This document shows, piece by piece, positions 1 through 64,000 of a stretch of 64,000 nt of DNA. The stretch is from assembly GCA_938010045.1 (NCBI GenBank), contig CALLFZ010000010.1, forward strand, positions 124,001 to 188,000. The letters are read 5' to 3'. The stretch comes from an uncultured bacterium. Its GTDB lineage: Bacteria; Verrucomicrobiota; Kiritimatiellia; PWTM01. Positions within the stretch are counted from its first letter, which is position 1; each line of letters starts with the position of its first letter. The notes under the pieces are model-generated. The model did not search any database, had not been told where the DNA came from, and was given only the letters and a program-made list of their open reading frames with translations. Position numbers and translations under genes: made by a program.

Positions 1-1261
1 CCGTGAGATCCATGAGTCCGTGCCCGGACCAGTTCAGCAGGATCACCCGCTCACGACCCTCCTCAGCGGCGCGGCGCGCCTCGCGCACGGCCGCCGCGAT
101 CGCGTGCGAGGTCTCGGGAGCCGGAATGAAGCCCTCCGTCCGCGCCCACATCACCGCCGCCTCATAGCACTCGAGCTGCGGCAAAGCCACCGCCTCAATC
201 AGATCGAGCCGGCGCAAATGTGACACGAGCGGCGCCATGCCGTGATAGCGCAGCCCGCCCGCGTGAATCGGCGGCGGCACGAACGTGTGCCCGAGGCTGT
301 ACATCGGCAGCAACGGCGTCATCATCGCGACGTCGCCCGAGTCGTACACGTACGGCGCCATGCTCATGCGCGGCGCTGCGGCCGGCTCCGCCGCGATCAC
401 ACGCACGTCCCGCCCATGGATTTTGTCGCAGACGAAGGGGAAGCTGATCCCCGCGAAATTCGAACCGCCACCCGCGCAGCCGATCACAATATCCGGGTAC
501 GCGCCCAACATCTCCATCTGCTTCTTCGCCTCGAGGCCGATGATCGTCTGGTGCAGGCACACATGGTTCAGCACACTGCCCAGCGAGTACCGTGTGTTCT
601 CCGACGTCACGCAGTCCTCGATCGCCTCGCTGATCGCAATGCCGAGGCTGCCCGGCGTGTTCGGGTCCTTCTCGAGAATTGCGCGGCCGGTCTTCGTTCC
701 GGGGTTCGGGCTGGGCAAGCACTCCGCGCCCCACGTCTGCATCATCATCTTTCGAAATGGCTTTTGATCGAACGAAATCCGCACCATATAGACGCGGCAC
801 TGCAGGCCGAACAGCCGGCACGCAAACGCGAGCGCACTGCCCCACTGGCCGGCGCCAGTCTCGGTCGTGAGCCGCCGGATCCCAAACACCTTGTTGTAGT
901 AGGCCTGAGCGACGGCCGTGTTCGGCTTGTGGCTGCCCGCTGGCGATACGCCCTCGTGTTTGTAATAGATGTGCGCGGGCGTCGTCAGCGCCTGTTCGAG
1001 CGCGCGCGCGCGGTAGAGCGGCGTCGGCCGCCACAGCAGCAGCTTCTCCAACACCGGCTCCGGAATGTCAATCCACCGCTGCGTCGAGACCTCCTGCTCG
1101 ATGATGTTCATCGGGAACACCGGGGCGAGGTCCTCGGGGCGGACGGGCGAACCGTCCGGCCGGATCGGCGGGGGCATGGGCTTCGGCAAATCCGCCACGA
1201 TATTGTACCACTGCCGCGGGATCTCCCGCTCGTCCAGCACCACCTTGATCCGTTCGACCAT
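1..1261 (-). CDS. trpB2: TrpB2-type tryptophan synthase beta chain (partial, C-terminus off the edge)
   Basis: A PLP enzyme that joins indole and L-serine to make tryptophan; the TrpB2 group often works without the TrpA partner of the classical pair. The minus frame is open for 420 codons from the ATG at 1261 to the window edge. Visible landmarks are the N-terminal IPRQWYN and the PLP-lysine motif AGSHKPN with Lys at about residue 112. Further on are ETGAGQWG, the phosphate-binding GGGSNFAG loop, and a near-terminal SGHGLMDL close to the left edge. Probably only about 10 to 30 residues are missing. The N-terminal extension and AGSHKPN favour TrpB2 over TrpB1. It follows pyrE by 42 bases, so the two are probably cotranscribed. 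No trpA is visible; trpC lies far away at 45805-46593. Confidence 0.93.
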
Positions 1262-1303
1262 GTCGCAGTCCTCCTGCCGCCGGCGGCGGCGTTCGAGTTC
1301 CCG

Positions 1304-1927
1304 TCAACTGCCCGGGTGTTCGGGACGCGAGCCCGCCGCACACAACGGGCACTCCGACGGCGTCCACACCGTCGGCGTCATGCGCAGCAGCGCGATCGTC
1401 GGCACCTCGAACCGCGCGGCGCCGCCGCTGCGGTCCACGAGCACCGCGACCCCCACCGGCACTCCGCCGGCCGCGCGCACGATCTCGATCGTCTCCTGCA
1501 CGCGCCCCCCACGCGTCACGACATCCTCAGCGATGATGAACCGCTCGCCCGGCCGGATCGTGAACCCGCGCCGCAGCACGAGCCGCCCCTCCTGCTTTTC
1601 CGCGAAAATCGAGCGCAACTCGAGCGCGCGCGCCAGCTCGTGACCGACGAACAGCCCGCCCATCGCCGGCGCGATCACCGTCTCGGCTGTCCAGCCCGCC
1701 CTGCGCGCCCGCCGCGCAAGCTCGCCGCACAGCCGCGCAGTGCGCACGGGCCACTGCAACACCAGCGCGCACTGAACGTACTGGTCGCTGTGCAATCCGG
1801 ACCGCAGCTCGAAGTGACCGCTGAGCAGCGCGCCAGTCCCTCGAAAAATCTCGAGCACCGCCGCCTCGTCAAGTACCGCTGCCTGCGTCCCAATCTCGCC
1901 CACGTCCACCTCTCCCATCCAAGGCAT
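1304..1927 (-). CDS. pyrE: Orotate phosphoribosyltransferase
   Basis: Transfers orotate to PRPP to give orotidine 5'-phosphate, the fifth step of pyrimidine synthesis. The predicted protein is about 207 residues, normal for bacterial PyrE. It has the substrate-loop region SGHFELRSGLHSDQY, then APAMGGLFVGHELA, and the PRPP-binding motif IIAEDVVTRGG. The open frame runs further upstream to 2074, but that extension is basic and low in similarity to the family. I chose the ATG at 1927 because GGAG sits just ahead of it; the ATG at 1918 is a second option. It starts the pyrE-trpB2 pair and faces nrdJ across a 904-base gap. Confidence 0.92.
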   Translation of the reverse strand: MPWMGEVDVGEIGTQAAVLDEAAVLEIFRGTGALLSGHFELRSGLHSDQYVQCALVLQWPVRTARLCGELARRARRAGWTAETVIAPAMGGLFVGHELARALELRSIFAEKQEGRLVLRRGFTIRPGERFIIAEDVVTRGGRVQETIEIVRAAGGVPVGVAVLVDRSGGAARFEVPTIALLRMTPTVWTPSECPLCAAGSRPEHPGS

Positions 1928-2382
1928 GGACACTCCGCGCCCCACCCCGTCCCAACCTTGGAATCGCGCCCATTCTGCCCGGCGCAACGAAAAAGAAAAG
2001 ACGGATCCGAGCCGATCACGCCTCCCCTCTTGTCTCTCTTCCCATCGCCACGCGTGCGTCGGCCGGAGACCCACCGGCTATGCCGTCCCCATCGCGCCGC
2101 ATGCGTCAAATCGCCGACCGCCCACATGGCCTCTCACCTCGAACCGTGGCCGAATACCGGCGATGCTCAGCCAGTGTCCAATCCGATGGCGCTCATGGAT
2201 TCAGAGCTGAGGCGAGGGATCGGGATGCACGTGTGCCTCTCCTCAATCGAAGACCGGCGACGACCGGGAACCGGCACGGGCCCGAGAGCAGACCCGACCG
2301 CCACGTTCGGCTCGCCACATGTCAGCCGCCTGGGTCCGCGAAGCGAGAACGGCGGCGAGAACCGGAACTGCACCCAGAAGAG

Positions 2383-2685
2383 GTGTCTGTCCCCCCTGAC
2401 GACTCGATGGCGGCGGATGCGATGGGACTATCACCAGCTGCTCGGCCGAGACGACGTGCCGGTCTCGAGCGCCAGTCCCCAGCAGCCCGCGACGTGCCTG
2501 TCCCTAACGGCCGTCCCTAACGGCCGGCCCGGGTACCTGTGCCCCGGATATGGTCGAACCACTCGGGGTTTCGGGGAAGCGGCGCGAACCACCGGCGAAT
2601 GGCGCGGGGTCGTTGGGGTACACGATGTTCGCCTCCCTTCGCCGGCGCCGTGATTTGACGCTCTTTCCCACAGCGTCATCGGCTC
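2383..2685 (+). repeat. Mosaic repeat cluster A (diverged)
   Basis: Contains GTGTCTGTCCCC at 2383-2394 and GTGCCTGTCCC at 2494-2504. A 13-base tandem duplication GTCCCTAACGGCC lies at 2500-2512 and 2513-2525. CAGCGTCATCGGCTC at 2671-2685 differs at two positions from the end box of the other clusters. The order of parts matches clusters at 6044-6337, 26781-27235 and 60640-61036, so I treat this as an older copy. Confidence 0.5.
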
Positions 2686-2703
2686 CCGGTTTCGCCACCG
2701 CGG

Positions 2704-2731
2704 TTGCGTTCAACAACATTCGGTGTAGAGT
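2704..2731 (+). promoter_or_regulatory. Possible nrdJ promoter
   Basis: TTGCGT (2704-2709), a 16-base spacer and TAGAGT (2726-2731) resemble a sigma70 promoter about 100 bases ahead of the nrdJ start. Weak matches are common by chance, so this is tentative. The same -10 hexamer recurs ahead of the gene at 55631. Confidence 0.3.
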
Positions 2732-2831
2732 GTGCCCGGCACGTCCTACCTGTTGTGGTAGAGAACGACCGCCGCAGAGGTTGACGGCGAGGGTTGGAAA
2801 GCGTAGTGAGAACTCAAGGAGAGCCTGCCCC

Positions 2832-5801
2832 ATGATCGAACCCAGTGGACGAATTTCGAAGACGGACATCGCCGAAGACGCCATGCGCGGAGGTGAGCCG
2901 ACCGGTCGCGTGCGCGCGCTGCGGACCTCGAAATCGCGCCGCCTGTCGTGGTCCCGTGTGTTCACCGATCCCGCGCGCGACGTGTTCGACACCGTCACGT
3001 GGGAAACTCGCAAGGCGCAGATCACCGACGACCGCGGCGAGGTGATCTTTGAGCAAACGAACGTCGAAGTGCCGGCGTTCTGGTCGCAGCTGGCTACGAA
3101 CGTCGTCGCCTCGAAGTATTTCTATGGTCCCCACGGCTCGCCCGAGCGCGAACACTCCGTACGGCAGATCATCCACCGCGTGTGCCGCACGATCGCCGAC
3201 TGGGGCCGCGAGGACGGCTACTTCGCCTCCGCCGCGGACGCCGAGGCGTTCTACCAAGAGCTCGCGTGGCTATGCCTTCACCAGTACGGCTCGTTCAACT
3301 CCCCCGTCTGGTTCAACTGCGGCCTGTTTCAGATGTACGGGGTCGGCCGCGACGGAGGCCCCGGCCTCTGGTACTTCGACCGCGAGTTGGCTGCGGTCCA
3401 GCGCGCCTCGACGCAGTACGAACACCCGCAGTGCTCGGCCTGTTTCATTCAGTCCGTGCAGGACACGATGGAGAGCATCATGGAGCTCGCGCGCAGCGAG
3501 GCGATGCTCTTCAAGTATGGCAGCGGCAGCGGCACCGACCTCTCGCCCCTGCGCTCGTCGCGCGAGCGCCTGAGTGGCGGCGGTAAACCGAGTGGCCCGC
3601 TGTCGTTTCTGAAGGTCTACGACGCGATTGCGAGCGTCGTGAAATCGGGCGGCAAGACGCGGCGCGCCGCGAAAATGAACACGCTCAAGGTCTCCCACCC
3701 CGACATCCGCGAGTTCATTCTCGCGAAACTGAACGAGGAGAAGAAGGCTTGGGCGCTGATCGAGCAGGGATACTCCGGCAGCTTCAACGGCGAAGCCTAC
3801 GCCTCCGTCGCGTTTCAAAACGAGAACCTCAGCGTTCGCGTGACCGACGAGTTCCTGCGCGCGGTCGAGGAGGACCGCGAATGGACGACCCGTCTCGTCA
3901 CCGACCCCTCCAAGCCGGGGCCGACCTACCGCGCGCGCGACCTGATGCGCTGGATCGCCGAGGGCGCTTGGACGTGCGGCGACCCGGGCGTGCAGTACGA
4001 GGACACGATCCAGCGCTGGCACACCTGCAAGGCCGACGGCCCGATCAACTCGAGCAATCCCTGCAGCGAGTACATGTTCCTCGACGACAGCGCCTGCAAC
4101 CTCGCGTCGCTCAACCTGATGAAGTTCTGGCGCGAGGACACCGGGGTCTTCGACGTGCCTCGGTTCCTTGCCGCAGTGGAAACCTTCATCACGGCGCAAG
4201 AGATCATCGTCGATCGCGCCAGCTACCCGACGGACCGCATCGCGCTGAACAGCCACCGCTACCGCCCTCTCGGATTGGGCTACGCCAACCTCGGCGCGCT
4301 GCTGATGGCCATGGGACTGCCCTACGACAGCGACGAGGGACGATCCGTGGCCGCCTGCCTCACGGCGGTCATGCACTGCCACGCCTACGCGCAGTCCGCC
4401 CGGCTCGCGGAGGCCCTCGGCCCCTTCGAGGCCTACGAGCGCAACCGGGAATCCATGCTCGGCGTGATCGAACTTCACCGCACTGCCGCCCGCGCGATCC
4501 CCGCGATTGCACCGGCCGTACTGCGCGCCGCCGCGCTCGAACGCGCCGAGGCCGCCCTCGCGGCAGGACGCGAGCACGGGTTCCGCAACGCCCAAGTCAC
4601 CGTGCTTGCGCCAACCGGCACGATTGGCTTCATGATGGACTGCGACACGACCGGCGTGGAGCCCGACATCGCGCTGGTCAAGTACAAGACCCTCGCCGGC
4701 GGTGGCCTGCTCAAAATCGTGAACCGGACCGTCCCCCTCGCGCTGCGACGGCTCGGCTACAACGAAGCTGCGATCGCGGCGATCGTCGAGCACATCGACA
4801 AGACCGATACGATCGAAGGCGCTCCCGGGCTCAAGCCGGAACATCTGCCGGTGTTCGACTGCGCGTTTCCACCGCGCAACGGTCACCGCTCGATCCACTA
4901 CCTCGCCCACCTGAAGATGATGGCCGCTGTGCAGCCCTTCCTCTCCGGCGCTATCTCAAAGACCGTCAATATGCCCAACTCCGCGACGGTCGAGGACGTG
5001 ATGCAGGTCTACATGACCGGCTGGAAGCTGGGGCTCAAGGCCGTGGCGATCTATCGCGACGGCAGCAAGCGCAGCCAGCCCGTGAGCACCACGAAGGAGG
5101 GTTCAAAGGAAGGGGATGGTAACATGTCCGGCGTAGCCGCGGCGCCCGCCGGAGCGTCCGCCCCCGTGGCGCAGGGCGGCAACGGCGCCCGCGCCCGCCC
5201 ACTGCGGCGCCGCATGCCCGCAACCCGCCGCTCGATCACCCACAAGTTCGATATTGTCGGACACGAAGGCTATCTCACCGTGGGCCTGTACGACGACGGC
5301 ACCCCCGGCGAGCTCTTCATCACGATGGCGAAGGAAGGCAGCACGATCGGCGGGCTGATGGACTCGTTTGGCACCGCCATTTCGTTGTGCCTTCAGTATG
5401 GTGTTCCACTAAAGACGCTGGTCGAAAAGTTCGCGCACTCTCGCTTCGAGCCGAGCGGCTTCACGAAGAACCCCGATATCCCGATCGCGAAGTCAATCAC
5501 CGACTACATCTTCCGCTGGATGGCGTTGACCTTCCTCGAACGGCGCGAGACGTCGGACACCGACGAAGCGGCCGCCCCCCTGCATCCGTCGGCGCCCGCG
5601 AAACCCGCCGCGGCGACCGCACCCCCGCCCGCGGTCGCGCCGAAGCCGCCGCGCTCGGATGCGGGCGTGGACCGAATCGATGCGCAGTTCCGGCACTTCA
5701 TGGAAGATGCGCCGGTGTGCGACCAGTGCGGTGCGATCACCGTCCGCAACGGCGCCTGCTATCGCTGCTACAACTGCGGCAACTCCATGGGCTGCTCGTA
5801 A
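2832..5801 (+). CDS. nrdJ: Vitamin B12-dependent (class II) ribonucleoside-diphosphate reductase
   Basis: Reduces ribonucleotides to deoxyribonucleotides with an adenosylcobalamin radical, so it works with or without oxygen. The predicted protein is 989 residues, usual for the long NrdJ form. The N-terminal catalytic barrel shows QCSACF near residue 200, NPCSEY near 410 and APTGTIGFMMDCDTTG near 593, holding the redox cysteines and radical-site residues. A Pro/Ala-rich linker near residue 760-800 leads to the C-terminal domain with GTPGELFITMAKEGS. The protein ends in a zinc-ribbon-like tail with paired cysteines (CDQCG, CYRCYNCGNSMGC). The start at 2832 is set by AAGGAGA at 2816-2822; the open frame extends upstream but has no better site. 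No nrdR box is obvious. It is the only ribonucleotide reductase in the window. Confidence 0.96.
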   Translation: MIEPSGRISKTDIAEDAMRGGEPTGRVRALRTSKSRRLSWSRVFTDPARDVFDTVTWETRKAQITDDRGEVIFEQTNVEVPAFWSQLATNVVASKYFYGPHGSPEREHSVRQIIHRVCRTIADWGREDGYFASAADAEAFYQELAWLCLHQYGSFNSPVWFNCGLFQMYGVGRDGGPGLWYFDRELAAVQRASTQYEHPQCSACFIQSVQDTMESIMELARSEAMLFKYGSGSGTDLSPLRSSRERLSGGGKPSGPLSFLKVYDAIASVVKSGGKTRRAAKMNTLKVSHPDIREFILAKLNEEKKAWALIEQGYSGSFNGEAYASVAFQNENLSVRVTDEFLRAVEEDREWTTRLVTDPSKPGPTYRARDLMRWIAEGAWTCGDPGVQYEDTIQRWHTCKADGPINSSNPCSEYMFLDDSACNLASLNLMKFWREDTGVFDVPRFLAAVETFITAQEIIVDRASYPTDRIALNSHRYRPLGLGYANLGALLMAMGLPYDSDEGRSVAACLTAVMHCHAYAQSARLAEALGPFEAYERNRESMLGVIELHRTAARAIPAIAPAVLRAAALERAEAALAAGREHGFRNAQVTVLAPTGTIGFMMDCDTTGVEPDIALVKYKTLAGGGLLKIVNRTVPLALRRLGYNEAAIAAIVEHIDKTDTIEGAPGLKPEHLPVFDCAFPPRNGHRSIHYLAHLKMMAAVQPFLSGAISKTVNMPNSATVEDVMQVYMTGWKLGLKAVAIYRDGSKRSQPVSTTKEGSKEGDGNMSGVAAAPAGASAPVAQGGNGARARPLRRRMPATRRSITHKFDIVGHEGYLTVGLYDDGTPGELFITMAKEGSTIGGLMDSFGTAISLCLQYGVPLKTLVEKFAHSRFEPSGFTKNPDIPIAKSITDYIFRWMALTFLERRETSDTDEAAAPLHPSAPAKPAAATAPPPAVAPKPPRSDAGVDRIDAQFRHFMEDAPVCDQCGAITVRNGACYRCYNCGNSMGCS

Positions 5802-6043
5802 CACCTTCCGGTCCCGATTTGTGGGGTGCCGGGCGCCGGCGTCCCCGCGGAGAGCCGTCGCGCTCTGACTTCGCCGATGGGGTGCCCGCCAACTCCGCTC
5901 GTAGCCCCGAGTGATACGTACAACGCCGGGGAGGGCGATGCCCTCGCTCCGCACTTCGCGCGGCCATCGGTGGAGGCATCATCCGAGCCGATCCACATCA
6001 ATAGAGCCATGGAGCCGGTCCGTTGAGTGAGTGCCATCGTCAT

Positions 6044-6337
6044 GGGGACAGGCACCTCTCTGAACGCAGTGGCGCAGTGTATCGTGCCTGTCCCCACCCA
6101 ATTGGAGCCCCGAGCAGTGTCGAGCGCCTCCGCGCCGAGGTCCGCGAGCAGCGAGGCCGCCGTCTCTGGGCGCGCAGGGCCGGCGGATGGCTTCCCCGCC
6201 GCTGTCGCCCCGGCGCTCTGCCGCCGGAGCTACGGGCCAGTGCCTGTCCCCGGTCCGTACCGGTCTGCGATTGGGGACACGCACACATGCCTCCTGACTC
6301 CTCGTCGCACCCAACCAATCTACAGCGCAATCGGCTC
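6044..6337 (+). repeat. Mosaic repeat cluster B with two inverted pairs
   Basis: GGGGACAGGCAC (6044-6055) and its exact reverse complement GTGCCTGTCCCC (6084-6095) form a 12-base inverted repeat with a 28-base loop. A second pair is GTGCCTGTCCCC (6240-6251) with the one-mismatch partner GGGGACACGCAC (6273-6284). The end box CAGCGCAATCGGCTC is at 6323-6337. Paired inverted copies of a short motif in intergenic DNA are the layout of REP/REPIN elements. Confidence 0.7.
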
Positions 6338-6570
6338 TCGGCTGACGGAGCCCGCGGGGGGCGGCGGAGTGCGAGGAAGAATCAGAGCGGCGGCGCACGG
6401 AGGTGACGTCCCCCCTAGTCAGCGCATTCGAGGACGTGCGTCACATGATGCAACGTTGTGTCTCAGCGTTCGTCGCAGAATGGGGCCGCTCGCGAACTCG
6501 CTGTCGCGCCCTCCCAAAGGGTCGAAGCGCGGTCCTTTGTTTATAGCATCCTCAGGTTGGCGTGTGCCGG

Positions 6571-6599
6571 TTGAGTTTGCGTTGGGCCACGCCCATACT
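6571..6599 (+). promoter_or_regulatory. Possible promoter of the ROK kinase operon
   Basis: TTGAGT (6571-6576), a 17-base spacer and CATACT (6594-6599), placed so that transcription would begin just ahead of the GAGGAG ribosome binding site at 6608-6613. The spacing is ideal but the hexamers are partial matches. Confidence 0.35.
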
Positions 6600-6618
6600 G
6601 GTGGGTTGAGGAGCAGAT

Positions 6619-7572
6619 ATGAAACCGGCACTGGGTGTGGATTTTGGCGGAACCGCGGTGAAGATCGGCCTCGTGAACGAGCGGGGTCGCGTGTTGCGGG
6701 AGGATGGCTTTCCCACGGCTCGCGCGCGCGGTGTCGATGGCTGGATGAACGAAGTCGCCGCCGCGCTCGACCGGATGGGCATCCCCGAGAAGGCGATACA
6801 GTCGGAGCTGTCGGGCATCGGCGTCGGCGTGCCCGGTTTCGTGGATTTCCAACGAGGATTCATTCACGACCTTACGAACGTGCCGGGCTGGACGGCGGTC
6901 CGACTGGCCACGGTGATGCGATCACGGTTCGGCCTGCCGGTGGTTGTGGATAACGACTGCAATGCGATGGCGTTGGGCGAATGCAAGTACGGCGCCGGCC
7001 GTCGCTATCGGCATGCGGTGTTTCTGACGCTCGGCACCGGCGTCGGCGGTGGCATCGTGCTCGACGGCCGCCTCTGGCGCGGCGCCTACTCGATGGCTGG
7101 CGAGATCGGCCACGTCCCGATTGATCTGCACGGGGTGCGCACCTCGACCGGCCGCGGGGGTCTCGAGGAGTACGTCGGTAACGCCCAGATTGTGAAGCGC
7201 GCGCGCCGCATGCTCCGTCACCGCCGCTCGATACTGCCCACAATGGTGGACGGCCATCTTCGCGAGCTCACGCCGCGTCATCTGGCCGAGGCCGCTCAGG
7301 CTGGCGACGAGGTCGCGCGCGAGGTGTTTGACTATATGGCCGACTGTCTCGCGACCGCGCTCGCCGGCGTGACCTACTTGTTGCAGCCGGAGGCGTTCAT
7401 CATCGGCGGTGGCGTCGCCGCCGCAGGTGACGTGTTGTTCGAGCCGTTGCGCAGGCACCTGAACGAACGCTTGAGCCCTTTTTTTGCGAAGTTGATCCGC
7501 GTCGAGCCGGCCGCGCTGGGCAATCGTGGCGGCATGATCGGCGCGGCTGCGCTTGTGCTGAAAGGCGGCTGA
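6619..7572 (+). CDS. ROK-family sugar kinase (glucokinase-like)
   Basis: Likely phosphorylates a hexose with ATP in the cytoplasm. The 317-residue protein has the ATP phosphate-binding motif GVDFGGTAVKIG at the N-terminus. It also has the sugar-site VVDNDCNAMALGE with the likely catalytic Asp near residue 114, the TLGTGVGGGIV loop, and GEIGHVPID. The usual ROK zinc motif CxCGxxGC is replaced by STGRGGLEEY, so the zinc cysteines are lost while the following Glu is kept. The start is fixed by GAGGAG five bases upstream. The next gene begins three bases after the stop, so the two form an operon. Substrate is not determinable; glucose, mannose and N-acetyl sugars are all possible in this family. 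Confidence 0.85.
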   Translation: MKPALGVDFGGTAVKIGLVNERGRVLREDGFPTARARGVDGWMNEVAAALDRMGIPEKAIQSELSGIGVGVPGFVDFQRGFIHDLTNVPGWTAVRLATVMRSRFGLPVVVDNDCNAMALGECKYGAGRRYRHAVFLTLGTGVGGGIVLDGRLWRGAYSMAGEIGHVPIDLHGVRTSTGRGGLEEYVGNAQIVKRARRMLRHRRSILPTMVDGHLRELTPRHLAEAAQAGDEVAREVFDYMADCLATALAGVTYLLQPEAFIIGGGVAAAGDVLFEPLRRHLNERLSPFFAKLIRVEPAALGNRGGMIGAAALVLKGG

Positions 7573-7575
7573 GGC

Positions 7576-8433
7576 GTGCGCCGACCGCTCGTCCGCGTCC
7601 GCAGCGTGGTCGTCACCGGTTGCTCGACCGGCATCGGCCGGTCCACGGCTCGGTGTCTGCGGCAGCGCGGTTGGCGCGTCATCCCCACCGCCCGGAAGCC
7701 GGAGGATCTCGAGTCGCTGCGTGCGGACGGTTTTGAACCTCTTCGTCTCGACGTCGCCGACGAAACGTCGGTGGCGGAAGCGGCGCGGGAGGTTTTGGAG
7801 CGGCTGCGAGATGGCGTGGGCGGCGTCGTGAACAATGCCGGCGTCGGCGTCGGTGGCGCCGTCGAGGACCTGTCGCGCGAGGCGCTGCGGTGGCAGTTCG
7901 AAGTGAACGTGTTCGGCCTCGTCGATTTCACGAACCGCTTGCTGCCCGCGATGCGCGCACAGGGTTGGGGCCGGATTGTGAACGTCAGCTCGGTGCTCGG
8001 CCGAGTCGTCACGCCCATGGTGGGCGCATACTGCGCCAGCAAGTTCGCGCTGGAAGCCCTCTCGGACGCTTGGCGGGTCGAGCTATGGAACACCGGGATC
8101 GGCGTCTGCCTGATCGAACCCGGCCCAATCGAGTCGGCCTTCCGTCGGAACGCCGCGGAAACGTCGGCGAAACTGCTGGATCCAGCGAGATCGCGGTTTG
8201 GGGACGAGATTCGCCGTGAAATTGAGCGTCGTCGCACCGATCCGCCGTCACGCCGCTCGTGGATGTGGCCGCCAGAGACCGTGGCGCGCGCGATCGCCCA
8301 CGCCCTCGAGTCGTCGCGCCCGTGCCGCCGTTATCCGGTCACTTGGCCGGCCTGGGCCGGCGCGCTGGCGGCCTGCTGGGCGCCCGCCGCGTGGCTGGAC
8401 TGGATCCACCGCCGGGGTCTGGCGTCGCGCTGA
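7576..8433 (+). CDS. Short-chain dehydrogenase/reductase (classical SDR)
   Basis: An NAD(P)-dependent oxidoreductase of unknown substrate. The 285-residue protein shows the Rossmann motif TGCSTGIG near residue 14, NNAG, the catalytic Ser in NVSS, and YCASK near residue 152. PGPIES follows the active site. The start is GTG at 7576, three bases after the ROK stop. The protein resembles the retinol-dehydrogenase-like, membrane-peripheral SDRs, with a hydrophobic tail rich in Trp and Ala near the C-terminus. It converges with the acyltransferase gene on the other strand, leaving only six bases between stops. Confidence 0.88.
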   Translation: MRRPLVRVRSVVVTGCSTGIGRSTARCLRQRGWRVIPTARKPEDLESLRADGFEPLRLDVADETSVAEAAREVLERLRDGVGGVVNNAGVGVGGAVEDLSREALRWQFEVNVFGLVDFTNRLLPAMRAQGWGRIVNVSSVLGRVVTPMVGAYCASKFALEALSDAWRVELWNTGIGVCLIEPGPIESAFRRNAAETSAKLLDPARSRFGDEIRREIERRRTDPPSRRSWMWPPETVARAIAHALESSRPCRRYPVTWPAWAGALAACWAPAAWLDWIHRRGLASR

Positions 8434-8439
8434 ACCTCC

Positions 8440-9336
8440 TCACGCATCCTCCGGAACCGACAGCGGTTCGAGTACCCACCTCCGGTTGTACCAGAAGTAC
8501 TGCTCCGGTCGTTCGAGAATCACGGGGGTGAGCACGTCGAGCACGGCCTGCAGCAGCCTCTGCGACCATTCACCGCGGCCGGGTTTCCCCTCCATCGGAA
8601 CTGCGGGCCAGACGCGAGCCACGTGATCGATTCGCGACGTTCGCCACACCGCACAGGGTAGCACCGGCGCGCCGCTCGCGGCCGCGAAGAAGCCCAGCCC
8701 CTCCGCGAGATTGGCCTCCCGCCCGAGGAAGCGCACGCGAACGCCGATCCTCGGCGAGCGCACGTCCACCGGCATGGCCAGCACCGCCCCCTCTGAAAGC
8801 GCGCGAAGAATGCGACGAGCCGCGATGCCGCCGCGCGGGACCACCTCAACGCCGAGCCGGCCGCGCCATGCGATGATGTGGCGATCGACCAGAGGATTTC
8901 GCTGCCGCGCCACCAGCGCAATGATCCGATATCCGAACAGCGGGCCGAGCATGCCCGCCATTTCCCAGCTGCCCAGATGCGGTACCGCCAGAATCGCGCC
9001 CCGCCCCTCCGCCAGCGCCTGCCGAAGGTGGGCTTCCCCCTCAGGGTGCAGATGTCTTCGCACCCACTGCGCAGATCGGCGGGGAGCATACACCGCGTCC
9101 ACGAGGGACCACAGAAAACTTCGGAGCGCTGCCCGAGCGATTCGTTCCGGATCGGTCTGCGGCCCCAGGACTTCGCGGATGCGACGCTCCGCCTCCGACC
9201 TCCGCCAACCCAGCGCAAACAGCAGCCGCGCCACCCCCTCCCCCCACGCCAACGCCACGCCATACGGCAAGGCCGACGCCGCCGCCAGCCCCCCGCGGAC
9301 CGCGGCGTACTCGACGAGGTGCCGGAGGCGGGCCAT
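8440..9336 (-). CDS. lpxL: Lipid A biosynthesis acyltransferase (LpxL/HtrB family)
   Basis: Transfers a secondary acyl chain to the lipid A core at the inner face of the cytoplasmic membrane. With the start at 9336 the protein is about 298 residues, normal for the family. The family's HX4E motif appears as HLGSWE, followed by ARQRNPLVDRHI and a proposed substrate region AMPVDVRSPRIGVRVRFLG. A hydrophobic N-terminal stretch would anchor it. The open frame reaches 9408 but would overlap the ferredoxin gene; the ATG at 9336 with GGTGGA upstream leaves a normal gap. Its presence implies an LPS-type outer membrane. LpxL versus LpxM specificity cannot be told. Confidence 0.88.
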   Translation of the reverse strand: MARLRHLVEYAAVRGGLAAASALPYGVALAWGEGVARLLFALGWRRSEAERRIREVLGPQTDPERIARAALRSFLWSLVDAVYAPRRSAQWVRRHLHPEGEAHLRQALAEGRGAILAVPHLGSWEMAGMLGPLFGYRIIALVARQRNPLVDRHIIAWRGRLGVEVVPRGGIAARRILRALSEGAVLAMPVDVRSPRIGVRVRFLGREANLAEGLGFFAAASGAPVLPCAVWRTSRIDHVARVWPAVPMEGKPGRGEWSQRLLQAVLDVLTPVILERPEQYFWYNRRWVLEPLSVPEDA

Positions 9337-9374
9337 TCCACCCCGCCGCCGACGGCGAATGGCCTCCGCCGCCC

Positions 9375-9563
9375 TTACTCGGTCACCTGGATCGCCTGAA
9401 CCGGGCAACTGCCAGCCGCGTCCCGCACAGCGTCCTGAAGCTCCGCGGGTACCGCGTCAACCTTGACCCGCGCCACCGAGCCGTCCATCACGAAGACGTC
9501 CGGCACAGAATCACAGCACAGCTCGCAACCGGTGCAGGTGTTCGCATCCACGCTCACTTTCAT
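9375..9563 (-). CDS. Single-cluster [4Fe-4S] ferredoxin
   Basis: A 62-residue electron carrier. Cysteines at 10, 13, 16 and 53 give the CxxCxxC ... CP pattern of a one-cluster 4Fe-4S ferredoxin; the residue next to Cys16 is also Cys. AAAGGAC precedes the ATG. It lies directly downstream of the dihydroorotate-dehydrogenase-like gene and nifJ. It is therefore a natural acceptor of electrons from pyruvate oxidation, which is an inference from position. Confidence 0.93.
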   Translation of the reverse strand: MKVSVDANTCTGCELCCDSVPDVFVMDGSVARVKVDAVPAELQDAVRDAAGSCPVQAIQVTE

Positions 9564-9611
9564 CGCTATCGTCCTTTCCCGTCGCCGCCGAGGGTCACTC
9601 CCGGCCGCGCC

Positions 9612-10619
9612 TCATGTGATCGCGTACCGGCTTTTGTATTCCTCGAGAATTCGGATGTAGTTGGCGCGCTCGAACGCAGCCGGGTTCGCGACGGCGCGCT
9701 GGCTCATCGCGCCGCGCATCTGCGAGATCGAGTCGTACTCCTTCTCCGTCATCCAACTCTCCAGCTCTTGTAGCATCGTGCGCAGGTGCCCAATGCCGTT
9801 CTTCAACAGCGCTGAGCAGGTCTGCACGACGTCGGCCCCCGCCAGCACAAACTTCGCGACATCCAGCCCGCTGTGCGCGCCCGTGGTGGCCGCGAGCGAC
9901 AGGTTCACCCGCCCGTACAGGATCGCGATCCAGCGCAGCGGCAGCCGCAGCTCCATCGGCGTGCTCAGGTGCAGGTCCGACCGTACATCCATCTCGTCCA
10001 GATCAAAGTCCGGCTGATAAAAACGGTTGAACAGCACCGCGCCGCGCGCGCCCGACTCCTCGAAACGCCGCACCATGTTCGCGATCGAGCTGAAGAACGG
10101 ACCGATCTTCACCGCGACCGGCACGCGCACTGACCGCGCGACCGCCGTCACCACGTCCACGTACATCTGCTCGATCTCCGAGCCCGGCCGATCCGGATCG
10201 GTCGCCAGATAGTACGTGTTGAGCTCGATGGCCTTCGCGCCCGCCTCTTCGATCCGGCGCGCGTAGTCGATCCACCCCTCGTTCGAGACGCCGTTCAAGC
10301 TACCGATCACGGGAATCGCCAGCGCCTGCGACGCCTCGTGCACGAGCTCGAGGTACCGCTCCGGCCCGACCAGGTAGTCCCCCACGTCCGGAAAGTACGA
10401 GAGCGCCTCCGCGTAACTCTCCGCCCCGGCGCTCAGCAGATGGTCGAGCGCCTCGGCATCGTGGTGGATCTGTTCCTCGAAGATCGAGAACATCACGACC
10501 GCGCCCGCGCCGGCCTCTTCGAGCCGCCGCAGGTCATCGAGTCTCTGCGAGAGCGGCGACGCGGCCGCGACGAGCGGGTTTCGCAGCTTCAACCCCATGT
10601 AGGTGGTGCTCAAATCCAT
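9612..10619 (-). CDS. Dihydroorotate dehydrogenase-like flavoprotein
   Basis: A 335-residue FMN-type barrel protein of the dihydroorotate dehydrogenase fold. Landmarks are the N-terminal GLKLRNPLVAAASP, the VIGSLNG and IELNTYY strands, VAVKIGPFFS with the likely flavin-contacting lysine, and a late ATTGAHSG and LAGADVVQTCSALLKNG. This class is distinct from PyrD and commonly travels with pyruvate:ferredoxin oxidoreductase, as here. The true substrate is not known, and I would not call it pyrD. GAGGAG precedes the ATG at 10619. nifJ ends 33 bases upstream, so nifJ, this gene and the ferredoxin probably form one transcript. Confidence 0.86.
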   Translation of the reverse strand: MDLSTTYMGLKLRNPLVAAASPLSQRLDDLRRLEEAGAGAVVMFSIFEEQIHHDAEALDHLLSAGAESYAEALSYFPDVGDYLVGPERYLELVHEASQALAIPVIGSLNGVSNEGWIDYARRIEEAGAKAIELNTYYLATDPDRPGSEIEQMYVDVVTAVARSVRVPVAVKIGPFFSSIANMVRRFEESGARGAVLFNRFYQPDFDLDEMDVRSDLHLSTPMELRLPLRWIAILYGRVNLSLAATTGAHSGLDVAKFVLAGADVVQTCSALLKNGIGHLRTMLQELESWMTEKEYDSISQMRGAMSQRAVANPAAFERANYIRILEEYKSRYAIT

Positions 10620-10652
10620 GATCGGCTCCTCGTGGTTGTTCGCGACGCATCC

Positions 10653-14234
<3,582 letters not shown>

Positions 14235-14572
14235 GGTACGTGTGTATCTCCACCGGTCAAAAACCGGACGCTCTTGTATACCCGCGCCACCACCGAAACA
14301 CAAGCGCGCGCCCGACTCCTCGCCAGAGCGGTCGCCAGAGGAACGCTCAGGACCATGGTGGCCATCCGATCCCCCCCTCCATCCCGCTGGCAAGGGGACT
14401 TCACTCCCTGTCCACAACCGGCAGTTCGCACACGCGACGGCGGAGCACCCTACCCCCTCACGAAATGTCTCAGCCTCCGGCGTCCGGCGAACGTAACACC
14501 CTCCAGCGCCCTCCGAACCCGTAGTTGGACACAGCCAACACCGCCGCTTGTAACCGGCGGCCGACCTGCGGG
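14235..14572. other. 338-base gap between nifJ and a lipoprotein gene
   Basis: No gene seen. The part nearest nifJ holds a promoter candidate (14275-14303). A small GC-rich inverted repeat sits near 14540-14565 without a T-tract, so I do not call it a terminator. Confidence 0.5.
14275..14303 (-). promoter_or_regulatory. Possible nifJ promoter
   Basis: Read on the minus strand: TTGTGT (14303-14298), a 17-base spacer, TATACA (14280-14275), 41 bases ahead of the nifJ ATG. The -10 is a fair match and the -35 is weak. Confidence 0.3.
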
Positions 14573-15100
14573 TCACTCCGTCACAAACACCCCAAACCGG
14601 TTGGACGCATAGCGCCCTGCGGGCAGCGCCGGCGTGAGCGTATTCGACGGCACCTGAACAATGGCCTGGAACTTCGAGACGCCCAGCCGAGGAAAATAGC
14701 GGGTTGACACGCTCACCTGACGAACGATTTTTTCGCCGGGCTGAAGCTGCAGCAGCTTGTCCGGTCCCCACGACACTTGCGTTGTCATCGGCATCATCGT
14801 GTTGTCTCGTTGGCCGGTGGGATATGTCCACACCAGCACAATCACGAGATCTTTGGGCAACCAGACCGGTTCGTCGGAGGCATTCTGAACCTCCACCTCG
14901 AATAAAATCGGTTCGCCCCGCCGCACCTTCATCTGTGGCGAGCCCAGCCCCACGGCCAAGGGCAACATCGAAACCGCCGGTTCAAGGGCCCCAACCCCGG
15001 CGCGCACCTTCGGGACCGGCTCCACACTCGTACAACTAACACCCACAGCACCCACGACCACCGTCACACTCCATACTGTCCAAAATCGAACGTTGTTCAT
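14573..15100 (-). CDS. Predicted lipoprotein of unknown function
   Basis: About 175 residues. From the ATG at 15100 the protein opens with a charged residue and a hydrophobic run ending in a lipobox-like VGVSC, predicting lipid attachment and a periplasmic or outer-membrane location. The mature part has strand-like segments (EPILFEVEVQNASDEPVWLP, then KIVRQVSVSTRYFP). These look like an Ig-like or immunoglobulin-type beta-sandwich with alternating hydrophobics. I recognise no catalytic motif. The open frame extends 13 codons further upstream, but that start would bury the signal peptide. The next upstream gene is dnaG, 298 bases away. Confidence 0.7.
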   Translation of the reverse strand: MNNVRFWTVWSVTVVVGAVGVSCTSVEPVPKVRAGVGALEPAVSMLPLAVGLGSPQMKVRRGEPILFEVEVQNASDEPVWLPKDLVIVLVWTYPTGQRDNTMMPMTTQVSWGPDKLLQLQPGEKIVRQVSVSTRYFPRLGVSKFQAIVQVPSNTLTPALPAGRYASNRFGVFVTE

Positions 15101-15398
15101 TTTTGCAGGCTCAAGCGATCTGCCCACCGTCGTCCACACTCATGTTCACCTCATCAGCTCTTCGCCAGAGCATGGAGCAAGCCGAATGCCCGCCGCAAAC
15201 CCTTCAAGGCCACCCCAGGACCTAGGCTTGGTTCACACTACCGATCATGAAGCGAATCCGGGGCAGCGGCGGACCGCTGTGACGTGCTCGCGCACCGGGC
15301 GACTGACTCCTCGCACTGCAGAGGCGTTGCGCCAGCGGGCGGCATCGCCGCGCCTCACGCCGGGATCATCCGGTCGCCAGTCAAATCCGTCCCTCACC

Positions 15399-17219
15399 TC
15401 ATTCGATGAGATCGAGAATCGCAGCCGCCTCCTCCCATCGTCTCCGCAATCGCTGAATTTGCATCGTCAGCACCTGCGCCTCCTGCACCAAACGCGCGCG
15501 CTGATCGTCCGTCGCCGTGGCGGCCTTCTGCTGGAGCGCCTGGCGACGCCGCGAGAGCTCATCGCGCCACAACTGCAGAATGCAGCCCTGGGCTGCCGAC
15601 TCGGGTGTCGCCTCCGCCCCGCAAAGCGAACGCGCCCGGTCGGACATCTCCAATTGCGCGACGATCCGGTCAAACTCCTCGTCTTCGCCGCCGGGCGGCC
15701 ACTGCACCTCGTCCTCGCGGGCCGCCAGCACGCACTCATACGCGCGACGCAACGCAGGATGGGTGATCAGCGAGGCCGGCACATACTGGCGGAACAACGG
15801 CCGGCAGGCGGGCTGGTGAAGCGCGATCTCGACGGTTTGCAGCTCGTCGTCGGGTGGCGGAGAGAACACCTCATGCGGCTCCGTCGCGGCCTCCACCGAC
15901 GCGCCGCCGTCCTCGCGCGTCCCGTGGCGACACCGCCACGATTCAAATTCGCGGCGCATGGCCGCGGGTGTAACGCCGAGAAGCGGAGCCGTTCTCAGCA
16001 GCAGCTGCTCGCGAAGCACCGGTGATGGCACCGCCCCGATGACCTCCATCAGCCGGCCCGTCAAACGGCGGCGGCCCGCATCGCTCTGGAGTTCGCCCGC
16101 CGCCGCAGCCGTCTGAACCACGAAATCGGCCACAGGCACCGCGGCCTCCATCGCACGCAGGACCGCCTCGACCCCCTCACGAACGATCAACGAGTCCGGA
16201 TCGTCGCCGGCCGGCAGCACCGCCACTCGAACCGCGAGGTCGTCCCTCAACAGTGTCTGCGCGGTCCGCACCGCCGCGGCCTGACCCGCCGCATCCGCGT
16301 CGAGCATGATCACGACCTCGTCCGCATACCGCTTGAGCGTCCGTGCGTGATCCGGCGTCACGGCGGTCCCCTGCGCCGCAACCGCCGTTTCGATGCCGAC
16401 AAGATGGCAGCGCAGCGCGTCAATCTGACCCTCGCACAGCACCGCGCGGCGGGTCTCAAGAATCCGCCGCCGCGCAAGGTGCAGCGCGTACAGGACACGC
16501 CCCTTCTGAAAAATCGGAGTCTCCGGGCTGTTGAGGTACTTCGCCGGAGAATCGTCGGAGGGCAAAATGCGCCCGCTGAAGGCGATCGGTCGGCCCTGCT
16601 CGTCGCAGATCGGAAACATCACGCGGCGGTGAAACCGGTCACGAAGGCCCGAACCGGTCTCCACCACGAGGCCGGCCGTCTGGAGCAGGTCCACCGGCCA
16701 GCCCGAGCGACGGGCCCATCGGATCAGCGCGTCACCACTGGCCGGTGCCCAGCCGATTCGGAAGCGGCGCGCCGCCTCTCCATCGAGCCGCCGTTCTCGC
16801 AGATAGCGCCGCGCCTCCTCCGCCTCGGCGTCGCGCGCCAGCGAGGCCTGAAACAACGACGCGACGGCCTCGTGCAATTCCAACAGCCGCTTCCGCACCG
16901 AGAGCTGCACGCGCTCGCCCTCGTCCAGCTCAATGCGCACGCCCGCGCGCTCGGCCAGCTGCCGCACCGCGCTCACGAAATCAAGCCGTTCATACTCCAT
17001 CACGAATCGGATCACGTCGCCGCCGGCGCCGCAGCCAAAACAGTGGTAGATCTGCCGTGACGGGTTCACGTAAAACGACGGCGTCTGTTCTTGGTGAAAC
17101 GGACAGAGCGCTCGAAACGCCGAGCCCGCGCGATGCAGCGGCAGGTAGCTGCCGACCACTTCGACGATGTCGCAGCGTGAACGAATGAGTTCGATGGTGT
17201 CTCTCGAAATCGTGCCCAT
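15399..17219 (-). CDS. dnaG: DNA primase
   Basis: Makes RNA primers at the replication fork. The 606-residue protein has an N-terminal CHC2-type zinc ribbon with Cys39, His42, Cys60 and Cys63. The RNA-polymerase core has FHRRVMFPICDEQGR and AFSGRILPSD, and a Toprim domain follows with LCEGQIDALR and the acidic metal-binding VIMLDADAAGQ. The C-terminal third, about 200 residues, should bind DnaB and is less conserved. Length is normal. The start at 17219 gives the expected beginning. No rpoD or rpsU neighbour is present, so the usual macromolecular-synthesis operon is not conserved here. Confidence 0.95.
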   Translation of the reverse strand: MGTISRDTIELIRSRCDIVEVVGSYLPLHRAGSAFRALCPFHQEQTPSFYVNPSRQIYHCFGCGAGGDVIRFVMEYERLDFVSAVRQLAERAGVRIELDEGERVQLSVRKRLLELHEAVASLFQASLARDAEAEEARRYLRERRLDGEAARRFRIGWAPASGDALIRWARRSGWPVDLLQTAGLVVETGSGLRDRFHRRVMFPICDEQGRPIAFSGRILPSDDSPAKYLNSPETPIFQKGRVLYALHLARRRILETRRAVLCEGQIDALRCHLVGIETAVAAQGTAVTPDHARTLKRYADEVVIMLDADAAGQAAAVRTAQTLLRDDLAVRVAVLPAGDDPDSLIVREGVEAVLRAMEAAVPVADFVVQTAAAAGELQSDAGRRRLTGRLMEVIGAVPSPVLREQLLLRTAPLLGVTPAAMRREFESWRCRHGTREDGGASVEAATEPHEVFSPPPDDELQTVEIALHQPACRPLFRQYVPASLITHPALRRAYECVLAAREDEVQWPPGGEDEEFDRIVAQLEMSDRARSLCGAEATPESAAQGCILQLWRDELSRRRQALQQKAATATDDQRARLVQEAQVLTMQIQRLRRRWEEAAAILDLIE

Positions 17220-17928
17220 CGTGGGAAACGCCCAAACCGCAACGTGTCACTATGCGCCGCACCGCCGAGCCCCGCAAGCCCGCGGCGAATCCGTCGCGTG
17301 TGAGCGGATCCGAGTCCACCAGGGAGGCATGCCGCGCCGCCGCAGCTCCGATCGCGGCGCCCCCGCTCGTCGAACCCGCTGCGTGACGCCGAGGCGCCCG
17401 CCCGTGAACACCCACACCGTCAGGAGCTCATCACGGGCCGACTCGACACCTCCAGCGGCGCCCGCCCCTCCCGCCGTGACACACCGTCGGAGGTGGCGCA
17501 GAACGACATGGAGCAAATCGCCGATGAGCGGCGCGACGCCGAGAAGGAACCTGCCGCGCGCACAACTTCCCCCGCTCAGGCCGAGAGCGAGACGGAGACC
17601 AACCTACCGAGAACCTCGCCGATCCCGAACAAGAACGCCACCGAGCAGCAAAAACCATTGGCCCGGGCGTCCTCAACCGATTCCGGCACGACACCCGGCG
17701 CCGCTGAAGGGCGCGTATCTCGGGAGCATCGGCCGCCGCGCCGGCGACGGCGCCACCGAGTCGGTCGTCCAAACGTCACCGACCACCCCCTGCCGTTCAT
17801 CGGCCGTCCGCCGCGATCGTTCGCGCCGGTTCACATCGCGGATGCACCGCGCGCCGTCCCACCCTTGGACGAAGGCGGCACTGATGTTTCCAATGCTTGG
17901 ACGCGGTGCCGAAACTGCGCGATCGACC
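17220..17928. other. 709-base gap upstream of dnaG
   Basis: No intact gene. A promoter candidate for dnaG lies at 17249-17277. On the minus strand, short hydrophobic segments in different frames, around 17576-17690 and 17500-17560, look like remnants of a small membrane protein broken by frameshifts. I treat that only as a suspicion. Confidence 0.5.
17249..17277 (-). promoter_or_regulatory. Possible dnaG promoter
   Basis: Minus strand: TTGCGG (17277-17272), a 17-base spacer, CATAGT (17254-17249), about 30 bases ahead of the dnaG ATG at 17219. Four of six positions match in the -10. Confidence 0.3.
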
Positions 17929-18942
17929 TCAGCGGCGGCCGATGACCTCGCGCACGGACATTCGGGCCCGCTCGATCACCTCGGCCAGCTCAACCTCGGC
18001 GCCACCGCGCTCGCGACTCAGCTCAGACGCCTCCATGAACGCGAGAATCTCGATTGTCTCCTGCTCGGGCACTGGCGGCTCGCCCGTGCGGAAGAATTTC
18101 ACGATGTCTCTCAGCATCGGCGCATAACCGGAGGGGGTGCCCACCGGATGCTCGCCTCGCTCGCCCCGGGCGACACCACCGTATCCCTTGTTACCCTTCG
18201 ACTGGCGGACGCAGCCGGTCCGGCCGTCGGGCCACGTCCCCACCACCTCCAACCGCCCGTCCTCGAGCTCACGCCGACGCACAGAACGGCAGCCCGGTCC
18301 CATCACCGTGAAGAGCGACTCGACTGCGTGAATCCCGTACCAGAACAGCTCGGGATGCGACGGCTCGACCGTGATCGGAGATTCGGTCTCGGCCGATCGC
18401 ACCCGCCCGATTGCGCCGTTGCGCACCGCCTGGGTGTTGGTGCCGTAGCGCAACGACGAGCAACTGAACACGGGCACCCCGCGCTCGCGGGCCAGCTCGA
18501 AGATCGCCATCCCGTCCCGGAGCGAAGCGGCCATCGGTTTGTCAATGAACATCCGCTTGCCCGCCGCGATCACCGGTCGCGCCTGCTCGAGATGCACCCG
18601 GCCGTCCACGCTGGTCAGGAGGATCGCATCCACCTGCCGGCACAGCTCCTCGATCGTGGGAACCAGCACAACTCCCCACGTATTGGTCAGCTCCTCGGTG
18701 AATTTTTCGATTCGGTCTCGACTGGCGGCAATGTCCGGACTGCCCCCCTTGAAAGCCGCCACGATGCGCGCGCCGGGCACGTGGTCGGGCGCAGAGGTAT
18801 CGTTGAAGATCTTCGTGAATGCGACCACGTGCGACGTGTCCAGGCCGATCAACCCGACTCGCAGCGTCGGCTCCTCCGCGGCGACCCCGAACCCAGCCAT
18901 CCCCGCAAGCCACCACCATCCGATCGCTCCTACGCCTTTCAT
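17929..18942 (-). CDS. Sec-exported Gfo/Idh/MocA-family oxidoreductase
   Basis: A 337-residue NAD(P)-dependent sugar-oxidoreductase-fold protein. The N-terminus MKGVGAIGWWWLAGMAGFGVAAEE is a Sec-type signal with a likely cleavage after GVAA, unusual for a fold that binds a dinucleotide. The Rossmann part shows VGLIGLDTSHVVAF, then the family's IDKPMAAS motif near residue 135. A second alpha/beta domain follows, with YGIHAVESL containing the conserved His region. GGAGGTG six bases ahead of the ATG is an excellent ribosome binding site. It is divergent to another exported MocA protein whose start is only 47 bases away. Substrate unknown; such exported forms are abundant in the PVC group and are linked to polysaccharide use. 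Confidence 0.87.
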   Translation of the reverse strand: MKGVGAIGWWWLAGMAGFGVAAEEPTLRVGLIGLDTSHVVAFTKIFNDTSAPDHVPGARIVAAFKGGSPDIAASRDRIEKFTEELTNTWGVVLVPTIEELCRQVDAILLTSVDGRVHLEQARPVIAAGKRMFIDKPMAASLRDGMAIFELARERGVPVFSCSSLRYGTNTQAVRNGAIGRVRSAETESPITVEPSHPELFWYGIHAVESLFTVMGPGCRSVRRRELEDGRLEVVGTWPDGRTGCVRQSKGNKGYGGVARGERGEHPVGTPSGYAPMLRDIVKFFRTGEPPVPEQETIEILAFMEASELSRERGGAEVELAEVIERARMSVREVIGRR

Positions 18943-18989
18943 TTTTCACCTCCAGCGGTTAGCATAGATCGTCCAGAAAGGCGATGTCC

Positions 18990-20297
18990 ATGAGCACAGA
19001 ATTCAATCGCCGCTCGTTTCTACGGTCCACGACGGCCTGGGGCGCGGCATCGTTGAGCGCAGGTCCAGCTCTCCTTTCGCGCGCCGCGCCATCGCGGTTG
19101 CTGCGGGTCGCCATCATGGGGCTCAACGATCGAGGACGCGCGCACGTCCGAGGGTGGGCCGCGCAGCCGGATGTCGAGATCGCCTGGGTCTGCGATGTGG
19201 ACCGACGCGTGCTCGCCCGCGCCGCCGCCGATGTGGAGAAAACCACCGGCCGCGCGCCCAAGACCGCCGAGGACGTCCGTCGCGTGCTCGAAGACCGTGA
19301 ACTCGACGTGCTCTCCATCGCCGCGCCGAACCACTGGCACGCACCGGCCACGATCATGGCCTGCGCCGCGGGCAAACACGTCTACGTCGAGAAACCCGGC
19401 AGCCACAATCCGTGGGAGGCGGAGATGATCGTGAAGGCCGCCCGCCATCACCGGCGGTGCGTCCAGATGGGCAACCAGCGGCGCAGCATGCCGAACATCA
19501 TCGCCGCCATGGAGGCCGTAAAAGCCGGTGCGATTGGCCGCGTGCTGACCGCCCGCTGCTATTACACCCGCTTCCGACCTCCGATCGGGCGCGGCCGAGA
19601 GGCCCCGGTGCCGGAGTGGCTCAACTACGATCTGTGGCAGGGTCCCGCGCCGGAACGTCCCTATCGCGACAACGTCATCCACTACAACTGGCACTGGTTC
19701 TGGCACTGGGGCAACGGCGAGCTTGGCAACAATGCGGTGCACACCCTTGACCTCGCCCGATGGGCCCTGGGGCTCGACCGCCCGCTGCGCGTCACCTTCG
19801 GCGGCGGCCGCTACCTCACCAACGACGACCAGGAAACCCCCGACACCGGCGTCGCAGCGTTCGACTGCGGCTCCGTGCTCGTCACATGGGAACAGAGCAG
19901 CAGCCACGCGCGCAAAGGCGAACCTCTCCCGCTCGTCGCCGTCTACGGCGAGAAGGGCCGTCTGGTGCTCACCGACGCCGGCCACAAAATCTTCGACGCC
20001 GACGGCAAAGAGGTCGCCCAGGCCGAAAGCGGCGTCACGCCCGACGTCGTTCGCGGTCCCGGCGGCGAGATCGAGCACTTCGGTAACCTCGCCGCCGCAA
20101 TCCGCGATGGTGCAAAACTGAACTCCGATATCGGCGACGGGCAGACGAGCACGATGTGGTGCCACTATGGCAATATGGCCATCCGCACCGGCTCGATGAT
20201 CCATGTGGACGCGGCCACCGGACATGTCCTCAACAACCCGGCCGCCATGGCGCTCTGGAAACGCGAGTACCGGCCGGGATGGGAGCCCAAATTTTAA
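18990..20297 (+). CDS. Tat-exported Gfo/Idh/MocA-family oxidoreductase
   Basis: About 435 residues. The twin-arginine signal NRRSFLRS and a following hydrophobic run ending in an Ala-rich cleavage region predict export of the folded, cofactor-loaded enzyme. Downstream are the Rossmann start RVAIMGLNDRGRAH, the family motif VYVEKPGSHN, and a second domain with HTLDLARWALG. The pattern NWHWFWHWGNGELGNNAVH resembles exported members in which the His/Asn region closes the active site. I prefer the ATG at 18990 over 18984, because AGAAAGG at 18975-18981 is then eight bases away rather than two. It diverges from the gene at 17929-18942. Confidence 0.9.
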   Translation: MSTEFNRRSFLRSTTAWGAASLSAGPALLSRAAPSRLLRVAIMGLNDRGRAHVRGWAAQPDVEIAWVCDVDRRVLARAAADVEKTTGRAPKTAEDVRRVLEDRELDVLSIAAPNHWHAPATIMACAAGKHVYVEKPGSHNPWEAEMIVKAARHHRRCVQMGNQRRSMPNIIAAMEAVKAGAIGRVLTARCYYTRFRPPIGRGREAPVPEWLNYDLWQGPAPERPYRDNVIHYNWHWFWHWGNGELGNNAVHTLDLARWALGLDRPLRVTFGGGRYLTNDDQETPDTGVAAFDCGSVLVTWEQSSSHARKGEPLPLVAVYGEKGRLVLTDAGHKIFDADGKEVAQAESGVTPDVVRGPGGEIEHFGNLAAAIRDGAKLNSDIGDGQTSTMWCHYGNMAIRTGSMIHVDAATGHVLNNPAAMALWKREYRPGWEPKF

Positions 20298-20346
20298 GGC
20301 ACGTCGCCACGTAGGGCGCAGCCACGCCTCGGGGAGGTGACGATCC

Positions 20347-21231
20347 GTGCGGGTGTTGATTCTTGGTGCGCGTGGGCAGCTTGGCCGCGAATGCGAGACC
20401 GTTCTTGCGCATGCGCACGAGGTGATCGCCGCCGACGTGCCGGAGCTGGATGTGACCCGACCGGACCAGGTGCGTCACCTGGTCTCGCACGTCCGTCCCG
20501 AGGCGATCGTGAACTGCGCCGCCTATACCCACGTGGACCGGGCCGAGGAGGAACGCCCGCTCGCCCATGCCGTCAATGCCGGCGGCGCCCGCATCATCGC
20601 CGAAGCCGCCCGGGCGCGTGGCGCGTTTCTCGTTCACATTTCGACGGATTATGTCTTCGACGGCCACCGCCCCCCGCCTCTGGCCTACACCGAGGCCGAT
20701 CCGCCGGCGCCGATAAATTGGTACGGCCGCACGAAGTTCGCGGGCGAACAGGCCATTCGCGAAGTCGGGCCGCGCCATGCGATCCTCCGCACCGCGTGGC
20801 TATACGGCCGCCACGGTCGCAATTTCCTAAAAACCATTCTCGCGCGCGCTTTGGCCGAACCGCGCACACCCCTCTGGGTCGTGTCCGATCAGTACGGTTG
20901 CCCCACATGGGCACATCGACTCGCCATGCAGATTGCCCTGATTCTCGAGCGACAGGCCGAAGGTCTGTTCCACGCCGCCGGCGAATGCCATGCCACCTGG
21001 TATGAGTTCGCGCGGCTCTTCCTCCGGCAAATGGGCCTCGAGACCATCGTCGAACCCTGCTCGTTGCGAGACCGTCCCACGCCAGCCCGCCGACCCGAAA
21101 ACAGCATTCTGCGCAATGCGCGCCTCACCGAGACCGGTCTCAACCTCATGCGACCGTGGGCGGAGGACCTCGCCGAATTCGTCGAGCGGCACCGCGCCGA
21201 CCTGATGCGCGAGGCGGCAGGTGCGCCATGA
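20347..21231 (+). CDS. rfbD: dTDP-4-dehydrorhamnose reductase
   Basis: Last step in dTDP-L-rhamnose synthesis: reduces the 4-keto group with NAD(P)H. The 294-residue protein has the N-terminal LILGARGQLGRE, NCAAYTHVDRAEEE, STDYVFDG and the catalytic WYGRTKFAGE with Tyr and Lys. These are all standard RmlD features. GTG at 20347 is preceded by GGGGAGGTGA. It overlaps rfbB by four bases (ATGA). rfbA and rfbC, needed for the whole pathway, are not in the window. Confidence 0.94.
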   Translation: MRVLILGARGQLGRECETVLAHAHEVIAADVPELDVTRPDQVRHLVSHVRPEAIVNCAAYTHVDRAEEERPLAHAVNAGGARIIAEAARARGAFLVHISTDYVFDGHRPPPLAYTEADPPAPINWYGRTKFAGEQAIREVGPRHAILRTAWLYGRHGRNFLKTILARALAEPRTPLWVVSDQYGCPTWAHRLAMQIALILERQAEGLFHAAGECHATWYEFARLFLRQMGLETIVEPCSLRDRPTPARRPENSILRNARLTETGLNLMRPWAEDLAEFVERHRADLMREAAGAP

Positions 21232-22292
21232 ACACCATCCTTGTCACCGGCGGCGCCGGCTTCATCGGTTCCGACTTCGTACGATGGCTCCTCGAAGATC
21301 GCGAGTTCGAAGGCCGCGTGGTCGTGTTCGATGCGTTCGCTCCCGGCGCCCATGCCGGTAGCCTCGCAGACCTGAAACCCCGCTTCGGTCCGCGATTCGA
21401 ACTCGTCCATGCCGACCTGCGCGACCGCACCGCGATCGAGTGGACCCTCGACACGTTCGGCGTGGACACGATCTGTCATTTCGCCGCGGAGTCCCACGTG
21501 GACCGATCCATCCGCGGTCCCGACGATTTCATCTCCACGAACATTCTCGGCACCTTCCACCTGCTCGAGGCCGTCCGAGCACGCCCCCAACGTATTCGGC
21601 GTCTCCACCACGTCAGCACCGACGAGGTTTTCGGCGAGCTCGGGCCCGAGGGCGCATTTTCCGAGATCACGCCGTATCACCCCAATAGTCCCTACTCCGC
21701 CTCGAAGGCCGCCGCCGATCACCTTGTGCGCGCCTGGCACCGCACCTACGGCTTGCCGGTGACCCTCTCGAACTGTTCGAACAACTACGGCCCCCGCCAA
21801 GACCCCGAGAAGCTGATTCCGCTGATGATCCTCCGCGCCCTCGAGGGTCGCCCCTTGCCGGTCTACGGCGATGGAATGAACGTCCGTGACTGGCTCTTCG
21901 TCCGCGACCACTGCCGCGCCATCGGACATATCCTCGATCGCGGACGCGAGGGGGAGACGTACTGCATCGGCGGCCACTGCGAACTCGCGAATCTCGACGT
22001 CGTCGGTCGCATCTGTGACCTCGTCGACCGGCTGGCGCCGCCCCTCTCCGACGGTCGGCCGCGCCGGTCTCTCATCACGTTCGTCGCCGACCGTCCCGGT
22101 CATGACCGCCGATACGCCATGGACTGCTCGAAGATCGAGCGCGAGCTCGGCTGGCGCGCGGAAACCCCGTTCGACATCGGCCTCGAACAGACCGTGCGCT
22201 GGTACCTCGAACATCCCGAATGGATCAGCGCCATTCGCGCCGGCGAACACCGCCGGCCTCCTCCGTACGCCCTCCGCCCGCCACCAGCTTGA
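21228..22292 (+). CDS. rfbB: dTDP-glucose 4,6-dehydratase
   Basis: Converts dTDP-glucose to dTDP-4-keto-6-deoxyglucose, using bound NAD+. It is 354 residues, normal for RmlB. Motifs: TGGAGFIGSDFVRW, HFAAESHVDRSI, STDEVFGEL, catalytic PYSASKAAADH and SNNYGPRQDPEKLIP. The start at 21228 overlaps the rfbD stop by four bases, so translation is probably coupled. The frame is open further upstream inside rfbD, but only this start begins at the Rossmann fold. Confidence 0.96.
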   Translation: MNTILVTGGAGFIGSDFVRWLLEDREFEGRVVVFDAFAPGAHAGSLADLKPRFGPRFELVHADLRDRTAIEWTLDTFGVDTICHFAAESHVDRSIRGPDDFISTNILGTFHLLEAVRARPQRIRRLHHVSTDEVFGELGPEGAFSEITPYHPNSPYSASKAAADHLVRAWHRTYGLPVTLSNCSNNYGPRQDPEKLIPLMILRALEGRPLPVYGDGMNVRDWLFVRDHCRAIGHILDRGREGETYCIGGHCELANLDVVGRICDLVDRLAPPLSDGRPRRSLITFVADRPGHDRRYAMDCSKIERELGWRAETPFDIGLEQTVRWYLEHPEWISAIRAGEHRRPPPYALRPPPA

Positions 22293-22322
22293 CAAACGTG
22301 CGGCGCGGCGGAGGGTATGGCC

Positions 22323-22784
22323 ATGCCACCCGCTCCGCGATCCGCCGGCCGCCTGCGGCGTGAGGCCGCCACGCTCCGGGCCATGATCATGCTCTACTGC
22401 GCCCATCATCACGCTCCGAGTCGTGGCGCACCGTGCGACGAGTGCCGCGATCTACTGGACTACGCGTTGCGCCGCCTCCACGCCTGTCCCTTCGGCGCCG
22501 AGAAGCCGGTCTGCTCGAAATGCCCTGTCCATTGCTACTCATCCCGCCGCCGCGACCAAATCCGCGCGGTGATGCGGTACGCCGGCCCTCGGATGCTCAA
22601 GGCCCACCCGTGGCTGGCCCTCGCGCATCTGTGGGATCGCCGCCGTGCCGCGCCGGCCGCCCCCCCGACACCTTCGCGCGCCAGCGCCGCCGATGCTACA
22701 CTGCGCCCCGTCCGCGCGGCGCCGCCGGTTGCGGACGGGAGAACGCGCCATGACGGCTGGCCAGCGTCCGAACCCCCAACCTGA
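22323..22784 (+). CDS. YgbA-like nitrous-oxide-stimulated-promoter family protein
   Basis: A cysteine-rich cytoplasmic protein of about 153 residues. The core has LYCAHHH, CDECRDLLDYALRRL, CPFGAEKPVCSKCPVHCY and VMRYAGPRML followed by HPWLAL. This is the signature of the YgbA family (PF11756), whose E. coli member is controlled by the nitric-oxide sensor NsrR. The clustered cysteines suggest metal or Fe-S binding, which is inference. GGCGGAGGG eight bases upstream favours ATG 22323 over 22317. The last 40 residues are low complexity, and the 3' end overlaps the next gene by 35 bases, so this C-terminus may be an extension specific to this genome. Confidence 0.85.
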   Translation: MPPAPRSAGRLRREAATLRAMIMLYCAHHHAPSRGAPCDECRDLLDYALRRLHACPFGAEKPVCSKCPVHCYSSRRRDQIRAVMRYAGPRMLKAHPWLALAHLWDRRRAAPAAPPTPSRASAADATLRPVRAAPPVADGRTRHDGWPASEPPT

Positions 22785-25314
22785 TCGCGTCGAGCGCCGC
22801 CGCCCCGGCGTCGGCGCCGCTGTGCTCCTCGCGTTCGCGCTCATCGCCGCGCTCCAGCTCTCCCCCGTCCTCATCCACCCTTCGCGCGTACTCGATTTCA
22901 ACGACGGCAACATCGAGTCCTCGCTCGCCCCCACCTATGCGCTGCCGGGCGCGTTGCTGCGCGTGTGGGACAATCAGTTTTTCTTCGGCATCGGGGGTAA
23001 ACAGTTCGCCCTCTGTACCGCGAGCATCGGTGAATGGATCTTCGGTCCGCACCACTACCGCCGCGAGGCGATCGCACTGATACTGGCCCTGGTCGGCGGC
23101 GCCGTCTATTGGATGTTGCGGCAGCTCGAAATCAGCCGCCTCCCGGCCGCGCTGACGGGCGGCGCGGTGATGCTCAGCGGCGCCGTCTTCAGCTTTGCGG
23201 TCCTCGGGCTGGCCGTCCGCGGCGCCGCGCTCGGCTTCGCCGCGCTCGCGCTTGGCTTCCTCGAGCGCGGCCGCCGGTCCGGTCGTCTCCTCCCTTACGC
23301 GCTCGCCGGCGGCTGCCTCGGTCTCGCGATCGCGGAAACACCCGATATCGGCGTCTTCTTCGCGCTCACCCTCGCCGCGGTCTTTGTCTGGCTCCACTGG
23401 CCCGCCGAACCTCGCGCGCTTCGCTCGTGGCGACCGCTGGCGGGTCGCTTCGCGCTCTTCGTCGCCGCGAGCGCCGCGCTCTCGCTGCAAACCCTCAGCG
23501 TCATGTTCGCGACGCAGATCGAAGGCGTGCAGCAGGGCGCCACCGAATCGCCCGAGGCCCGCTACGACTGGGCCACGCAATGGAGCCTGCCGCCGAACGA
23601 AACATGGGATCTCGTCGCCGGCACATTCTACGGCGCTAGCATGCGCTCGGCCGCCGCCCCCTACCGAGGCCGCATCGGGCGCTCTCCGGGCTGGACGCCC
23701 GACCAGCCCCAGCGCGGTTTCCGCAACTTCGCCATGACCGGCTATCACCTCGGCGTCATTCCCTCCGCACTGCTGCTCGCCGGCTGGATCGCGCTGCCCG
23801 CCTTCGACCGCGAACGACGCCGCCTCGCGTGGCTTTCTCTCATCGGCGCCCTTGTGTGTCTTGGGCTCGCATGGGGACGATACACGCCGCTCTACCGCCT
23901 CGTGTTCTCCCTCCCCTACCTCGGCACCATCCGAAATCCCGAGAAATGGCTCATGCCCTTCATGCTCTTCGCGGCGTCCGGCATCGGCCTGGCGCTCGAC
24001 TCGCTCCGACGACATGCGGGTTCGGCCACCTCCGAGCGCGGGATCTCTCTTCCGACCGCCCTTGTCCGCGCCTCTCTGCTGATCGCGGTCGTCGCGCTGC
24101 TGACCCTCCTCGCGACGGTCCTCGGCCAGGACGCGTTCCGCGCCGGCATGGCGCGGGAAGGCTATGCCCCACCGCAGATCGACGCCGCGTGGCGCACTGC
24201 CCTCCGTGCCTCGCTTCGCGTCCTCCTCTTGAGCGGTGGTGTCGCGGCGCTCACGCGACTCCTCGCCCGCCCCTCGCCGTGGCTGCCCCGCCCGCTCGCC
24301 ACTCCCGCAGCCGCCATATCCGCCCTCGCCCTCGCCGGCGCGCTCGACCTCGTCCTCGTCAACCGCCACTACGTCGCCGGCCGGGAGTACCGCCACATCC
24401 TCGAACCCAATCCACTCACCGCGTTCGTCGCTCAACACCGCGGCGACGGCCGGTTCAAAATCCTCCCCGCCGACCACCCCGCGCTGAACTATCTCCGCAT
24501 GTCGTTTCTTCAAACATCCGGCTGCGACCTCTTCGATCCCGTCAGCGTCTCACGCCTCCCCACGGACTACGCCGCGCTGTTTGACGCTCTCCAGCCGCAC
24601 TCCTTCCGCCTGTGGTCGCTCGGCGCAGTACGCTATTTCGTGACCCTGCGCGGCGGCCCCGAGCAACTCGAACAGCTCGACGGCAACCGCGGCCGCATTC
24701 GTGACATCTGGGGCTGCGGCCTCGCGCAGCATCCCGACGGTACGATCCGTCCCGTCTCCGCTGTCCCGCCCGATCAGCAGTTCCTCCGAATCGCCGAGTT
24801 CGCGGCCGCCCGCCCCAAATGGTTCTTCCCCGCGCGCCTGCGGATCGTCACACCCGACCCAATCCAGTCGGAACGCGCCACGCTCGAGCATCTGCGCGCC
24901 CCGGACTTTGACCCGCTCACCGAAAGCGTCGTTGTGTCCTCAAACGCGCTGCCCACAGCCGGTTCCGAGGCTCGCCGGCTTCGTGTGCTGCGCGACGAAC
25001 CGACCGCCGCGGACATCGAAGTCGAAACTCACTCCGATGCGCTCCTGGTGCGTGCCGTGCGCTACGATCCCGATTGGCGCGTGACCGTGGACGGCCGCCC
25101 CGCCGCCCTTCTCCGCGCCGACTACATCATGCAGGCCGTCGTCGTGCCGGCCGGTCGCCACCGCGTCGTCTGGGACTACCGCCCCTCGCCCGCCCCGCTC
25201 TACGCCGCGATTGCCGGCCGTGTGGGTTGGCTCGTCCTCTGGCTTCTTTGGCGTTGGCCGCCGCGCTCGGCGGCGCCGCGTCCCTCGCCGCACCCTGTTC
25301 GTGCCGCGTCCTGA
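22750..25314 (+). CDS. YfhO-like polytopic membrane protein
   Basis: About 854 residues. Roughly the first 560 residues carry a dozen hydrophobic segments with short polar loops. The last 300 form a soluble domain ending in the family-typical DPDWRVTVDGRPAALLRADY ... VPAGRHRVVWDYRPS, then a final transmembrane pass. This matches the YfhO family (PF09586) of integral membrane proteins thought to act in cell-surface glycosylation, with a GT-C-like fold. Function in this organism is unknown. The start at 22750 is the first good ATG ahead of the first transmembrane segment; the longer frame from 22645 begins in arginine-rich, shadow-like sequence. It overlaps the ygbA-like gene by 35 bases and may be cotranscribed with rfbDB. 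Confidence 0.83.
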   Translation: MTAGQRPNPQPDRVERRRPGVGAAVLLAFALIAALQLSPVLIHPSRVLDFNDGNIESSLAPTYALPGALLRVWDNQFFFGIGGKQFALCTASIGEWIFGPHHYRREAIALILALVGGAVYWMLRQLEISRLPAALTGGAVMLSGAVFSFAVLGLAVRGAALGFAALALGFLERGRRSGRLLPYALAGGCLGLAIAETPDIGVFFALTLAAVFVWLHWPAEPRALRSWRPLAGRFALFVAASAALSLQTLSVMFATQIEGVQQGATESPEARYDWATQWSLPPNETWDLVAGTFYGASMRSAAAPYRGRIGRSPGWTPDQPQRGFRNFAMTGYHLGVIPSALLLAGWIALPAFDRERRRLAWLSLIGALVCLGLAWGRYTPLYRLVFSLPYLGTIRNPEKWLMPFMLFAASGIGLALDSLRRHAGSATSERGISLPTALVRASLLIAVVALLTLLATVLGQDAFRAGMAREGYAPPQIDAAWRTALRASLRVLLLSGGVAALTRLLARPSPWLPRPLATPAAAISALALAGALDLVLVNRHYVAGREYRHILEPNPLTAFVAQHRGDGRFKILPADHPALNYLRMSFLQTSGCDLFDPVSVSRLPTDYAALFDALQPHSFRLWSLGAVRYFVTLRGGPEQLEQLDGNRGRIRDIWGCGLAQHPDGTIRPVSAVPPDQQFLRIAEFAAARPKWFFPARLRIVTPDPIQSERATLEHLRAPDFDPLTESVVVSSNALPTAGSEARRLRVLRDEPTAADIEVETHSDALLVRAVRYDPDWRVTVDGRPAALLRADYIMQAVVVPAGRHRVVWDYRPSPAPLYAAIAGRVGWLVLWLLWRWPPRSAAPRPSPHPVRAAS

Positions 25315-25351
25315 CAGTCTCCACTCCATCCGGCCCCTGCTTCGCACATCC

Positions 25352-26551
25352 TCAGCCCGGCTCCACCGCTGCCCCGCCCGACCACCCCAGCCAGTGCCGC
25401 AGCTTCGCCGCAATCCATCTCAATTCTCCCTCGGACAGATGCGCCATGCATCCGACCTTCGTGCGATCGCGAAACAGAAACTGCAGCTCCATCACCGGCC
25501 GGTCGTTCACCGTGATCCCGCTCGGCCCGCACCTCACCGCCGTCAGCTCCGCTCGTGGATGCCGCTGTTCCCGCACACCAAGCGGTCCGACCTTCCGTAT
25601 GGCCACCGTGTGCGCGTTGATCGCCACCACCACCCGTTGCCGCCCGAGATGAACCGACCACACCAGAATCGCAATTCCAATCCCTGAAACCAGCAGCGCG
25701 GGGACGAAAATCTCCCCTCCGCCCCCCCGCGAGCCCATGAGTGCCAACAAAAACCCAGCACTGAACACGGTCCAAATCATGGCGAAGATAAATACACCGT
25801 GGCTGCCGCGGATGAGACCCGCCGGCGGCGCGTCAATGGCGACCGCGTCCCGCTGTTCGAGAATTCTCACTTTCGTGCGCGCCGGCGCCGTCGGTTCCGG
25901 CTCGCCGTCCGCCTCCGAGCCGGCTGCTTCGGCGGCGTCGACCGTCGGTGTCCCCACCCTCACCGGCCGGCCGGTCAGCTCGAAAAACGCATTGGCCACC
26001 GGCTCGAGCACCCGGCGATCATAAAACGCCCCGATCCAGAACGGCTTCGCGCCATCGACCTCCGCCACCAGCCCCGCAAAGGAGCCCCCGCCGACCTTGC
26101 CACCCGCCACGGCGGCATTCGCCATCTCCAGCCGCAGTTCCCGGATACTCTCCAAGGGCTTCCCCCAGGTGTGCTGGAATGGACCGAAATGCTCCGTCAG
26201 CCGCAACCGCCCGCCCGCGATCTCAATCACCGCATGCGACGTCCCCGCCCCGACCGCCACCCCCGCGCTCACCAGCACCAACCCAATGAGGAGACCTGGC
26301 AGCCCCATCAGCGCAACAACGAAGGCGAACCATCGAAACGCGCCATCGCTGCCCAATGCGCCTCGCAGCGGACCCGACATCCAAACGAGCATAAATCCAA
26401 TGAGCATCGCTCCGGCTACCATCATGATTACGCCCACTACCGGCTGCCGGTTGCGTCTCGGCAACTCGATCCGTACGCCGTCGAACAACTCCGTCACTCG
26501 TGCTCCACAGCTCACCAGCGCCTCGCGCACCTGCGGTGTCATCATCACCAT
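25352..26551 (-). CDS. Membrane protein with two repeated halves, unknown function
   Basis: About 399 residues. The N-terminal half (to about 195) and the C-terminal half (from about 225) share the same plan. Each has a short strand-like start (VRIELPRR / VRILEQRD), two adjacent transmembrane helices, then a strand-rich soluble segment that resembles a bacterial PH-like domain. A Glu/Pro/Ala-rich linker joins them. This reads as an internal duplication. GGAGGA eight bases ahead supports ATG 26551; the frame upstream to 26626 is glycine- and arginine-rich and unlikely. It converges on the YfhO-like gene with 37 bases between stops. Confidence 0.7.
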   Translation of the reverse strand: MVMMTPQVREALVSCGARVTELFDGVRIELPRRNRQPVVGVIMMVAGAMLIGFMLVWMSGPLRGALGSDGAFRWFAFVVALMGLPGLLIGLVLVSAGVAVGAGTSHAVIEIAGGRLRLTEHFGPFQHTWGKPLESIRELRLEMANAAVAGGKVGGGSFAGLVAEVDGAKPFWIGAFYDRRVLEPVANAFFELTGRPVRVGTPTVDAAEAAGSEADGEPEPTAPARTKVRILEQRDAVAIDAPPAGLIRGSHGVFIFAMIWTVFSAGFLLALMGSRGGGGEIFVPALLVSGIGIAILVWSVHLGRQRVVVAINAHTVAIRKVGPLGVREQRHPRAELTAVRCGPSGITVNDRPVMELQFLFRDRTKVGCMAHLSEGELRWIAAKLRHWLGWSGGAAVEPG

Positions 26552-27284
26552 CGTTACCGTCCTCCGCCTCCATAGTTTACCCCCGCGTCGGCGCCCACCG
26601 AAACCACCGCCGCACCCCCACCACACAAAGGTCGGCGTCGCATCGAATTTTTAGTTTTCTTTCGAAGGTGAAACCTGGATCGAATGCCGACATGAGCCGT
26701 CCAGCCTGCCGGCGGCTCGACGTGGCGCTTTGGCCTCCCCTGCCTGCCGGCTGCCCGGTTTACCCCCGACTTTGCGTTTGTACTTGTCCCCAATCGAAGA
26801 CGGGGGACAGGTACCGAAGACCGCCGAAGACCAGTCAAGGCCTAATGAGGCGGGGACCTCTCGACCAACGCGATTCCAAATGGGGACCGGCACCCGACAA
26901 GAAGCCGCCGTAGATTGGAAGCGCGATTCTTACGTCGTCTGCGCGCCTGCGCGTGTGCCTGTCCCCAATCGGAAACTGCGCCGAACAAGGTGCCTGTCCC
27001 CACGACGAATCCACGGCGCTTGTCCCGAGGCGACTATCCCCGACTGTCACGCCGATCAAACGTGTCGATCCCACCGGCCCCGTTCCAAGCGGCCTCCCCG
27101 TCCCCACAGCTCCAGCCCCAGACGTGCCTGTCCCCCTGCCGCCGTCCCAGGTGCCTGTCCCCAGGGAACCCCAGCGAAGCACTCCCGTCGGTGCCGCGGT
27201 ATTGGCCGCTCATTCTCCACCAGCGCAATCGGCTCGCGCCGGAGCCGGTTGAACGACCGGCCGTCGGCCGCTACTCTGGCGCGC
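26552..27284. other. 733-base gap holding repeat cluster C
   Basis: No convincing gene. Most of the gap is repeat cluster C (26781-27235). The 230 bases before it, next to the start of the membrane protein, are compositionally ordinary and show nothing I can name. Confidence 0.6.
26781..27235 (+). repeat. Mosaic repeat cluster C
   Basis: Copies of the motif in the + sense are at 26955-26966, 26990-27001, 27124-27135 and 27151-27162. Variants are TACTTGTCCCC (26781-26791), GGGGACAGGTAC (26803-26814, inverted to the previous) and GGGGACCGGCAC (26882-26893). The end box CAGCGCAATCGGCTC is at 27221-27235, 50 bases before the start of the sugar cluster. Some copies extend to GTGCCTGTCCCCAATCGGA, shared with the cluster near 60640. 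Confidence 0.75.
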
Positions 27285-28238
27285 ATGAGCGCGCCTCGTT
27301 TTCAACACGTTTTAGTCACCGGCGGCGCCGGCTACATCGGGTCCGTCCTCGTCCCACTGCTGCTGGCCACCGGACGCCGTGTCACCGTCCTCGATAATTT
27401 TCTCTACCATCAAACCTCCCTGCTCGACTGCTGCCACAATCCCAACCTCGACATCATCCGCGGCGATGTGCGCCACGAGACCCTCCTGCGCCGCCTGCTC
27501 GACTCCGACGTCGACGCCATCCTCCCCCTCGCCTGCATCGTCGGCGCCCCCGCCTGCGACCGCTGGCCGGCCGAGGCCCGCGCCATCAACCTCGACGCCA
27601 TTGCCTTGCTTCTGCGCCTCCGCCGTCCCGAGCAATGGGTCATCTTTCCGAACACCAACAGCGGCTACGGGGTCGGCGAGAGCGGCATCGAATGTACCGA
27701 AGATTCCCCCCTGCGACCTGTCTCGCTCTACGGTCGCCTCAAGGTCGAGGCCGAACGCCTCGTGCTCGACGCCGGCCGCAGCATCTCCTTCCGCCTCGCC
27801 ACGGTCTTCGGCATCAGCCCCCGCATGCGCCTTGATCTCCTCGTCAACGACTTCACCTGGCGCGCCGTAACCGACCGCTTCGTCGTCCTCTTCGAAGCCC
27901 ACTTCAAACGAAATTACATCCACGTCCGCGACGTCGCGCGCGCCTTCCTCCATGCCCTCGACAACGCTGATCGCATGGCCGGCCAGGCCTACAACGTCGG
28001 CCTCAGCGACGCGAACCTCTCGAAGCTCGAACTCTGCCTCGAAATCAAGAAGCAGGTCCCCGACTTCACCATCATGGAGGCGCCCGTTGGCAAAGATCCC
28101 GACCAGCGAAACTACATCGTCAGCAACGCGAAAATCGAGGCCACCGGCTACCGTCCTGAGGTCTCGCTCGAACAGGGCATCGCCGAGCTGATCAAGGGCT
28201 ATCGGATCCTGCGCGGCCCCCGTTTTTCCAATGTCTGA
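27285..28238 (+). CDS. NAD-dependent nucleotide-sugar epimerase/dehydratase (extended SDR)
   Basis: A 317-residue extended short-chain dehydrogenase. VLVTGGAGYIGSVLVPLLL binds NAD, and LYGRLKVEAE carries the catalytic Tyr and Lys. RNYIHVRDVARAFLHAL is typical of sugar-nucleotide epimerases and dehydratases. The serine position lies in NTNSGYG. It opens the seven-gene sugar cluster, separated from the next gene by 153 bases. ATG 27285 begins right at the Rossmann fold; the frame is open through repeat cluster C, but that part is not protein-like. Whether it epimerises or dehydrates, and on which GDP- or dTDP-sugar, cannot be read from sequence. Confidence 0.88.
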   Translation: MSAPRFQHVLVTGGAGYIGSVLVPLLLATGRRVTVLDNFLYHQTSLLDCCHNPNLDIIRGDVRHETLLRRLLDSDVDAILPLACIVGAPACDRWPAEARAINLDAIALLLRLRRPEQWVIFPNTNSGYGVGESGIECTEDSPLRPVSLYGRLKVEAERLVLDAGRSISFRLATVFGISPRMRLDLLVNDFTWRAVTDRFVVLFEAHFKRNYIHVRDVARAFLHALDNADRMAGQAYNVGLSDANLSKLELCLEIKKQVPDFTIMEAPVGKDPDQRNYIVSNAKIEATGYRPEVSLEQGIAELIKGYRILRGPRFSNV

Positions 28239-28391
28239 ACCGATGCCGGACACGACCGCCAGCCCGCCCGTCCCACACACACCCCCCTTGTGCCCGCCAG
28301 AACCGCACCACCCGGCGGGACCCGACATGGAAACTTCTCCCATGCGCCGTGCCACCACCATCGGCGACTCCGCCAGGCCAAGCGAGGCAGC

Positions 28392-29342
28392 ATGACCATG
28401 TACCAACGCATCCTCGTCACCGGCGCCACCGGCTTCCTCGGTCACCACATCGTCCCGGCTTTGCGCCGCGCCTTCCCGGCGGCCGATCTCATCGCCGTCG
28501 GCCGCCGCCAGTGCGACCTTCTCCAACCCGGCGCCGCCGACCGCCTCCTCGCCGACACCCGCCCCGATGCCGTCGTCCACCTCGCCGCCAGGTCCGGCGG
28601 CATCGAAGACAACCGTCTGCGCCCGGCCGACTACTTCTATGAAAATCTCACCATCAACACCGCCACCTTCCATGCCGCCTTCCGCGCCGGCGTCAGAAAA
28701 TTCCTCACCCTCATGGGCGGCTGCTCCTACCCGGCCAAGGCCGTCTCCCCCATCGGCGAGGACCAGATGTGGAACGGCTTCCCTCAAATGGAAAGCGCCG
28801 GCTATTCGGTCGCGAAAAAGGTCATCCTTGTGCAATCGTGGGCCTATCGCGTCCAGCACGGCTTCAACTCCGTCGTCCTGATCCCCGGCAACGTCTACGG
28901 CGAATACGATAATTTCAATCTCACTCAGGCCCACGTCATCCCCGCGCTGATCCGCAAGTACATCGAGGCGCGCGACCGCGGCGACGCCGACATCGTCGCC
29001 TGGGGCACCGGCCGCCCCACCCGAGACTTCGTCTACGCCGGCGACGTCGCCGCCACCATCCCGTGGTTCCTGGCCAACTACGACTCCAGCGAGCCCGTCA
29101 ACATCTCCAGCGGCACCCGCATCTCCATCCGCGAGCTCGCCGAAACCGTCGCGCGCGTCGTCGGCTTCCACGGCGTCATCCGCTGGGACACCTCCAAACC
29201 CGACGGCCAGATGGACAAAATCTTCGACGTCACCCGCCTCCGCTCCCTCGGCCTCTCGTGCCCGACTCCACTCGAAGAGGGCCTGCGCCGCACCGTCGCC
29301 TGGTTCGAACAGGCCCGCCACGAAGGAACCGTCCGCCTGTGA
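28392..29342 (+). CDS. GDP-L-fucose synthase-like NAD(P)-dependent epimerase/reductase
   Basis: A 316-residue extended SDR resembling WcaG/Fcl. It has the N-terminal ILVTGATGFLGHHIV, HLAARSGGI, the active-site GGCSYP and GYSVAKK holding Ser, Tyr and Lys. IPGNVYGEYDNFN and RDFVYAGDVA complete the pattern. WcaG relatives epimerise and reduce 4-keto-6-deoxy GDP-hexoses, and related enzymes work on GDP-heptoses. ATG 28392 or 28398 are both possible. Its stop overlaps the next start (GTGA), marking the start of a run of six translationally coupled genes. Confidence 0.87.
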   Translation: MTMYQRILVTGATGFLGHHIVPALRRAFPAADLIAVGRRQCDLLQPGAADRLLADTRPDAVVHLAARSGGIEDNRLRPADYFYENLTINTATFHAAFRAGVRKFLTLMGGCSYPAKAVSPIGEDQMWNGFPQMESAGYSVAKKVILVQSWAYRVQHGFNSVVLIPGNVYGEYDNFNLTQAHVIPALIRKYIEARDRGDADIVAWGTGRPTRDFVYAGDVAATIPWFLANYDSSEPVNISSGTRISIRELAETVARVVGFHGVIRWDTSKPDGQMDKIFDVTRLRSLGLSCPTPLEEGLRRTVAWFEQARHEGTVRL

Positions 29343-30148
29343 CCACCTCCCCCATCACCGTCCTCGTCCTCGGCGCCAAAGGGTTCGTCGGCTCCGCCGT
29401 CGCCGCCGAGGCCGTGCAGCGCGGTGTTCGGCTCCTCGCCGTGGACCAGCACGACTACGACGCCGCGCGCGGCGCCGCCTGCGATGTGCTCATCAACGCC
29501 AACGGCAACTCGAGAAAATACCTCGCCGCTCAGGACCCCGCGCTCGAATTCGATCTCTCCGTCCGCTCGGTCGAGCGCTCGCTGCACGATCTTCGCTTCG
29601 GCCTCTACGTCCACCTCTCCTCCTGCGACGTCTATGCCGACCCATCTTCACCGGCCACCACCGACGAGGACGTCCCCGTGGACCCGCGGCGTCTTTCGCA
29701 GTACGGCTTCCACAAATGGCTCGCCGAACAACTCGTTCGCCACGATGCCCGACGCTGGCTCATCGTTCGCATGGGCGGCTTCGTCGGCCCGCGCCTCTGG
29801 AAGAACTCGATCCACGACCTGCTCACCGGTGCGCCACTCCGCGTCCATCCCGACTCCGCCTACCAGTACCTCGACACCCGCGACTTCGCCCGGATTCTCT
29901 TCACGCTGATCGCCGCCGGCCTCGAAGAGACCATCATCAATGTCACCGGCGACGGCGCCGTACCCCTCCGCGAAGTCGCCGATTGGCTTGGCCTCGCCGC
30001 CCCGCCGGTCGTGGCGGACAATCTGCCCCTCGAACGCTACGAGATCGCCCTCGACCGTCTTCGCCGGCACGTCGTGCCTCCCTCCACCCGCGAAACGGTC
30101 CAGCGCTTCCTCGAGGAATGCCGACGGCTCGGAGGGATCCCCACATGA
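29339..30148 (+). CDS. dTDP-4-dehydrorhamnose reductase-like SDR
   Basis: A 269-residue Rossmann protein with VLVLGAKGFVGSAV, LSSCDVYAD and SQYGFHKWLAEQLV, giving Ser, Tyr and Lys. It is shorter than RmlD, and its C-terminal substrate domain is only loosely similar. GTG at 29339 overlaps the previous stop by four bases. It is likely a sugar-nucleotide reductase or epimerase in the same pathway. This is the third such enzyme in the cluster, implying several modifications of one nucleotide sugar. Confidence 0.8.
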   Translation: MTTSPITVLVLGAKGFVGSAVAAEAVQRGVRLLAVDQHDYDAARGAACDVLINANGNSRKYLAAQDPALEFDLSVRSVERSLHDLRFGLYVHLSSCDVYADPSSPATTDEDVPVDPRRLSQYGFHKWLAEQLVRHDARRWLIVRMGGFVGPRLWKNSIHDLLTGAPLRVHPDSAYQYLDTRDFARILFTLIAAGLEETIINVTGDGAVPLREVADWLGLAAPPVVADNLPLERYEIALDRLRRHVVPPSTRETVQRFLEECRRLGGIPT

Positions 30149-31131
30149 TCATTGCCCGCGCCCCCTTCCGCATCAGTTTCTTCGGCGGCGGCACCGACTT
30201 CCCTGACCACTACCGCCTCCACGGGGGCGCCGTCCTCGGTGTCACGCTCGATCGCTACGCCTACCTCGCGCTGCACCGCCTCAGCCCCCTCCTCACCTAC
30301 CGCTATCGAGCCAGCTACTCCAAAACCGAACTCGTCAACGATCCCCGCGAGTTTCAACATCCTCTGATCCGCGAATGCCTCAGCCTCGTCCCCACTCGCG
30401 CCGGCGTCGAAATCGCCCACGTCGCCGACCTTCCTGGCCGCACCGGCATCGGCTCCTCCTCCGCCTTCACCGTCGCGCTCCTCCACGCGCTCCACGCGTT
30501 CCGCGGCGATCGCGTCGGACCCGAAGACCTCGCCCGCGAAGCCATCGAGGTCGAACGCGTGCGCGTCGGCGACGCCGGCGGGCATCAGGACCAATACTTC
30601 GCCGCCTACGGCGGCCTGCTGCGCCTCGACTTCGGCCCCGGCAACGCGATCCGCGTCCGCCGTGTGGGCGTGCGCGCCGAAACCCTCGACGCCCTCGAAC
30701 GCCGCCTGCTGCTCTTCTACCTGGGCCGCGAAGAGTCCGCCCAACATATCCTCGTCGAACAACAACGGCGCACCCGTCGTAACCTCACCGTCCTACGCCG
30801 CCTCGCCGCCCTCGCCGACAACGGCGAAGCCGCGCTCGTCGCCGCCGACTGGGCCGCCTTCGGCCGCTTCCTCGACGAAGGATGGTCCCTCAAACGCACC
30901 CTTGCCGGCGGCATCAGCAACCCCGAGATTGACGCCGCCTACGACGCCGCCCGCCGCGCCGGCGCGCTCGGCGGCAAACTGCTTGGCGCCGGCGGCCGCG
31001 GCTTCCTGCTCGTCTTCGCCGAGCCCGCCCGCCATCGCGCCGTGCGCCGCGCCCTCGCCCGCCTCCGCGAATTACCTGTTCGCCTCGGCCACACCGGCTC
31101 CTCGCTCATTCTGCACGAACGCGACGAATGA
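30145..31131 (+). CDS. GHMP-family sugar kinase, D-glycero-D-manno-heptose 7-phosphate kinase-like
   Basis: A 328-residue kinase with the N-terminal RAPFRISFFGGGTDFP, the GHMP ATP-binding motif LPGRTGIGSSSAFTVALL, and a C-terminal GGKLLGAGGRGFLLVF. That combination is typical of HddA, which phosphorylates heptose 7-phosphate at C1, and of its close relatives acting on fucose or other sugars. The HddC-like nucleotidyltransferase in the same operon (33067-33852) supports the heptose assignment. However, no GmhA isomerase or GmhB phosphatase is present in the window. ATGA overlap with the previous gene. Confidence 0.86.
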   Translation: MIIARAPFRISFFGGGTDFPDHYRLHGGAVLGVTLDRYAYLALHRLSPLLTYRYRASYSKTELVNDPREFQHPLIRECLSLVPTRAGVEIAHVADLPGRTGIGSSSAFTVALLHALHAFRGDRVGPEDLAREAIEVERVRVGDAGGHQDQYFAAYGGLLRLDFGPGNAIRVRRVGVRAETLDALERRLLLFYLGREESAQHILVEQQRRTRRNLTVLRRLAALADNGEAALVAADWAAFGRFLDEGWSLKRTLAGGISNPEIDAAYDAARRAGALGGKLLGAGGRGFLLVFAEPARHRAVRRALARLRELPVRLGHTGSSLILHERDE

Positions 31132-32189
31132 CCATCGCCGCCCAGCCGTCGCCGACCTTCTTTCCGGCGGCATCGCCGGAGGACAATCCCACGCCCGTCC
31201 TCTCCATCGTCATCCCATTTCGCAACGAGGAAACCACCCTTCCTATCGTCCTCGACTCCCTCGCCGCGCAGCGATTCGACCGCCCCTTCGAGGTCATCTT
31301 CGTAGACGGCCACTCCACCGACCGCTCCGTCGAGGTCATCCGCGCCCACCCACTTGCCCGCCGCGCCGACGTCCGGATCCTACCGGCGCCGCCCGAACGC
31401 GAAGGCATGAATCATGCCCGCAATGACGGCGCCCGCGCCGCCCGCGCCCCAATTCTCCTCTTCATGCAGGCCGATGTCCGCATCCGCGATCCCAACGCCC
31501 TCGCCGCCGTCCTCCACGCCTTCGACGACCCCGCCGTCGTCGCCACCACCTTCACCGGCCTCGGCGCGGGCAGCGACTTCCGCCGCTACGACCTCTGGGG
31601 CCGCATCTTCCTCGCTCGCTACCAGCGTCTCCGCTGCGAACACGACCTCGATACGAAATTCAACGGCGTCCGCCGCGATGTCTTCAACCGCATCGGCGGT
31701 TTTGATGAAACTCGCTTCCCGTTCGGTGGCGAGGACTTCGAGTTCCGCGTCCGCCTCGCCCGCGAGGGCCGCATCGCCGACACCGGCGTCGAGGTCGAAC
31801 ACCTCCATGGCTACGGCCGCCGCCACACGCCCCTCGGGCTGCTCCGCAAATACGCCCGCAACGCCGAGTGCATGGGTGCCACCGTCCCCGTCTACCTCCG
31901 CAATCTGCGCCACGAACCCGGCTACCTCCGCCACTTCGCCGCGCGCAACCTGCTCGTGCTCGCTTGCATTGCCTCGCTCGTGCCCGCCGCGTGGCCTTGG
32001 GCTCCACTCGCCGTCCTCGCCTTCGCCGCCGCCTGGAGTGCCCCCGTTTGGCTCGAAGTCCGCGACTGGCGCCTCCCCTTTGTCCTGCCCCCCTTTGCGA
32101 TCGCGGCAATGTATGTCTTCACAGTGTATTATCTGCGCGGCCTGATCGCGGGCCGCACCCGCGTCCGGCTGAGGACCACGACCGGATGA
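31128..32189 (+). CDS. Family 2 glycosyltransferase with C-terminal membrane helices
   Basis: A 353-residue inverting GT-A enzyme. SIVIPFRNEETTLPIVL begins the nucleotide-binding fold, VDGHSTDRS and LFMQADVRI supply the acidic metal-binding residues, and FGGEDFEFRVRLAR holds the likely catalytic ED. After about residue 265, two or three hydrophobic helices suggest membrane anchoring at the inner face. It probably transfers the sugar made by the cluster onto a lipid-linked acceptor. Coupled to its neighbours by four-base overlaps on both sides. Confidence 0.9.
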   Translation: MTIAAQPSPTFFPAASPEDNPTPVLSIVIPFRNEETTLPIVLDSLAAQRFDRPFEVIFVDGHSTDRSVEVIRAHPLARRADVRILPAPPEREGMNHARNDGARAARAPILLFMQADVRIRDPNALAAVLHAFDDPAVVATTFTGLGAGSDFRRYDLWGRIFLARYQRLRCEHDLDTKFNGVRRDVFNRIGGFDETRFPFGGEDFEFRVRLAREGRIADTGVEVEHLHGYGRRHTPLGLLRKYARNAECMGATVPVYLRNLRHEPGYLRHFAARNLLVLACIASLVPAAWPWAPLAVLAFAAAWSAPVWLEVRDWRLPFVLPPFAIAAMYVFTVYYLRGLIAGRTRVRLRTTTG

Positions 32190-33070
32190 GCACGCCCAAC
32201 GAGCCCACCGGCCCCACGCCGGCCGCTCCACCCGTCGCGCGCCCGCGCATGCGCGCGCGCGATGTCGCACGCGTCCACGAACTCTGCATCCGCCTCGACC
32301 CCGAGCTCCGCGACGCGCGCGTCCACCCAGAGGCCCGCCGTGCGATGTGGACCCGCTACCGCGCGATCATCTCCACGCTCCGCGATCTGTTGCCCCCTGC
32401 CGTTGCCCATCCGCGGCCGCGCGGCCTCGAAATCGGCGTCGGCGAAGGCACCCTGCTGCTGCTCCTCCATGAATTCGTCCCTCAACTGCGCTGGGAAGGC
32501 CTCGACCTACCCCGCCGCCACGCCGCCTACCAGGCCGAGTTCGACCGTCTCCTCCGCGACCGCGGCCTCTCCCTCACCGAGGCTGATCTGACACGTGACC
32601 CGCTTCCGTTCCCCGACGCCGCCTTCGCCGCCGTGTCCTTCTCCGAGGTCGCCGAGCATCTTCCGCCCAATGTGCTGCTCCCCACCCTCCGCGACATTGC
32701 CCGCGTGCTCGCGCCCGGCGGCCTGCTCGTCGCCACCTCGCCGAACCTCACCTCCCTGCTGAACCGCGTCCTCATCGCGGTCGGGGTCAGCCCCTTCCAC
32801 CTGCCCGTCTCCGAAGACATCGCCGGCTGCGCCACCTACCCTCACATCCACCTCTACACCGCCCGCGAATTTGAGGCGCTGTGTCGGCTCGCCGGACTCG
32901 AACCGATCCGCCGCGACCACCTCACCTACCTCGCCGGCGCCTTCTTCACCGTCGGCCGCCCTCTCCGCAACGCTGCCATGCGCCTGTACCTCGCCGGCGA
33001 ACTCCTCCTCGGCACTCTCCTCCCCGGCCTTCGCGATGGCTGGCTCCTCGCCGCCCGCCGCCCCGCATGA
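32186..33070 (+). CDS. SAM-dependent methyltransferase (class I)
   Basis: A 294-residue protein. GLEIGVGEGTLLLLL is the SAM-binding glycine loop, and FAAVSFSEVAEHLPP and ARVLAPGGLLVATSPN are the type-11 methyltransferase landmarks. The C-terminal part is hydrophobic and may lie against the membrane. In this operon O-methylation of the sugar or glycan is the likely role. Both ends overlap neighbours by four bases. Confidence 0.88.
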   Translation: MSTPNEPTGPTPAAPPVARPRMRARDVARVHELCIRLDPELRDARVHPEARRAMWTRYRAIISTLRDLLPPAVAHPRPRGLEIGVGEGTLLLLLHEFVPQLRWEGLDLPRRHAAYQAEFDRLLRDRGLSLTEADLTRDPLPFPDAAFAAVSFSEVAEHLPPNVLLPTLRDIARVLAPGGLLVATSPNLTSLLNRVLIAVGVSPFHLPVSEDIAGCATYPHIHLYTAREFEALCRLAGLEPIRRDHLTYLAGAFFTVGRPLRNAAMRLYLAGELLLGTLLPGLRDGWLLAARRPA

Positions 33071-33852
33071 ACACCCCCGTCATCATCCTCTGCGGTGGCC
33101 GCGCCACGCGCCTGGCCTCGATGTTCCCCGATACCCCCAAGGCCCTCGTCCCCGTCGCCGGCCGCCCCTTCCTCCTCTGGCAACTTGAATGGCTGGCCGC
33201 CGGCGGCGTCCGCCGCGTCCACCTCGCCGCGGGCCACCTCGCCGACCGCTTCGTCGCATGGCTCACGTCCACTGCCCACCGCATCGGCCACTCTCCCGCC
33301 CTGTGGCAGCTCGACATGCCCGCCCTCCCCGCGCCGCTCGAGCTCTCACTCTCGATCGAACCCGCCCCGCTCGGTACCGGCGGCGGACTCCGTTTCGCAG
33401 CCGACACCCTCGCGCCGTCGCTCCCCTTTCAACGTGCCCTCGTCCTCAATGGCGATTCCCTCCTTCCCCGCCTCAACGTCCAATCCTTGGACGCCGCCCT
33501 CGCTCACACGTCCAATCGTTGGACACTCATCGCCGTCACTCATGTCCCCGACGCCGCCCGCTTCGGCACCATTCGCCTCGACGGCACACGGATCCTCGCC
33601 TTCGAGGAAAAGGGCCACTCCGGCCCCGGTCTCATCAATGGCGGCGTCTACGCCATGACCCGCGATGCGATTCGCGCCATCCCCGCCGGCCGCCCGTTCT
33701 CGATCGAACACGACGGCTTCCCCATCTGGACCGCCGCCGGATTCCTTCACGCGTTCGAAGCGCCCCCGCCGCTCTACGACATCGGAACCCCGGACGGCCT
33801 CGCCGAACTCGAACGCGCCCTCTCTTCCGCCCGCGCCATCCGGAAGCTCTGA
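33067..33852 (+). CDS. Sugar-phosphate nucleotidyltransferase, HddC-like
   Basis: A 261-residue nucleotidyltransferase. ILCGGRATRLASMFPDTPKALVPV is the nucleotide-binding signature, with GTGGGLRFA, VLNGDSLLP for the metal-binding Asp, and INGGVYAM. This size and pattern match HddC, which makes GDP-D-glycero-alpha-D-manno-heptose, and similar mannose- or glucose-1-phosphate transferases. It closes the sugar cluster. The ATGA overlap with the methyltransferase suggests all the proteins are made together. Confidence 0.88.
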   Translation: MNTPVIILCGGRATRLASMFPDTPKALVPVAGRPFLLWQLEWLAAGGVRRVHLAAGHLADRFVAWLTSTAHRIGHSPALWQLDMPALPAPLELSLSIEPAPLGTGGGLRFAADTLAPSLPFQRALVLNGDSLLPRLNVQSLDAALAHTSNRWTLIAVTHVPDAARFGTIRLDGTRILAFEEKGHSGPGLINGGVYAMTRDAIRAIPAGRPFSIEHDGFPIWTAAGFLHAFEAPPPLYDIGTPDGLAELERALSSARAIRKL

Positions 33853-34018
33853 CCCCCCCTCCCTTCGGCCCGACACGCACCGACTTCTGCGGCCCGCCGC
33901 AGCTCCAACGAAGCGTAGACCACCCAAGACCCGCCGAACGTACGTCAACCTCCGTACCCGCCCGTGCCCGTCCAGGTCCATCCGTGCCCCCCACGCACCG
34001 CGCCGTGCCCCGCTCCAC

Positions 34019-34052
34019 AAAAAACCGGCCGACGCATCCGCCCCTGCCGGCC
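34019..34052 (-). terminator. Possible rho-independent terminator after the aspartyl-protease lipoprotein gene
   Basis: Read on the minus strand, a GCCGG/CCGGC stem (extendable by two G-T pairs) with a 16-base loop is followed by TTTTTT (34024-34019). It lies 28 bases past the stop at 34080. The position and U-tract fit a terminator for the plsY-gpsA-lipoprotein operon; the stem is short. Confidence 0.4.
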
Positions 34053-34079
34053 CCACCGCCGAATCAACAGCCGCCGGTC

Positions 34080-35096
34080 TTAGAACAGCCCAATCCGCCC
34101 GGACTCAACATCCAACACAAACCTCCGCTCCCCAAACGCACCGCGCCCGACCAGCGCAAACGGCAGGTGCGCATGCCCCTGACCTGTCGCGCCAATCCAT
34201 ACGCGCACCCTTCCCCAATCCGCTCCGTCTACTGTCAGCCGCGCCTCGCCGCCCGGCTGCGCCACCACCCGACCGCCCACACCGTGCGCCAGCACCGCCC
34301 TGCCCTCGGGCGGCGGCAGGCCCGCCTCTCTCGACAATGGACCCGGCACGTACACGGCAAACTCCGCCCCCGTATCGAGCAGCGCGGGCAGCTCCCGTCC
34401 ATCCAGCCGGATCCTCACCAGCGGCAAACCGCCGGCCCACGTCACCGCAACCTCGCGGGCCGGATACCGAACTGGTCGGACCGCGCTTCCGAAGCGAATC
34501 GCGCCGGCCGCTCCGTCCCACTCCATCCTCCGCAATACCCCGATCACATCCATGCCGAGAATGATCTCCGCCCTTCTCGCCCGGCCGCCCGCCCAATACG
34601 CCGGATTCTCCCCAGCCGCCGTCACCCAGACCGGTACGTTCGTGATCACGATCCCGCCGAGCCGCAATTCCCGCGCCAAGCCAAGCTCGGCTTCGAACGT
34701 GGCGCCCAACCCCTGTCCCCTCCCAATCGCTACGGCGTTCGTTCCGACGGCGTCCGTCACGGCCAGCGCCGCCACGCCGCACCGCCGCGCCGCCGACGCG
34801 TCCATGAGCGTCGTCATCGCGCCGGTGTCGACGAGCGCAAGCAACGGGCACCCGTTCAGTCGGATTCGAACGATCGGCGCATCCACTCCGTCCGGTCCCC
34901 CCTCCCAATACAGCACCGCGCCATCGGCGCCGCCAGGCACGCGGAACGGCCCCGCGGACTCGACGCTCGCCGTCTCCCGGGGCCACGTGGACCTTCTCTC
35001 GATGCGCGCCAACCCAAGGCCGCGGCAACCCGCCAGCGCGATCAGCGCTGCGCACGCCAACTCGCCCGCGCGATATCGACGCGGCGCCCTCGGCAT
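34080..35096 (-). CDS. Lipoprotein with two retropepsin-like aspartyl protease domains
   Basis: About 338 residues. The start at 35096 (after GAGGAGGG) gives a signal ending in a lipobox with Cys24. Two copies of a retroviral-type protease fold follow, each with its own active-site triad: ALVDTGAMTTLMD around Asp90 and ALLDTGAEFAVYVP around Asp241. The strand pattern after each is similar. A single-chain tandem would mimic the retropepsin dimer, so the protein could be an active periplasmic protease or a binding scaffold. The gene upstream (35119-36174) is a degenerate relative. Together they sit downstream of gpsA. Confidence 0.82.
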   Translation of the reverse strand: MPRAPRRYRAGELACAALIALAGCRGLGLARIERRSTWPRETASVESAGPFRVPGGADGAVLYWEGGPDGVDAPIVRIRLNGCPLLALVDTGAMTTLMDASAARRCGVAALAVTDAVGTNAVAIGRGQGLGATFEAELGLARELRLGGIVITNVPVWVTAAGENPAYWAGGRARRAEIILGMDVIGVLRRMEWDGAAGAIRFGSAVRPVRYPAREVAVTWAGGLPLVRIRLDGRELPALLDTGAEFAVYVPGPLSREAGLPPPEGRAVLAHGVGGRVVAQPGGEARLTVDGADWGRVRVWIGATGQGHAHLPFALVGRGAFGERRFVLDVESGRIGLF

Positions 35097-35118
35097 GGCC
35101 GCCGCCCTCCTCTGTGGA

Positions 35119-36174
35119 TCAGGGCTGGACTGGTCGCGCCGCCGCCGCCGGCCGCTCGATCCGCACCTCATTGCGACGATTATCCAGAACGATCACGAAC
35201 CGCCCGAGCGCGCCGAGGCCAACGCGGGTCAGGTCCGGAAACCCCAATCCCTGCTCCTCTAGACCCACCGCGCGCAGCTCACGCAGTACCACATCGCCCA
35301 TCGTCACTTGCCGCACCAGCGCGGACGGTGGCGTGGCCATCGCAAGCTCGAACTCGCCGGCGAGGTCCAGCAGCAGCAACTGGGTCTGGCCTCCGACCGT
35401 GCCTTTCACGACCATCATATTGTAGCCGGCTTCCAGCGGCAGGCGCGCAAGCACGTCGGGCGCGGCCTCCTCCTCCGCGCCGCGGCGACTCGCAAACACA
35501 ATCCGCCGCGAGGGAAACTCCCAGCGCACTGTCTCGAACGCGCGCAGAAAGCTCCAGCCGAGCACAGCGTCGGCCTCGCGCGCGTCGGCCGAGCGGCAGA
35601 GCGGCCAGAGCGAGCCACGCACCGGTCTCGCATAGAAGAGCACCGCCTCCACTGGCAGCAGTTCGATCGAAAGCGTCTGAGCTGCGCAGAGTGCCCCGCG
35701 GCTCGTATCGGGCACATGCTCCGGCACGCCATAGACCAACGGCGGGCCCAGGGGCGCGAGTCCGAACCGCCGGGCCCGATCCAATGAGGTCCAGTTCGCC
35801 GGCGACGTCGTATCCACCAGCAGTCGCACCGGCCGCCCCTCCAGCGTGCCCTCGAACAGAGGCAGCCGCGAATACTCGGGCGAGACGAACACGCCCACCG
35901 CCTCGAAGCCCGGTGGTACCCGATGGGCATTGATAAAGACCGGCACGTTGTCGCGGCCCAGACTCACCGTCACGGCAAACTCGCGAGGATCCACCGCGCG
36001 GCGCACGAACGCGGCCACCTCGCGCTCCACGTTCTGCAGGCCTGAAATGGGCCGCCCCTCGCGCGTGGTGCGCATCACACCGGAACTGCCGGCGCACCCC
36101 GCCGCCAGCACGGCCACCGCCGCGGCCAAGGTCCATCTCGATTGCCCCGCCGTTTCCATGTGTCGGCTCGTCAT
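35119..36174 (-). CDS. Lipoprotein with degenerate double aspartyl protease fold
   Basis: A 351-residue lipoprotein with lipobox LAAGC at Cys27. Two segments align by position with the active-site turns of the neighbour at 34080-35096. The first reads RLLVDTTSPANWTSLD, keeping Asp121 but losing the Gly of DTG; the second reads LLLLDLAGEFELAM, with DLA in place of DTG. The loss of both triads suggests the fold is kept without normal catalysis. AAAGGAAC precedes the ATG at 36174, which overlaps the gpsA stop by four bases. Likely periplasmic, possibly a partner or regulator of the active-looking sister. Confidence 0.78.
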   Translation of the reverse strand: MTSRHMETAGQSRWTLAAAVAVLAAGCAGSSGVMRTTREGRPISGLQNVEREVAAFVRRAVDPREFAVTVSLGRDNVPVFINAHRVPPGFEAVGVFVSPEYSRLPLFEGTLEGRPVRLLVDTTSPANWTSLDRARRFGLAPLGPPLVYGVPEHVPDTSRGALCAAQTLSIELLPVEAVLFYARPVRGSLWPLCRSADAREADAVLGWSFLRAFETVRWEFPSRRIVFASRRGAEEEAAPDVLARLPLEAGYNMMVVKGTVGGQTQLLLLDLAGEFELAMATPPSALVRQVTMGDVVLRELRAVGLEEQGLGFPDLTRVGLGALGRFVIVLDNRRNEVRIERPAAAARPVQP

Positions 36175-37214
36175 CGGTGCGTTCCTTTGAGTCCCTGACC
36201 GGACGCTGCGCGCGCCGGCTCATGTTCCGGTTTCGGCTCGCGGCGCAAAAGCCGCTCCACCGCCTCGCCGCAGGTCAGCGCCCCGTCGAGCACGTCGCGC
36301 ACCGCCTCGGCGATCGGCATCTCGACGCCGTGGGTGCGCGCGAGCTCCGCCACACGCCGGCAGTTCACCGCCCCTTCCACCGTCGGCGTAGCACCGGCGA
36401 GCAGCGTCGCGGCCGGCTCGCCCCGGCCGAGCCGCTCGCCCAGCGTGCGGTTGCGGCTCGCCCGCCCGTAACAGGTCAACATTAAATCGCCCACCCCGCT
36501 CAGCCCCGCGAACGTCTCCGCACGAGCGCCGAGCGCCACACCCATGCGCATCATCTCCGCAAGGCCGCGCGTGACGAGCGCCGCTTTCGCGTTCTCGCCC
36601 AGCCCAAGCCCATCGCAGGCGCCGGCCGCAATCGCCACCACGTTCTTCAACACGCCGCCCAGTTCGACACCCAGCACGTCATCGCTCGTGTAGACCCGGA
36701 ACGCCGCCTGCGCGAACCACCGTTGAACCTCCTCCGCGACACCCGGTTCGGCCGACGCCGCAACCACCGCGGTCGGCCCCCCCCGCGCCACCTCCTCGGC
36801 AAAACTCGGACCCGACATCGCCGCGACGCGGACGCCGCCACCCAAGGCCGCCGTCATCATGGCCGTCATCGTGCGGTTGTGTTCCGGATCGAGGCCCTTC
36901 GTCACACTGACCCACACCGCATCGGCGGCGCCCGCCGCCCGCATGCGCGCGAGCACCGAGGCCGCAAACCGGGAAGGAACCGCGAAAACCACGATCCGCG
37001 CGCCCGCGAGCGCGGCGGCCGGCTCGGCGGTCCATTCGATCTCCGACGGCAGCACGACAGTGGGCAGAAACCTGCGGTTTTCCCGAGAGACGCGCGTCTC
37101 GCGAATCGTCTCGGCGTCCGGCCCCCACACCGTCACCGCGTGGCCATTTCGGTGCAGACACAGCGCCAGGGCCGTGCCCCAAGCGCCATCGCCAATGACC
37201 GCCGCGCGCCCCAT
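36171..37214 (-). CDS. gpsA: NAD(P)+-dependent glycerol-3-phosphate dehydrogenase
   Basis: Reduces dihydroxyacetone phosphate to sn-glycerol 3-phosphate, the backbone of phospholipids. The 347-residue protein shows AVIGDGAWGTALAL (GDGAWG variant of the dinucleotide motif), FAVPS, VSVTKGL and GPSFAEEVARG. The long GVELGGVLKNVVAIAAG and GLSGVGDLMLTCYG blocks are diagnostic. It starts four bases after plsY ends; plsY uses its product, so the pair is a functional unit. The C-terminal 25 residues are a basic and Glu-rich extension. Confidence 0.96.
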   Translation of the reverse strand: MGRAAVIGDGAWGTALALCLHRNGHAVTVWGPDAETIRETRVSRENRRFLPTVVLPSEIEWTAEPAAALAGARIVVFAVPSRFAASVLARMRAAGAADAVWVSVTKGLDPEHNRTMTAMMTAALGGGVRVAAMSGPSFAEEVARGGPTAVVAASAEPGVAEEVQRWFAQAAFRVYTSDDVLGVELGGVLKNVVAIAAGACDGLGLGENAKAALVTRGLAEMMRMGVALGARAETFAGLSGVGDLMLTCYGRASRNRTLGERLGRGEPAATLLAGATPTVEGAVNCRRVAELARTHGVEMPIAEAVRDVLDGALTCGEAVERLLRREPKPEHEPARAASGQGLKGTHR

Positions 37215-37218
37215 GATA

Positions 37219-37860
37219 TCATGGCCTCCTCGTCGCCCTGGGCGTTGCGCTGATCCGCGGCTCGGTGCCGTCGAGCAGACGCCGGATGTTCGACCGATGC
37301 CGCCAGATCACGAGAGCCCCGAGGATGCTCAGCGTCCAGGGTCTCCACACCTCGTGTCGTCCGTACAGCAACCACGCGGCCAGCGCCACCGCCAGTGCCG
37401 CCGCAATCGAAGCCAGCGAAACAATGCGACGCACCGCGAACACGAGGCCCCATACCGCCACCCCCGCAATGCCCGCCGCCGGGGCCACGCCCAGCAGCAT
37501 CCCCGCGCACGTCGCCACACCCTTACCGCCTCGAAATCCCAGCCACACCGGCCACACATGCCCCGCGACGGCGGCCACGCCGCAGGCCATCCCCAGCCAC
37601 GCCGGCGCCGTCTCGCCCGTGCCGCGCAAATACAACCACGGTACGCCGATCACCGGCACAGCCCCCTTCGCGGCGTCGAGCACAAATGTCAGCACCCCCC
37701 ACTGGGCGCCGAGCACTCGGCCCACATTCGTCGCGCCGACGTTCCCGCTGCCCACCGCGCGAATGTCCACGCCGCGCGCCTGCGCAATCAGGTACGCAAA
37801 CGGGACCGATCCCACTAGATAACTCGCCGCGAGGAGCCCGATCGCCCAGCCGATATCCAT
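37219..37860 (-). CDS. plsY: Acyl-phosphate:glycerol-3-phosphate acyltransferase
   Basis: Acylates glycerol 3-phosphate from acyl-phosphate, the first step of phospholipid synthesis in the cytoplasmic membrane. About 213 residues with five or so hydrophobic helices. The three conserved loops are visible: SYLVGSVPFAYLIA, GSGNVGATNVGRVLG and GFRGGKGVATCAG. The start at 37860 places the first helix immediately after the N-terminus; ATG 37869 and 37896 are alternatives. Directly upstream of gpsA, which supplies its substrate. Confidence 0.95.
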   Translation of the reverse strand: MDIGWAIGLLAASYLVGSVPFAYLIAQARGVDIRAVGSGNVGATNVGRVLGAQWGVLTFVLDAAKGAVPVIGVPWLYLRGTGETAPAWLGMACGVAAVAGHVWPVWLGFRGGKGVATCAGMLLGVAPAAGIAGVAVWGLVFAVRRIVSLASIAAALAVALAAWLLYGRHEVWRPWTLSILGALVIWRHRSNIRRLLDGTEPRISATPRATRRP

Positions 37861-38630
37861 GCGCACCATCTTCCCCGCCGGCCCCGCCGGCATCAAGCAT
37901 CCCCGCCGCTCAACTCCAGGCTCCGTTCGTCCAACTCACGCCGGCGCTGCCGTGGTCGTACGCTCTATCGGTCACGACCTTTCATCTCGCCGGAACGCCG
38001 GGCGGTCCCTGGGAAGGCGCCTCCAACTGGCCAGTGCGGACGACCGTTCTCGGTGGCACGAAACCCGCTCCGGCGCCATCTCGTCGTGATCTCGGCCGGA
38101 CCCTCCTCGTCAAGAACGCTCTGCCGGCGGTCGCATGGAACGTGTTCGTGCTCGGCGACTCTTCCCGGCCACGGCAGTTCACTGGGATTCGCCGAAAACT
38201 TCGGCGCACCCGCCGCCGGGATCGCGATGTCGCGGCCGGCCATCTGCACGACCGCGGTGTTGCCGAAGTCCACCATCGACGCCGTGGCCGTTGGGCGGCT
38301 CTGGGCGAGTTGCGCCCTACACCCCGTCACAGCCGCCGCACGCCGAGCATCGCCTCCAACCGCCGTGGCCGCCCCGCGTATGCCGCCTCGTTCGCGCTCC
38401 GTACGCCGCAGATTCTCGGCGACCACCCGCGTTCTCTCCGGCTGTTCGCGAACCTCATGCGTCGTTTTGGCGCCCTCCCGCGGCCGGCCGCCTGGCTGGA
38501 CGGCCTCGAACGCCGTCTCGGCCGTCGGGGTGGAGATCCGGGCGGACCGGCTCGGACCCGTTTCGCTTCGGATGAACGGAGGCCGGAGGCGGACCGGCGC
38601 CGCCGTGGGCACGGAGTCCGCCGCTCCTGC
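37861..38630. other. 770-base gap between plsY and the M20 peptidase
   Basis: No confident gene. Both strands carry long open frames. One on the minus strand (37965-38612) contains a stretch around 38200-38310 with protein-like composition and good codon third positions, but the rest of that frame loses this character. A decayed gene is possible. I see no repeat or RNA signature. Confidence 0.4.
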
Positions 38631-39812
38631 TCAGCCAACGGCGCGCATCAGTTCGAACAGCAGGCGGCAGCCGGCCACATACTCATCGAGGTCCACGTAC
38701 TCGTCCACGCTGTGCGCATTGTGCTGCCCCGCGCCGAGTGTCACCGTCGGAATTCCCTTCTCGACCAGTGGATTCGCGTCGAGGCCGCCATTGACCACCT
38801 CGGCCACCGGCGACATCCCGACCATCTTCGCCGCACGCATCGCGAGTCGCACCGCAGGATGACCGGCCGGTAGTCGGAACGCTCGATAGTCCGACGTCTC
38901 TTGAAACACCACCGACGCGCGCTCGCCGTGGACGTTCCGCACCGAAGCGGCCGCCTGTTCGAAGGCGCGCCGCCATGCTGCGACAATCCGACGCAGGAAC
39001 GCCCGGCTGTGGCTGCGGCATTCACCGCGCACTTCGACGCGGTCGGTCACCTGGTTCGTCGCCTCACCTCCGCAAATCATCCCCGCGTTCGCCGTGCCAC
39101 ACCGAGAACCCTGTTCGATTCGGCCGAACCAGCCGCCGGACGCGGCGCGCTCGATCGCGCGGGCCGCCGCCAGCATCGCCGAGACTCCCCTCTCTGGATG
39201 CATGCCGGCGTGGCTCGACCGCCCCCGCACCATGGCCGTCCAACGAGACGCTCCAATCGCGCCGATGATGATCTTCGATGGATCCCCGGAATCGAGATTG
39301 AATCCCATCGCCGGTCGTCCCAAATCTTGCGGCCGCACCGCCTTCGCCCCATAGAGGCCGATCTCCTCCGCGATCGTGAAGAGCAGCGTGATCGGCGGAT
39401 GATCTGCATCGCATCGCATCAGCGCCTCCGCCGCGGTGACGATCGCCGCCACCGCCGTGCGATTGTCCGCCCGCACCGCCGTCGCGCCGCGCGCGACGAC
39501 CCGGTTGCCCCGGCGCACCGGTACAGCGCCGCGGCACAGCGGGACCGTGTCCATGTGACCGAGGAACAGGCGCCGGGGACCCGACCGCGTGCCTGGCCAA
39601 CGAACGATGAGATTCCCACAGTGAAACTTTTCGCCCAGCCGGCGCGCCGCGTCGTCCTCGCGGATCGCCGAGCGCGGGCAGCCCGCCGCGACGAGCCGGC
39701 GTCGTACTTCGTCCGACACCGCACGCTCATCCCCGCTCAGGCCTTCGATGCGCAACAGCGCCATCAAATGCTCGATGGCCCTCGTCCCTTGGATCGCATC
39801 TGTCGCTCTCAT
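38631..39812 (-). CDS. M20-family metallopeptidase (peptidase T-like)
   Basis: A 393-residue zinc-dependent aminopeptidase or amidohydrolase of the cytoplasm. The metal ligands sit in FLGHMDTVPL (His, Asp), AVRADNRTAVAAI (bridging Asp), FTIAEEIGLYGAKA (catalytic and metal Glu) and a C-terminal AHSVDEYVDLDEY (His). A dimerisation domain lies between. The AEEIGLYG and HSVDEY words are close to peptidase T and PepT-like proteins. GGAG six bases ahead of ATG 39812 sets the start; the longer frame to 39971 is not protein-like. Exact substrate unknown. Confidence 0.88.
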   Translation of the reverse strand: MRATDAIQGTRAIEHLMALLRIEGLSGDERAVSDEVRRRLVAAGCPRSAIREDDAARRLGEKFHCGNLIVRWPGTRSGPRRLFLGHMDTVPLCRGAVPVRRGNRVVARGATAVRADNRTAVAAIVTAAEALMRCDADHPPITLLFTIAEEIGLYGAKAVRPQDLGRPAMGFNLDSGDPSKIIIGAIGASRWTAMVRGRSSHAGMHPERGVSAMLAAARAIERAASGGWFGRIEQGSRCGTANAGMICGGEATNQVTDRVEVRGECRSHSRAFLRRIVAAWRRAFEQAAASVRNVHGERASVVFQETSDYRAFRLPAGHPAVRLAMRAAKMVGMSPVAEVVNGGLDANPLVEKGIPTVTLGAGQHNAHSVDEYVDLDEYVAGCRLLFELMRAVG

Positions 39813-40590
39813 CGGATCTCCGCCTTTCGTAGTACTGAACGCCGTCCGATCTTCGACCGCAAGTCCAACCCGCCCTAATCGAGCTGATGGCGCGGCACAT
39901 GGTGGCCCACGAGGTGGCACACGGGGTCGCATCGCAACATTGGATTCCGTCGAGCAACGCGGACACCGCATAACTCTGATTCCGTGAACGCCGCATAACT
40001 CTGAATTCGGTATGCTCGCTCGAGTGCCCCGTACGGCCCGATCCGGAAATCGGTCTTTGTGATTGGGTCACCTGAACATCATTACAGCCCGCAGCTCGAA
40101 TGGAGTCTTCAGCGGAATCAAAATTTTGAGTATTCGTGGGGGGGCGGATGGATGGGCGGCGACGCGATGGCGGCCGACCCCTGCGCCGCTCTTGCGCGCG
40201 TAGGCGGGTTGTTCGGCGCCGGCGCCAGCCGTAACGAAGGCGCGGCGGTGGGGTCCGGTGCCCGCGAGCGCCCCGTTGCATACCCACTGGGCCTTGTCCA
40301 ACGGTCCCGGTTGAAATCGAAAAGGCCGGTCCTGGCTCGAACTCTGCCGCGTGGGCCAAGAAGGGATCTTCGCGCGCCTCCGCCGCCGAGTATCGCCACC
40401 GCGACGACGGCAGCGGGCCGCGCGTCGAAGAGGAACATCAGGAACAAGCCGCGGTTGTGGGCCGTTTTCGACCTGCGAATCGCGCCATCATCAAACCCAA
40501 CCCTCCGCGGGCTGTTCGATATCTTCGAGACGGCACCACGCCAACATCCACGGCCTCACCGCTCGCCCGCCGTGTTCGGCTAGGTCACTT
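39813..40590. other. 778-base gap upstream of the M20 peptidase
   Basis: No convincing gene on either strand. The only structure noted is a direct repeat: CCGCATAACTCTGA at 39966-39979 and again at 39991-40004, period 25. The stretch 40100-40590 has open frames in both directions without recognisable domains. Confidence 0.5.
39966..40004 (+). repeat. Short direct repeat, period 25
   Basis: Two exact 14-base copies of CCGCATAACTCTGA, at 39966-39979 and 39991-40004, separated by 11 bases. It is notably more AT-rich than its surroundings. It could be a regulatory double site or a remnant of an element end; nothing else identifies it. Confidence 0.5.
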
Positions 40591-41583
40591 TCAAAACGCG
40601 CCCAGAAAGATGCTCGTGAACGTGGTGATCGGCGCGGTCTCGCGGAAGTCGTCGATCGTCGCGCGGAGCTCCCGAAGGGCCTGTTTCAGGTCCTCGTACA
40701 CTTCAGTTTCCCGCAGTAGTTTGCCGATGGTGCCGTCTCCGCGTTGCACGCTCTCGGCCACCTCGCGGACCGAGGCGACCGTGGCGCGAAGGTCCTCGTA
40801 GGTGGTGTCCTCGCTGGAGATGAGCTTGCCCAGCAGGCCGCGCCCCTGCGCGAGATCGTCCGAGGCCTTCCGCAAGTTCGCGGCGGCCTGCTCGATGTCG
40901 CGGTAGATCGAGCCGTCGTCGGACAAAAGCCGTCCCAGCGAGCCTTCGCCGCGGTTCAATCGTTCGCTGATCTCGCGGACGTTCGCGACGACCGCCCGTG
41001 CGTCGTTGTACACGGTCTCGTCGCGCACAAGGCGTCCGAGCGTGCCCTCGCCGCGCTCGACCCGAGCAACGATCGAGTTCAGGTTCGAGACAATCGTGCG
41101 GGCGTTGTCGAGCACGCCGCCCTCGAGCGTCGCACGGATCGAAGCGACGGTGCGCGTGGCCTCGTCGAGCAGGTCCTTCGGTGTCGTGCCGACCAGCGGC
41201 GTGCCGGGCGGAATGGCGGGACGGTCCTCATCGCCCTCTTCGATTTCGAGGTAGCGGCCGCCCAGTAGCGAGGAGGGCAGAATCTCGATGCGGTAGTTCT
41301 CGCGCAGGTCCAGCGGCCGGTGGAGCGCGAGACGCACCCGAACCCCCTGCCGCTCGACGATGACGTCGTCCACCTTGCCGATGACGACGCCGCGCAAATA
41401 CACGTTGTCGCCCTCGCGCACGCCGAGCACGGTGCGGAAGGTGACCTCGTAGTACACCGTGCGCTCGAATAAGCTCTGCCGGCTCAAAATGATCGTGAAG
41501 ACGCCAAGCGCCAGGAGCACCATGAAGAGGAACGCGCCTACCGTGACCTCCATGGAGGTCTCTCGAATCCGTTCGCGCCTCAT
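40591..41583 (-). CDS. mlaD: MlaD/MCE-domain lipid-binding protein
   Basis: A 330-residue periplasmic lipid carrier anchored by one N-terminal helix. The MCE domain covers about residues 41-125 (RTVYYEVTFRTVLGVREG ... VYLRGVVIGKVDDV). The rest is predicted coiled or helical and includes four copies, spaced about 35 residues apart, of a GTLGRLL-like word: residues 177-186, 211-220, 247-255 and 281-290. GGAGG ahead of ATG 41583 sets the start, overlapping the ATPase stop by four bases. With the adjacent ATPase and permease it should form an Mla-type transporter moving phospholipid between the two membranes. Confidence 0.93.
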   Translation of the reverse strand: MRRERIRETSMEVTVGAFLFMVLLALGVFTIILSRQSLFERTVYYEVTFRTVLGVREGDNVYLRGVVIGKVDDVIVERQGVRVRLALHRPLDLRENYRIEILPSSLLGGRYLEIEEGDEDRPAIPPGTPLVGTTPKDLLDEATRTVASIRATLEGGVLDNARTIVSNLNSIVARVERGEGTLGRLVRDETVYNDARAVVANVREISERLNRGEGSLGRLLSDDGSIYRDIEQAAANLRKASDDLAQGRGLLGKLISSEDTTYEDLRATVASVREVAESVQRGDGTIGKLLRETEVYEDLKQALRELRATIDDFRETAPITTFTSIFLGAF

Positions 41584-42359
41584 GTGGCCGCCTCCGTTTC
41601 CCACGCGCCGCGGCGCGTGATGTACTGCGCCTCCAGAAAGGCCCGCACGATCTCGTGTTCCGACCGCAGAAACTCGGCGGGCGCGCGGACCTCGACGATC
41701 CGGCCCTGATGAATCACCGCGATCCGGGTCGCGATACCGAGCGCGCTATGCAGATCGTGCGTGACCACAACGCTGGTGATGCCGTGGCGGCGTCGCAGGT
41801 CGAGAATCAGCTCGTCGATGCGCCGCGAGGTGACGGGGTCGAGCCCGGAGGTCGGTTCGTCGTACAGGATGATCTCGGGGTTCAGGATCATCGCGCGGGC
41901 CAGCCCGACTCGTTTCTGCATGCCGCCCGAGAGGTCGGCCGGGTATTTCTCCGCCGCGTCCTCGAGACCCAGCGCGGCGAGTTGGGCGCGGACGCGCTCG
42001 GCGATGTCGGCCTCGGAGAGCCGGGTCTTTTCGCGCAACGGCAGCGCCACATTGTCCTCGACGGTCATCCACTGTAGCAACGCCGCGCTCTGAAAGAGCA
42101 CGCCGAACCGGTCGCGGAGCTCGGACAAACGCCGACCGCGGGCCTCGCTGATGCAGTCGTCGCCGACCCACACCCAGCCTTCGTCGGGTGTGAGCAATCG
42201 AACCATGTGTTTGAGCGTGACGCTCTTGCCCGAGCCCGACGCGCCGACAATCACAAAAACCTCGCCGCGGGCGATCTCGAACGAGACCTCGTCGAGCACG
42301 ACGCGTCCCCCGAGCCGCTTCACGACGCGCTCGAACCGGATGGCCGGCGTGCGGCTCAC
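41580..42359 (-). CDS. mlaF: Mla-type ABC transporter ATPase
   Basis: A 259-residue ATP-binding subunit. Walker A GASGSGKS, the signature LSGGMQKRVGLARA, Walker B ILYDEPTSGLDP and the switch His in VVTHDL are all intact. The GGMQKR variant of the signature is the MlaF/Ttg2A hallmark. It overlaps mlaE upstream and mlaD downstream by four bases each. It energises lipid transport with the permease and the MCE protein. Confidence 0.95.
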   Translation of the reverse strand: MSRTPAIRFERVVKRLGGRVVLDEVSFEIARGEVFVIVGASGSGKSVTLKHMVRLLTPDEGWVWVGDDCISEARGRRLSELRDRFGVLFQSAALLQWMTVEDNVALPLREKTRLSEADIAERVRAQLAALGLEDAAEKYPADLSGGMQKRVGLARAMILNPEIILYDEPTSGLDPVTSRRIDELILDLRRRHGITSVVVTHDLHSALGIATRIAVIHQGRIVEVRAPAEFLRSEHEIVRAFLEAQYITRRGAWETEAAT

Positions 42360-43132
42360 TTGTAGAACAACCTCGTAATCATATAGCCGAGCATCAGAAT
42401 CGTGAGGAAGGACATGATCACGGTGCGGCGCGTGGCGTGGCCGACGCCGACCGCGCCCTCGGTGGCCTGGAAGCCCTGCTGGCAGGCGACCGTCGCAATC
42501 ACGACGCCAAACACGGCGGCCTTGAACAATCCCACATAGAGATCCTTGTTCCGGACGTACTGGATCGCGTTGTCGAAATACGCGGGCAGGGTGACGCCGA
42601 GCTGGGTTCGGCCGACGATCGCCCCGCCGATGACGCCGAGAATGTTCGTGTAGACTGTCAATACCGGCATCATGACGATCAGCGCGGCGAGGCGCGGCAT
42701 CACGAGGAACCGGACCGGGTTGATCGACATCACCTCGAGGGCGGCGACCTCCTCAGAGACGGTCATCGTGGCCAGCTGCGCGGCGATCGCGGAGCCGACG
42801 CTGGCGGCGATGACGAGACCCGTCATGAAGGGGCCCATTTCGCGAACCATCACGACCGTGACGGCGGTGCCGATGTTGACCTCCTGGCCGTAGCGGCGCA
42901 GCTCGAGGCCGGTCTGCAGCGCGAGGATCATGCCCGTGAACATCGCGACGACCGTAAGCACACCGAGGCTCTTGATGCCGGTGATGAACAGTTGGGTGAG
43001 CACCTCCCGGCGGTTGCGCCGCGAGAACACGTGGCGCAGTTCGAGGATCGCGCCGCCGAGGATGATGAGGCCCCGGCCCGCGTTGCGGCAGCTCAGCAGC
43101 AGCCGCCGGCCGACCGCCGCGAAGAGATTCAA
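42356..43132 (-). CDS. mlaE: Mla-type ABC transporter permease
   Basis: About 258 residues with five to six hydrophobic helices. VVAMFTGMILALQTGLELRRYG, VREMGPFMTGLVIAASVGSAIAAQLATM and VSEEVAALEVMSINPVRFLVMPR are diagnostic MlaE/YrbE segments. No ATG precedes the conserved part in a sensible place. I use TTG at 43132, which overlaps the upstream stop as TTGA, giving the normal family length. The longer frame to 43462 lies inside the previous gene and is a shadow. Confidence 0.9.
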   Translation of the reverse strand: MNLFAAVGRRLLLSCRNAGRGLIILGGAILELRHVFSRRNRREVLTQLFITGIKSLGVLTVVAMFTGMILALQTGLELRRYGQEVNIGTAVTVVMVREMGPFMTGLVIAASVGSAIAAQLATMTVSEEVAALEVMSINPVRFLVMPRLAALIVMMPVLTVYTNILGVIGGAIVGRTQLGVTLPAYFDNAIQYVRNKDLYVGLFKAAVFGVVIATVACQQGFQATEGAVGVGHATRRTVIMSFLTILMLGYMITRLFYK

Positions 43133-44577
43133 CGGCGGCTCGAAATGGTCTGGTTCGTGAAGGACGATGGCGACGGCTCTCCTAGGGGGATGTCCAACAC
43201 ATAGAGCAGACGCAACCGGCGGCGGTCCGCCTCGCGACGGACGCCGATCAGCCCCTTGAGCATCGTCCAAGAGGCGGAGTCGCCGCCGGGCGATGTGGTG
43301 GTTTCCCAGAACGGAAACATCGAGGTGTGCTGCACGGTCCCGTCGCGGCGGTGGCGGGCCAGTCCCCACAGCAGCTCCCACTCGAGGCCATCCGGTCCAC
43401 GGCGCCACTCGAAGAGTGTCCAGAGCGGGGTCCAGGAGCGTTCGACGGGCGCCAGATTCCACGTCGGCCAGAGCTGAGGGACCCGCCCATGGAGTTCATC
43501 GCCCTCGCGTTCCCACGAGACGAGCGGCCATACGCGGCCGTGCCGGCGCGTCGGGGCGGCGGAGCCGTCGCGCGGCACGGTGGTGCGCCAGTGCAGGAAG
43601 GGCACGACGTACCAAGAGCGGGTGACCTCGTCCGACCGCACCACGCGAAGCCGCCAGATCAGCGGCCACAGGACATAGGTCCGGTCCACCGCTGGGTCTT
43701 TCGTCTGACCGTAGATTGGCCACACATGGAGATGGCTGCGGCGTCCCGTCTGAACGCGGATGAAGGGCCAGGGCGCCGCGACGTGATCCACGTCCTGGCC
43801 GCGGGAGATACGGATGAATGGCGGTAGGATCAGGTGCGACGTCTGGTCGCTGAGATCGAGCCGGCCGCCAATCGGAAACAGGATCCAACCGGTGCCGTGC
43901 GAGGCGGGATAGTCATACCGGGCCCATGTCCAGATCGGCCACATCACGAATTGCTTTTCGTACTGGCCATACCGCTTCGCGATGCCATAGAACGGGAAGA
44001 TGCGCAGGCGGTGTTCGGAGGGACCCACCGTGCGGCTCCACAGCGGGAAACACCACGAGGTGGTGGTGAGATGATTGTCGCGCTGCTTGGACCAGAGCGG
44101 CCAGAGCACGAAGGTGCACTCGTCAAGCCCGAAAAACTCCTCGATGCGGCCGCCGATCGGGATGAGGCCGGCGTAGTCGCGCCCCGCCGCGCTGCGGCCC
44201 TGGATGTACAGGGGCAGCACCCACAGTCGCCATCGCGGGCGTTCGGCGGTGGTGTCGAAACAGCGGTACCAGGCGGTCACAAATCGCCAGCCGCGCTCGG
44301 GCGCCAGCGCGGAGAACTCTCCGAGTGGCCAGACGAGGTCGCCCTCGACTCGGTTCGAGGCGCTCGCCTCGCGGGCGTAGAGCGGTCGCAGCGCGAGGAA
44401 CTGTGACTCGTCGGAGATTCGCCGTTCCCAGAGCGGACCCGCCGCGCGCTCGACCACACCGCTGGCGCGCAGCGGCGCGCGATAGTAGAGCGGGCCCCAA
44501 TCGCAGACCGCGACCGGGCCCGCGGCGGCGCGAATCGCCACCCCGACAGCCATCGCGGTGGGGAGGCGGACCGACAT
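43129..44577 (-). CDS. WP-motif repeat protein, possibly outer-membrane beta-rich, unknown function
   Basis: A 482-residue protein with no match I can name. It is built from about ten loosely repeated segments of 35-50 residues, each with an aromatic-proline word such as VWPLGEF, VLWPLWS, IFPFYG, MWPIWT, HVWPIYG or LWPLIW. Tyr, Trp and Arg are frequent, and alternating hydrophobic residues suggest amphipathic strands. Those features suit a beta-barrel or a surface beta-repeat fold. A moderately hydrophobic N-terminus could be a signal peptide. It sits between a hexapeptide-repeat protein and mlaE, coupled to mlaE by a four-base overlap, so a role in lipid or outer-membrane handling is a reasonable guess. 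Confidence 0.7.
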   Translation of the reverse strand: MSVRLPTAMAVGVAIRAAAGPVAVCDWGPLYYRAPLRASGVVERAAGPLWERRISDESQFLALRPLYAREASASNRVEGDLVWPLGEFSALAPERGWRFVTAWYRCFDTTAERPRWRLWVLPLYIQGRSAAGRDYAGLIPIGGRIEEFFGLDECTFVLWPLWSKQRDNHLTTTSWCFPLWSRTVGPSEHRLRIFPFYGIAKRYGQYEKQFVMWPIWTWARYDYPASHGTGWILFPIGGRLDLSDQTSHLILPPFIRISRGQDVDHVAAPWPFIRVQTGRRSHLHVWPIYGQTKDPAVDRTYVLWPLIWRLRVVRSDEVTRSWYVVPFLHWRTTVPRDGSAAPTRRHGRVWPLVSWEREGDELHGRVPQLWPTWNLAPVERSWTPLWTLFEWRRGPDGLEWELLWGLARHRRDGTVQHTSMFPFWETTTSPGGDSASWTMLKGLIGVRREADRRRLRLLYVLDIPLGEPSPSSFTNQTISSRR

Positions 44578-44582
44578 AGCGC

Positions 44583-45800
44583 TCAGGTGGCTCGCGACGG
44601 CCAAAGCGATCGGCACTGTTCCACGATCTGGTCCAGCCATGCGCGGCCGGCCGTGCGGACACTCTCGGACATGGCCTGTACCGCCGAGGGCCAATCGCGC
44701 GCGCCGCGGGTGGCCTCCGCGGCCGCGGCCAGTTCGGCGGGGGGCGGCGGCTCGTCGCAGGAATGTACCGCCTCGCGAATCGCGGGCCACTGGCGGCGGA
44801 AGCGTTCCTGCTCCTCGACGAGATCGGTGGGGATGGCGCACCGGCGGTCCGTGCGGGCGAGATGCACGGAACGATCCATGAGCTCGGCCAGATCATCGAG
44901 CCGCCGTAGGCGTTCTTCGATGGCGTCCGCGAGCCGGTTCAACGCTCCCGCATGGCACGCGCGGCGCCACGGGTCGGTCTGCATCCATGGCGCCCGGACG
45001 TGCCGATACCAGGCCGTGAGCGCCCTCAGGTTGCCGATGAACTCGAGGTTCGCGCGCACGATGCGGCGCACCGATCGGTAGGCGCCGACCACGAACGGCC
45101 GAGCCATGGGCGACGCCGAGGGCGGCGGCACCGCGATGCTCTCCGGCTCGAGCGCATCGCCGCGCCAGATGATGCCCGCCGGGATGACCACGCCGAACGC
45201 AACACGCGACGGCCCCACAAGACCGCCCTGGCCGCCGAGAAAAATCGGCGGCTGGTCGAGCCACACGCCGCGCGGCACTTCGCCGACCAACGACGCCGTC
45301 GCCTTGTCGCCGTGCGGTGTGAAATTGAAGTGGACGTAGGAGGAGCCGATTTCCGTGTGATGGCGGCGAGACGTACCGCCCGCGACGAGCAGGTCGCAGA
45401 GATTCACGAGGCTGCCCGTCGTCACGAACGGCAGAAGAATCGTCTGCTTGAGGCCCGCCGCATGCGCGCAGGAGGCCTGCTCCTCCAGCAGGGTGCCCGG
45501 CCGCACGTGCGCCGCGCTGCCCATCGCGGCGCCATCGAGGAACGTCGCGCCGGAACAGTAGCCGCCCGCGAGCCGAACGCCGTGTGCGAGCTGACAGCTC
45601 TCGAGCGTGAGCGGCCCCTCCTCGCCCAACACGCAGCCAGGACCGATGGATGTCTCCGCGCCCCGAATCCGGCATCCCGGATGGATGACGACGCCCGGCG
45701 CGATCCGATCCGAACCCACCTCCGGCGCGATCTCCACCGTCTCCGGCAGCGGCAGGACAATACCGCGCTCCATCCATGTGCGTGCGGCCGCTGGGTCCAT
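44583..45800 (-). CDS. Left-handed beta-helix (hexapeptide) protein, GlmU-related
   Basis: A 405-residue protein. Residues 25-130 show the hexapeptide pattern of a left-handed beta-helix (IAPGVVIHPGCRI, TSIGPGCVLG, LAHGVRLAGG). Residues 130-215 (HTEIGSSYVHFNFTPHGDKATASLVG) resemble the acetyltransferase half of GlmU-like proteins, including the TEIG and His-rich acyl site. The last 150 residues are a helical domain rich in Arg and Glu. No nucleotidyltransferase motif is visible. GAGGAGG precedes the ATG at 45800, four bases after trpC ends. Perhaps an acyltransferase acting on a sugar nucleotide, encoded with lipid-transport genes. Confidence 0.72.
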   Translation of the reverse strand: MDPAAARTWMERGIVLPLPETVEIAPEVGSDRIAPGVVIHPGCRIRGAETSIGPGCVLGEEGPLTLESCQLAHGVRLAGGYCSGATFLDGAAMGSAAHVRPGTLLEEQASCAHAAGLKQTILLPFVTTGSLVNLCDLLVAGGTSRRHHTEIGSSYVHFNFTPHGDKATASLVGEVPRGVWLDQPPIFLGGQGGLVGPSRVAFGVVIPAGIIWRGDALEPESIAVPPPSASPMARPFVVGAYRSVRRIVRANLEFIGNLRALTAWYRHVRAPWMQTDPWRRACHAGALNRLADAIEERLRRLDDLAELMDRSVHLARTDRRCAIPTDLVEEQERFRRQWPAIREAVHSCDEPPPPAELAAAAEATRGARDWPSAVQAMSESVRTAGRAWLDQIVEQCRSLWPSRAT

Positions 45801-45804
45801 GATC

Positions 45805-46593
45805 TCAATCCTCCTCGGCGCCCGCCGGCGCCATCAGCCGGCGCACGGCCCGGACGACGTCGGGCTGCCGCAGCAGATGCTCTCCCACCAGAATCGCATG
45901 CGCGCCGGCGGCCTGCAAACGCCGGACGTCGGCGGCGGAGCGGATACCGCTTTCGCTCACGAGCGTGACCGACGGTGGGACGCGGGGCGCCAACCGCAGC
46001 GTGGTGGCGATGTCGGTGCGGAACGTGCGCAGATCTCGGTTATTGACGCCAATCAGCGTGGCGCCGGCGGCGAGCGCGCGATCCAGCTCGCGCTCGTCGT
46101 GCACCTCGACCAACGCCTCTAGGCCTCGTTCCAGCGCGAGGCGCTGAAAGTCCCGCAGCGCGGCCTCGTCGAGCGCCGCGACGATCAGCAGCACCGCCGA
46201 GGCGCCAAGTGCGGCCGCGTGCGCGATCTGCCACTCGTCCACCACGAATTCTTTGTAGAGCATCGGAAGCGGAATCGCGGTCCGCACCGCGCGGAACTCC
46301 GCCTCGCCGCCACCGAAGTAGGCCTCATCCACGAGCACGGACACCGCGTGGGCGCCGGCCTCGCAATACGCGCGCGCGACCGCGACCGGATCCCAGGGGT
46401 CGCGGATCACGCCGGCCGAGGGCGAGCGGCGTTTGACCTCGGCGATCAGGCCGATCGGCGCGGCTCGCAGGGCGGCGGCCAACGGAGGCGGAGGCGAGGC
46501 GGGCGGGACGGGCCGCCCCGCCTGCCGGCGCCGTGCAATTTCGGCCCGCTTGTGCGCGAGAATCTCCTCGAGCACGTTCACGTCAAGCGTCAT
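45805..46593 (-). CDS. trpC: Indole-3-glycerol-phosphate synthase
   Basis: Closes the indole ring in tryptophan synthesis. The 262-residue barrel has ILAHKRAEIARRR, IAEVKRRSPSAGVI with the catalytic Lys, and VLVDEAYFGG. LYKEFVVDEWQI with a second Lys, LIGVNNRDLRTF, VSESGI and ILVGEHLL complete the pattern. I place the start at ATG 46593, inside the 3' end of prfB (11-base overlap); the frame continues upstream to 46635 but would lengthen the overlap. No other trp gene is adjacent; a trpB2 is at the left edge of the window. Confidence 0.95.
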   Translation of the reverse strand: MTLDVNVLEEILAHKRAEIARRRQAGRPVPPASPPPPLAAALRAAPIGLIAEVKRRSPSAGVIRDPWDPVAVARAYCEAGAHAVSVLVDEAYFGGGEAEFRAVRTAIPLPMLYKEFVVDEWQIAHAAALGASAVLLIVAALDEAALRDFQRLALERGLEALVEVHDERELDRALAAGATLIGVNNRDLRTFRTDIATTLRLAPRVPPSVTLVSESGIRSAADVRRLQAAGAHAILVGEHLLRQPDVVRAVRRLMAPAGAEED

Positions 46594-47720
46594 CCTCGTC
46601 CCGAGGCCGGAACTTGCGCAGATAGGCGTCGACAAACGGCCGCAGGTCGCCGTCGAGGACCGCGTCCACCCGGCCGGTCTCCACCTCGGTCCGGTGGTCC
46701 TTCACCATCTGGTAGGGCTGCAGCACATAGGAGCGAATCTGGCGGCCCCAGGCGATTTCACCTTTTTCGCCGTAGAACTGTTCCATCTCGCGGCGTTGGC
46801 GGTCCAGTTCCATCTCGTAGAGACGCGCCTTGAGCATGCGCATCGCACGTTCGCGGTTTGCATGCTGGGAGCGTTCGGCCTGGCACGCGACAACGATACC
46901 TGTGGGAATGTGCACGATGCGCACCGCGGAGTCGGTTTTGTTCACATGCTGGCCGCCCGCCCCGCCGGAGCGATAGGTGTCGATCCGCAAGTCCTTGTCC
47001 TGAATCTCGATCTCGATGTCGTCATCGAGCTCGGCGACGACGTCGAGCGCCGCAAACGAGGTGTGCCGGCGACGGTTCGCGTCGAAGGGGCTGATCCGAA
47101 CGAGGCGGTGGACGCCTCGCTCGGACTTGAAGTAGCCATACGCGTAGGAGCCGGAAACGAAGAGGCTGGCACTTTTGATGCCGGCCTCGTCGCCGGGTTG
47201 CGCGTCGAGCACCTCGACCTGGAATCCACAGCGTTCCGCGTAACGGGTGAACATGCGCAGGAGCATCGCGGCCCAGTCGCACGACTCGGTGCCGCCTGCG
47301 CCGGCGTGTAGGTCGAGGTAGCAGTTGCGGTCGTCGAAGCGGCCGCTCAGAAGGGAGCGAATCTCGAGATCGTTCAGGATGGACTCCGCGCGGTCGAGCA
47401 GCGTGGTGCTCTCGCTCATCGCGGCCTCGCGGGCGCTGTTCGAGGACTCCGCGGCCGCCATGTCGAGGTACACGCCCGCGTCGTCCAGCGCCTGGCGCGC
47501 TTCGCGCCACGCATCGAGAACCGAACGCAGGCGGTTCGCTCGGCTCAGTGTTTCGCGAGCGCGGTTCGGGTCGTTCCAAAAATCTGGCGCGGAACCGGCC
47601 GCTTCGAGATCGGTGAGCTGGCGGGAGAGATGTTCGAGGTCAAAGATAGCCTCGCATGTCGTCCATGCGAGCCGCCAAACGGTCACGTCGTTGCAAAAGA
47701 TCTTCGAGCAGAAGCGTCAT
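46583..47720 (-). CDS. prfB: Peptide chain release factor 2, with programmed +1 frameshift
   Basis: Terminates translation at UGA and UAA. The gene is in two frames. Codons 1-26 run from ATG 47720 to CTT (47645-47643), where an in-frame TGA (47642-47640) is followed by C. Reading continues in the +1 frame with Asp (47641-47639) to the stop at 46583, giving about 378 residues. GGAG eight bases ahead of 47720 supports the start. The RF2-type SPF anticodon-like tripeptide (RISPFDANRRRH) and the catalytic GGQ in GGAGGQHVNKTDS are intact. An ATG at 47686 starts a 367-codon continuous frame, but it lacks the conserved N-terminal helix. First gene of a tight run including trpC and mlaEFD. Confidence 0.96.
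47639..47654 (-). promoter_or_regulatory. prfB programmed +1 frameshift site
   Basis: Minus strand reads GAGG (47653-47650), then TAT CTT TGA C ending at 47639. This is the conserved RGYL-TGA-C arrangement: an internal Shine-Dalgarno-like GAGG, the slippery CTT, and a TGA stop with the poor context C. Low RF2 slows termination and lets the ribosome shift, giving autoregulation of RF2 as known from E. coli. Confidence 0.95.
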
Positions 47721-47742
47721 CGCACGTTCTCCGAGTCGGGCG

Positions 47743-49215
47743 TTACGGGGTACGCGAGGGGGGAGCTCGGATGCCGGGGCCGGGCTGCGGTTCGTCGCCG
47801 AGGTCCGCGCGGGCGTCGGCGGCGATCTTCAGAAGCCGCTCGACGATGTCGGGGTGCCGGTGTTGAACGTCCGTGGTTTCGCCGATGTCGGTCGCGAGGT
47901 CGTAGAGCGCCTGCGGCACGCGACGGGACCCCATGGGGCCGGGAAGACCGTCGCGGCCGGCCTCAACCCCCTCGTAGGTGCGGGATAGGTGCGGCACCAT
48001 GAGCTTCCAGTTGCGCCAACGCACGCCCGTGAGCGTGCGGCCGTAGTAGTACCAGTATTCGGTGCGCGGTTCCGCGTTGGGCACGCCGAAGAGCAGCGAA
48101 GACATGTCCACGCCATCGAGCTTGCGCGGCGGCAGCGGCGCACCGGCCAGCGCGGCGAAGGTCGGCAACAGGTCAATGGTCGCGGCGAGGCGGTCGCAGG
48201 TGACACCGGCCGGCACGCGTCCGGGCCACCACGCGATGCAGAAGACGCGCGCGCCACCTTCCCACATCGTGCCTTTGCCCTCGCGGAGAGGCCGCGCGCT
48301 CCCGGCATGGTTGCCATAGTTGAGCCACGGGCCGTTGTCGGAGGTCACGATCACGAGGGTGCGACGGTCAAGACCGTGGCGTTGCAGCGCCGCGACAACT
48401 TCGCCGACCGACCAGTCGAGTTCCATCATCACATCGCCATAAAGGCCGTGGCCGCTGCGGCCTCGGAATCGTGACGAGACTCCGAGCGGCACATGGGGCA
48501 TCGAGTGGGCCAGGTAGAGGAAGAACGGCCGCTCGCGAGTGCGCTCGATGAAGGCGACGGCGCGCTCAGTGTAGAGCCGGGTCAGCTCGTCCTGGTCGGC
48601 AAGACTGCGAATCTCACGTACGCGCTCATTCCCCTCCATGAGGTGGAGCGGCGGGTATCGGCGACGGTGGGGACGGCCGTCGTCGGGCGGCCATGGCTCA
48701 CCCTCGGGCGGGATCGGCGTGCCGTCGTAGTCCACGGGCCACATGTCGTTTGAGTACGGCAGGCCGAAATATTCATCGAAGCCCTGCTGGAGCGGGAGAT
48801 ACGGTGGCTGGTCGCCAAGGTGCCATTTGCCGATCGCCGCGCACGTGTAGCCGCGCGTTTTCAATACATCCGCGATAGTGTCCTCCTCCGGGGCAAGGCC
48901 GCCGGGCGCGTTGGGACCGAGCGCGCCGAGCACACCCACCCGGACCGAGTGGCAACCGGTGAGCAGGGCCGCGCGTGAGGCACTGCAGACCGCTTGAGAG
49001 ACAAGGAAGTTGGTGAACCGCATGCCGTCCGAGGCCAGGCGATCCATGTTCGGGGTAAGGCCGGCCGCGCCGCCGAAACAGGCAGGGTCGGCGTAGCCCA
49101 TGTCGTCCATAAAAATGACGACAAAATTCGGCGGCGGCTCGGCGGCCCGCGCCGGGAGGACGAGCGCGAGCAACGCACCGCACCATCTCGCCGCGCTGGA
49201 GGGTTTCACGTTCAT
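47743..49215 (-). CDS. Exported sulfatase (type I, formylglycine-dependent)
   Basis: A 490-residue periplasmic or secreted sulfatase with a Sec signal ending PARA-AEPP. Metal-binding VIFMDDMGYAD is at residues 33-43. The activation motif is C77-S-A-S-R81 within AVCSASRAALLTG, where Cys becomes formylglycine; the usual Pro is Ala. IGKWHLG, PFFLYLAHSMPHVP and VTSDNGPW follow the family order. It likely desulfates polysaccharides or other organic sulfates. The maturation enzyme is not in the window. The -10 hexamer lies so close to the ATG that the mRNA may be nearly leaderless; no ribosome binding site is seen. Confidence 0.93.
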   Translation of the reverse strand: MNVKPSSAARWCGALLALVLPARAAEPPPNFVVIFMDDMGYADPACFGGAAGLTPNMDRLASDGMRFTNFLVSQAVCSASRAALLTGCHSVRVGVLGALGPNAPGGLAPEEDTIADVLKTRGYTCAAIGKWHLGDQPPYLPLQQGFDEYFGLPYSNDMWPVDYDGTPIPPEGEPWPPDDGRPHRRRYPPLHLMEGNERVREIRSLADQDELTRLYTERAVAFIERTRERPFFLYLAHSMPHVPLGVSSRFRGRSGHGLYGDVMMELDWSVGEVVAALQRHGLDRRTLVIVTSDNGPWLNYGNHAGSARPLREGKGTMWEGGARVFCIAWWPGRVPAGVTCDRLAATIDLLPTFAALAGAPLPPRKLDGVDMSSLLFGVPNAEPRTEYWYYYGRTLTGVRWRNWKLMVPHLSRTYEGVEAGRDGLPGPMGSRRVPQALYDLATDIGETTDVQHRHPDIVERLLKIAADARADLGDEPQPGPGIRAPPSRTP

Positions 49216-49223
49216 AGGGATTC

Positions 49224-49252
49224 ATTCTATCCGTGCCGCAGGTCGGAATCAA
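49224..49252 (-). promoter_or_regulatory. Promoter of the sulfatase gene
   Basis: Minus strand: TTGATT (49252-49247), 17-base spacer, TAGAAT (49229-49224). The -10 matches five of six consensus positions and the spacing is ideal. Transcription should start about two bases ahead of the ATG at 49215. Confidence 0.5.
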
Positions 49253-49398
49253 TGAGCGGGGGCGGATGCTTCCCCTCCAAGGCTTGGCCGAACATGCGCT
49301 CGAACTATCCATGGTTGGGACGCGCGAGAACTGTTCGCGAAGGCCGGAGGCAACGCCGGAACACCGCGCCGGGCGCCGGGCGGCGCCCATCGCGTCCG

Positions 49399-51075
49399 TC
49401 AGGGTACGGGGAAGCGCGCGGTGAGCTCGCGCACGGCCGTTCGCACGCGCGTGATCGCGTCCTCGTCGCCCGGGGCCCGCAGAACATCGAGGATCCAACC
49501 GCCGATCTGGCGCATTTCGTCGGGCCCCATACCGCGCGTCGTGACGGCGGCGGTGCCGATGCGAATGCCGGAGGTGACAAATGGACTGCGTGTGTCGAAG
49601 GGAATCGCGTTTTTGTTCACCGTGATACCGGCCCGGTCGAGCGCGGCAGCGGCGTCCTTGCCGGTCCAGCCGAGGACACTGACGTCGGCGAGCATCAGGT
49701 GGTTATCGGTGCCGCCAGAGACGAGACGCACCCCGCCGGCGGCCAGAGTCTCGGCCAACACGCGTGCGTTTTCGACGATTCGGTGGGCGTAGTCGCGGAA
49801 CTCCGGCGTCATCGCCTCTTTCAGGCAGACGGCCTTGGCGGCGATGACGTGCATCAGGGGGCCGCCCTGCACCCCGGGGAAGCAGGCCTTGTCGATCTCG
49901 GCGGCGTACTGGGCACGGCAAAGGATCAGGCCGCTGCGAGGGCCGCGCAGGGTTTTGTGGGTGGTGGTCGTGACGACGTCGCACCACGGGACCGGGTTCG
50001 GATGGGCGCCGCCGGCCACGAGGCCGGCAATGTGGGCCATATCGAACACGAGCCGCGCCCCGACGTGGTCCGCGATGGCGCGGAGGCGCTCAAAGTCCCA
50101 GAGGCGCGGGTAGGCGCTGGCGCCGGCCATGATCATCGCGGGGCGGTGTTCGGCGGCGAGGCGTTCGAGGTGATCGTAGTCAATGCGCTCGGTGTCGCGG
50201 GCGACGCCATAGGGAACGATGCGGTAGAGGCGGCCGGAGATGTTCATCGGGTGGCCGTGGGTGAGGTGGCCGCCCTCGGCGAGGCTCATGGCCATGAGTG
50301 TGTCGCCGGGCTTGAGCAGCGCGAGATAGACGGTGAGGTTCGCGTTGCTGCCGGAGTGGGGCTGGACGTTCGCGTGGTCGGCGCCGAAGAGGGCCTTCGC
50401 GCGGTCGATCGCGAGCCGCTCGGCAACGTCCACGTGCTCGCAGCCGCCGTACCAGCGTTTGCCGGGATAGCCCTCGGCGTACTTGTTGGTCAGCACGGAT
50501 GCGGTCGCCTCGCGCACGGCACGGCTGGTGTAGTTCTCGGAAGCGATGAGCTCGAGGTTCTCGCGCTGGCGGGCCTCCTCGGCAACGATCGCGGCCGCCA
50601 GCTCGGGATCCTCGGCGGCGAGGGCACGGTCGGCCGGACACGATTCGAGCGCGCGGATCTTGCCAACGCGTCGCTCGTGCCGGCCACCCTCGAACGAGGC
50701 GCCGAGCCACGCATCGAGGATGCGGTCGGCCTCCAACGGCGAGAGAAGACCACCACCGAGCGCAAGCACGTTCGCGTTGTTGTGGCGGCGCGCCATCTCG
50801 GCCATGTGCGGGGTGAGGCAGAGCGCGGCGCGAACCGCGGGGACCTTGTTGGCGACAATCGAGGCGCCGATGCCGGTGGTGCAGATCACGATTCCCTGGT
50901 CAGCGTGGCCGTCGGCGACACGACGCGCCACCTCAGAAGCATAGTCGGGATAGTCCACCGGCGCCGCGGTGTACGGACCGACGTCGTTCACCTCGTGCCC
51001 CAGTTCGGCGAGCCGCCGCACCAGGTGCTGCTTCAGCGCGAATCCGCCGTGATCCGATCCGATCACCACCTTCAT
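49399..51075 (-). CDS. Fused ribose-5-phosphate isomerase B and serine hydroxymethyltransferase
   Basis: A 558-residue two-enzyme protein. Residues 1-148 are RpiB, interconverting ribose 5-phosphate and ribulose 5-phosphate: [15 protein letters not shown], the active-site Cys in [14 protein letters not shown], then [13 protein letters not shown]. Residues 152-558 are GlyA, making glycine and methylene-tetrahydrofolate from serine: [38 protein letters not shown], the PLP lysine in [12 protein letters not shown], and [11 protein letters not shown]. Both active sites look complete and there is no stop or frameshift between them. It overlaps the phosphatase gene upstream by four bases. In Bacillus the same three functions are separate neighbours (ywlE, ywlF, glyA). 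Confidence 0.95.
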
Positions 51076-51581
51076 GTGGGGGTCCTTTCCGCGTCCGCAG
51101 CGGTGTCGGTCTCGCGCAGCGTCAGTACGAGGTCGGACACTGCCGCGTCGATCAAATCTCGTACGCGCCGATAGAGGTCCACCGATCCCCCGATGGGATC
51201 GGGAATATCGGCCGCCCCGCCGACGCGGAATGATCCCAGCGTTCGCACACGGCCGGCCGCCTCAGGAAAACGACCCTCGATCTCGCGGGCCTGCGACTCG
51301 GTCATCGCGATGATCCACGCGGCCCGCTGGACAAGGTCGGCGGTCAGCGGGCGGGTGCGGTGCGGCGAGAGGTCCGGCCCCAGCTCCCGCATCACCTCGA
51401 CGCTTTCCGGCGCCGCGGGGTGTCCAGCCGCCGCGGCGAGGCCGGCGGAGACGGCCATCCAACCGAGAGACGAACCGCCGCGCAGGCGGAAGAGCACTTC
51501 CGCCATCGGGCTGCGGCAAGTGTTGCCGGTGCAGACGAAGAGAATCGTCCGCGCGGAGTGGTTCGCCGTGGCCTCATTCAC
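51072..51581 (-). CDS. Low-molecular-weight protein phosphatase (YwlE-like)
   Basis: A 169-residue cytoplasmic phosphatase. The P-loop C17-TGNTC-R23-S and the catalytic DP in ADIPDPIGG are intact. Family members dephosphorylate tyrosine or, in the YwlE group, arginine. The Thr in the P-loop (CTGNTCRS) favours the YwlE group, whose members have Thr where tyrosine phosphatases have Ile or Leu. The start is GTG at 51581 with no clear ribosome binding site. It is coupled by an ATGA overlap to the RpiB-GlyA fusion, matching the ywlE-rpiB-glyA order of Firmicutes. Confidence 0.9.
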
Positions 51582-51589
51582 GGCCGGAG

Positions 51590-51619
51590 ATGTTAGTCTG
51601 ACGGACAGGGGTCAGGCAA
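51590..51619 (-). promoter_or_regulatory. Possible promoter of the phosphatase/RpiB-GlyA operon
   Basis: Minus strand: TTGCCT (51619-51614), 18-base spacer, TAACAT (51595-51590), eight bases before the GTG start. As with the sulfatase, transcription would begin almost at the start codon and no ribosome binding site is present. Confidence 0.3.
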
Positions 51620-51664
51620 CCGGCCCGGCCGCTGGGGCGGTACAAGATCGACGGGCCTCGCTGT

Positions 51665-54600
51665 CTATGGTGCTGGCCGGCTTGCGGCGCGCAGAAGGTA
51701 GGCGTGGACCGCCGGATCGTGGTCGAGCGCGAGTTCGCCGTTCTCGCGGCAAACCGCGACGCGCGGAGGAACGAGGCCAGTCGCGGCGGGCTCCGGCTCG
51801 ATCGCGGTGATCTCGGCGGACAATCCCGGGAACTTCGACGGCCTCAGACGAATGCGGAACGGCGATGCCTCGGGCAGCGGCACAATCCGCCCGCCCCCCC
51901 GACCATCGAGTTCGAGACGGAAGGCGCCATCGGTCGCGGCCCAGCCCAGATCCACCATGGTGCCCTTGGGATTTAGGCCGGCGGGAGCCGACGAGCCCGT
52001 CGCGCTGGGTTCCGACACAATACCGGTCGCACGGCCGGTGGGGCCGGGCGTGAGGTCGAGTGTGGCGATCCAGATGCGCGATTCGCCATCGTCCGGACCT
52101 TCGAGCGCGCGCCGGCCCCAGTGGTTGTACAACCCGACGAGCAACCGAAAACGGCCCGAACGACCGACCGGCAGCGGCATCGCACGCTCATATCTTAGCT
52201 CGCCCGACCAGGTCTCCGTCGGTCGGGGCGGGGCATGGTCATCCTGTGCGAGGATGGAGCTGGCCGGGGCGTCCGGGCTCTCGGGGACGAGATGCACCAG
52301 GACCGTCAAGTTGCGTCCCGGCGACTGGCGGCACGTCCAAACGAGCTCATAGTGCAGGCGGCCCTGTTCGATGCGGGCGTTGGCCATCGAGGGACGCACG
52401 CGCGCCGGGCGCGGCGAGGGCTCGTGGAAGGAGGTGCGCGCCGAGAGGTAGCGAGTGAGCGGCGAGGCGCTCCATTCGACGATGTGCCCGCCGCTTCGTT
52501 CGACCGCAGCTGTGGCGGCGGGCGTCATCGCGTACCAACCGCGGGGCGGCAGGATGTGGCCCGCGATCGTCCAGTCCTCCTCGTCGAGGTTCACGTGCAC
52601 CACGGCGCCATGGTCCCAGCGCACGGTCTGCCGGTGAATGCGTCCGTCCGCGAACTCGTGCGCGACGATGCGCCGCATGGCCAGCGAGCGCGCGACCTCG
52701 GCCATGAGCCAGTACTTGCGCACCGCGGCGGGCCCCCAGGATGTCGCATCGGTCATCGGCGGGTGCCCCCCGAGGATTTCGGCGGCCAGATACTCGTCGC
52801 TGTTGATCCCATGCCAACGGCCGCGGCCGGCGGCAAATCGGGAGGAGTAGCCCGCACCATAGAGGATGAAGCGATCGTGATGCGCGGCGTCCATCCACGG
52901 CACGCGCGCCCATCGTTCGCAGCGGGCGCGGATGGAGAAGATCGGCCGAGGCTCGTCCGTGAGACGCAGCCATTGACAGTCCGCGCCGTCGAGCCATCCG
53001 ATGAGATGGTCGTGGCCGGCCTCGGACGTGGTGGGCGCACCCCCGAACGCGTCGCGGAGGTACGCGAAGGCCTCGCCCCAGTGGCGTCGCATCTCGGCCG
53101 GCGTGTGGCGGCGGCCCTCATGGTCGTACCACTCGCCACAGGGCTGCGCGGCGAACACGTCGACGAAACTGCACGTCGGGCGAACGTGGGCTCGGATGAG
53201 ATCCACGTTGCGGCTCACGAACGGCAAGATCGCGTCGGGACGCCACTTGTAGGAGAGCGCGTCGCGGCTTTCGTTGTACCAAGCACGGTGGGGACGTCCG
53301 TCGGCCGTGAAGTAGATACGGCGGTACGAGTAGCCCTCGGCGTCGGGGTAGAAATCGATGTAGTTATCGTGCAGGCCCCACAGTACGTCGGACGCGCGCG
53401 CGAGCCGCTCGATGCGCCGCAGGTCCTCCGGCGTGCCGACGCGCGGGTTCGGAGGCCAGATATCGGGCAGCCGGTAGTCATAGCCCCAGCGCTGCCAGTT
53501 ATGGATGATGAGCACGCTGTTGGTCAGCCCGTAGCGAACCATGCGCGCGAGGTTCGTTTCGATCTGCTCGAAGCGGCCGTCCCAGATATCGAAGACGAAC
53601 CGTCCCGCCAGACGTGGCACCGCAGCAGCGGCTTGGCGCGGATCGGCGCGGCGCCAACCGATCGCCAGATCCATCGCCCGACGACCGCACATCAGCGAAA
53701 GCGTGCCGGCCATCTGCGCTTCCAAGGAAGCGATGCCCGAGGCCGGATCCACGGCGAAGAGCCGGGGCGGAACGTCAAAGGCCTCCAGCACGGCGGGTCC
53801 GTCGTCGAACTCGATCCCCACGTGGCTACTGGCGAGCGAATGCCCGCCCGCGTACCACACGTTGGCGCCGGGGCGTTCGACGACGTACCCGTGGCCCCAG
53901 TACACGCGGGCGGGGGTGGCGTCCCACGCACCGGGGCGCAGCCGCGTCACGGCGCGCGGACACTCCACCGCGAGGCGCAACGTCCCGACCTGCGGGCGAA
54001 GTGTGACCGTGAGGGGAAATTCGCCGTGATCATCCGCCATCCGGTGGAGCAGCCGGAGCGCACCGCCGGGCAGCCGGTCGGTCTCGACGCCGAGACAGAG
54101 CACAGTGCCCGGATATCGTCCCGCCGGCCGGCCCTCCACATCCACCTCAATGCCGGCAAGCGCGGCGGACCCACCGCCGCGCGCGGCGAGCGCGAGGGTG
54201 CCATCGAGCAGACCAGCGCGGCCAAGGCGTAACGCGGCGGCCGAACCGTCACCGAGAGCGAAGGTCTGCGCGCCGTCCGGCCGGGCCTCGCCGTCCGCAA
54301 CACGCTGCGCGAGCTCGCGCAGAACCGCCGTGTCGGCCCGTTGCGGCCGAACGCCACCTCGACTCGGCAAGAGAGCGCGAGCCGTCCCGGCAACCAGCAC
54401 TGGGTCGGCCCACCACGCCTGATCGAAGGAGGTGTTGCGCTTCGGCCCGGGATCGAACTCCAGTCGCAGGCGAACGGTGCGCCCAGTCCAAGCCGTCAGA
54501 TCCACCACGATGTCGCGCCACTGCCGATGCTCGCACAACTCTTCGTACACCGGCGACGGCGGCTCGCCGGTGCCCGAGACCTCGAACACGAGCACACGGC

Positions 54601-55390
54601 CGGTCACGCCGTCGCTTCGGCCCCGTTCACTCTCACCGCTGTGATGAATTACGGTCGCGGTTCGAAGTTCGACCGGGCCGACCCGGGGCAATTCCACGGT
54701 CCACTCGACCCACGCGGAGCCAGCACCTCCGTTCCACGGAACATGCATGCCGATCGCATCCCGCGGATCGGCGGGCGGTACACGCGATAGCGACACGGAC
54801 GCCCGGGATGTCGGATCCGAGCCAACCCATCCAGGGGTCGGGACCACCTGTTCGGGGCCCGTGTCATACGCCCAACCGAAACGGTGGGCGCGTGATGCAC
54901 GCAGCGAGAGCACGCGATCCGGTCGCAACCGCAATGGCGCGGGTGGCGCCCCGTTCGACGGCGCGGATGGGGGAGACCGACGCCGAACCTCAAAGATGCG
55001 CACGGCGTGAACCTCCACCGTCGGTGAACCGGAGGGGCGGAGCCGGACGTGAACGGGATAGAGCGCGTCGAACACGAACGGACCGCTGACCATCCGCGCC
55101 ATCACCGTTGTGGACCCGCCCGCCGCCAACTCGAGTGGGAAGCGATCGGGACCTTCGCAACGCCAATCGTCCACGAGGCCCTCCACGCACAGTTCGCCCC
55201 GCCATGCCACGGCTCGTCCGTTGGAGACGGTGATCGAGACCGGTTGAGGCGTGGTCGGATCCTCCACCGGCGGCACCTCGCTCACGTGCAGCTTGAGGCC
55301 CTGCTCAACGACGTCGTGACCCGACCATGAGAACGCCGCATTCCGCAGCACAAGTACGGCCAACGCCACACCCCGGATCCACCAGCGCAT
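51665..55390 (-). CDS. Very large exported glycosidase-like protein (DUF5696/GH101-GH129-like)
   Basis: About 1241 residues, exported by an N-terminal signal (MRWWIRGVALAVLVL). Residues 20-130 look like a beta-sandwich of the CARDB or Ig type. Residues 130-320 resemble an NPCBM-like carbohydrate-binding beta-sandwich with WVEWTVELP and WRDIVVDLTAWTGRTVRLRLEF. Residues 330-560 form a galactose-mutarotase-like beta domain. Residues 595-930 resemble a TIM barrel, with FVFDIWDGRF, IIHNWQRWGYDY, GLHDNYIDFYPDA and a later TSEAGHDHLIGW containing candidate acidic residues. The C-terminal 300 residues are beta-rich. The LHDNYIDFYPDA word points to glycosidases near GH101/GH129 (endo-alpha-N-acetylgalactosaminidase). 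Specificity cannot be read. AGGAG five bases ahead supports ATG 55390. Confidence 0.75.
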   Translation of the reverse strand: MRWWIRGVALAVLVLRNAAFSWSGHDVVEQGLKLHVSEVPPVEDPTTPQPVSITVSNGRAVAWRGELCVEGLVDDWRCEGPDRFPLELAAGGSTTVMARMVSGPFVFDALYPVHVRLRPSGSPTVEVHAVRIFEVRRRSPPSAPSNGAPPAPLRLRPDRVLSLRASRAHRFGWAYDTGPEQVVPTPGWVGSDPTSRASVSLSRVPPADPRDAIGMHVPWNGGAGSAWVEWTVELPRVGPVELRTATVIHHSGESERGRSDGVTGRVLVFEVSGTGEPPSPVYEELCEHRQWRDIVVDLTAWTGRTVRLRLEFDPGPKRNTSFDQAWWADPVLVAGTARALLPSRGGVRPQRADTAVLRELAQRVADGEARPDGAQTFALGDGSAAALRLGRAGLLDGTLALAARGGGSAALAGIEVDVEGRPAGRYPGTVLCLGVETDRLPGGALRLLHRMADDHGEFPLTVTLRPQVGTLRLAVECPRAVTRLRPGAWDATPARVYWGHGYVVERPGANVWYAGGHSLASSHVGIEFDDGPAVLEAFDVPPRLFAVDPASGIASLEAQMAGTLSLMCGRRAMDLAIGWRRADPRQAAAAVPRLAGRFVFDIWDGRFEQIETNLARMVRYGLTNSVLIIHNWQRWGYDYRLPDIWPPNPRVGTPEDLRRIERLARASDVLWGLHDNYIDFYPDAEGYSYRRIYFTADGRPHRAWYNESRDALSYKWRPDAILPFVSRNVDLIRAHVRPTCSFVDVFAAQPCGEWYDHEGRRHTPAEMRRHWGEAFAYLRDAFGGAPTTSEAGHDHLIGWLDGADCQWLRLTDEPRPIFSIRARCERWARVPWMDAAHHDRFILYGAGYSSRFAAGRGRWHGINSDEYLAAEILGGHPPMTDATSWGPAAVRKYWLMAEVARSLAMRRIVAHEFADGRIHRQTVRWDHGAVVHVNLDEEDWTIAGHILPPRGWYAMTPAATAAVERSGGHIVEWSASPLTRYLSARTSFHEPSPRPARVRPSMANARIEQGRLHYELVWTCRQSPGRNLTVLVHLVPESPDAPASSILAQDDHAPPRPTETWSGELRYERAMPLPVGRSGRFRLLVGLYNHWGRRALEGPDDGESRIWIATLDLTPGPTGRATGIVSEPSATGSSAPAGLNPKGTMVDLGWAATDGAFRLELDGRGGGRIVPLPEASPFRIRLRPSKFPGLSAEITAIEPEPAATGLVPPRVAVCRENGELALDHDPAVHAYLLRAASRPAP

Positions 55391-55412
55391 CAGGACTCCT
55401 TGTTGTCGGCAC

Positions 55413-55441
55413 ATCATTTGCGCGGCGGTTTCAGATGTCAA
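55413..55441 (-). promoter_or_regulatory. Promoter of the glycosidase-like gene
   Basis: Minus strand: a perfect TTGACA (55441-55436), 17-base spacer, AATGAT (55418-55413), 22 bases ahead of the ATG at 55390. Confidence 0.45.
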
Positions 55442-55564
55442 ACGAACGTGCAACGCCGGCCATTGTGCGCGAAGTTCGCGGGTGCGCGCCCTCGCCCTGC
55501 TCCATGATGCCCAACGGCGCAACGGCACAGCCGCGATGGCGCGGCGACCGCCACAAGCCTCCAC

Positions 55565-55593
55565 TTGAAGACGGCGCGTGAGTTCGATAGAGT
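55565..55593 (+). promoter_or_regulatory. Promoter of the MocA-HtrA operon
   Basis: TTGAAG (55565-55570), 17-base spacer, TAGAGT (55588-55593), about 37 bases ahead of the ATG at 55631, with a GGAG ribosome binding site between. It is divergent to the promoter at 55413-55441, leaving about 120 bases of control region between them. Confidence 0.4.
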
Positions 55594-55630
55594 CGCCCGT
55601 CATGTGACTGCCGCACACGGAGAGTGATGC

Positions 55631-56956
55631 ATGAACCGTCGTTCCTTCCTGCGCGCCGGCGTGTCGGCCGGTAGCTTTTGGATCCTCCGCGGTGGTTCGC
55701 TGGGCGGACCGACCGCACCGAGCAACCAGCTCAACATCGCGATGATCGGCGTCTGGGGACGGGCGCTGGCCCATTACGACTCACTGAACAGCGAAAATAT
55801 CGTGGCGTTGTGCGACATCAACGAAAACCATCTGGCCGAGGCTGCGAAAAAGTACCCCCGCGCGAAGACCTATGTGGACTGGCGAAAGTGTCTTGAGCAG
55901 AAAGATCTTGACGCCATCATCTGCTGCACCGCCGACCACACCCACGCGCACATCGCCAACTGGGCGATGCACCGAGGACTGCACGTGTATATGGAAAAAC
56001 CGCTCGCGAACAGCGTTGAGGAGGCGCGGGTGGTGCGGGCGACGTATCTGAAGAACCGCGACCGGCTCGCGACGCAGGTCGGCACGCAGCGACATGCGCA
56101 CCCGAACTTCAACCGGCTGCGGGAGATGATCCATGACGGCGTGATTGGCGAACTTCGCGCGGCGTGGGCGTGGGGGAACCGTCAGATCCGTCGCCAGGGC
56201 TATTTGCCGGCTCAGGGCGAGCCGCCGCCCTGGCTGCATTGGGATCTGTGGCTCGGGCCGTCGCCGTACCATCCGTACAATCCGGGCTACTTCTCCGGCG
56301 GGCCCGGAGCGAACTGCCTGCAGTGGAACATGTACTGGGACTTTGGTAGCGGACAGGTGGGGGACATGGGCAGCCACACGATGGATATCGTGTGGAACGT
56401 GATTGATGGAACCCACCCGGTGTCGGCCGAAGCGACCGGCGAGCCCTTCAATCCGGAGGTGACTCCGGTCGAGCTGACGGCGACCTTCGAGCTGCCGAAG
56501 AACGATTGGCGGCCGGCGATCACGGTCCAGTGGTGCCAAGGCGGGCATATGCCGAAGACGCCGAAGGACTGGGTGGACCTCAACAAGATCGGCCACGGCG
56601 CGATGTTCAAGGGCACGCAGGGCATCGTGGTGGCCGACTTTACGTCGCGCATGGTCATCCCCGTGGGCGACCGAGCTGATCTGACGTACTACCGCCCGCG
56701 CCCGCCCGAGAAACTGCTGCCCGAGCCCGGCCACTTCCAGCGCGAGTGGATTGACGCGTGCAAAGGCGACAAGCGGACGTCCTGCAATTTCGATTACGCG
56801 GGGCTCATGATCGAGATGATGCTGCTGGGACTGGTCGCCTATCGCGTCGGGCGCAAGATCAACTACGACGGCGAAACAGGCGTGGTGACGAACATCCCCG
56901 AGGCGAACGCCCTGCTGCGGCGGACCTATCGGGACGGATGGCCGCTGCAACCATGA
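55631..56956 (+). CDS. Tat-exported Gfo/Idh/MocA-family oxidoreductase
   Basis: A 441-residue protein starting with a twin-arginine signal (MNRRSFLRAG). The Rossmann part shows AMIGVWGRALAHYDSL, VALCDINENHL, TADHTHAHIANWA and the family EKPLANSVEEA. The second domain has GDMGSHTMDIVWNVI with the conserved His. A Cys pair and aromatic-rich LHWDLWLGPSPYHPYNPGYF are typical of exported PVC members. First gene of a three-gene operon with two HtrA-like proteins, joined by a four-base overlap. GGAG eight bases ahead of the ATG. Likely acts on a glycan-derived sugar in the periplasm, possibly released by the adjacent glycosidase-like protein. Confidence 0.9.
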   Translation: MNRRSFLRAGVSAGSFWILRGGSLGGPTAPSNQLNIAMIGVWGRALAHYDSLNSENIVALCDINENHLAEAAKKYPRAKTYVDWRKCLEQKDLDAIICCTADHTHAHIANWAMHRGLHVYMEKPLANSVEEARVVRATYLKNRDRLATQVGTQRHAHPNFNRLREMIHDGVIGELRAAWAWGNRQIRRQGYLPAQGEPPPWLHWDLWLGPSPYHPYNPGYFSGGPGANCLQWNMYWDFGSGQVGDMGSHTMDIVWNVIDGTHPVSAEATGEPFNPEVTPVELTATFELPKNDWRPAITVQWCQGGHMPKTPKDWVDLNKIGHGAMFKGTQGIVVADFTSRMVIPVGDRADLTYYRPRPPEKLLPEPGHFQREWIDACKGDKRTSCNFDYAGLMIEMMLLGLVAYRVGRKINYDGETGVVTNIPEANALLRRTYRDGWPLQP

Positions 56957-58371
56957 GGCGAATGACGGATGGACTCCGCGCGCGTCTGGCGGCGGGCGGG
57001 CTTGCGGGGGTGGTGCTCGCCACAGGGTGCGCGCAACTCGCAACGCCCTCAGCCGGTCGGTTCACGGTTCGCTCGCTGCAGGCCGGACTCTCCCGAGCCG
57101 CCGAGTTTCTCAAACCCTCCGTCGTGGCGGTCACGGTCGAACCCGTACAGCCGGCAGGAACGGATGCCAACCCATCGGCGGAGGGCGGATCCCCGGCGCC
57201 GGCCCCGGTTCACCTGACCGGCACGATTCTGACGCCCGAAGGGCACGTGTTGGTGCCGGGGCGATACAAAAGCGATTATGGCGGCCGCATCGAGGTGCGG
57301 CTCGGCGTGGACGTGTATCCGGCTCGTCCGGTCCGCTCCAGCGACACACTCAACATGACGATCCTGAAGTTCCGGCCGCGCGCTCCGTTGCGGCCGCTGG
57401 ATCGCAGACCCAGCACTCCGCCTTCGGCCGGCGAGTGGATGGTGATGGTGGTGCCGACGGTCACGGCGGATGCGGAGGAACGTTTCGTGTTTCCGATGGT
57501 CAGCCGAGGGGAAATCGCGGGCGCCTATCGCCGGCATCTGGTCGAGGCGATGCCGGGCGAAGCGCGGGGCGCGCCGGTGGCCGACCTGCAAGGACGGTGG
57601 GCCGGCATCTTTGATGGCCGGATGGTGGTGGTGGCGCGCGACTTCGCCGATGATCTCGAGCAGATGCTGCGCGAGGTCGTCAGCGCGGCGGCCACCGGGG
57701 GTGTGATGGTGGCGCGCGGCTGGCTCGGAGTCTCCATCGAGCCGGTGAATCGCGATCTCGCGCGACGCCGCGGCTGGCCGCCCACCGCGATCTGGGTCAC
57801 CCATGTCGCCGCCGGCAGCCCGGCCCAAACGTCCGGTCTGCGCGCGGGCGACGTCGTCACGCATGTGAACGACCGCGCGATCCTTCTCTATGGCGCGCGC
57901 GCCACGGAATTCTTCTTCCAGACGCTGGGCCACCGGCCGGGGCAGCCGTTTCGTCTGCGAGTGCTGCGCAACGGCGCGCCGATCGAGATCGCCGGCCAAC
58001 TCGGGCGGCGGCCGGAGCCGGAAACGCTCCAAGCGGAGGACCTCGGCCTCACAGTCCAAACCGTGAAGGACTACGATGTGTTCCACCGCTCGCTGTTCGT
58101 CGAACGCGGCGTCCTTGTGACCGCGGTCGAGAAGGGCAGCCCGGCCGCGACGGGTAGCGCGTTCGGACGCACACTGCTCATGCCGGGTGACGTGATCGTG
58201 GAAATGGACGGCCGCCCAACGCCGGATGTGACGAGCTTCCGGGCGGTGTTGGACGACCTGCGCGCACGTCGTGCGCAAGTCGTGCTGATCCGTCTGGTCC
58301 GCGGCCGCTCGACGGATTTTGAGGCCCTCAACCTGACCCTGGGTCGCGCGGGACGGAGGAATGCGCCGTGA
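56953..58371 (+). CDS. Protease-dead HtrA-like lipoprotein with two PDZ domains
   Basis: About 472 residues with a lipobox-like LATGC near residue 26. Residues 45-235 follow the HtrA chymotrypsin-like fold, starting LSRAAEFLKPSVVAVTVE. The catalytic-His strand reads GTILTPEGHVLVPGRYKS, without His, and the catalytic-Ser loop reads GEARGAPVADLQG instead of GNSGGPL. So two catalytic residues are missing. PDZ1 starts near residue 255 (RGWLGVSIEP) and PDZ2 near 365 (GVLVTAVEKGSPAA). It starts inside the stop of the MocA gene and overlaps the intact HtrA by four bases. A scaffold or regulator for its neighbour is a fair inference. Confidence 0.82.
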   Translation: MRRMTDGLRARLAAGGLAGVVLATGCAQLATPSAGRFTVRSLQAGLSRAAEFLKPSVVAVTVEPVQPAGTDANPSAEGGSPAPAPVHLTGTILTPEGHVLVPGRYKSDYGGRIEVRLGVDVYPARPVRSSDTLNMTILKFRPRAPLRPLDRRPSTPPSAGEWMVMVVPTVTADAEERFVFPMVSRGEIAGAYRRHLVEAMPGEARGAPVADLQGRWAGIFDGRMVVVARDFADDLEQMLREVVSAAATGGVMVARGWLGVSIEPVNRDLARRRGWPPTAIWVTHVAAGSPAQTSGLRAGDVVTHVNDRAILLYGARATEFFFQTLGHRPGQPFRLRVLRNGAPIEIAGQLGRRPEPETLQAEDLGLTVQTVKDYDVFHRSLFVERGVLVTAVEKGSPAATGSAFGRTLLMPGDVIVEMDGRPTPDVTSFRAVLDDLRARRAQVVLIRLVRGRSTDFEALNLTLGRAGRRNAP

Positions 58372-60197
58372 TGCCTCGTTGCTGGGTCGGTGGCGTGGGC
58401 GCCCTGAGTGCGGCGATCGCGTGCGGTGCGGCGATCACTGACGATATCTCAGATGACGTCGTCCGCCGTGTGGATCCTTCAGTCGTCGCGATTCAGCACG
58501 AACGGGCCGCCGGCAGCGGATTTTTCATTACTGAGGACGGCTATTTGCTCACGAATGGCCACGTGGTGCGGGGCAACGACGAGGAGGATCCAACGCAGCC
58601 CGCCCGCTCGATTACCGTGGTGATGTACGACGACCAGAAGCTGCCGGCCCGCGTGATCGGGTTCTCGCTCGATCCGGATGTCGCGCTGCTCAAGGTGGAC
58701 CCGCCGCGGCCGGTGCGACCGGTCGAGTTCGCCAATCCCCGCGAAGCGCACGTTGGGCAGGTGTGCTTCGCGGTCGGCACGCCCGTGGGCCTCAAACGCA
58801 CCTACACACGGGGCATCCTCAGCAATATCGAGCGCGCGGACCTCGGAACCGAAACGCGCGTCTTCCAAACCGACGCGGCGATCAACCCGGGCAACAGCGG
58901 TGGACCGCTGTTCGACCGGGAGGGGCGCGTGCTCGGACTCAACACGTACGCCGGCCGAGGGCAGAACCTCGGTTTCACGATTCCGATTGATGTGGCGCTC
59001 GTATTGAAGGACCACTTCCTACGGCATGGCCGGTTTATTCGAGCCCTGGTGCCAATCTTTCTCACCTCTGAGCTGTATGACGAACTGGCGCGCGCGTTTG
59101 AGGTGGAACGCGGCATTCTGATCAACTACGTGCTGCCCGGCTCGGCAGCCTACCGGGCGGGCCTCCGGGACGGTGACATTCTGATTGCGGTCGATGGGCG
59201 TCCCTGCTCCGCCCGCCGACGCGTCGAACTCCTCGATTTCGAATGGGAACAGTCCATCCGAACGCCCGGCGAATCCGTGGCCTACACGGTGGTGCGGCGC
59301 ACACCGAAGGGGGTCACCAACCTAACGGTCCGCGCCCAGCTTGAGGCCATGGAGCCGCTACCGACCATGGGGCGGCACGCGGGCGAGCTAGTCGAAACGC
59401 GGATCGAAGCGATCGGCCTCGGCGTGCTGCCGATCGTGACCGCGCATCGGATTCTACATGCGCTGCCCGACGACCGCGGAGTGCTGGTGCAAACGGTGCA
59501 GCCGTTCAGCGCGGCCGCGCGCGCGACGCTGCGCAAACTGGACATCATCACCTCGGTGGCCGGTCGGCCGACGCCCGACGTGTCGAGTTTCATTGCGGCG
59601 CTCGAATCGAACCTGGCCGCGCACGTCTCGGAGATCGAGATGGACACCGTGCGCGGCCGACGGCGATTGCCGACCGCGTTGGCGCCGCCTTATCCGCTGG
59701 CGGGTCGGCGCGTGGCGTGGGTGGCGGTGACCACCAACGCGGCGTTTGCGGATCTCATCCGGCGAGAACTGCTGGCCGACGGCGCTGAGATCCGGCGGGA
59801 CGTTGAGGCAAGCCTGGACGGAGTGATTCTTGTGGCGGATAGGGCCGTGGACCTCGCGAAGCACGACGGCCTAGCGGACAGCATGGGCAAGGTCTGGGCG
59901 CGCGGTGGAGTGATTGCGGCGGTCGGCCCGGCAGCGCTGTTCGCGATCGAGCGGGTGCCGGATCTGCGCAAAAAGAAGATGACGACCGATCCGGTGTTGT
60001 CGGCTGAGGTGAAGCGGTTGGGCGGGCGCTACACGGGCGGAGCAATGGTGGCGGATGGACGCTGGATCACCGCGACCGGTTCCGACCGCGCATCGGTGCG
60101 GGCTTTTGCGCGCGCCGTGCGGCGTGCCCTCTGGGCGCTCGACTCCCCGCCCGAGGAACCCGACGACGCCGACACTCCGACGACGCCCACCGATTAG
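58368..60197 (+). CDS. HtrA-type serine protease with two PDZ domains and a DJ-1/PfpI-like tail
   Basis: A 609-residue exported protease with a hydrophobic N-terminal signal. Protease domain: His65 in LLTNGHVV, Asp near 104 in LDPDVALLKV, Ser near 177 in NPGNSGGPL, all present. PDZ1 is at about 245-330 (RGILINYVLPGSAAYRAGL) and PDZ2 at about 340-435 (RGVLVQTVQPFSAAARATL). Residues 446-590 resemble the DJ-1/PfpI fold: RVAWVAVTT, DGVILVADRAVD, GGVIAAVGPAALFAI, then VADGRWITATGSDRA. The nucleophile-elbow Cys of that fold (AAICHG) is Gly here. It starts with GTG overlapping the previous stop, or ATG at 58371. The Asp/Thr/Pro-rich C-terminus is short. Confidence 0.88.
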   Translation: MMPRCWVGGVGALSAAIACGAAITDDISDDVVRRVDPSVVAIQHERAAGSGFFITEDGYLLTNGHVVRGNDEEDPTQPARSITVVMYDDQKLPARVIGFSLDPDVALLKVDPPRPVRPVEFANPREAHVGQVCFAVGTPVGLKRTYTRGILSNIERADLGTETRVFQTDAAINPGNSGGPLFDREGRVLGLNTYAGRGQNLGFTIPIDVALVLKDHFLRHGRFIRALVPIFLTSELYDELARAFEVERGILINYVLPGSAAYRAGLRDGDILIAVDGRPCSARRRVELLDFEWEQSIRTPGESVAYTVVRRTPKGVTNLTVRAQLEAMEPLPTMGRHAGELVETRIEAIGLGVLPIVTAHRILHALPDDRGVLVQTVQPFSAAARATLRKLDIITSVAGRPTPDVSSFIAALESNLAAHVSEIEMDTVRGRRRLPTALAPPYPLAGRRVAWVAVTTNAAFADLIRRELLADGAEIRRDVEASLDGVILVADRAVDLAKHDGLADSMGKVWARGGVIAAVGPAALFAIERVPDLRKKKMTTDPVLSAEVKRLGGRYTGGAMVADGRWITATGSDRASVRAFARAVRRALWALDSPPEEPDDADTPTTPTD

Positions 60198-60208
60198 GCG
60201 CCTCCCCT

Positions 60209-60266
60209 CCGAAAGCGCTCCTCCGCGCCCAGCATTCCATCTCGGTACGACGCTTTCGGTGTTTTT
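60209..60266 (+). terminator. Possible terminator of the MocA-HtrA operon
   Basis: A perfect 9-base inverted repeat, CCGAAAGCG (60209-60217) and CGCTTTCGG (60251-60259), is followed by TGTTTTT. It lies 12 bases past the HtrA stop. The 33-base loop is long, so this may need extra folding. Confidence 0.4.
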
Positions 60267-60639
60267 GCCCCCAACGGCCCATCCTGGCGGGGCCTGCGAA
60301 GCGAGCCCATGGAATCTGCGCAGAGGACGGCACAATGCTCATCGAGCCGCGCCACCGCGTTGATTTCCCGATCGCATCGTGACCAACGCAAGCGGTGCCG
60401 CGCCGCGCTGGACTCCGCACGCCAAAGGCCGCGGCGCCGACTACGGCTCTAGAGGTTCGAATTCCATCATCGAGGGGCGGCGAAAAGGGGGGTGGGTCGG
60501 CACGCCGAGTCTGTGGAGTTTCGTTGTCACCTCAGCTCCAAACATGTAGCCCAAGAATCGCAGGCCACGCCGTGCCGATTCCACTGTGGATTGTTTCGCG
60601 AGTGAGACGAAAGGTCTGGCCGCGGATCGGAGTGGGCTT

Positions 60640-61036
60640 GTGCCTGTCCCCAATCGGAGTGGGCTTGTGCCTGTCCCCGATCGCGGAGGGGGGGAGCCGA
60701 CTGGGGACAGGCACGGCCCCAGACGGGCCCAACGGGCACAGGTACCCGGAAACCAGCTATGTGCCTATCCGGATCAGCCCGCCGTATCTGCCTGTCCCCA
60801 GTAGCAGTCCCCAAAAAGCATCGCGCCCCCTGCGCCCAGTGAGGTGCCTGTCCCCATAGCCCCATAGCGGCTGCCCAGTCAGGTGCCTGTCCCCAAAGCG
60901 GCTCCCATAGCGGCTGGGCTTTCCCCAGCAGGCTCGCCGTCAGCACCCCGTCCGAGAGGGCGCGCCACAGACGTACCTGTCCCCAGCGCCGGTCCCCAGC
61001 GGCTGGCTCATTCCCCAACAACAGCGCAATCGGCTC
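60640..61036 (+). repeat. Mosaic repeat cluster D, with a 27-base tandem copy
   Basis: GTGCCTGTCCCC or a one-mismatch form is at 60640-60651, 60667-60678, 60788-60799, 60844-60855, 60883-60894 and 60973-60984. One inverted copy is at 60703-60714. The first two lie in a 27-base tandem duplication (60626-60652 and 60653-60679, differing at the last base). The end box CAGCGCAATCGGCTC is at 61022-61036. This is the densest cluster in the window. Confidence 0.8.
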
Positions 61037-61673
61037 GGCCACGCCCTACAACTCACCCTGTCGATGGGCCGCCGATTCTGCGTCGGGAGCCGCCACTCCC
61101 GAGCGCCGTCACCCTCTCGACCGATCCCACATGCCGCACCTGCGCCGCCTCGTCCCCGTTCCATTGTCGCAAAGGCTCTGCTCGGTGCTCGGTATCCCAA
61201 CGCCAGACCGCTGACTACCGCACCGGCTGGGCCAGAACGTTCGGATCGGCGCGATCAAGTCGAGCGGCGAACACTACCGCCGGCACAAGTGGGAGGCCGC
61301 CGTTCCTCTCGAGGCACGAGCACGACCCATCGTCGGAGATCCCCAACTGCGGTCATCCCCAACGGTCGGGTGCCTGCGCCTTGATCGTGAACGAGGGCAC
61401 GCGGCCCGCGGCGAATGCCTGCACCTCTAGCCGCGGCATCTGTGGACCCAAAGGAAAAGCGGCCGGGATCAGGGGCTCGCGCTGCATCGTCCCTGCGCCA
61501 GCCTCGGCCACCCCGAGTGGCCCAGCGCCTCCTCATCGCCCGCCCCTCCGCCTGCGTCGAGTCGAACCCAAACTTTGGCCGCGGGTTCCTCTGTGGCGGA
61601 TGGAGAGCGAGAGCTGCTGGCCCCGTCTCGCGGAGGCGTCCTTTCGCCCCCAACCACCGCTCGAGGCGGAGCG

Positions 61674-62369
61674 TCAGCGGTTGATCGAGACGTAACGGAT
61701 CACGCGGTCGGCCATGCCGCAAAACCGGAGACTGTTGTTCATGTGGTCGCGCTCGTCCAGCCCGATGCGTCGGAACACATCGCCCCATGTTTCAAACGGA
61801 CCGAACTGCTGTGCGACGTCACACTCCACCTTCTCCTGATCTAGCTCGGGATGGTCCTTCACGAACTGCATGTACGCGTGCTCGGCGTGATCCTCGAACT
61901 CGGCGTTCAGATAGAAGGCGCGTCGGATGTTGATGCGCGCGAGCAACCGGCTGAACCAGGCATACGTGAAGGTGGCCAGACGCGGCAGCCAGATGCCGTA
62001 CGCCAGGCCCTCCTTCATACCGAGCTGCCGCATTCGCTGGTCAATCACCAGCAGATGCCAGAATTCGTTGTCCTGCGCTTCCCGGCCCCATTCTGCGATT
62101 TTGGTCGCGCGCTCGACCGTGGCGAGATCATGGTATCTGATGGAGAGAAGGCTGTACTGGCGCGTTTCCCAGGCCTGGTACGGGATGCGAGCGAGCGTTT
62201 CGAGCAGTCGGACCTTCGGCAGCGTGGTGGCCTTGCCGTAGAGCACGTCCATCGCCGCAAACAGCATCCGGGCCATCGGTTTGTACGTCATGTGCGGTCG
62301 CGCGAGCGACGCCTCCTGCTCGCGGCGCAGGTCCACTGGCTCTTTACGCAGGTCCAGAACTGGGCTCAT
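61674..62369 (-). CDS. Alternative oxidase-family diiron protein
   Basis: A 231-residue predicted four-helix diiron protein of the alternative oxidase family, which oxidises quinol and reduces O2 to water without pumping protons. Candidate iron ligands are Glu57 in LLETLARIP, Glu102 and His105 in QDNEFWHLL, Glu159 in NAEFEDHAEHAY, and Glu206 and His209 in GLDERDHMN. These match the order LET, NExxH, LEExA, RADExxH of the family, although several words diverge (FEDHA, LDERDH). A hydrophobic hairpin near 120-145 would sit in the membrane. AGGAG eight bases ahead sets ATG 62369. It has a separate promoter candidate in the end of coaX. Confidence 0.85.
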   Translation of the reverse strand: MSPVLDLRKEPVDLRREQEASLARPHMTYKPMARMLFAAMDVLYGKATTLPKVRLLETLARIPYQAWETRQYSLLSIRYHDLATVERATKIAEWGREAQDNEFWHLLVIDQRMRQLGMKEGLAYGIWLPRLATFTYAWFSRLLARINIRRAFYLNAEFEDHAEHAYMQFVKDHPELDQEKVECDVAQQFGPFETWGDVFRRIGLDERDHMNNSLRFCGMADRVIRYVSINR

Positions 62370-62404
62370 CTGGTGTCTCCTGTTCTGCCGGTAACGATCG
62401 CTAC

Positions 62405-62432
62405 AACCTACGCGGGGAGAAGCGGATTGCAA
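62405..62432 (-). promoter_or_regulatory. Possible promoter of the alternative oxidase gene
   Basis: Minus strand: TTGCAA (62432-62427), 16-base spacer, TAGGTT (62410-62405), overlapping the 3' end of coaX and lying 36 bases ahead of the ATG. It would allow oxidase expression apart from the coenzyme operon. Confidence 0.35.
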
Positions 62433-63253
62433 GAGCGTGGCGACGCGCTGCCGGCCGCGCGCCCGCCGATCCGATCGCCGCTTACGCCCTCCGCCAGTCT
62501 GGCCAACCCTCGCAGCGTGAGATCGGGATCCAGCTTCACTCCAGGCACAGCGCGCGACACCCGCGCGGCCGCGCCGCCCGTAGCGACAACGCGCGCACGG
62601 CGCAGCTGGGCGACCTCGCGCATACGTCGTACGATGCCGGCGACCATGCCCTCAAATCCCGCCTCCGCGCCGACCCTCATCGCCGAAACAGTGTCGAAGC
62701 CCAGCGGCGCCCGGACGGGCCGCGCGGCGCGAACGCGAGGAAGCTGGGCCGTGCGATCCGCAAGGTACTCGAGGAACATCGCCGGCCCCGGCGCGATGAC
62801 ACCGCCGATGTAGCGATCGCCGATCACGGCGTCGAAGGTGGTGGCCGTTCCGGCGTCCACCACGATCACGGCCGGCCCTCCGCGGTGAGCGACCGCCACG
62901 ATGTTCGCCAGCCGGTCGGCGCCCAGCGTCTGAGGGTGTGGATAGTCAAACTTCACATCGGCAGCCAAACGCGGCGCCGCCGCCACGATTGGCCACCGCC
63001 CGTCTCTCCTGGCGGCACGCATCCAGTCCCGCGCCGCCGCGGGCACGACGGACCCGATGACCAGCGTTCGCGCGCCGGCGGCCCATAAACGGCGAAGCAC
63101 GGAAGCCACCGCCGTCGCCTCGCGCCGCGCCGTGGGGCAACACCACCGCCGAACCACACACCCCCCTGTCACGACCGCGGCGGTGGTCCGCGTGTTGCCG
63201 ATGTTGAGTACCCCGACCGCCTGCGTGCCGACACTTCGATCCGTCGCGCTCAT
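62408..63253 (-). CDS. coaX: Type III pantothenate kinase
   Basis: Phosphorylates pantothenate, the first step to coenzyme A. The 281-residue protein has LNIGNTRTT (phosphate-1 motif), TLGADRLANIVA, DAGTATTFDAVIGD and GGVIAPGPAM, all CoaX signatures. The start at 63253 overlaps the birA stop by four bases; the frame extends upstream inside birA but is a shadow there. The nadC-birA-coaX order is a common coenzyme gene set. Confidence 0.94.
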   Translation of the reverse strand: MSATDRSVGTQAVGVLNIGNTRTTAAVVTGGCVVRRWCCPTARREATAVASVLRRLWAAGARTLVIGSVVPAAARDWMRAARRDGRWPIVAAAPRLAADVKFDYPHPQTLGADRLANIVAVAHRGGPAVIVVDAGTATTFDAVIGDRYIGGVIAPGPAMFLEYLADRTAQLPRVRAARPVRAPLGFDTVSAMRVGAEAGFEGMVAGIVRRMREVAQLRRARVVATGGAAARVSRAVPGVKLDPDLTLRGLARLAEGVSGDRIGGRAAGSASPRSCNPLLPA

Positions 63254-63951
63254 CGCCAACCCGGCACCTCGGGCGGACCGCCGGCCGCCCTCCACGCCTC
63301 CATCACCGCGCGCCGCTCGGCCCGCGAAAGCGGCGCGGGATGGTACAGCTCGTCGAACCGCCTCAGCCACGCCGCTGCGAGGTCCTCCAGCGAAACCGTC
63401 GCCCCCTCGAGCCGGCACGACGTCGCACGGCCACGCAGTCCGGCGGCTGCCAGATCCGACTCGTCGTGGGTCGCATTGATGCCGACGCCCAGCACCGCAA
63501 ACTCGATCCTCTCTCCGTGAAGCCGCGGCTCGGCGAGAATACCAGCCAGTTTGCCACGCGGAGTGACAATGTCGTTCGGCGGTTTCACGCAGGCGCCGGC
63601 GACTCCGACGTCGGCCAGTGCTCGGAGCGTCGCCACCGCGGCGAGCATCGGCAACCAGCCAGTGTCCGTCGCGGGCCACTCGCACCGCAGCAACACCGAG
63701 ACATACACACCGCGGTCGCGGAGCGACTGCCAGCGTCGCCCATGGCGGCCTCGCCCGGCCGTCTGCTCACGGGCGAATACCGCCGTTCGGTCCGGCGCGC
63801 GGCGCTCAGCCATTCGACGAGCCGTGTCCTGGGTCGACACGGACCGATCCATCACCCGCACGTTCCATCCCGGCGCCGTCGTGCGCAACCGATGCTCCAG
63901 ACGGGCCCGCAAAGAGGCGCCGGAGGGATCGGAGGCGGCCGCACGGTTCAC
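63250..63951 (-). CDS. birA: Biotin-[acetyl-CoA-carboxylase] ligase
   Basis: Attaches biotin to its acceptor protein. The 233-residue form lacks the N-terminal DNA-binding domain of E. coli BirA, so it should not repress. STQDTARRMAE, the biotinyl-AMP loop GRGRHGRRWQS, KPPNDIV (usual KWPND, Trp to Pro) and GVGIN are visible. The start is GTG 63951, whose GTGA overlaps the nadC stop. Confidence 0.93.
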   Translation of the reverse strand: MNRAAASDPSGASLRARLEHRLRTTAPGWNVRVMDRSVSTQDTARRMAERRAPDRTAVFAREQTAGRGRHGRRWQSLRDRGVYVSVLLRCEWPATDTGWLPMLAAVATLRALADVGVAGACVKPPNDIVTPRGKLAGILAEPRLHGERIEFAVLGVGINATHDESDLAAAGLRGRATSCRLEGATVSLEDLAAAWLRRFDELYHPAPLSRAERRAVMEAWRAAGGPPEVPGWR

Positions 63952-64000
63952 AGGAAGTCCATTCCCAGATCTGCCGCCGGCGCGGAATGCGTCAGCGCGC
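63948..64000 (-). CDS. nadC: Nicotinate-nucleotide pyrophosphorylase, last 16 residues only
   Basis: A short C-terminal piece at the right edge. The frame reads ALTHSAPAADLGMDFL and stops at 63948. The ALTHSAPA block followed by a short hydrophobic end is the conserved C-terminus of quinolinate phosphoribosyltransferase, which makes nicotinate mononucleotide for NAD. It overlaps birA by four bases (GTGA), and nadC-birA-coaX is a familiar order. Confidence 0.85.
   Translation of the reverse strand, partial: ALTHSAPAADLGMDFL

Follow-up and report, generated by a model that had tools for sequence, protein, structure and literature searches.

A seven-gene unit predicted to make and remodel GDP-heptose in a Kiritimatiellia bacterium, and the apparent exchange of its finishing enzyme in relatives

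A sugar operon with a heptose-type kinase and nucleotidyltransferase beside several SDR enzymes, but without the isomerase GmhA and the phosphatase GmhB, raises the question of which sugar it makes and from where its substrate is supplied. Such an operon lies in the 64,000-nucleotide stretch of Kiritimatiellia DNA analysed here (the window). We consider it fairly probable that the unit serves to produce and modify a GDP-linked heptose destined for a surface glycan. Its substrates and reactions are predicted from gene content and order, conservation, active-site residues, GmhA and GmhB homologues elsewhere in the genome and the exchange of gene B for a DegT gene, each of which is directly observed.

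The initial annotation described a six-gene operon. The coordinates bear out six open reading frames (A to F) on one strand, whose five junctions are all four-base overlaps (GTGA at 29339; ATGA at 30145, 31128, 32186 and 33067), but the unit had been drawn one gene short, as U belongs at its 5' side (Table 1). U ends 153 bases upstream of A; it also precedes A in relatives, and in several of them (L037, L042, L044, L046) the two genes touch or almost do so. With a simple purpose-written gene caller, four-base overlaps were counted in 26 of 102 same-strand neighbour pairs across the window plus seven further pieces of the same genome. The coupling of A to F therefore marks an operon, yet nothing unusual, and this genomic background rules out the overlaps as a sign of anything out of the ordinary. 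A promoter scan revealed no promoter-like site, a terminator scan gave two terminator-like sites versus 3.6 in shuffled sequence, and Rfam returned no match at gathering score. The glycosyltransferase D had gone unnamed in the initial annotation.

Table 1. Genes of the unit at 27285-33852 (window positions) and their predicted products.
Gene	Position	Strand	Product	Remark
U	27285-28238	+	Cj1427-like SDR, predicted GDP-heptose C4-dehydrogenase	outside the range first annotated
A	28392-29342	+	extended SDR of GDP-fucose-synthase fold, predicted GDP-4-keto-heptose C3/C5 epimerase	reductase Ser/Thr replaced by Gly
B	29339-30148	+	extended SDR, predicted C4 ketoreductase	GTG start
C	30145-31131	+	HddA-like GHMP kinase, predicted heptose-7-phosphate C1 kinase	
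D	31128-32189	+	family-2 glycosyltransferase	PF00535, E 3.7e-22
E	32186-33070	+	class I methyltransferase, probably acting on sugar	PF13489, E 3.6e-14
F	33067-33852	+	HddC/GMPP-like sugar-1-phosphate nucleotidyltransferase	

According to our proposal, heptose-7-phosphate would be supplied by a GmhA-type isomerase encoded elsewhere in the genome and phosphorylated at C1 by C. GmhB, likewise encoded elsewhere, would remove the C7 phosphate, and F would couple the heptose-1-phosphate product to GTP. U would then oxidise C4 of the GDP-heptose in the manner of Cj1427, A would epimerise the resulting 4-keto sugar at C3, C5 or both, and B would reduce C4 after A. The sugar would be transferred by D and methylated by E.

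The kinship to GDP-heptose pathways comes chiefly through U, which is closely related over its full length to PDB structure 6vo6 (E 2.3e-117, 394.7 bits; runner-up 71.2 bits, 7e-19), with 56% identity (174 of 309 alignment columns). We take 6vo6 to be Campylobacter Cj1427, a GDP-heptose C4-dehydrogenase, and this near match supports the heptose reading of the unit. By similarity, U is predicted to be a Cj1427-type enzyme that oxidises GDP-heptose at C4; Cj1427 itself uses alpha-ketoglutarate as acceptor, according to PMC10680097. One genome (G052, 89% complete) counts against our reading: U and part of A are present, whereas C and a SIS match (GmhA or C20 type) were not found. Candidate scoring across the genomes mostly covered the best five per genome, and the best seven in one search.

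GDP-heptose had first been suggested from the HddA-like kinase and HddC-like nucleotidyltransferase, a claim to be abandoned should these group with fucose or mannose enzymes. For the kinase the evidence leans towards heptose enzymes. By bit score, the best PDB matches of C are heptose kinases; a fucokinase also matches, and the HddA model NF049969 gives 112.5 bits, far below its cut-off of 600. The catalytic residues of WcbL (R13, D22, S118-S120, Q162 and D163; PMC4691232) recur in C (R9, D18, S104-S106, Q148 and D149), but as fucokinase has most of them too, this match does not discriminate kinase types. We also built a quick kinase tree without bootstrap, leaving out a fucokinase fragment and a remote kinase, which gave long branches, and adding two fucokinase-type proteins of the genus. 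Here, the FKP rows, which served as outgroup, separated with support 100. C lay in a wider group of 37 rows (support 88), and the genome's own fucokinase-type protein was far from C. Sister kinases of C adjoin gmhA in four loci (L052, L063, L067, L070). For F the case is poor, and some of the data point the other way: PDB entries 5xhw (84.9 bits) and 6jq8 (81.1 bits) precede a mannose enzyme (69.3 bits), whereas the NCBIfam mannose model scores higher (101.1 bits, cut-off 440) than the HddC model (82.3 bits, cut-off 300), both below cut-off, and support in the nucleotidyltransferase tree is weak for HddC versus mannose grouping.

This raises the possibility of a hexose pathway, in which C would phosphorylate a hexose, for instance mannose or fucose, F would make a GDP-hexose and U, A and B would convert it into a fucose-like or other GDP-hexose. 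The mannose score of F, the fucokinase match of C and the resemblance of A to GDP-fucose synthase would fit, and a search of the genome with that family's model found no further protein that equals A's score or exceeds the cut-off. We nevertheless regard this pathway as distinctly unlikely, given that 6vo6 is by far the nearest solved relative of U, that C is nearer to heptose kinases, that the genome's separate fucokinase-type protein is far from C in the tree, and that gmhA and gmhB stand beside the cassette in one relative (L098). Counting against our heptose reading, besides the scores of C and F far below the HddA and HddC cut-offs, is the C20 cluster, where an isomerase gene is accompanied by a kinase and a nucleotidyltransferase of its own; our reading does not account for the keeping of a second pair.

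The reported absence of isomerase and phosphatase proved true of the operon only, where domain searches of the products found neither gmhA nor gmhB among the seven genes. Elsewhere in the genome, a search found a GmhA-type isomerase, several GmhB-like phosphatases and the genes of an ADP-heptose route, and together with L098 this leads us to reject a true absence. Homologues of GmhA, GmhB, HddA and HddC are all encoded in the genome; all four score below their NCBIfam equivalog cut-offs, and they are therefore identified by homology and context. In L098, a GmhB gene (above the cut-offs of two models) and a GmhA-type gene divergently adjoin U-A-C. This is the only one of 43 loci with gmhA/gmhB next to the cassette (L011, a duplicate of L032, is excluded from locus counts; L081 and L082 are from the same genome). 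Such rarity would suit a cassette heptose made without a 7-phosphate step, C phosphorylating free heptose and GmhA and GmhB being unneeded. We judge this very improbable, since both genes adjoin the cassette in L098 and a SIS match occurs in 28 of 28 genomes with C versus 20 of 30 without it (58 genomes including the window's own, from lists typed by hand and uncorrected for relatedness). A precedent for GmhB supplied from outside the cassette is C. jejuni NCTC 11168, whose GmhB for capsule heptose (Cj1152) lies outside the capsule cluster (PMC10680097).

A resembles GDP-L-fucose synthase (Fcl/GFS) in fold and in most of its active site. It is 35% identical to E. coli Fcl, and its predicted model matches human GDP-fucose synthase with a TM of 0.91, but it scores 271 bits against the NCBIfam model for that enzyme, below the cut-off of 500. 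In the alignment, Cys109, Tyr136, Lys140 and His179 are retained, the epimerase pair Cys109 and His179 in every aligned cassette copy. Of the Ser/Thr-Tyr-Lys reductase triad, in contrast, only Tyr and Lys are left: in place of the synthase's Ser107, all 35 copies of A carry Gly. With two triad residues present, A may keep some reductase activity.

In B, Ser94, Tyr122 and Lys126 are invariant (16 of 16 copies). A fold search (best Z 28.1) identified it as a generic extended SDR, and with several rows tied at the top no function could be deduced. A and C occur together in 32 loci. B accompanies them in 28, a DegT aminotransferase adjoins C in the other four, and no locus has both. Because DegT stands instead of B in these four loci, B is probably the C4 ketoreductase. 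On the A tree the exchange requires a minimum of three changes, on the C tree a minimum of two (starred branches), both being quick trees without bootstrap. DegT adjoins C in six relatives, and four DegT loci fetched as a test were all next to C. The kin of these DegT proteins are mostly C4 aminotransferases; the best PDB match bears the name of an inositol transaminase, which counts against our reading. They share a superfamily with the PseC, ArnB and perosamine-synthase type of C4 aminotransferase, a type absent from the window's cassette, and their substrate would be GDP-4-keto-heptose. Relatives thus appear to swap the finishing enzyme and so to obtain a different sugar: DegT in B's place, mostly accompanied by an acetyltransferase, would yield a 4-amino heptose.

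Alternatively, A could combine full epimerase and reductase functions, as GDP-fucose synthase does, but with heptose as substrate, and B could do something else, for instance another oxidation or epimerisation. Tyr136, Lys140 and the overall fold are kept, and loss of Ser alone need not end reduction. But where a keto-sugar aminotransferase replaces B, the ketone must persist after A, and this together with the uniform Gly leads us to consider a bifunctional A unlikely.

The core U-A-B-C is found repeatedly across the class. D-E-F stand beside C in three of 39 tallied loci, all from the window's genus (L031-L033); the 39 include, as non-cassettes, L095-L097, which were retrieved through U or a distant homologue of A. 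The methyltransferase, for which no close solved relative was found (best E 1e-4), is thus outside the conserved core. Of the likeness first seen between these SDRs plus methyltransferase and the modified heptoses of Campylobacter, the GDP-heptose-type kinship is supported, the methyltransferase being no conserved part of it.

In C. jejuni HS:2, capsule heptose is made by GmhA (Cj1424), HddA (Cj1425), GmhB (Cj1152) and HddC (Cj1423) and modified by the C4-dehydrogenase Cj1427, the C3/C5-epimerase Cj1430 and the C4-reductase Cj1428 (PMC10680097). The window's cassette shares with it an HddA-like kinase, an HddC-like nucleotidyltransferase, a Cj1427-like C4-dehydrogenase, an SDR of GDP-fucose-synthase fold and the encoding of GmhB away from the cassette. 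It differs in having no adjoining GmhA and in its separate SDR B, exchangeable with DegT. No cupin C3/C5 epimerase is among the seven products, so the Campylobacter-type combination of cupin and GFS-like reductase is not found in the unit. In the Campylobacter reductases the Ser is retained, and the epimerase-pair positions hold Tyr/Arg in MlghC and Thr/His in DdahC (PMC7949155), whereas A has its Cys/His pair and no Ser.

Literature searches found nothing on GDP-heptose in Planctomycetes, GDP-mannoheptose in Verrucomicrobia or heptose biosynthesis in Kiritimatiellae, and nothing on gene clusters with heptose C4-dehydrogenase homologs, to all of which we attach little weight. We tentatively propose, as a possibility still open to considerable doubt, a modular heptose factory in one bacterial class, combining C4 oxidation, epimerisation by an A that would lack reductase function, and an exchangeable finish by ketoreductase or DegT, the latter giving GDP-4-amino-4-deoxy-heptoses. 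To our knowledge, such sugars have not been described. The C4-oxidation route to modified heptoses, known from Campylobacter capsules, would thereby be extended to another bacterial class. The comparison suggests that the fold was put to divided use: Campylobacter kept the reductase and employs an unrelated cupin epimerase, whereas here the epimerase was seemingly kept and reduction would fall to a separate protein. Since B and DegT replace each other in nature, the order of the enzymes can be tested directly, and 4-amino heptoses are to be expected in relatives.

The six open reading frames described in the initial annotation and their five four-base overlaps were borne out, with GTGA at 29339 and ATGA at the remaining four junctions. 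A simple gene caller written for this analysis was run on the window and on seven other stretches of this genome; of the 102 pairs of same-strand neighbours in them, 26 overlap in this way. By domain content, A and B are extended SDRs, C is a GHMP kinase, D a family-2 glycosyltransferase, E a methyltransferase and F a nucleotidyltransferase. The unit is larger than six genes, as the upstream gene U also belongs to it; U is separated from A by 153 bases in the window and abuts or almost abuts A in several relatives (loci L037, L042, L044 and L046). Among solved structures, the top match of U is 6vo6 (E 2.3e-117, 394.7 bits; identical in 174 of 309 alignment columns), the runner-up reaching 7e-19 and 71.2 bits. 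We take 6vo6, whose entry name is vague, to be Cj1427 of C. jejuni. The proposed heptose reading of the operon is strengthened because of U.

For kinase C, the best matches are heptose kinases (157.6, 134.9 and 97.2 bits), with a fucokinase at 69.3 bits. The catalytic residues of WcbL (PMC4691232) are retained in C; the fucokinase has most of them as well. In a quick 42-row tree, the chosen outgroup, a pair of fucokinase-type proteins from this genus, separates with support 100, and the wider group of C (37 rows, support 88) takes in kinases adjoining gmhA or SIS genes. Scores of C and F are far under the HddA and HddC cut-offs. The best PDB matches of F are heptose-pathway proteins, yet a mannose model scores higher, and the nucleotidyltransferase tree is weakly supported; the assignment of F is ambiguous.

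The lack of gmhA and gmhB in the operon had appeared puzzling, which is largely dissolved by a search of the remaining genome (3.2 Mb, 49 contigs, 98% complete), as homologues lie on other contigs. C40 encodes a GmhA-type isomerase (TIGR00441, 193 bits; cut-off 209), and C20 a SIS protein that is less closely related. GmhB-like phosphatases are encoded on C9 (130 bits with NF006506) and C46 (117 bits), against a cut-off of 178, and C38 yields another match of this kind. C48 carries an HldE-type kinase (318 bits; cut-off 345), and C11 an HldE-type nucleotidyltransferase and HldD, both above cut-off. HldE is seemingly split (see table). These homologues point to an ADP-heptose route as likely in this organism, and heptose-7-phosphate should be available to the cell. 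In this respect the genome resembles C. jejuni NCTC 11168, whose GmhB is also encoded outside the capsule cluster (PMC10680097).

The genome has two kinase and nucleotidyltransferase pairs, the second in a cluster on C20 that, besides the genes listed in the table, contains oxidoreductase, SDR, epimerase and glycosyltransferase genes. The transaldolase of this cluster type may feed sedoheptulose-7-phosphate. Counterparts were seen in relatives (L052-L055, L057, L058, L060 and L062), several with a gmhB homologue.

Coordinates of the cassette gene U and of other loci in this genome and its relatives
Feature	Location	Content or remark
U	window 27285-28238	Cj1427-like SDR
Two SDR genes	window 20347-22292	few kb upstream; rmlD- and rmlB-like by eye; four-base overlap
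Large protein	window 22750-25314	near cassette; similar by eye to the next two
Large protein	L047:6631-9102	near cassette
Large protein	L098:14940-17348	near cassette
Second sugar cluster	L012:7144-12245 (own genome, C20)	SIS isomerase, transaldolase (PF00923), HddA-like kinase, HddC-like nucleotidyltransferase
HldE-type kinase	C48:25360-26310 (L016)	adjoins kdsB-like gene
HldE-type nucleotidyltransferase	C11:96075-96491 (L078)	separate gene adjoining HldD
DUF2961 protein (PF11175)	L037:5036-7357	near cassette

Counting the genome itself, C (at least 52% identity) occurs in 28 and U (at least 64%) in 26 of 58 genomes, both together in 22 (Fisher p 8e-7, uncorrected for kinship). All 28 genomes with C have a SIS match to the C40 GmhA, in some of the C20 type only, versus 20 of the 30 others (p 8e-4, likewise uncorrected); genome G052 has U and lacks both C and a SIS match. 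Of 387 genomes from the phylum, 33 have a homologue of A (E 1e-90 or better), and every one of the 33 belongs to this class. The 39 loci tallied comprise 17 U-A-B-C, 11 A-B-C, 4 A-B, 2 U-A-C, one B-C, one with A alone, two with U alone and one with none, some gaps arising where a contig ends or where the copy of U is more distant. None of the 39 gave a gmhA, gmhB, SIS or transaldolase match; the same search detected gmhA in L052, L063, L067 and L070. Among four loci fetched later, L098 has a GmhB that passes two models' cut-offs, together with a GmhA-type gene scoring 178 bits against a cut-off of 209; both are divergent and adjoin U-A-C, which makes one of 43 loci with gmhA/gmhB next to the cassette. 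A and B without an adjacent C were seen in L081 and L082 (one genome), L083 and L089. A DUF2961 protein, which may be a hydrolase acting on the finished glycan, is encoded near the cassette in L037, L038, L044-L046, L049, L086-L088, L092, L098 and L101.

In the proposed pathway, U would oxidise C4, A epimerise, B reduce, D transfer and E methylate. A shares 35% identity with E. coli Fcl, and the top structural match of its model (pLDDT 91.5) is human GDP-fucose synthase (TM 0.91). Cys109, Tyr136, Lys140, His179, Arg209 and Lys283 of Fcl are retained, and Ser107 is replaced by Gly in all 35 copies as well as in those of L098 and L100. Ser/Thr at this position is part of the reductase triad (PMC7949155, PMC12362431). 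The Campylobacter C4-reductases show the opposite change: they keep the Ser and have Tyr/Arg or Thr/His at the GDP-fucose synthase Cys/His (PMC7949155), whereas A retains Cys/His with Gly for Ser.

In B, modelled as a generic extended SDR (pLDDT 92.3), Ser94, Tyr122 and Lys126 are invariant (16/16). Two loci without B, L042 and L046, carry a DegT aminotransferase gene immediately downstream of C, whereas in the 28 A-B-C loci no such gene adjoins C on either side (2 of 2 versus 0 of 28, Fisher p 0.0023); distant DegT homologues lie roughly 7 kb off in L036 (24% identity) and 6 kb off in L080 (29%). At E 1e-120, DegT was detected in six of 345 genomes of the class searched, and B, found in 46 genomes at E 1e-40, in none of these six. 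DegT adjoins C in all four new loci (L098-L101); L098 and L100, with sufficient flank, read U-A-C-DegT and lack B, and L099 and L101 end inside C. An acetyltransferase resembling that of L046 is present in all four; none was found in L042. Thus, among loci with A and C, 28 have B, four have DegT adjoining C and none has both. Along the starred branches of quick trees, the B/DegT state changes at least three times for A and at least twice for C. The top PDB match of DegT bears the name of an inositol transaminase; by name or known function, the NCBIfam models closest to DegT and the majority of its best matches in the PDB act at C4 of nucleotide sugars. From this exchange and the C4 relatives of DegT it follows that a ketone probably remains after A, which most simply is reduced by B. 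The interest that remains lies in the altered A and in the exchange of B and DegT.
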